IMG/VR virus record: IMGVR_UViG_3300025276_000264
Span: 1 to 20,822 of that record
Length of the DNA: 20,822 nt
Direction: 5' to 3' (one strand)
Source: a virus
Shown here: positions 1-20,822 of the stretch, piece by piece
Numbering within the stretch: position 1 is the stretch's first letter
Layout: the number at the start of each line of letters is the position of its first letter
The notes under the pieces: generated by a model
What the model was told of the DNA's origin: nothing
Databases searched by the model: none
What the model saw: the letters and a program-made list of their open reading frames with translations, nothing else
Made by a program: the position numbers and the translations under genes

Positions 1-34
1 CTGTTTTATATACGGTATCTACGCTTATTGCCAT
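1..34 (-). CDS. Start of a phage protein running off the left edge (partial)
   Basis: An ATG at 32-34 opens a frame that reads MAISVDTVYKT before the window ends. It lies just past a strong minus-strand terminator, so it begins a new transcription or translation unit in the same direction. From memory, similar N-termini begin proteins in the head-to-tail part of related marine phages, and a tail or connector protein would fit this position. Eleven residues cannot prove that. The leader is A/T-rich with no Shine-Dalgarno sequence, as elsewhere in the window. Confidence 0.5.
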   Translation of the reverse strand, partial: MAISVDTVYKT

Positions 35-40
35 TTTTAA

Positions 41-76
41 TATTTTAAAAAAAAAGGTGGTGATTAAACCACCTTT
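41..76 (-). terminator. Intrinsic terminator after the 261-aa gene
   Basis: The arms at 53-61 and 68-76 are perfectly complementary over 9 bp (AAAGGTGGT / ACCACCTTT) with a 6-nt loop. Read on the minus strand, the hairpin is followed at once by a long T run (about 47-52 on the plus strand is all A). This is a textbook Rho-independent terminator for leftward transcription. It sits 15 bases past the stop codon of the gene at 91-876. Confidence 0.85.
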
Positions 77-90
77 ATTATAATCACTTG

Positions 91-876
91 TTATTTAAGT
101 TTTTTCTCTATAGAATTAAAAACCTCAAGTCCTTCGTCAGTTTTAAACCAAGAGGCTAAAGCTGAATATGGGTGTTCATCAAAAGGAACATTAAATAATT
201 TTCTATTATTACTGCTCCAAGAAAAAGTTCTATTATCTCCAGATAAAGTTAATATACCTTTCTCAACTGCAATAATACCTAGATTTCTTAATTGTACATT
301 TTGATCAGTTGCTAAATCAGCAAATAATTTTGGATTTCTTTTAGCAAATATTAAAGCATCTCTTTTGAGTTCTTTATTGCTTATATTACTAACATTACTG
401 CCCATTTCAACTCTCATTATAGCTTCTAAATGATCTATTTCTAAGTTTTGAGCTAAATTTAAAGCTTCAATTTCCATTTCTATATCCTCAACTTCATCAG
501 AAGCTATTTGTCTAGGATCATGCTCAAAGAACATTTTACCAGCCTGGGGATGTAAACTTAAAAATTTTTGTAATGTAGTGTTTTGTTTAGATACTTCTAA
601 AAATCCTTTTTGAAAAATAACGTGTTTTAACGTTACAGGACCTTCCTGCTCGTCTACAAACACAGATTTTTGATTAGTAGCGTATCTTAACTCCCTATTA
701 TAACCTTCATTTTCGTCAAACCAAAGTAGAGGGTATTTAGATGTATGTCTAACTGGTATAGAATATGTCAAAGGTTCAAAATTTCCTTTAAGTACATATC
801 TTCTATCTTTTATTTGCCAATTTGCAAATACGTCTTTTTTTTCATTTTTAGCTTTCGCTTTTGTTTTTGTTTCCAT
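91..876 (-). CDS. Conserved phage protein of unknown function, after the capsid genes
   Basis: This 261-aa protein starts Lys-rich (METKTKAKAKNEKK). A mixed alpha/beta region follows with the motif LLWFDENEGYNRELRYATNQ near residues 50-70. The second half is mainly helical, with acidic and Leu-rich stretches around 125-150. It ends with a segment containing PFDEHPYSALASWFKTDEG. I see no catalytic motif, signal peptide or membrane span. It has its own A/T leader and lies between two intrinsic terminators, so it is probably also expressed as a single cistron. I recall similar proteins at this place in uncultured marine phage genomes, between the capsid genes and the tail or connector genes, but know of no assigned function. 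A role in the virion or in head completion is a guess from position. Confidence 0.85.
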   Translation of the reverse strand: METKTKAKAKNEKKDVFANWQIKDRRYVLKGNFEPLTYSIPVRHTSKYPLLWFDENEGYNRELRYATNQKSVFVDEQEGPVTLKHVIFQKGFLEVSKQNTTLQKFLSLHPQAGKMFFEHDPRQIASDEVEDIEMEIEALNLAQNLEIDHLEAIMRVEMGSNVSNISNKELKRDALIFAKRNPKLFADLATDQNVQLRNLGIIAVEKGILTLSGDNRTFSWSSNNRKLFNVPFDEHPYSALASWFKTDEGLEVFNSIEKKLK

Positions 877-896
877 AATATAATATAATATAATAA

Positions 897-926
897 TTAA
901 AAAAGATCCTGCTTTCGCAGGACCTT
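897..926 (-). terminator. Intrinsic terminator with GAAA tetraloop after the decoration genes
   Basis: The plus-strand arms 903-912 and 917-926 pair over 10 bp with a single mismatch that becomes a G-U wobble in the minus-strand RNA. The loop reads GAAA on that strand, a GNRA tetraloop closed by C-G. A run of about six T follows the stem on the minus strand. It lies 15-38 bases past the stop of the gene at 941-1642 and just before the leader of the 261-aa gene. Confidence 0.85.
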
Positions 927-940
927 GTTATTTCTTGTTT

Positions 941-1642
941 TTAAACAGAAGGATTCTTACCATAACTAATGGATAGAACTTCATACCCAGCAAACCAAAC
1001 AACTTCTGGTTGTGAGTTCACGGCAGATTCAGCTTTTGCAATAGAGGCTGATAATGTAGCAATACAATCAATCATGTCGTTAGCAGCCGTAGGTGCATCG
1101 TCAAATTGGATTGTATATCCAGCTATTTCAGATACAGCATTAGTAGCGTCGCCAGTAGTATTTACTGTAGATACGAAAATTTGATCAGCAGTAAATGAGG
1201 CACCAGATGAATTGGTAATTCTTGAAACACTAGCAATGTCATCTGTAGGTATTAATTGAAATTTATCAGAAACAGAGTTTCCTTCAATTGAAACTAACAT
1301 AGCTGAAGTTATTGCAAACACTATAGCTTCAGAAAAACTAGTTACTCCAGCAGCAGCAGCTTTTGCAGTTAATGTAACAGTATCACCTACTTTGTATCCT
1401 TCACCTGTATTTGATGCGGTTATCGTAAGTGAAAATGTACCACCAGTAAGTACCACTCCAAATTCTGCCCCAGTTCCCGTTCCACTAGTTGTTGTAACTC
1501 CAGAAGCAACTGTAGTTCCAGCAACTCTAGTTCCACCACCTGTATATCCAGGAGTAGAGCCTTGAGTACCAACAACTATTGCAGATGAAAGAAAGCTTCT
1601 AGCTGGGTTACTTAATAATGGTATTTTTATATAATTACTCAT
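941..1642 (-). CDS. Small virion structural protein (decoration or head-fibre type)
   Basis: This 233-aa protein begins MSNYIKIPLL, close to the MSFIKLPL of its upstream neighbour. Residues from about 20 to 115 are rich in Gly, Thr, Ser and Ala and contain GEGYKVGDTVTLT, a beta-type motif common in phage fibre and decoration proteins. The C-terminal part (about 125-210) aligns by eye with the neighbour: FQLIPTDDIASV against ADFVVVKADGVYDV, and a late helix ending in SIAKA against LIAKA. The two therefore look like paralogues, this one carrying an inserted Gly/Thr-rich domain. Position directly after the capsid and the 137-aa gene suggests a capsid decoration or head-fibre role. No enzyme motif is visible. 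The assignment to the virion is inference from composition and context. Confidence 0.8.
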   Translation of the reverse strand: MSNYIKIPLLSNPARSFLSSAIVVGTQGSTPGYTGGGTRVAGTTVASGVTTTSGTGTGAEFGVVLTGGTFSLTITASNTGEGYKVGDTVTLTAKAAAAGVTSFSEAIVFAITSAMLVSIEGNSVSDKFQLIPTDDIASVSRITNSSGASFTADQIFVSTVNTTGDATNAVSEIAGYTIQFDDAPTAANDMIDCIATLSASIAKAESAVNSQPEVVWFAGYEVLSISYGKNPSV

Positions 1643-1656
1643 AATTTTATTTTTAT

Positions 1657-2070
1657 TTATTTAGATGAAGCAGCTTTTAAAACAGCTCCTTTACTACCAA
1701 CAGCACCAACAGCAGTTGCTACTTTAAAATCATTAGGAGTAGCTGATGATTTAGCTCCACTTAATTCAAATAAAGGTACACTTCCTGGTTCTTGGTTTGC
1801 TTTAGCTATTAGATCTCTAAGAGCTTGCACATCCGTAGGTTGAACTGGTTTTGAATCAGTTGCAGCCAAGTAAGTAATAGTCATTCTCAAATACTCATTC
1901 GCTGTAGAAGCAGAATTAGTATAGTATATGTGCATAATAGGTCCAGCAGTCGCTGAAGTTCCATTACTGTCAGCTGCTTCAACGTCATAAACGCCGTCAG
2001 CTTTAACCACTACAAAATCAGCACGATTCTGTACACTTGTGCCATTTAATGGCAATTTTATAAAACTCAT
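1657..2070 (-). CDS. Small virion structural protein next to the capsid gene
   Basis: This 137-aa protein begins MSFIKLPLNG and has a predicted beta-rich core. A helix near residues 95-108 (VQALRDLIAKANQEP) and an Ala/Lys-rich tail (VLKAASSK) follow. It has no Cys, no membrane span and no enzymatic motif. It is the first gene after the major capsid protein, with a weak terminator hairpin between them. The next gene is a longer paralogue with the same start. Small proteins here in related phages are often head-decoration or minor capsid proteins, and I infer that role. The start follows an A/T-only leader without a Shine-Dalgarno sequence. Confidence 0.8.
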   Translation of the reverse strand: MSFIKLPLNGTSVQNRADFVVVKADGVYDVEAADSNGTSATAGPIMHIYYTNSASTANEYLRMTITYLAATDSKPVQPTDVQALRDLIAKANQEPGSVPLFELSGAKSSATPNDFKVATAVGAVGSKGAVLKAASSK

Positions 2071-2089
2071 AATTTTTTATTTAAAAGAT

Positions 2090-2118
2090 TAATAAAGAGA
2101 GTGACAAAGGCCACTCTC
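2090..2118 (-). terminator. Probable terminator hairpin after the capsid gene
   Basis: The arms 2097-2103 (GAGAGTG) and 2112-2118 (CACTCTC) are perfectly complementary over 7 bp with an 8-nt loop. On the minus strand the stem is followed by TTTATTAATCTTTT, T-rich but not a clean T run. It lies 13 bases past the capsid stop codon. It may be an attenuating or leaky terminator that lets some transcription continue into the decoration genes and keeps capsid mRNA most abundant. Confidence 0.6.
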
Positions 2119-2130
2119 ATTATATAAAAA

Positions 2131-3627
2131 TTACGCAGCTTTGAACAATACAAAATTATTTGCAGCTTGCGTTACTAAACATCTTTCAGATAAAAAGTGC
2201 ACAGACATTGCATCTAATCCAGAAGTATAAGCTCCACCTACAGATCCAGTGATCCAAGACTTGTACCTTCTATCTTCAGTTTCAGAAGCTCTATATCTTA
2301 CATGTAAGAAAGGACGTCTAATGTTAACACCCATCATTTGGTCATACACAGTTGTAGTTCCAGCAGGTATCATTACACCATCAATAGCTTTAGATAAACC
2401 TCTAGTAGAAGCATCATTTAAGTATTTCCAGTCAGTCTTGTAGAAGTCATAAGAACCTCTTCTAAAACCTGAAAATCCAAAATTCAACGCCATTTCAGAC
2501 TCATTGTCAAAAAGACCATAAGAAGCAGAAGCAGTTGAACCGAATCCACTACCAGCCATAGCGCCAATCATGTCATCAAAATCAAGAGCAGTTGATCTAT
2601 TTAAGAATAACATATTTTCTTCAATAGCACCTTGCTTATCTAATTGTTGTAGTATAGTATCAAAATCACCTAACGCACCAGATCCAGGAGCAGCAGCACC
2701 AGAAAAACCAGAGTATACATTACCTCTTGCTTCGATAGCAGCAAATAAACCTTCAGATCCATTAACTTGAATACCAGTTGATGCAACTGTTCCATCGTAC
2801 TTGAAATCATAAGCAGCTTTCTCAGATTCAACCATCATCATCTCTAGGTAGTCATCAAATCTTAATCTTGTTTCAGACTCAGATTTTAAATACCATAAGT
2901 ATCCAGATGTTCCATCTTCAGTAGCAACTTCAACCCAACCAATTTGTGCAGTATCAGAACCATTAATCTCAAAGTGATCTTTAAGAATAACAGGATTGTT
3001 ACTAAATTGAGTAAAGTTTGGCTGAATAGCACCTTTCATAGATTCAGTACCTTTTCCAAAATCAGAACCATAAACAAATAAGCTACATGGTCCAGCAGCT
3101 AACGTAGTGTTAACAGTATTACTATCATAAGGAATAGCATCTATATCAGCAGCGTTTCCAGTGTAAGCAGTACCAGCTGAATTTCCAGATATTGTAGATC
3201 CTATAACTAACATTTTTTGTGTGATAAGACCTGTGGCATTATCAGACACTAATATAGTTTGACCAGTTCTTATAGCTGGATTAGTAGCCTCAGTGTTAGC
3301 CATGTTAATAGTAATTCTACTAGAACCATTTTCACCACCACCTTGAGCGATACTTGTAACAGCATCGTAAGCTACGTGTAATCTATTTTGTTCAGACCAA
3401 ATTACTTGATCAGATGTCATAGGCATTTCAGCGCCTACCATTCTCAAGAAACCACCTAAAGTTCTGTTTCCGTATCTTTCTACCTCTTGCTCATAAAGCT
3501 CTGGTAGATATTGTTGTGCAAAATCGTTTTGTCCACCTGTAAAGTCTAAGTAATTAGTCTCTAAAGCTAACTTTTTTTGAGAAGGCACTATTGATGCAGG
3601 AAAACTCCCGCCTGTATTAAAACTCAT
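2131..3627 (-). CDS. Major capsid protein
   Basis: This 498-aa protein follows portal and scaffold genes, the standard place for an HK97-fold major capsid protein. The N-terminal part contains FAQQYLPELYEQEVERYGNR (about residues 36-55), typical of an N-arm and spine helix. Residues near 230-270 include IGWVEVATEDGTSGYLWYLK followed by SESETRLRFDDYLEMMMVE, resembling the capsid P-domain and long helix of related marine phages. The C-terminal half carries GVMIPAGTTTVYDQMMG and RRPFLHVRYR. There is no obvious N-terminal propeptide or protease gene next to it, so assembly probably relies on the separate scaffold gene upstream. Its leader is almost pure A, and a hairpin follows its stop, both fitting strong expression. 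The assignment rests mainly on position, length and motifs I recognise; I could not run a structure search. Confidence 0.88.
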   Translation of the reverse strand: MSFNTGGSFPASIVPSQKKLALETNYLDFTGGQNDFAQQYLPELYEQEVERYGNRTLGGFLRMVGAEMPMTSDQVIWSEQNRLHVAYDAVTSIAQGGGENGSSRITINMANTEATNPAIRTGQTILVSDNATGLITQKMLVIGSTISGNSAGTAYTGNAADIDAIPYDSNTVNTTLAAGPCSLFVYGSDFGKGTESMKGAIQPNFTQFSNNPVILKDHFEINGSDTAQIGWVEVATEDGTSGYLWYLKSESETRLRFDDYLEMMMVESEKAAYDFKYDGTVASTGIQVNGSEGLFAAIEARGNVYSGFSGAAAPGSGALGDFDTILQQLDKQGAIEENMLFLNRSTALDFDDMIGAMAGSGFGSTASASYGLFDNESEMALNFGFSGFRRGSYDFYKTDWKYLNDASTRGLSKAIDGVMIPAGTTTVYDQMMGVNIRRPFLHVRYRASETEDRRYKSWITGSVGGAYTSGLDAMSVHFLSERCLVTQAANNFVLFKAA

Positions 3628-3643
3628 TTTTTTTAGTTTTTAT
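3628..3643 (-). promoter_or_regulatory. A-rich leader of the capsid gene in place of a Shine-Dalgarno site
   Basis: Read on the minus strand, the 16 bases between the scaffold stop and the capsid ATG are nearly all A with a few T and one C. No AGGAGG-like sequence is present. The A-rich character extends back through the end of the scaffold gene. In Bacteroidota, A-rich upstream regions stand in for the Shine-Dalgarno sequence, so this is probably the ribosome entry signal of the most highly made protein here. Confidence 0.55.
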
Positions 3644-4774
3644 TTATTTTTTTATTTTTTTTTGTATTCTCAACTTAGAACTATCAAGTCCACCTGTAAT
3701 TGCTTTAACTTTAAGTCCATTTATAAAAATATCACCATTAGAACTAGGTCTAGGAGTGTTGTCTATATTTTTAGATTTAGATATCAAGTCTTTAGTACCA
3801 TCAGCAACACCCTGTTCATAAAAGTGTTTAGCTATAGTATCAGAATTACTAGCAGTATAAAGAGCTTTGTGATATGCCTGTACATCAGATATTTGTCCAT
3901 CTTTATCAAGAAACCTTCTCAAAAAATTATCTAGATTAGACTGATCTTGGCCAACTTTTTCGTTATTAACTCCATATCTAAAACTTTTCTCTCCTACGTC
4001 AAATTTAAAACCTTTAAATTCTTCATCATTAAATAAGTCACTAGTTCTTTTTTGGAATTTTTCCGAAACAGCTTTGTTCTTTTCTTGTTCTTCGTTGTAT
4101 CTATTGAAAAAGTCAGTAGCTTTTTTTTGTTCCTGAGTAACGCCCGGTCTCAACTTGATCTCGTCGTAATATTTACTCTTCGTTTCTTCTAAAAAACTTC
4201 TGGCTTTGGCAATTTCTTCTTTACGAGCAACTTGTTTTTTCTTAACTGTTCTCTCGTCATCAACCTCATCATCAAAATAAAAACTATCTTCTAATATAAA
4301 AGATATTTCATCTTGATTTAAATGTGGTTTAGTTTTTTTATAATACTCATTAAGTAACGCTTCTTCATTTATGTTTTTATAATCAGCATTAAGTCTCACG
4401 TAATCTTCTAAAGTACCACCTGTGTCTTTCATAAAACTTACTAGTTTTTCCACGTTATCAGGTAGATCTACTTTTGGTTCAATTTCTTTTACAGGATCTT
4501 TAATTTCTTCTTTAACCTTTTCCTCACTTTTGATTACTTCTTCCATTATAGGTTTTTCATCAATTTTTTCTTCAGATTTTGTTTCTATTTTTTTTTCTTC
4601 AGGTTTTTCATTTAAAACAATTTCTTCTTTTTTTACTTCTTCTTCTTTCTTTGGTTCTTCTTTTTTAGATAAATCTAATTTAACTACTTCATTAGTGTTT
4701 ATTGATTTTTTTAATTTTGCAACTTTCTTTTTAATTTTAAAATCACCTTCTTTTTTTACTTCTTCTTTGTTCAT
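3644..4774 (-). CDS. Probable capsid scaffold protein
   Basis: This 376-aa protein lies between portal and capsid, where tailed phages keep the scaffold gene. Residues 1 to about 105 are a low-complexity Lys/Glu tract (for example EEPKKEEEVKKEE), likely disordered. A middle region near 105-240 is charged and helical with coiled-coil character (RKEEIAKARSFLEETKSKYY). A C-terminal basic tail (LRIQKKIKK) could bind the inner capsid shell, as basic C-terminal helices do in known scaffolds. There is no serine-protease triad or other enzyme signature. It has no resemblance to the decoration proteins. The start follows an A/T leader only 17 bases after the portal stop. The scaffold role is inferred from composition and position. 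Confidence 0.75.
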   Translation of the reverse strand: MNKEEVKKEGDFKIKKKVAKLKKSINTNEVVKLDLSKKEEPKKEEEVKKEEIVLNEKPEEKKIETKSEEKIDEKPIMEEVIKSEEKVKEEIKDPVKEIEPKVDLPDNVEKLVSFMKDTGGTLEDYVRLNADYKNINEEALLNEYYKKTKPHLNQDEISFILEDSFYFDDEVDDERTVKKKQVARKEEIAKARSFLEETKSKYYDEIKLRPGVTQEQKKATDFFNRYNEEQEKNKAVSEKFQKRTSDLFNDEEFKGFKFDVGEKSFRYGVNNEKVGQDQSNLDNFLRRFLDKDGQISDVQAYHKALYTASNSDTIAKHFYEQGVADGTKDLISKSKNIDNTPRPSSNGDIFINGLKVKAITGGLDSSKLRIQKKIKK

Positions 4775-4791
4775 AATATATAATATAATAA

Positions 4792-7233
4792 TTAACTAGA
4801 ACCCATCATCGATTGTGCTAGTTCAATGGGGTTGTTTTCGTCGGCTTCAAAGTCAATTGGCATTTCTTGATTTTGTCTTTGTCCGATCATAGCTGACTGT
4901 TGAGTTCCAACTATTTTAGCTCTTTTGTCTTTTCTATCTTCAATTTCAGATTCTTTATTAGTCTCTCTATCTGAAATTACTTGTTCTTTTTGAATCATAG
5001 CTTGTGTTTTGACTTGCTCCAACTGCATGTCATAACCAAACTGAACTTCCATGATACCTCTTTTTATCTCAGCTTCTGCTTGAAGCTTTTGTATATCAAA
5101 TTCAGATTTACCTTTCTCAATTTGCATTTGAGTCTGCGCTAACGCTTCCTGTTTTTGAACTTCGGCCATAGCTGCTCTTTCTGAAGCTTCAGCATTTGCA
5201 TTAGCTTGTGCTTGTATATTAGCTTGTTGAGCTGCTTGGTCTTGTTTAGCTTTTTGTTTTCTTCTTAATTTTATTAACTGATTAGCTAGTTTTAAATTAT
5301 GAATTTGTCTAATATCTATAGCGTCTTCTAGAGTTATATTCTGTTGTTGTAAAGCAACTTGTATGTTTTGTTCTAATTGAGCTTTTTCTTCTTCATCAGG
5401 AACTAATTCTAAGAATATTCCAAAGTCGTATAAATGCAAACTAAATATATCCTCTAGTGTGCCTGTGTTATAAGAACTTATAGAGGATCTTAAAGCCTCA
5501 TTAGTTAATTCAAATTCTAAAGTATCTGCTATTCTACAAGCTATGTTTTCACATGTTCTAATAGTTAAATATAAACTAGCATTTAGTATATGTTTAGTAG
5601 CTGTGTTAGAATTGGCTGCAGCTAGTTTCTGTAAACCAACTAATGAGTCTTTATTAGGTTGACTGCCGTCTCTAGCTTCATTAAGACCTGTAACATCTCT
5701 TATTAACTGTAAATAATATTGATAAGTCTGTATAAGACTTTGTATTTTAGCTTGACCACTAGAACTAGACAGTTCTTGTATAGGAACTTTACCGTGATTT
5801 AAGTCACCATCTTGAGTCATAGATCTACCTACTATACTACCAGTTTGAAAATACATGTTTAATGCTTCTTGTGGATTATAAGTTGTTCCATTACCTAGAT
5901 CTACTTCTGCTAAACCATCTACGTCTACAAAAACACCGTCAGGAACTATTCTAGCTAAAACTTGTTGTAGTTTTAAATGAGTTAATTGAATCATGTCAGC
6001 AAAACCAGTGACTCTACTAACTAAAGACTCTATTCTGCCCTTGTACATTTTAGGAGCGCATATAGAGTAATTCATATTAACTTTTGTCAAATTAGAATTA
6101 GGTCTTGTCATGTTTTTAGACATTTCCCATTTTAACATTTCATCGTGACCTAATATCTTAGCACCACTATACAAAACTTCTATTGATCTAGAAACTCTAT
6201 CAAAATTATCTGTTTGTTCAGGATTAAAAGTATCAGGTTTTTCTAAAGCTTTTTCTAAACCGTTAGCCGTGTGTTTTATTTTAAAAACTTGCTCGCTGAA
6301 TGTTTTATATTCAAAGTAAAGTACATAAACCATGTTGCCATCATTTCTAGCGTCCATGTTGTACATCATATTACTATTGCCTGGGTATTTTGATATTCTA
6401 TTTAAATCTTCTTTTGTTAAATTAGGAAATTGTTTTTTAAGTTCAGCTAGTGTTATAGGTTTTACTTCACCAACATACCATATGTCTTGGAAGTTTGGAT
6501 CATCAGTATAAGAATAAACAAGTCTAGATGGATCTACATATTCTATAGTTATACCATTAGCTCTATTCCAAGAAGTTTTAACAGCACCAATACCTAATAT
6601 AGTTAAATCCTCATTAAATCTTCTTCTAGCTAATTCATACTTATTAAAATCTAAAACATTGTTTATAGCTTCTTCTTCTGCTATTTCTATAGACTGCTTG
6701 TAATCTAACTGCATATGTAGATTTAATTCCTCTTGGTTTTGAGGTAAATCTTCTGGATTTTCAGTAGCATATAAGTCTATGTTTAAAGCACTCTTTATAT
6801 TGCCTAAAAAAGAATCTGCTTGCATGTCTCTTAATATAGATTCTGCATATGAGGTTCTTTTCTTCAAAGAGGCTGGATCTTGTGCATAAGCTTTTATATC
6901 ATACAATCTGTCAGACATACCATTAACAACTATATCAACAAATTTTGGTATTATAGGTATAGGTTTCCAATCTAAATTAAGATATGATAAATCACCATTT
7001 ATAGATAACTCATCTTTGTATTTTTGAACAGGCTGTTCACCTCTTGCGTAAAGTCTTAATGTTCTAAAATTATTATAATTATAATTATATCTATTTGTTA
7101 CTCCACTTCTAGTTCCACTAAACCAATCAGTTTCTATTGCTCTACCGACTTTTCTGCCATAATCTAAACTTGCTTTAACTTCATCAGATACAACCTGATC
7201 AGGGAAAATACTAAAACTCTCTGTATTTATCAT
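4792..7233 (-). CDS. Portal protein
   Basis: This 813-aa protein follows the large terminase directly: the terminase stop TAA abuts this ATG. It carries features of the long portals of short-tailed phages. The N-terminal part has FRTLRLYARGEQPVQKYKD and LDWKPIPIIPKFVDIVVNGM (about residues 55-115). A central clip/stem region contains GITIEYVDPSRLVYSYTDD and LVSRVTGFADMIQLTHLKLQ. A loop with LNEARDGSQPNKDSLVGLQK follows. From about residue 645 to 775 it is a long Gln/Ala/Glu-rich coiled coil (QAAQQANIQAQANANAEASE), likely an extended barrel or tunnel inside the head. The end is acidic (MPIDFEADENN). It would form the dodecameric ring at one capsid vertex where the terminase docks. Confidence 0.88.
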   Translation of the reverse strand: MINTESFSIFPDQVVSDEVKASLDYGRKVGRAIETDWFSGTRSGVTNRYNYNYNNFRTLRLYARGEQPVQKYKDELSINGDLSYLNLDWKPIPIIPKFVDIVVNGMSDRLYDIKAYAQDPASLKKRTSYAESILRDMQADSFLGNIKSALNIDLYATENPEDLPQNQEELNLHMQLDYKQSIEIAEEEAINNVLDFNKYELARRRFNEDLTILGIGAVKTSWNRANGITIEYVDPSRLVYSYTDDPNFQDIWYVGEVKPITLAELKKQFPNLTKEDLNRISKYPGNSNMMYNMDARNDGNMVYVLYFEYKTFSEQVFKIKHTANGLEKALEKPDTFNPEQTDNFDRVSRSIEVLYSGAKILGHDEMLKWEMSKNMTRPNSNLTKVNMNYSICAPKMYKGRIESLVSRVTGFADMIQLTHLKLQQVLARIVPDGVFVDVDGLAEVDLGNGTTYNPQEALNMYFQTGSIVGRSMTQDGDLNHGKVPIQELSSSSGQAKIQSLIQTYQYYLQLIRDVTGLNEARDGSQPNKDSLVGLQKLAAANSNTATKHILNASLYLTIRTCENIACRIADTLEFELTNEALRSSISSYNTGTLEDIFSLHLYDFGIFLELVPDEEEKAQLEQNIQVALQQQNITLEDAIDIRQIHNLKLANQLIKLRRKQKAKQDQAAQQANIQAQANANAEASERAAMAEVQKQEALAQTQMQIEKGKSEFDIQKLQAEAEIKRGIMEVQFGYDMQLEQVKTQAMIQKEQVISDRETNKESEIEDRKDKRAKIVGTQQSAMIGQRQNQEMPIDFEADENNPIELAQSMMGSS

Positions 7234-9459
7234 TTACTTAATTATTTGTGAAAAATCTCCTTGATTATTATATTTTTTAATACCTAAATTAATATTTTTT
7301 GTAGTTCTATCTATATTTGGTTTATACTTGTTTTTATTACAAGCCATTATAGCTAGTCCAGAGCTAATAGAAGCATCATGCTTTGTTCTATCATTGATGT
7401 TAAAAGTAGCCCAATCTTCTAAAGTGGGTTGATGAAACATGTCTCCATAATTCTCATCTATTTTACCTACGTAATTGCTTATATATGTTTCAATAGCAGC
7501 TGCATGAGCTTGCTTAATATCTTCACCTGAATTAGGTATTCCACCAACTTCTTTTTCTGCCACAGATAGTTTATTCCATATTTTATCAGGTCTATTTATA
7601 GAAAAACCTCTATATCCTCTACGCTTAAAATAATATAACAATCTTGGTTTGTTGTTTTCTGCTAGTATTGGCATGCCGTAAAATACACAAGCCATTAATA
7701 CATCTTCAAAAAATATTTCTGCAGTATCAGGTCTAGCTATATATTCTAAGAAAAAATGATTAGGTGGAGCAGCTTCCATACTAAACTTTGTTAAACCATG
7801 TAAAGAACCTTTAGAACCTCTACCATCAACAGTTCCTGATATGTCATAACTATCACAACCAAAAGCACCTATATGTTCATTAGCAGGGTATTTTTTTCCA
7901 TCTTTTAATATTACATTATTTTGAAGACTAGAATCAGGAAACCAACTTATGTTGAATCTTCCATTATTACTAGGTATAAAAATAACTCTAGTATCTTTTA
8001 CCCCACTTGACCATTGAAAATTACCTTTTGATACTCTTTTAATATTATTAACACCTTCATTATAATCTATTTGCTCATATATTTTAACTAAATTAAATAA
8101 AGATTCTTTTGTTTCGTCTCTAAATGCGTGTTTTTCAGTTCTTGGAAACTGTCTATAAAATTCATTTAAACCATCTTGATCTTCTTTTAAACCTTCAGCT
8201 TCATTCTTCCAATGTTCAATTACTCCGATTTCAATAGGCAAACCGTCGATTCCGTATGTTTTATTTTTTGGCGTAAGAAATACAGGTGATCCATAAGTAT
8301 CCATGTATCCTTCGTAGTTCCACTCCATAGGGACGAATAAAGAATAGAGTCCAGAAGATGTTTGTCCGTTTCTATTTCTTTTTGTAACGTCTGAATTTGC
8401 GTAAAGTTTTTTGAAGTTGTTTCCACCTTTGTCTAAAGCATTTGAAGTTGAGCCCATCATACATTTACCAACTATTTTTCTACCTAGTCTTAATGTGGTT
8501 TTAGTAACTCTCCAGTTATTTAATATGTTGTCCGGTCTTTCCCATTTTCCACTTTCATCGTGAGCTAGTATTTTTAACTTTTCACCATCGTAAGAGTTGT
8601 CACCAGTATTTTTCCAGTCAATAGTTGTATCAAGTCCATCAAGTTCTCTTAGTTGCTCATTACTTTCAAGCTTTCTTCTAGTAAGTTTCGAAGCTGGGAC
8701 TCTATAGGCCAACTCTGTTTTAGGACGATCCATACCATCCTGTATCGGTTTGAAGAAAAACGGATAGTTAACGGATATTGGTACAACTTTATCTGTGAAC
8801 ATTTTTTTAGCATCTGATCCAGATTTAGACAAAATACCGAATCTGGCATCACTAGATATTGTGGCTTGATTAACCAATTCCGCTGATGACATAAATGAAA
8901 ATCCAGACCTTCTGTTTTTAAGGTAGCACATCCCGTAACATCTGTTATCTGCTTTACATGCTTCCCAAAATATAAAGAATAGTCTATTTGCTTCTCTATA
9001 GTCTGGTGCTCCAATGTCGATCTTTGACCATTGCAGATACATGTAATGAGTGCCAGTAATGTATTTAATAACACCTTTATTATAAAACCAGTAACCTTCT
9101 TCTCTTTTAATAAATTCATTATCAATATAGTCGTACCATTTTTCTTTAAACTCACCGTCGTGTTCTTCCCAGTCAAACCTGCTTTTTATTCTATTTAATT
9201 CTTTTGGGTACTCTTCTCTTTGCCAGTATTGATCCTCTTTTTTTTCGCTTCGTTTAAACGGTTCATTTGCTGCTGGTAAAGCAATCCTGAGATTCTGTAT
9301 TTCAATGATTTGTCCAATTTGTCCAGTTTTACTTATTACTATGAAATCATAATCAGAGTTATAACCATACTCCCATTTTTTTAATCGATTTTGTTTTTTT
9401 AATACTTTAGTATTAACAATATCTTTTATTTCTTTCCACAATGTTTGCTCGTAATTCAC
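7234..9459 (-). CDS. terL: Terminase large subunit
   Basis: This 741-aa packaging motor has an ATPase half and a nuclease half. The Walker A region is YLKNRRSGFSFM (about residues 179-190), where the usual Lys of GK[ST] is replaced by Phe, with two Arg just before. Walker B is ILAHDE (297-302), with catalytic Glu 302. Motif III is likely GSTSN (336-340). The C-terminal half contains GAFGCDSYDISG, whose Asp fits the first metal ligand of the RNase-H-like nuclease, and a late Asp in KHDASISSGLAIMA. The start is GTG, overlapping the previous stop as GTGA. Portal follows with no gap. Other start codons are possible, but the 4-nt overlap favours this one. ATP-driven DNA packaging and cutting is established for the family. 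Confidence 0.9.
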   Translation of the reverse strand: MNYEQTLWKEIKDIVNTKVLKKQNRLKKWEYGYNSDYDFIVISKTGQIGQIIEIQNLRIALPAANEPFKRSEKKEDQYWQREEYPKELNRIKSRFDWEEHDGEFKEKWYDYIDNEFIKREEGYWFYNKGVIKYITGTHYMYLQWSKIDIGAPDYREANRLFFIFWEACKADNRCYGMCYLKNRRSGFSFMSSAELVNQATISSDARFGILSKSGSDAKKMFTDKVVPISVNYPFFFKPIQDGMDRPKTELAYRVPASKLTRRKLESNEQLRELDGLDTTIDWKNTGDNSYDGEKLKILAHDESGKWERPDNILNNWRVTKTTLRLGRKIVGKCMMGSTSNALDKGGNNFKKLYANSDVTKRNRNGQTSSGLYSLFVPMEWNYEGYMDTYGSPVFLTPKNKTYGIDGLPIEIGVIEHWKNEAEGLKEDQDGLNEFYRQFPRTEKHAFRDETKESLFNLVKIYEQIDYNEGVNNIKRVSKGNFQWSSGVKDTRVIFIPSNNGRFNISWFPDSSLQNNVILKDGKKYPANEHIGAFGCDSYDISGTVDGRGSKGSLHGLTKFSMEAAPPNHFFLEYIARPDTAEIFFEDVLMACVFYGMPILAENNKPRLLYYFKRRGYRGFSINRPDKIWNKLSVAEKEVGGIPNSGEDIKQAHAAAIETYISNYVGKIDENYGDMFHQPTLEDWATFNINDRTKHDASISSGLAIMACNKNKYKPNIDRTTKNINLGIKKYNNQGDFSQIIK

Positions 9460-9731
9460 TTGCTTCTCCCTTCTGCAAAACCTTTAAAAGTTTTTTGATC
9501 TTTAACTTCTTTAGGTTTTTCATTTAAAATATCTTCCTCCAATTGTATTCTAGTTAATATTTCAAAAGCGTCGAATATAGCTAATTTTTTAGTTGCGGCA
9601 GCATTTTTTAATCTATCAGCGCTTAAGTCGTCGTCTGAGTCTACAATCTTTTCTTTTGCTACCTTAATTAGTTCTTCAACTGCTTTTTGTCCAGCTTGGA
9701 TTATATTTTTTTTCGTTTCCTTTACATTCAT
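9456..9731 (-). CDS. Candidate terminase small subunit
   Basis: This 91-aa, mostly helical, charged protein ends in a GTGA overlap with the large terminase. That position and size fit a small terminase subunit, which recognises phage DNA for packaging. A helical block with DDDLSADRLKNAAATKKLAI sits near residues 33-52, followed by FDAFEILTRIQLEEDIL. I cannot point to a definite helix-turn-helix. Its start lies inside the end of the tandem Cpn10-like gene with a 56-nt overlap in another frame. No later Met exists in the protein. The role is inferred from context only; it could also be a head protein. Confidence 0.6.
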   Translation of the reverse strand: MNVKETKKNIIQAGQKAVEELIKVAKEKIVDSDDDLSADRLKNAAATKKLAIFDAFEILTRIQLEEDILNEKPKEVKDQKTFKGFAEGRSK

Positions 9732-10281
9732 GGATTACGGCTATATTATTTGATTTCATACAATAGAGTCTATCTTCTCCAATAACAAATTCAAATTCTG
9801 AATCTGGAGAAAAACTCACTAAATCACCAACGTTAACTTTTTTGCTTTTTAAAGAGTTATTACAGTATTTTACTATACCTAATAACTCTTTTTCTTTTAA
9901 GTTGCTTAAAGTTGAAGTATCTTGCACTGGTGACACAAAACAGTAGTTTAAATTACATTCTAGTTCATTATTTCTTTTGTATAAGTATATTTGACTTGGA
10001 GAACAAAAATATAAATCATCTTTAAAGTAAGTTGAACCATTTCTTTCTTTACCTTTAGTGTCATACCATCTTCTAAAAATATTGTGATGAATATAAACTT
10101 CATCACCTATTTTAATTTCAGTACTATTATGATGTGGCTCAGAAACAATTAAAGCTTTTTTACTTACAAAAACGTGACTCTCTATTTTAGTGTTTAAAAT
10201 AAGTTCTTTGTCTTGAAATTTAATTTTATTGTCGTATCTGTAATTTAAAGGTTTTACTATAAAGTCGTATAAAGATTTCAT
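9676..10281 (-). CDS. Tandem Cpn10-like (GroES-like) protein next to the terminase
   Basis: This 201-aa protein reads as two GroES-like domains. Domain 1 (about 1-103) begins SLYDFIVKPL, like the PLHDRVIVKR start of GroES. It has LIL at 27-29 within KELILNTKI, where the GroES mobile loop has IVL. It then has IKIGDEVYIHHN (56-67), matching VKVGDIVIFND, and DDLYFCSPSQIYLYK (88-102), matching EEVLIMSESDILAIV. Domain 2 (about 110-185) repeats the pattern: CFVSPV, LLGIVKY, VNVGDLVSF (149-157) and DRLYCMKSNNIAVIHE, but has a short loop lacking the hydrophobic tripeptide. The end is YNPSWTKSS. Its start forms TAATG with the previous stop, and it overlaps the candidate small terminase by 56 nt. Plastid Cpn20 is a known two-domain precedent. 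The likely partner is the GroEL at 16102-17640, but a virion or packaging role is also possible. The fold call rests on alignment by eye. Confidence 0.72.
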   Translation of the reverse strand: MKSLYDFIVKPLNYRYDNKIKFQDKELILNTKIESHVFVSKKALIVSEPHHNSTEIKIGDEVYIHHNIFRRWYDTKGKERNGSTYFKDDLYFCSPSQIYLYKRNNELECNLNYCFVSPVQDTSTLSNLKEKELLGIVKYCNNSLKSKKVNVGDLVSFSPDSEFEFVIGEDRLYCMKSNNIAVIHECKGNEKKYNPSWTKSS

Positions 10282-10508
10282 TAATAAGTTAAATCATACT
10301 CTATAGATACTGCCATATTTGAATTAAATTTTTTCCAAGGTATTACTTCTTCATCTTTTTTAATGAATATATTGTAAGAATCATCTTCATCGTTATGCAT
10401 TATATTACATATAACATGACCGCCGTACACTTGTTGACTTAATTGATAGTGCATTGCTTCATTTTTGTAATCAGCGCCTATACTTATTTTTCTAATTAAA
10501 TTAGACAT
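10281..10508 (-). CDS. Small phage protein of unknown function
   Basis: This 75-aa protein begins MSNLIRKISIGADYKNEAMH and continues YQLSQQVYGGHVICNIMHND. It looks like a compact alpha/beta domain with several strands and no catalytic motif. From memory similar proteins appear beside the terminase and Cpn10-like genes in marine phages, but no role is known to me. Its stop overlaps the next ATG as TAATG, and its start overlaps the end of the coiled-coil gene by 8 nt. Co-translation with the Cpn10-like protein is therefore likely. Confidence 0.8.
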   Translation of the reverse strand: MSNLIRKISIGADYKNEAMHYQLSQQVYGGHVICNIMHNDEDDSYNIFIKKDEEVIPWKKFNSNMAVSIEYDLTY

Positions 10509-10737
10509 CTTTTTTAGTTTCTATTTTAGTATATGATCCGTCTGTTAAATTAATATTTATTTGACCATATTCGGCTTCTAATAACTCTTTATAGTCTTCA
10601 ATATCATTATTCAAAGGAGCAATAGCGTGTAAAATACCGTGTTTTTTAGTTTCTAAAAAACCTATATCGTGCATTAATTCTGATAAATTTTTTTGTTGTT
10701 CTTGAATTAATAATAATTCTTCTTTTTTTATTTTCAT
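10501..10737 (-). CDS. Small coiled-coil protein of unknown function
   Basis: This 78-aa protein consists of two predicted helices (about residues 4-30 and 33-57) with heptad-like Leu and Ile spacing, joined by a short turn. A beta segment follows (YGQININLTDGSYTKIE). The arrangement resembles a helical hairpin followed by a strand pair. It is loosely like a prefoldin-type shape, but I see no sequence match to prefoldin and do not claim one. It begins the short operon containing the Cpn10-like and terminase genes. Its leader is A/T-rich with CAAATCAAATCAA just before ATG. Confidence 0.78.
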   Translation of the reverse strand: MKIKKEELLLIQEQQKNLSELMHDIGFLETKKHGILHAIAPLNNDIEDYKELLEAEYGQININLTDGSYTKIETKKDV

Positions 10738-10762
10738 TTGATTTGATTTGATTGTTTGTTTT

Positions 10763-11299
10763 TTAATATACTGCTAAAATATCATCACCACTAGTTAACT
10801 CTATAGCTAACATTGGGTGAGTAAATCCTACGTATTCTGTTGCTGGAACACTTTTAAAAGTTACAGCTGTTCCTGCTTCTGTTATTATTGATATATCTTG
10901 TGCTGATGTTTTATTATTATATATCATAGCTCCTCTTGACTCTGCCGTTAAATTAGACAAAGAATCAGCTGATATTATAACTTGAAAACCATCACCACCA
11001 CCTGTTGCTGGACTAAGTATTATAGTTTCACCTACCTTAGCATCTCCTTTTGATATAAAAGTAAATCCCGTAACTAAACCCGCTGCTGATACTGCAGTTA
11101 TATTACCAGATACACCTACATTACCTACGCCAGTTAAAGTATCACCTACGTCTGATGATTCATAACTAGCTCCTCCGTTCCTTATTGTAAAATTCCAATA
11201 TGGAGTTGTTGCTATTGCATCATGCCCAAAAACCCTTGGTTGAGCTGCTTCATTTCCTACTAAACCAGGTCGTTCGTTAAATGTGTTAAATCCTGCCAT
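10763..11299 (-). CDS. Beta-rich virion protein (spike-base or decoration type)
   Basis: This 178-aa protein begins MAGFNTFNERPGLVGNEAAQ. Two similar Gly-rich beta units follow: one around SSDVGDTLTGVGNVG and one around KGDAKVGETIILSPATGG. The C-terminal 55 residues (AMIYNNKTSAQDISIITEAG, then VTFKSVPATEY, ending DDILAVY) loosely match the pattern of phage and gene-transfer-agent spike-base proteins, in which a short beta domain ends in an ALY-like tail. That match is by eye. It stands between the holin and the small genes leading to terminase, so it may be a minor head or spike protein. No enzyme motif, signal peptide or membrane span is seen. Confidence 0.75.
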   Translation of the reverse strand: MAGFNTFNERPGLVGNEAAQPRVFGHDAIATTPYWNFTIRNGGASYESSDVGDTLTGVGNVGVSGNITAVSAAGLVTGFTFISKGDAKVGETIILSPATGGGDGFQVIISADSLSNLTAESRGAMIYNNKTSAQDISIITEAGTAVTFKSVPATEYVGFTHPMLAIELTSGDDILAVY

Positions 11300-11300
11300 T

Positions 11301-11747
11301 TTATTTATTTATTTTTGTAATTTTTTCAGCACCACGACTACCGAAGTATGCTACGTAAACTGTTATTAATAAAGCTTCCATTAAAGAAACCCATCCTGTT
11401 TTTATTTCTAATAATACTGTTGAATCTAGTATTACAAATATTGTCATAGATAATGTTAGATATATTAAAGTTATAGGCCTAGTGTTTTTAGAAAGCCACG
11501 AATCACTTTTCATATCGCTTTTCCATCGATTAGAAACCTCTTTAAGTTCAGTTATATCCTGCTCTATAAGCTTCATAGCTTGTTCTTTATCAACGGCCTT
11601 AATCTTATTATCACTTGATATAAGATTTTTTACTACACCAAGCGTCCCTTTATCAGGAAGTACATCTCCAATAGCTTGCAATACTCTAGGCGCCTTGCTT
11701 GATAAAAAAATACCTATTTTAGTTTCTTTAAATGTTTTCTTTTCCAT
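11301..11747 (-). CDS. Holin of the 3TM / GTA-holin type
   Basis: This 148-aa protein has a soluble N-terminal half with basic and acidic helices. The block DMKSDSWLSKNTRPITLIYL (78-97) follows. The pattern DM-SDSWLS-N-RP-T is the hallmark I recognise from the phage and GTA 3TM holin family. Hydrophobic spans follow at about 92-112 and 119-136 (SLMEALLITVYVAYFG). The N-terminal segment IGIFLSSKAPRVLQAIGDVL is amphipathic and might supply a third membrane contact. In the cell it would sit in the inner membrane and let the amidase at 13443-13856 reach the cell wall. Its start overlaps the previous stop as TAATG. Confidence 0.78.
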   Translation of the reverse strand: MEKKTFKETKIGIFLSSKAPRVLQAIGDVLPDKGTLGVVKNLISSDNKIKAVDKEQAMKLIEQDITELKEVSNRWKSDMKSDSWLSKNTRPITLIYLTLSMTIFVILDSTVLLEIKTGWVSLMEALLITVYVAYFGSRGAEKITKINK

Positions 11748-12961
11748 TAAAAATCAAATGTTTTGGTTTGTAGTGCTTTGTATTTTTTTGCGTATTCATC
11801 ACCATAATTTCCAGCGGCTTCTTGATCTAATTTAGCTATTGCTTTTATTTTTAACTTTTCTTGAGTGGTTGTTCCTTTATAAACTTGTGGATAATTAGAT
11901 TTTAAATCTTTAAGAGATGTTGATCTTTTTTCAAACTCACTATTTCTTTTAGAGGTATTTGTACCATACATATTTGTAGCTATAGAACCATCATATGTAT
12001 ACCCATCAGGATTTGCAGCTTTCAATGCTTTCATTTCTTTTATGGAAGTTGTACCTCCTCCACCAATCGGTGATTTAGATTTATCAAATTCAGATTTTGT
12101 GAATCTTATGTTATTCATTTTCTCCACCATAGTTTCACCTTCTAAATCATCCCAGACCTGATTAGGCAACATTTTAAGATTTGTATTACCTCCTGGAGAT
12201 TCGTAATTTATTTCTGTTCCTTTTTCAGGAGGATTATCCATCATTTCTTTGAAATAATTATATTCCGATTTAAATTTATCTTTTTCTTTATTAACAGCAT
12301 TCATACTGTTCTTTATTCCTTGATTGAAATCATCTACAGACTGACCACCTTTTTCTTTATATTTTTGGGTATTTGCAAATAATTTGTCGTCGTCAAAGTT
12401 GGCTACATTACCTCTTTCGTTTAATTTAGTATATTCAGAACCTTGGTAATTTTTTGTTCTATTTTTGTAATTAGTAATAAAAGCTCCTTTTTCAGTGTCG
12501 TAAGTGTAGAAACTACCATTGTAAGGCGGTGGAGTTGATATGTTTTGATCGTTTACAGGTTCTTTATGTAATGGAGATTTATTTATTAATCCTTTATTCA
12601 TTAGCGCTGAATAAGGATTTGAATTTCCTCTTGAACCTTCTAGTTTGAATTTGTTATTATTTTTAGCTTTGCTGTAAGCTTCTTTTTCCCACGGCAGGTT
12701 CTTAGCTCCTTCATCCATTGATTTCCTTGAATACTCTTTACCTTTCCATATAACTTTATTATCATTATAATCTAAATCACCTCTTTTCATTTGGTCTAAA
12801 TGTACAGCTTCGTGATCTACTATATCTTTTATTTGTTTAGGATCTGTAACGTCTTTGTTTATGTGTATGCTTCCATCTTTATTAGCTTTACCTAAAACAC
12901 CTTCTTCCATATCAACTTTAATAATAGGAGAATTAAATGGATTACTTTTCTGTTTGTACAT
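11747..12961 (-). CDS. Zincin-like domain protein with a long disordered tail
   Basis: This 404-aa protein has an N-terminal domain (about 12-96) with DHEAVHLDQM. The HEAVH at 50-54 is a perfect HExxH zinc-protease motif. WEKEAY at 91-96 offers a Glu that could be the third ligand, as in gluzincins. From about residue 105 onward the chain is Lys/Asn-rich and probably disordered, with INKSPLHKE and KSPIGGG motifs. The HExxH helix is preceded by strands and followed by a WKGKEYSRK hairpin, a layout compatible with a small metallopeptidase. I infer an active zincin, perhaps acting on a virion or envelope target. Pseudo-enzymes exist, so activity is not shown. The start overlaps the 52-aa gene by 20 nt, and its stop forms TAATG with the holin start. 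Confidence 0.75.
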   Translation of the reverse strand: MYKQKSNPFNSPIIKVDMEEGVLGKANKDGSIHINKDVTDPKQIKDIVDHEAVHLDQMKRGDLDYNDNKVIWKGKEYSRKSMDEGAKNLPWEKEAYSKAKNNNKFKLEGSRGNSNPYSALMNKGLINKSPLHKEPVNDQNISTPPPYNGSFYTYDTEKGAFITNYKNRTKNYQGSEYTKLNERGNVANFDDDKLFANTQKYKEKGGQSVDDFNQGIKNSMNAVNKEKDKFKSEYNYFKEMMDNPPEKGTEINYESPGGNTNLKMLPNQVWDDLEGETMVEKMNNIRFTKSEFDKSKSPIGGGGTTSIKEMKALKAANPDGYTYDGSIATNMYGTNTSKRNSEFEKRSTSLKDLKSNYPQVYKGTTTQEKLKIKAIAKLDQEAAGNYGDEYAKKYKALQTKTFDF

Positions 12962-13100
12962 TTTTATACGGAAATTTTATGTTTAATTGTTCTTGGCGTT
13001 TATTACAATTGCATTTACTAAAAGTAATTTCAACTGCTTTTTTTATGCCTGTAAATTCAGTAAATTTAGCAATACTATCACCTAAACCTTTGCTTTTCAT
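12942..13100 (-). CDS. Small 52-aa phage protein with a Cys-x-Cys motif
   Basis: A short frame starts at the ATG 13098-13100, which overlaps the preceding stop as TAATG. It ends at the TAA 12942-12944, inside the next gene. The product begins MKSKGLGDSIAKFTEFTGIK and later has SKCNCNKRQEQLNIKFPY. The GLGDSI...TGIKKAVE...CNCNKRQEQLN...FPY pattern looks like a small protein I have seen in phages and their hosts (GLGD..., CGC-K-RK--LN-LFPY), usually annotated hypothetical. The two Cys could bind a metal or form a disulphide, but two ligands alone are not a site. The overlaps at both ends and the pattern support a real gene. Confidence 0.7.
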   Translation of the reverse strand: MKSKGLGDSIAKFTEFTGIKKAVEITFSKCNCNKRQEQLNIKFPYKNVQTEK

Positions 13101-13456
13101 TACTTACGTTTTTTAGATTTTAAATCTCTAAGTTGTTTAGCTAACTCATCTAGTTTACCATCTGTTTTTGTACCATCTTTTACTAACGTAGACAATACTT
13201 TTATTTCTTCAGATAATATACTATTCATCTCTTCAATCATACTAACCTTTTCTTTTAATTCAGTTATATTAATATGATTCCACTTTTCTTTAAGATCGTA
13301 CTCTAATCTTTTAACTTCTACTGGTGGTAAGGTTTTTGCTAATTGTATATCTTCTTGTAGTGTATAATACATACCAACTAAAGTTGTTGTTAACATGATT
13401 ATACCTATTACTGTTTTTATATCAATTTTAAATTCGGTGTTTTCAGATATTTTCAT
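13100..13456 (-). CDS. Membrane-anchored coiled-coil protein, possible i-spanin
   Basis: I take the start at the ATG 13454-13456 (MKISENTEFK), giving 118 aa. An upstream in-frame Met at 13504 would add 16 residues but overlap the amidase by 62 nt instead of 14. A single hydrophobic span lies at about 13-33 (IDIKTVIGIIMLTTTLVGMY). It is followed by LPPVEVKRLEYDLKEKWN and a long coiled coil to near residue 110, ending LKSKKRK. An N-terminal anchor plus periplasmic coiled coil, just after the amidase, is the layout of an inner-membrane spanin (Rz type). I found no lipobox partner gene nearby. It might alternatively be a holin-associated or membrane-scaffold protein. Confidence 0.7.
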   Translation of the reverse strand: MKISENTEFKIDIKTVIGIIMLTTTLVGMYYTLQEDIQLAKTLPPVEVKRLEYDLKEKWNHINITELKEKVSMIEEMNSILSEEIKVLSTLVKDGTKTDGKLDELAKQLRDLKSKKRK

Positions 13457-13856
13457 ACTCCTCTGTTGCATCAAAAGATGGGCATGCTTTAGCAGCAAAC
13501 TCATTATGTGAATAAATCATTGACTCTGGATACATGGCTTTAAGTGTTTTAAGCACATGTAAGAGACTTTCTTTCTGTTCTTGTGTTCTAGTATCCTTCG
13601 GAGTCTTACCATCTGCTTCAACGCCTCCACAATAGCATATTCCCACGCTGTTCCTGTTATGTGATTTGCAATGAGCTCCGACACGATCTATATCTCTACC
13701 TTTTTTTATAGTTCCGTCTAATTCGACATAGAAATGATAGCCAATGTCGCTCCATCCTCTAGAATTAACATGCCAGTCTTTAATTGTTTCAACAGGCACG
13801 TGTTGTCCTTCTCTAGTGGCGGAGCAATGTATTATAATTTCTTTTATATTCCTCAT
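13443..13856 (-). CDS. N-acetylmuramoyl-L-alanine amidase (T7-lysozyme type endolysin)
   Basis: This 137-aa protein is a single Amidase_2 domain that cuts the bond between MurNAc and L-Ala in peptidoglycan. The zinc ligands are His10 (IIIHCSAT), His117 (IYSHNEF) and Cys125 (KACPSFD). Tyr40 (DIGYHFYV) and Lys123 match the catalytic Tyr46 and Lys128 of T7 lysozyme. VGAHCKSHNRNSVGICYCGG (59-78) is the typical substrate-side loop. There is no signal peptide or SAR anchor, so release through a holin is expected. Its ATG forms an ATGA overlap with the preceding one-TM gene, and its tail overlaps the spanin-like gene by 14 nt. These overlaps mark a lysis cassette. Confidence 0.95.
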   Translation of the reverse strand: MRNIKEIIIHCSATREGQHVPVETIKDWHVNSRGWSDIGYHFYVELDGTIKKGRDIDRVGAHCKSHNRNSVGICYCGGVEADGKTPKDTRTQEQKESLLHVLKTLKAMYPESMIYSHNEFAAKACPSFDATEEYENI

Positions 13857-14002
13857 TTTTTTCTATGTAGTAACATCCATTTATGAATAGTATAACCTAT
13901 CGTTAAACCTAACAATAGTAATTCTAGCATTGGCTCTACCCAGTTTAAAGTGGCTAAAGCAAATGAAGAAGCATTTAGTAAATACAACTTCAAATCCTCC
14001 AT
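13853..14002 (-). CDS. One-TM small protein overlapping the amidase, possible holin-like protein
   Basis: A 49-aa frame starts at the ATG 14000-14002 and ends at the TGA 13853-13855, overlapping the amidase start as ATGA. The product begins MEDLKLYLLNASSFALATLN. A hydrophobic span follows (about 21-38, WVEPMLELLLLGLTIGYT), then a basic end (HKWMLLHRKK). A GTG at 14006-14008 would add two residues and overlap the previous stop. An acidic N-terminus, one span and a basic cytoplasmic end fit a pinholin or another small lysis membrane protein, and similar short proteins accompany marine phage amidases. The 3TM holin at 11301-11747 is a second candidate, so which one makes the hole is open. Confidence 0.75.
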   Translation of the reverse strand: MEDLKLYLLNASSFALATLNWVEPMLELLLLGLTIGYTIHKWMLLHRKK

Positions 14003-14007
14003 ATCCA

Positions 14008-14178
14008 CTATCTATTAGCGTTTAAAACTGCGTTACCTTTATAAGGTATGTTGTCTATAGATTTTAACATTGGTGTTATTGTAGAGTTATTAGATAACAT
14101 TACTCTAGTCCCTAAAACACCACATCCGCATTCTAGTTTTACTCCTGCTGGTTTTTGTTTTTCTCCGTAACTTGGCAT
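14008..14178 (-). CDS. Small 56-aa protein with a CGCG motif
   Basis: A frame from the ATG 14176-14178 to the TAG 14008-14010 encodes 56 aa. It begins MPSYGEKQKPAGVKLECGCG and later has ITPMLKSIDNIPYKGNAV. The first half has a Cys-Gly-Cys pair; the rest looks like a small beta unit. The start lies 4 bases after the stop of the 405-aa gene, and the stop is just before the next start, so it fills the only otherwise empty part of this region. I do not recognise a family. A role at the border of lysis and structural genes cannot be deduced. Confidence 0.65.
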   Translation of the reverse strand: MPSYGEKQKPAGVKLECGCGVLGTRVMLSNNSTITPMLKSIDNIPYKGNAVLNANR

Positions 14179-14182
14179 AATT

Positions 14183-15400
14183 TTATTTTTTAAATTTACT
14201 TAAAGTTTTAGCTAAATTAGCTCTTTGTTGTGTTTTTTTGCCGTACTTTCCATCAGCAGCAGCATTTAATTTACTTTTTGGTATTTTTTCTCCTTGAGGA
14301 ACTCCTAAATCTTTGTGTAGTTGACCTGGTTTTTTAATAGCTCCTTTTATCCAGTTTTTTTTTTGTAATGGAGTTTTAACTCTATCTACTTTATCACCAA
14401 TCCTATTTGCATAATCTTTATTAGATATTTTATTTTTAGTATATGTAGTGCTAGGAACCATGTTAGGAGTTCCATCGGCTTTAGTTCCAATATTTTCCAT
14501 AGTTGTTTTACCAGGTCTCATTTCATAACTAACAGTGTCTTTTTTATCAAGACTTATAGATTGAGCTAGTGGATACGCGGATTTAGCTGGAGTTAGTTTT
14601 CCCCTTTTCTGGCTGTAAGCCATTTTTGCCTTTTTTGGTGGATCTATATCTATATTAAAAGGCGATGGTTGATCTCCAGGCATAATAGAATTGTCCATTG
14701 TAGGGTTTGTATTAGCTTGACCTACTTGAGCTAAACCACTAAACATTTGAGCTTGATTGTCTTGTTGAGCAGATATTTTAGAAGGATCTTGATAATTAGT
14801 TGGATCGTTTATTAAAACATTTGAATTAACAGGTCGACCAGCTCTACTTGGTGGGTTCTGATTTACCAACATTGGATCTTGCATATCAGCTTGTTGTGGA
14901 GGTGGCATTGATCCTGCATCTCCTTGAACAGCTAAAGTATTAGGATTTACATATTTCAAGGCTGAACCTTCAAAATCTTCTTGTGTCATATTTGTATTGT
15001 TTATTAAGTTAGTTTTTTTTAGAGATTTTCTTTCAATTAAATTAGCAGTTTTATTATTTTGCTTATTTATGTCTTTAGCTAATGGTATTGCTTTTTTTAT
15101 TTGTTGTCTACTAGCTCTACCTTCATCTTTAGCTACTTTAGTATCTATTCTTGATTGAATCTTTTGTTCTTTAAATCTAGTTTTAGCGTTGTTAAGTTTT
15201 TTGTTAAGTCTAGGTTGATAAACCTTGCTTTCTTTAGTTAATTGCGCTGCAGTTGGATTACCAGTACTGCTAGATCCAGAAACAGTGCTGTCTGTATTTA
15301 AACTCTCAAAAGTAATAGGCATTAAAGTAGTTTTAGCAAAATTTGCTTTCGCAAATTTAGGATCTGAATATGCGTTATTAAGTGGACTAATTTTTTTCAT
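14183..15400 (-). CDS. Large disordered phage protein with a basic C-terminal motif
   Basis: This 405-aa protein begins MKKISPLNNAYSD and is low in order: Asn-, Gln-, Lys- and Pro-rich. It has SMPPPQQADMQDPM near the middle and PSPFNIDIDPPKKA near residues 245-260. The C-terminal ~55 residues contain NWIKGAIKKPGQLHKDLGV and a run of basic helix ending ANLAKTLSKFKK. I recall this C-terminal pattern (WI--AIKKPG-L---LGV--G-KI) in structural proteins of phages and large viruses. It shares Ser-Pro-Leu-Asn style motifs with three other proteins here. The role is unknown; an internal virion or DNA-associated protein is plausible given the charge. Its start follows the winged-helix gene by one base. 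Confidence 0.78.
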   Translation of the reverse strand: MKKISPLNNAYSDPKFAKANFAKTTLMPITFESLNTDSTVSGSSSTGNPTAAQLTKESKVYQPRLNKKLNNAKTRFKEQKIQSRIDTKVAKDEGRASRQQIKKAIPLAKDINKQNNKTANLIERKSLKKTNLINNTNMTQEDFEGSALKYVNPNTLAVQGDAGSMPPPQQADMQDPMLVNQNPPSRAGRPVNSNVLINDPTNYQDPSKISAQQDNQAQMFSGLAQVGQANTNPTMDNSIMPGDQPSPFNIDIDPPKKAKMAYSQKRGKLTPAKSAYPLAQSISLDKKDTVSYEMRPGKTTMENIGTKADGTPNMVPSTTYTKNKISNKDYANRIGDKVDRVKTPLQKKNWIKGAIKKPGQLHKDLGVPQGEKIPKSKLNAAADGKYGKKTQQRANLAKTLSKFKK

Positions 15401-15401
15401 G

Positions 15402-15848
15402 TTATCTTTTTTTATCTTTATTTAAATCTATAATAGATTTATACAATACTTTATCCATATATGTTTTTTTATTCATTATGCTGTTAGTTCTAGAATTTAT
15501 TGATATATCTTCTTCTCCTAAAATTATTCTATAAACTCTAGAAAGCAATTGTTTAAATTTTAATGAAGTCTTATATATGTGATATTTTTGAGTTGTTCTA
15601 TTTCTTTTTCTCCAAACCACTATCCAGTCTTCTTGTAGTAACCTACTCCATCTTCTATTATCCCAACTGTAAGAATAACAACCGTCTTTAAAATCTTGTT
15701 TGTTAAAGTATTGTAAGGAATCTAAATATATTAATAATTCAAAATCAGCTTCTCTTATATTGTAATTCCTATTAATCCATTTTCTTATTATTCTATAGTG
15801 TTTAAATAGATTTAATTCTTTTAGATCATTAGAATTTAATTTCCTCAT
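15402..15848 (-). CDS. Winged-helix-like protein in the chaperonin operon
   Basis: This 148-aa protein contains FKHYRIIRKWINRNYNIREA and DFELLIYLDSLQYFNKQDFK (about 15-54), followed by YSWDNRRWSRLLQEDWIVVW and RKRNRTTQKYHIYKTSLKFK. The order of helix, helix, recognition-helix-like segment and a basic beta wing fits a MarR/PadR-type winged helix, and from memory such genes are common in marine phage structural regions. The basic wing RKRNRTTQKY suits DNA contact. Its start overlaps the groES stop by 4 nt (ATGA), so it is translated with the chaperonins. Whether it regulates transcription or is a virion protein is not settled. The DNA-binding call is inference from pattern. Confidence 0.75.
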   Translation of the reverse strand: MRKLNSNDLKELNLFKHYRIIRKWINRNYNIREADFELLIYLDSLQYFNKQDFKDGCYSYSWDNRRWSRLLQEDWIVVWRKRNRTTQKYHIYKTSLKFKQLLSRVYRIILGEEDISINSRTNSIMNKKTYMDKVLYKSIIDLNKDKKR

Positions 15849-16105
15849 AAAACAACAACTACATCCATATCTTTAATAACATGAAGATTTTCTTTATCTG
15901 AATCTATTTTAAATCCAGCATGCCTGTCATAATATATTTTATCGTTATTTTCAATAAATTTAACTTCAGAACCAACACTAACTACTACCGCTTCCCTGTA
16001 TCTAATATCTTCTCTGTCGTTTTCGCCTAGAATTAAACCACCCTCTGTTTTTTGGGTGGTTTTATTTTCTTTTTTAATTATTATATACCTTCCTACTGCT
16101 TTCAT
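15845..16105 (-). CDS. groES: Co-chaperonin GroES (Cpn10)
   Basis: This 86-aa protein is a single Cpn10 domain, slightly shorter than E. coli GroES (97 aa). The N-terminal strand is VGRYIIIKKE. The mobile loop TEGGLILGEN (20-29) matches the SAGGIVLTGS loop of GroES, with LIL at 24-26 replacing IVL. The core strand EAVVVSVGSEV (38-48) and the segment DKIYYDRHAGFKI (55-67) resemble phage and marine co-chaperonins. The C-terminal strand is HVIKDMDVVVVL (75-86). It would form the heptameric lid on the GroEL encoded just before it. The start overlaps the groEL stop by 4 nt (ATGA), and the next gene overlaps it equally. It ends shortly after the last strand, without extra sequence. Confidence 0.93.
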   Translation of the reverse strand: MKAVGRYIIIKKENKTTQKTEGGLILGENDREDIRYREAVVVSVGSEVKFIENNDKIYYDRHAGFKIDSDKENLHVIKDMDVVVVL

Positions 16106-17640
16106 GCTCTTAAGTTATTAATTACACAATCAGTTGATATAATAGTTGTAGCTACTGACGCCGCGTTTCTTAATGCACTTTTAGTAACAAGTAAAGGATC
16201 TATTATTCCGGACTCTACCATACTCACCGTTTTACCTGTAACCACATTTAGTCCTGTACCTTTTACTGTAGGAGTTTGATAATCTTCAATTCCAGCATTA
16301 GATAATATAGTGTAATAAGGATGCTTAATAGCTTGTAATAAAACTTCTTCAGATTTAGAACTAGCCTTTATATCTGATGAAGCATTTAATAAAGCTATGC
16401 CTCCACCTGGCACTATACCTTCTTTTAGCGCGGCTTTTGTAGCGCATATAGCATCTTCTACTCTGTCTCTCTTTTCTTTTAATTCTATTTCTGAATTAGC
16501 ACCAACTTTGACTAAAGCTACCTTAGCTTTCAATCTTGAAACTCTTTTTTCTAAACTGTCTTTTAAAAACCCTTTAGTAGTTTTATTGTATTGGTCTTCT
16601 AATTCATTAGTTAATTTAATAACTTCTTTACTTTTGTTTTCTATCTGTATAATAGTTTCTAAAGTATTGCTAACTACTTTTTTACATTTACCTAAGTGTT
16701 CTATGCTTATTAAGTCTAAATCATCACCTAAGTCTTCGCTTATAACTTTAGCACCTGTTAATAAACCTAAATCATCTAATGTGTTTTTTCTATTAGCTCC
16801 ATACGTAGGTGCAGATATTATATTAATTTTTATATTGCCTTTTATTTTATTCATAGCTAATGCACTACTAACTTGAGGCTCAACATCTGCTATTATTAAT
16901 AATGGTAATTGATTTTTAATAACATGTTCTAATATTGTTTGTATCTTTCTCACGTTTTCTATTGGTGAGTCAACTATTAAAACTAAACAATCGTTTAATT
17001 CTACCTCATTCTTAGCTTTGTCAGTTACAAAATGAGGATTTGAAAATCCTTGTTCATACTGAATACCTTCTATTAAATCTACTTTAGTATTTGGCTCATC
17101 ATGAGTTTCCATTATGACTAAACCATTTTTACCTACTGAATCAAATGCTTTAGATATTATTTTACCTAGATCTGGATCATTATTAGCTGATATTGTAGCT
17201 ACTTGTTCTATATTACTCTTTTTAACTTTTGAAGAGTTTTTTTCAAGATATTGCACTACTTTCTTAACAGCTCCATTAATTCCAGTTTTTAACTCTCTAG
17301 GATTTAATTCTTTATATTTAGAAGCTTCTTTAAGTATTGCATATGCTAAAACCGTGGCTGTTGTTGTTCCATCGCCTGCTTCTTTGACAGTTTTTCTAGC
17401 TGCTTCTTTTATTAACTTAGCTCCCATGTTTTCTACTGGATCTAAAAGTATAATACTATTAGCTACTGTTACTCCGTCTTTTGTTATTTGAGGATCACCA
17501 TTTTGATTTTCCATTATAACACATTTACCGCTAGCTCCAAGTGTAGAGCTAACAGCTTTTGTGAGAGTTTCTATTCCTTTGAATATTTTGTTTTTAGCAT
17601 CTTCACCGAAGTTCAAGTGCTTAACTATTGTCTCGTTCAT
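16102..17640 (-). CDS. groEL: Phage-encoded chaperonin GroEL (Cpn60)
   Basis: This 512-aa group I chaperonin (E. coli: 548) refolds proteins inside a double-ring chamber with GroES. ATP-site motifs are intact: KDGVTVA (Asp55, E. coli Asp52), AGDGTTTATVLA (Asp90, Asp87) and RVEDAICATK (Asp396, Asp398). The apical domain (about 190-375) includes VEPQVSSALAMNKIKG and APTYGANRKNTLDDL. The end, SALRNAASVATTIISTDCVI, matches E. coli up to MITTECMV, then stops at NNLRA with no GGM tail. In the apical groove Tyr203, Leu234, Leu259 and Val263 of E. coli appear as His, Gln, Ser and Ala. It is upstream of groES, the opposite of the bacterial order, with a 4-nt overlap. Likely clients are phage capsid or tail proteins. 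The A/T leader has no Shine-Dalgarno sequence. Confidence 0.97.
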   Translation of the reverse strand: MNETIVKHLNFGEDAKNKIFKGIETLTKAVSSTLGASGKCVIMENQNGDPQITKDGVTVANSIILLDPVENMGAKLIKEAARKTVKEAGDGTTTATVLAYAILKEASKYKELNPRELKTGINGAVKKVVQYLEKNSSKVKKSNIEQVATISANNDPDLGKIISKAFDSVGKNGLVIMETHDEPNTKVDLIEGIQYEQGFSNPHFVTDKAKNEVELNDCLVLIVDSPIENVRKIQTILEHVIKNQLPLLIIADVEPQVSSALAMNKIKGNIKINIISAPTYGANRKNTLDDLGLLTGAKVISEDLGDDLDLISIEHLGKCKKVVSNTLETIIQIENKSKEVIKLTNELEDQYNKTTKGFLKDSLEKRVSRLKAKVALVKVGANSEIELKEKRDRVEDAICATKAALKEGIVPGGGIALLNASSDIKASSKSEEVLLQAIKHPYYTILSNAGIEDYQTPTVKGTGLNVVTGKTVSMVESGIIDPLLVTKSALRNAASVATTIISTDCVINNLRA

Positions 17641-17673
17641 TTAATTTAATTTGATATGATTGATTTTTGAATA

Positions 17674-17967
17674 TTACTCGAAGGTCTTAATTACTTTCGG
17701 TCCTTTGGTAAACTCTAGCTTATTAATATAATGTTCAACAGATGCATCTATTGCTTGTTCTGCTCCGGCTATTGTTTCTCTTCTGGTGACATCTACCCAT
17801 ATTTCAGGATCATTAATGTCTCTATATTCGGTTTGTAAAAAGCCATTAGGTAGTTGAACTATTCTCCAGTTTTTCTTCTGTGAAATATGTTTCCAGTACT
17901 TAATGGTATCTTCTGTTGGTTGTGGTGCACTAGACCACGTATTGGTGCGGGTATATAAAAACGTCAT
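17674..17967 (-). CDS. Small phage protein upstream of groEL, unknown function
   Basis: This 97-aa protein begins MTFLYTRTNTWSSAPQPTED and continues with TIKYWKHISQKKNWRIVQLP. A pattern NGFLQTEYRDIND (about 42-54) is followed by WVDVTRRETIAGAEQAIDAS, an amphipathic helix, and the tail LEFTKGPKVIKTFE. I recall similar short proteins in marine phage structural clusters but no function. It is preceded by a copy of the 30-nt repeat (18000-18029) and followed by the groEL leader, so it may be co-transcribed with the chaperonin genes. No membrane span or metal motif is seen. Confidence 0.8.
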   Translation of the reverse strand: MTFLYTRTNTWSSAPQPTEDTIKYWKHISQKKNWRIVQLPNGFLQTEYRDINDPEIWVDVTRRETIAGAEQAIDASVEHYINKLEFTKGPKVIKTFE

Positions 17968-17999
17968 TGTATTTGGTTTTAATTAAACGTTGGTTGTCA

Positions 18000-18029
18000 T
18001 ATACTATCGCTTGATAGTTCGGTTGTTTA
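18000..18029 (-). repeat. 30-nt intergenic repeat, copy A, containing a 6-bp palindrome
   Basis: It matches copy B (18281-18310) at 27 of 30 positions; all three differences are G/A. Within it, ACTATC (18003-18008) and GATAGT (18013-18018) form a perfect inverted repeat with a 4-nt loop. It lies 33 bases upstream of the 97-aa gene and reaches into the stop codon of the Lys-rich gene. On the minus strand no T run follows the hairpin, so it is not a terminator. A promoter or operator is the best guess: GATAGTATA on the minus strand contains a -10-like TAGTAT. Confidence 0.6.
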
Positions 18030-18245
18030 TTTTTTTACTTTCTTTACTTTTTTAACTGGATAAGACTCTACTTTACCGGTTTTGTTGTTCCAGTTATACT
18101 CAGTTTTATTATCAGACTTTTTTCTAATTGCTTGCATTAATTTAGAATCAGACATTTTGTTCATATTCTTTTTAATAAAAGATTTTATTTCTTTTACCTT
18201 AGCTGGAGGATCCGCTTTAATTACAATTTTATTTTTAGTTGCCAT
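18027..18245 (-). CDS. Small Lys-rich protein of unknown function
   Basis: This 72-aa protein begins MATKNKIVIKADPPAKVKEI. An amphipathic helix (KSFIKKNMNKMSDSKLMQAI) follows, then a short strand (TEYNWNNKTGKVESYPV) and a basic end (KKVKKVKK). The charge suggests binding to nucleic acid or to an acidic virion surface, but nothing specific is recognisable. It is flanked on both sides by copies of the same 30-nt repeat, a notable setting. Its leader is A/T only. Confidence 0.75.
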   Translation of the reverse strand: MATKNKIVIKADPPAKVKEIKSFIKKNMNKMSDSKLMQAIRKKSDNKTEYNWNNKTGKVESYPVKKVKKVKK

Positions 18246-18280
18246 AATTATTTTTGTATTTAATTTAATTGCTTGTTACT

Positions 18281-18310
18281 TATACTATCACTTGATAATT
18301 CGGTTATTTA
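18281..18310 (-). repeat. 30-nt intergenic repeat, copy B
   Basis: It is the partner of copy A at 18000-18029 (27 of 30 identical). The inverted repeat here is ACTATC (18284-18289) with GATAAT (18294-18299), one position weaker than in copy A. It lies 36 bases upstream of the Lys-rich gene and 15 past the stop of the tail-fibre gene. Conserved sequence includes AACCGAA and GATAGTATA on the minus strand. Two conserved copies, each ahead of a short gene and pointing the same way, fit a phage promoter or operator. Confidence 0.6.
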
Positions 18311-18324
18311 ATATTTTAGTAAAA

Positions 18325-19365
18325 TTAATATATAAATAAAAAAGGTCTAGATGTTGTTGGTGTAGCTCCGGAAAGAAGAGTCTGTAGTGCACTTATTGTA
18401 GCTGGAAATTCTGATGCGTCGATTGATGTAGTGTCAAACAGTGCTAATTTATCATTACTTATAGGGCTAGCATTAGTTAGAGTTATTGATCCACTTGCTG
18501 TAATAGGTATAACACTTAAAGGACTTATGTTTGTGTCCATTGAAAAGCATACCAATATAGAATCACCTGCTGATATTGCCGTAGCTCCACTTTCTGCTGC
18601 TAGCGTTCCTTCAGCTATTCTCTTTTCGGGAGATGCTCCAAATATTTGACCTTTGCTTTGTAACGGACCGCCAGAACTAATATCACCCTTATATATAGCT
18701 ACTGCTGTTGTACGCTCCGATAGTTGAGCAAGGTTCATATAAAATTTAAATTTTGTTGGTGCACAATCTGAAGGTGCTATCATTTGCATAACATAAGTTC
18801 CGTCTGTAGTTATATATCCATTTGCAGTTGTAAAAGGAAGTGTTTCAAAACCACCTGTACCACCTGCATCACTCCACACTAATTGCTGCACACTATCACC
18901 TATTACTGCTGGTAGTTTTAATACTTGACTAGCTGTACCTACTGCGTCAGGCAATCTAACGGAGTAACTAGATAATAAAGGATTAGTAATTAAACCAACT
19001 GTGCTAAAAAAGTTATCAATAGATATTTTTTTGTTTTTTGGTATTCCACTTGGGTCATCTACTACAAAAAGTAAATCGGATCCAATTGCGGCTGAACTTA
19101 AATCGGTTAATGGAAGTATATCTATACCAACTTTAACTGCTCCAGTTGTAGGCGTTGTTACAATACCTTCTTTGCCGAAATCACTTGTAGTAAAAGCAGT
19201 GACGCTATTTACTATAGTACCTCCTCCAAAAACAGCGTTCTTTAAAGCGAGTACAGTTGCTTGTTTTGTTCTCTTAGCCGGATCTACGCTCGAATTATCT
19301 GTTATTAAAACGGCATCAGACAGGGATAAAGTAGATTTTTGAGGATATGTGTAAATTATTGCCAT
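18325..19365 (-). CDS. Probable tail fibre / receptor-binding structural protein
   Basis: This 346-aa protein begins MAIIYTYPQKSTLSLSDAVL and continues ITDNSSVDPAKRTKQATVLA. I recognise this start as an N-terminal anchor module of tail-fibre-like proteins in marine phages. The middle is rich in Thr, Ser, Gly and Val with short repeats typical of beta fibres (around residues 85-165). The C-terminal part from about 195 reads as a globular beta domain (APTKFKFYMNLAQLSERTTA, AVAIYKGDISSG, and GDSILVCFSMD). This could be a carbohydrate-binding-like receptor domain. No lyase or hydrolase motif is seen. It sits with two other tail-side proteins, which supports host attachment, but this is inference. 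Confidence 0.75.
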   Translation of the reverse strand: MAIIYTYPQKSTLSLSDAVLITDNSSVDPAKRTKQATVLALKNAVFGGGTIVNSVTAFTTSDFGKEGIVTTPTTGAVKVGIDILPLTDLSSAAIGSDLLFVVDDPSGIPKNKKISIDNFFSTVGLITNPLLSSYSVRLPDAVGTASQVLKLPAVIGDSVQQLVWSDAGGTGGFETLPFTTANGYITTDGTYVMQMIAPSDCAPTKFKFYMNLAQLSERTTAVAIYKGDISSGGPLQSKGQIFGASPEKRIAEGTLAAESGATAISAGDSILVCFSMDTNISPLSVIPITASGSITLTNASPISNDKLALFDTTSIDASEFPATISALQTLLSGATPTTSRPFLFIY

Positions 19366-19375
19366 TTTATTATAT

Positions 19376-19645
19376 TTAATTTTTTAATTTAACTACGTAT
19401 TTACCTTTTTTGTCTTCTTTTACGTTAGAATAATCTTGAACGCTTAGTTGAGGGTAATTCTTAGGATTATTTCCTTTATTTTTAAATTTAGATTCAAAAT
19501 CATCTTCGCTGACCATATCACCTACATCGTAATTGCTAAAACCTCTTACTGTATCGCTTTTCATAGCTTTTTCTTTAGGTTTTGAAGGTCCACCTTTCAT
19601 ATTCATAGGAGATTCTGTTCCTCTGCCTGTACATTTTAATGCCAT
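19376..19645 (-). CDS. Small protein with a Ser-Pro-Met-Asn-Met motif
   Basis: This 89-aa protein begins MALKCTGRGTESPMNMKGGP. It shares SPMNM with its larger upstream neighbour. The rest is charged and mixed (GFSNYDVGDMVSEDDFESKF), ending YVVKLKN. Disorder at the start and a small folded domain after residue 32 are likely. It lies 3 bases after the neighbour's stop, so the two are co-expressed. The role is unknown; the shared motif suggests both are processed or bound by the same partner. Confidence 0.75.
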   Translation of the reverse strand: MALKCTGRGTESPMNMKGGPSKPKEKAMKSDTVRGFSNYDVGDMVSEDDFESKFKNKGNNPKNYPQLSVQDYSNVKEDKKGKYVVKLKN

Positions 19646-19649
19646 AACT

Positions 19650-20408
19650 TTATTTTTTCATATGTTTAAGGACTTTACTAGCTCCCATTTGAGATAATGA
19701 TTTCATTTGATCTATAACAGGTCCGTCATATTTTAATTCATCTGACATATTCATAGGAGATTCTTTTTTTCCGTACATTTTAGCAGGTGAAGCTTCTATT
19801 TTAGCCTTTAATCCAGCTGGCAAATTTTCTTGTTTTCCAACTAGCTCTTTTTCAAGAGGTGATTTCTTACCATACATGTTCATAGGTGATTCTTTCTTGC
19901 CATACATGCTCATTGGAGATGTATCATCAGATCTTTCGTTTTCTAAGTAATGTAATCTAGCCGATGCAGACAAGTTTTTATTGTAAGCTTCTTTGTTATC
20001 ATAAGCTTTACCTGTCATTTTAACAGGAGATCCTTTTTTAGCTTTTCTTCTATTTTTATATTTTTGAGGATCATTAACACCAGTAGGTCCAGTAGGATTT
20101 AAACTTTTTGCATCTGTGCTTACTGCAAATTTTCGTTTACTTCCACTTGGTGATTTTATTTTAACTTTTATTGTTCCTTTTTTTAACTTTTCTTTTACTT
20201 TTGTACCTTTAGCTGTAGTAGTTTTTTTCTTTGTTAAAGGTTTTTTATTATTAACCTTAGCTCTTTCTTTTCGTTGTTCATCTTCGTTCTTTAAAGCTTT
20301 AACTATTGTTTTCATTTGCGCTTTTCCTTTTCCTTTCGCCTGTTTTTTTGCGACCTTCTTATCAAGCTTATCACCTTTTTTTCTGAGTTTATCTAGTTTT
20401 GTTTTCAT
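19650..20408 (-). CDS. Very basic protein with repeated SPxxM motifs
   Basis: I take the start at the ATG 20406-20408 (MKTKLDKLRKKGDKLDKK), giving 252 aa. An in-frame Met at 20519 would overlap the previous gene by 74 nt and add an unlikely N-terminus. The first ~110 residues are extremely Lys-rich. The second half carries at least five copies of a short pattern: GSPVKM, TSPMSMYGKKE, ESPMNMYGKK, ASPAKMYGKKE and ESPMNMSDE. The copies are similar at the DNA level too, suggesting local duplication. The basic part could bind DNA and the motifs could be protein-docking or cleavage sites. Nothing enzymatic is visible. A virion internal protein is plausible. Confidence 0.75.
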   Translation of the reverse strand: MKTKLDKLRKKGDKLDKKVAKKQAKGKGKAQMKTIVKALKNEDEQRKERAKVNNKKPLTKKKTTTAKGTKVKEKLKKGTIKVKIKSPSGSKRKFAVSTDAKSLNPTGPTGVNDPQKYKNRRKAKKGSPVKMTGKAYDNKEAYNKNLSASARLHYLENERSDDTSPMSMYGKKESPMNMYGKKSPLEKELVGKQENLPAGLKAKIEASPAKMYGKKESPMNMSDELKYDGPVIDQMKSLSQMGASKVLKHMKK

Positions 20409-20445
20409 AATTGTTTGTTTTTTGTTTTTTATTTTTAATATCTTA

Positions 20446-20822
20446 TTATTCGCATTTATTGACGTCGCTAACTTTCCCACCATCACCTTGGTCCACATAG
20501 AATGAATAATTATCTTCACCCTCTGAATATCTCCAATAACCAGTTAACCATGGAGTGTCAGTACCGTCGTTATCTGAATATACGTTATCATTGTCTTCAG
20601 GAAAAGTTCCACTACCTGTGTGGTATGCAGTATTTATTGATGGTCTTCCAGCACTACAAATAGCTTCAACACTTCCAGATGGTTCTGAAGTGCTTCCAAA
20701 TATACTGAAGGCCGTGTATGTTGTCCCGCTTTGACCATAAAAATCATTTGCTAGTTCCACAGGTTGGCCTGCTGAAATAGGAGATGATAGTTTAGTACCT
20801 AAATTTGATAAAGATATACTAG
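20446..20822 (-). CDS. C-terminal part of a tail or appendage-like protein (partial)
   Basis: The frame is open to the right edge, so the true start lies outside the window; the GTG at 20758-20760 is an internal Val codon in context. The visible 124 residues begin SISLSNLGTKLSSPISAGQP and continue with FSIFGSTSEPSGSVEAICS, then acidic Asp/Gly/Ser-rich text (PEDNDNVYSDNDGTDTPWLT). The end is SDVNKCE. Small beta repeats of this kind occur at the ends of phage tail or appendage proteins. It continues upstream of the Lys-rich gene in the same direction. The category is inference from composition. Confidence 0.65.
   Translation of the reverse strand, partial: SISLSNLGTKLSSPISAGQPVELANDFYGQSGTTYTAFSIFGSTSEPSGSVEAICSAGRPSINTAYHTGSGTFPEDNDNVYSDNDGTDTPWLTGYWRYSEGEDNYSFYVDQGDGGKVSDVNKCE

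Follow-up and report, generated by a model that had tools for sequence, protein, structure and literature searches.

A groEL-first chaperonin gene pair conserved in a mostly marine phage lineage

Results

A complete chaperonin pair in reversed order

The window (the whole 20,822-base stretch of viral DNA analysed here) carries a complete group I chaperonin gene pair in which groEL comes first, groES follows and the two share 4 nt in an ATGA overlap, an arrangement described in the initial annotation and borne out to the base (Table 1). The same groEL-then-groES order was present in all 113 phage loci that contained both genes. On balance, we think it probable that this is an old pair owned by the phage, that its GroEL and GroES are adapted to each other and that it folds one or more virion proteins.

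Table 1 Features of the window and the matches that support them
Feature	Position	Strand	Matches and remarks
Virion structural protein, 498 aa; probable major capsid protein and candidate client	2131-3627	-	phrog_13704, E=2.3e-86
Portal protein	4792-7233	-	phrog_6547, E=8.7e-139
Terminase large subunit	7234-9459	-	phrog_6681, E=1.5e-164; 63% to MW202828, 46% to Elemovirus
ES2, second co-chaperonin-like protein, 201 aa; predicted tandem Cpn10 fold	9676-10281	-	phrog_13932, E=7.8e-19; one gene upstream of terminase
Winged-helix-like protein, 148 aa, chained to groES	15402-15848	-	phrog_17028, E=7e-10; MarR-like model
ATGA overlap, groES stop and winged-helix gene start	15845-15848	-	4 nt
groES (Cpn10), 86 aa; mobile loop with GGLIL motif, roof loop shortened	15845-16105	-	PF00166, E=4.5e-12; phrog_3188, E=2.7e-15
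ATGA overlap, groEL stop and groES start	16102-16105	-	4 nt
groEL, 512 aa; group I chaperonin subunit lacking the GGM tail	16102-17640	-	PF00118, E=2.4e-57; phrog_5725, E=2.3e-138
Conserved 97-aa gene, no assigned family	17674-17967	-	Just upstream of groEL; homologues in 86 loci

All main genes of the window lie on the minus strand, and no RNA families or tRNAs were found within its 20,822 bases. Over 18,176 bases the sequence is identical to a 44-kb contig (IMGVR_UViG_3300027668_000031, locus L279), on which we observed a very large 3096-aa ORF (4145-13435) on the virion strand. Based on profile matches, the chaperonin pair shares its strand with amidase, terminase, portal and capsid-type genes. 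Because the amidase, the terminase, the portal and the 498-aa virion gene all lie downstream of the pair, we place it on the late strand, that of the virion-building and lysis genes. The capsid role proposed for the 498-aa protein is based on its position after the terminase, the portal and a 376-aa gene. Homologues of the 97-aa gene stand directly upstream of groEL in loci G001, G004, G011 and G014.

Ranked by terminase, the nearest relative was MW202828, followed by Elemovirus and then by Cellulophaga and Tenacibaculum phages; the hosts of known relatives belong to Flavobacterium, Cellulophaga and Maribacter.

Gene order in phages and bacteria

The 113 loci comprise the best 80 of 242 relatives from one IMG/VR GroEL scan together with loci reached via the terminase and the Elemovirus GroEL, and because some are near-copies the total overstates the number of independent cases. 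The same two protein families make up the bacterial groESL operon, where the usual order, as the initial annotation had stated, is the opposite: across 80 bacterial GroEL loci, groES was upstream in 72, not found nearby in 8 and downstream in none.

Among annotated phages, Elemovirus (Flavobacterium phage vB_FspP_elemoF_6-3D, NC_055853) has groEL then groES with a 1-nt overlap, a winged-helix homologue directly after groES and a second GroES-like gene adjoining the terminase; it differs from the window in that its GroEL is only ~39% identical and its winged-helix gene is on the opposite strand. Caudoviricetes sp. ctfjg026 (MW202828, Manatee Spring), which has the most similar terminase among annotated records, likewise has groEL then groES, an opposite-strand winged-helix homologue after them and ES2 near the terminase, but its GroEL is ~36% identical and its groEL and groES are separated by a 4-nt gap. 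In Maribacter phage Panino, for which GroEL and GroES were reported earlier (PMC11590407), the order is groEL, a 44-aa ORF and an 88-aa GroES, with the winged-helix homologue ~1 kb downstream. The small Panino GroES (L262 8767-9033, PP540027) is labelled only as hypothetical, and the protein annotated as GroES is the tandem one on the terminase side.

Complete phage pairs in the usual order also exist, in immuto, SJC03 and MT835992 and, with one gene between, in Cellulophaga phage phi38:1 (Callevirus), so that order by itself does not date the module as the initial annotation had supposed. Phage phi38:1 resembles the window in having a complete pair and an ES2 gene adjoining the terminase; it differs in its arrangement (groES, a 90-aa gene, groEL) and has no winged-helix gene beside the pair. 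GroEL was reported earlier in 36 environmental genomes related to it (PMC5332604). We also considered crAss-like phage cr111_1 as a further case of groES downstream of groEL and rejected it, the overlapping 89-aa ORF having no GroES match.

In a tree of terminase and portal proteins, reversed order occurred on the Elemovirus/Panino branch as well as on the MW202828/marine branch, and it was therefore probably ancestral to the whole group. In the same tree phi38:1 is nested beside the Elemovirus/Panino branch among reversed-order phages, and its order is probably derived, subject to the placing of the root. The comparison of gene order in relatives proposed in the initial annotation thus gave reversed order in Elemovirus, MW202828 and Panino, with phi38:1 as the exception. 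Its view that complete phage pairs are uncommon holds for isolates and fails for the marine lineage, of which a single IMG/VR scan returned 242 relatives. We found no description of the reversed order in the literature searched, which did not include Marine et al. 2017 on virioplankton chaperonins.

The overlap at the junction

A single ATGA overlap is ordinary: of the 26 pairs of neighbouring genes in the window 12 overlap, and among 883 closely spaced same-strand pairs from relatives the share is ~31%. We accordingly discarded the idea that the overlap is special by itself: part of it is mere compact-genome style, and only its conservation stands out. Since overlap alone is so common, the real signal is the conserved order combined with near-universal overlap, which measured 1, 4, 14, 17 or 20 nt in 112 of the 113 loci, MW202828 being the lone exception.

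The groES start reads MKA[IV]G in the marine clade and MKVV in Elemovirus, in DNA ATGAA. At junctions of the window's class the ATGA of the groES start doubles as the groEL stop, and in most relatives groEL reads into groES in a different frame, its C-terminal tail being, for example, NESNR or NEGSR. Each of the two frame classes (1/4 nt and 14/17/20 nt) was found in both the marine and the Elemovirus clades. Retention of the overlap despite this change of frame fits selection for translational coupling, whereby groEL would be made first and groES translated by way of its overlapping start.

The winged-helix gene overlaps groES in the same manner, as the initial annotation had noted, and this 4-nt overlap (-4) recurs in 74 of 81 loci. 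Its label is plausible: the AlphaFold2 model of the product (pLDDT 88) is MarR-like, and its best Foldseek matches were MarR-family regulators, although these were weak (E 0.04, probability 0.98).

An ordinary ATPase core and a rewritten apical groove

The Cpn60 profile PF00118 spans residues 26-508 of the window GroEL, a full-length, classical group I match. The residues for nucleotide binding and hydrolysis (T30, K51, D52, D87, T89-T91, D398 and D495) are identical in the window and in 81 of 81 clade sequences. ATP-driven cycling of the phage GroEL is therefore likely, and its core would be of the ordinary group I type. The GGM-rich C-terminal tail, a usual but not definitional feature, is absent from all 81 phage sequences, and a GM-type tail is present in 73 of 80 bacteria. 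Ring-contact residues vary in a site comparison with the clade alignment.

A conserved apical groove, the region that binds substrate and the GroES loop, is again usual for group I chaperonins without defining them, and the window GroEL departs from it. At nine groove sites (Y199, S201, Y203, F204, L234, L237, L259, V263 and V264) it has F, N, H, F, Q, L, S, A and M, leaving only F204 and L237 unchanged. Replacement of L234 by Q and of V264 by M, at sites invariant or nearly so in bacteria, was found in 81 of 81 phage sequences, and other consistent swaps were Y199 to L or F, S201 to N, Y203 to H and V263 to A. Changes were enriched in the groove (10 of 16 sites versus 45 of 173, p=0.004) and weakly so when only the remainder of the apical domain served as reference (p=0.05), in a set of related sequences whose sites are not independent events.

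For groES, the Cpn10 profile score was 46.3 bits against a cut-off of 21.1 bits. The hydrophobic tripeptide of the mobile loop (GGLIL) takes the form GGL[LFIY]L in 81 of 81 relatives. By alignment, the mobile loop is ~2-3 residues longer than in Flavobacteriaceae GroES, and the roof loop falls ~4 residues short of its Flavobacteriaceae counterpart and ~9 short of the proteobacterial one, leaving the protein without the full roof beta-hairpin that is usual in Cpn10 and absent in T4 gp31. Roof loss is not a phage-only trait, because some bacterial GroES are equally short: Bacteroidota GroES show part of the shortening, and one Nitrospirae GroES shows all of it.

The intact ATPase core, the retained GGLxL motif and the classical group I match would all suit a phage chaperonin that raises general folding capacity, is interchangeable with host GroES and GroEL and has no dedicated client or partner. 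We consider this unlikely, given that the phage sequences consistently carry other residues at groove positions that do not vary in bacteria and that both partners are always retained together within the reversed-order clade. According to the reading we prefer, that of a co-adapted pair, the apical groove would have been rewritten alongside the phage's own GroES, and for this reason the two phage proteins probably work with each other and do not borrow a host partner.

Comparison with T4 and giant-phage chaperonins points to a possible client. The longer mobile loop and reduced roof of the window GroES are shared with T4 gp31, in which both are stronger. The gp31 design is believed to help fold gp23, a capsid protein of 56 kDa, and to make the cage larger for it, and T4, which has no groEL of its own, uses host GroEL (PMC6318259). 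The client of the window pair would by analogy most likely be a capsid-type protein of ~500 residues, with the 498-aa protein as the leading candidate. The window differs from gp31-type systems in having its own groEL, and its groES matches phrog_931 only weakly (E 1.8e-5). Pseudomonas phages EL and OBP similarly encode a group I-like GroEL, which is 25-28% identical to that of the window, but the window has an adjacent groES, whereas the EL/OBP-type chaperonin is reported to work without a co-chaperonin (PMC5934643); we found no Cpn10 match in the region of the EL genome examined.

A second co-chaperonin-like protein near the terminase

A second GroES-family protein, ES2, which did not appear in the initial annotation, is encoded near the terminase. 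Its family, phrog_13932, is named co-chaperonin GroES, and we found no Pfam Cpn10 match above cut-off. The AlphaFold2 model (pLDDT 84) had plastid Cpn20, a tandem Cpn10, as its top Foldseek match (7ekq_R, E 5.4e-5; 199 aligned columns, TM 0.52), followed by GroES and gp31. The model thus predicts two Cpn10 folds in one chain, and its low-confidence residues 21-40 may correspond to the place of the first mobile loop. The likeness to Cpn20 is in the predicted fold, with ES2 differing in its missing Pfam match.

ES2 is conserved in 103 loci and adjoins the terminase in Elemovirus, Panino, phi38:1 and phi18:3. The last of these has two Cpn10 proteins (ES2 and a small GroES) and no groEL in its genome, which indicates that ES2 does not depend on a phage ring and rules out the strict association between ES2 and groEL to which tblastn counts had pointed. 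Neither a Cpn10 protein nor groEL was found in Gundel_1. In crAss-like phage cr111_1, a '10kDa chaperonin' gene (L267 6816-7226) lies three genes before the terminase with groEL farther off, a position resembling that of ES2.

Plastids combine Cpn10 and Cpn20 in mixed or alternative caps. A private phage chaperonin with two lids, the roof-reduced GroES and a Cpn20-like ES2, perhaps forming such caps for oversized or packaging-linked virion clients, is a speculative extension of the structural model that we regard as decidedly doubtful.

Age and origin of the pair

Identity between the phage GroEL and the retrieved bacterial GroELs did not exceed 43%, a ceiling that applies to the best 80 of a capped set of about 590 candidates. 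Reversed-order phages formed one GroEL clade (support 98/87) that fell outside bacteria and other phages (99/96), and the GroES tree was broadly concordant (98/97); both are to be read as trees containing long branches. Taken together, the order in 113 of 113 loci, its presence on both branches of the core tree, the low identity and the single clade support a long-standing phage module, in agreement with the initial annotation. Recent capture from a host followed by local rearrangement has nothing in its favour beyond membership of general gene families. It is contradicted by the identity ceiling and by a shared order extending to isolates from different genera, and we regard it as refuted for this locus within the searched bacterial sets.

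Separation of the phage clade from bacteria in the chaperonin trees was qualified by AU tests, which did not reject grouping the clade with Bacteroidota (p 0.30), with Flavobacteriaceae-type GroELs (p 0.60) or even with Zobellia and Maribacter (p 0.52), the quick free tree search in these comparisons not being optimal. The tests being uninformative on this point, we dropped the attempt to name a bacterial donor by tree. The Flavobacteriaceae result and the hosts of the known relatives would both fit a scenario in which a phage took up a flavobacterial groESL operon long ago and the order of the two genes was reversed afterwards, within the phage. We treat this origin as possible rather than probable, because the unconstrained GroEL and GroES trees separate the phage clade from bacteria and because phi18:3 lacks groEL altogether and carries groES close to a winged-helix homologue.

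In phi18:3 (L285, KC821620 31108-32237), the small groES is followed by one gene and then by the winged-helix homologue (phrog_17028, E=9e-18) on the opposite strand, which suggests that groEL and groES can assemble separately. The phi18:3 GroES grouped with that of SJC03, apart from the reversed-order clade; the GroES tree thus gives no support to it as the direct ancestor type of the window groES and weakens the idea of a single resident groES later joined by groEL. Our preferred account is still that groEL and groES were probably joined inside phages and not taken up as a host groESL operon, which would explain how the reversed order arose.

Discussion

Phage chaperonins are known mainly from T4, which has the lid only, and from giant phages, which have the ring without a lid. 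The window belongs to a large, mostly marine lineage whose chaperonin pair is complete, reversed and closely linked, and which has cultured members. Across its relatives the complement ranges from the full pair through lids only (phi18:3) to nothing (Gundel_1). This lineage makes it possible to test how phages acquire a folding machine, how ring and lid co-evolve away from those of the host, and which virion protein is the client.
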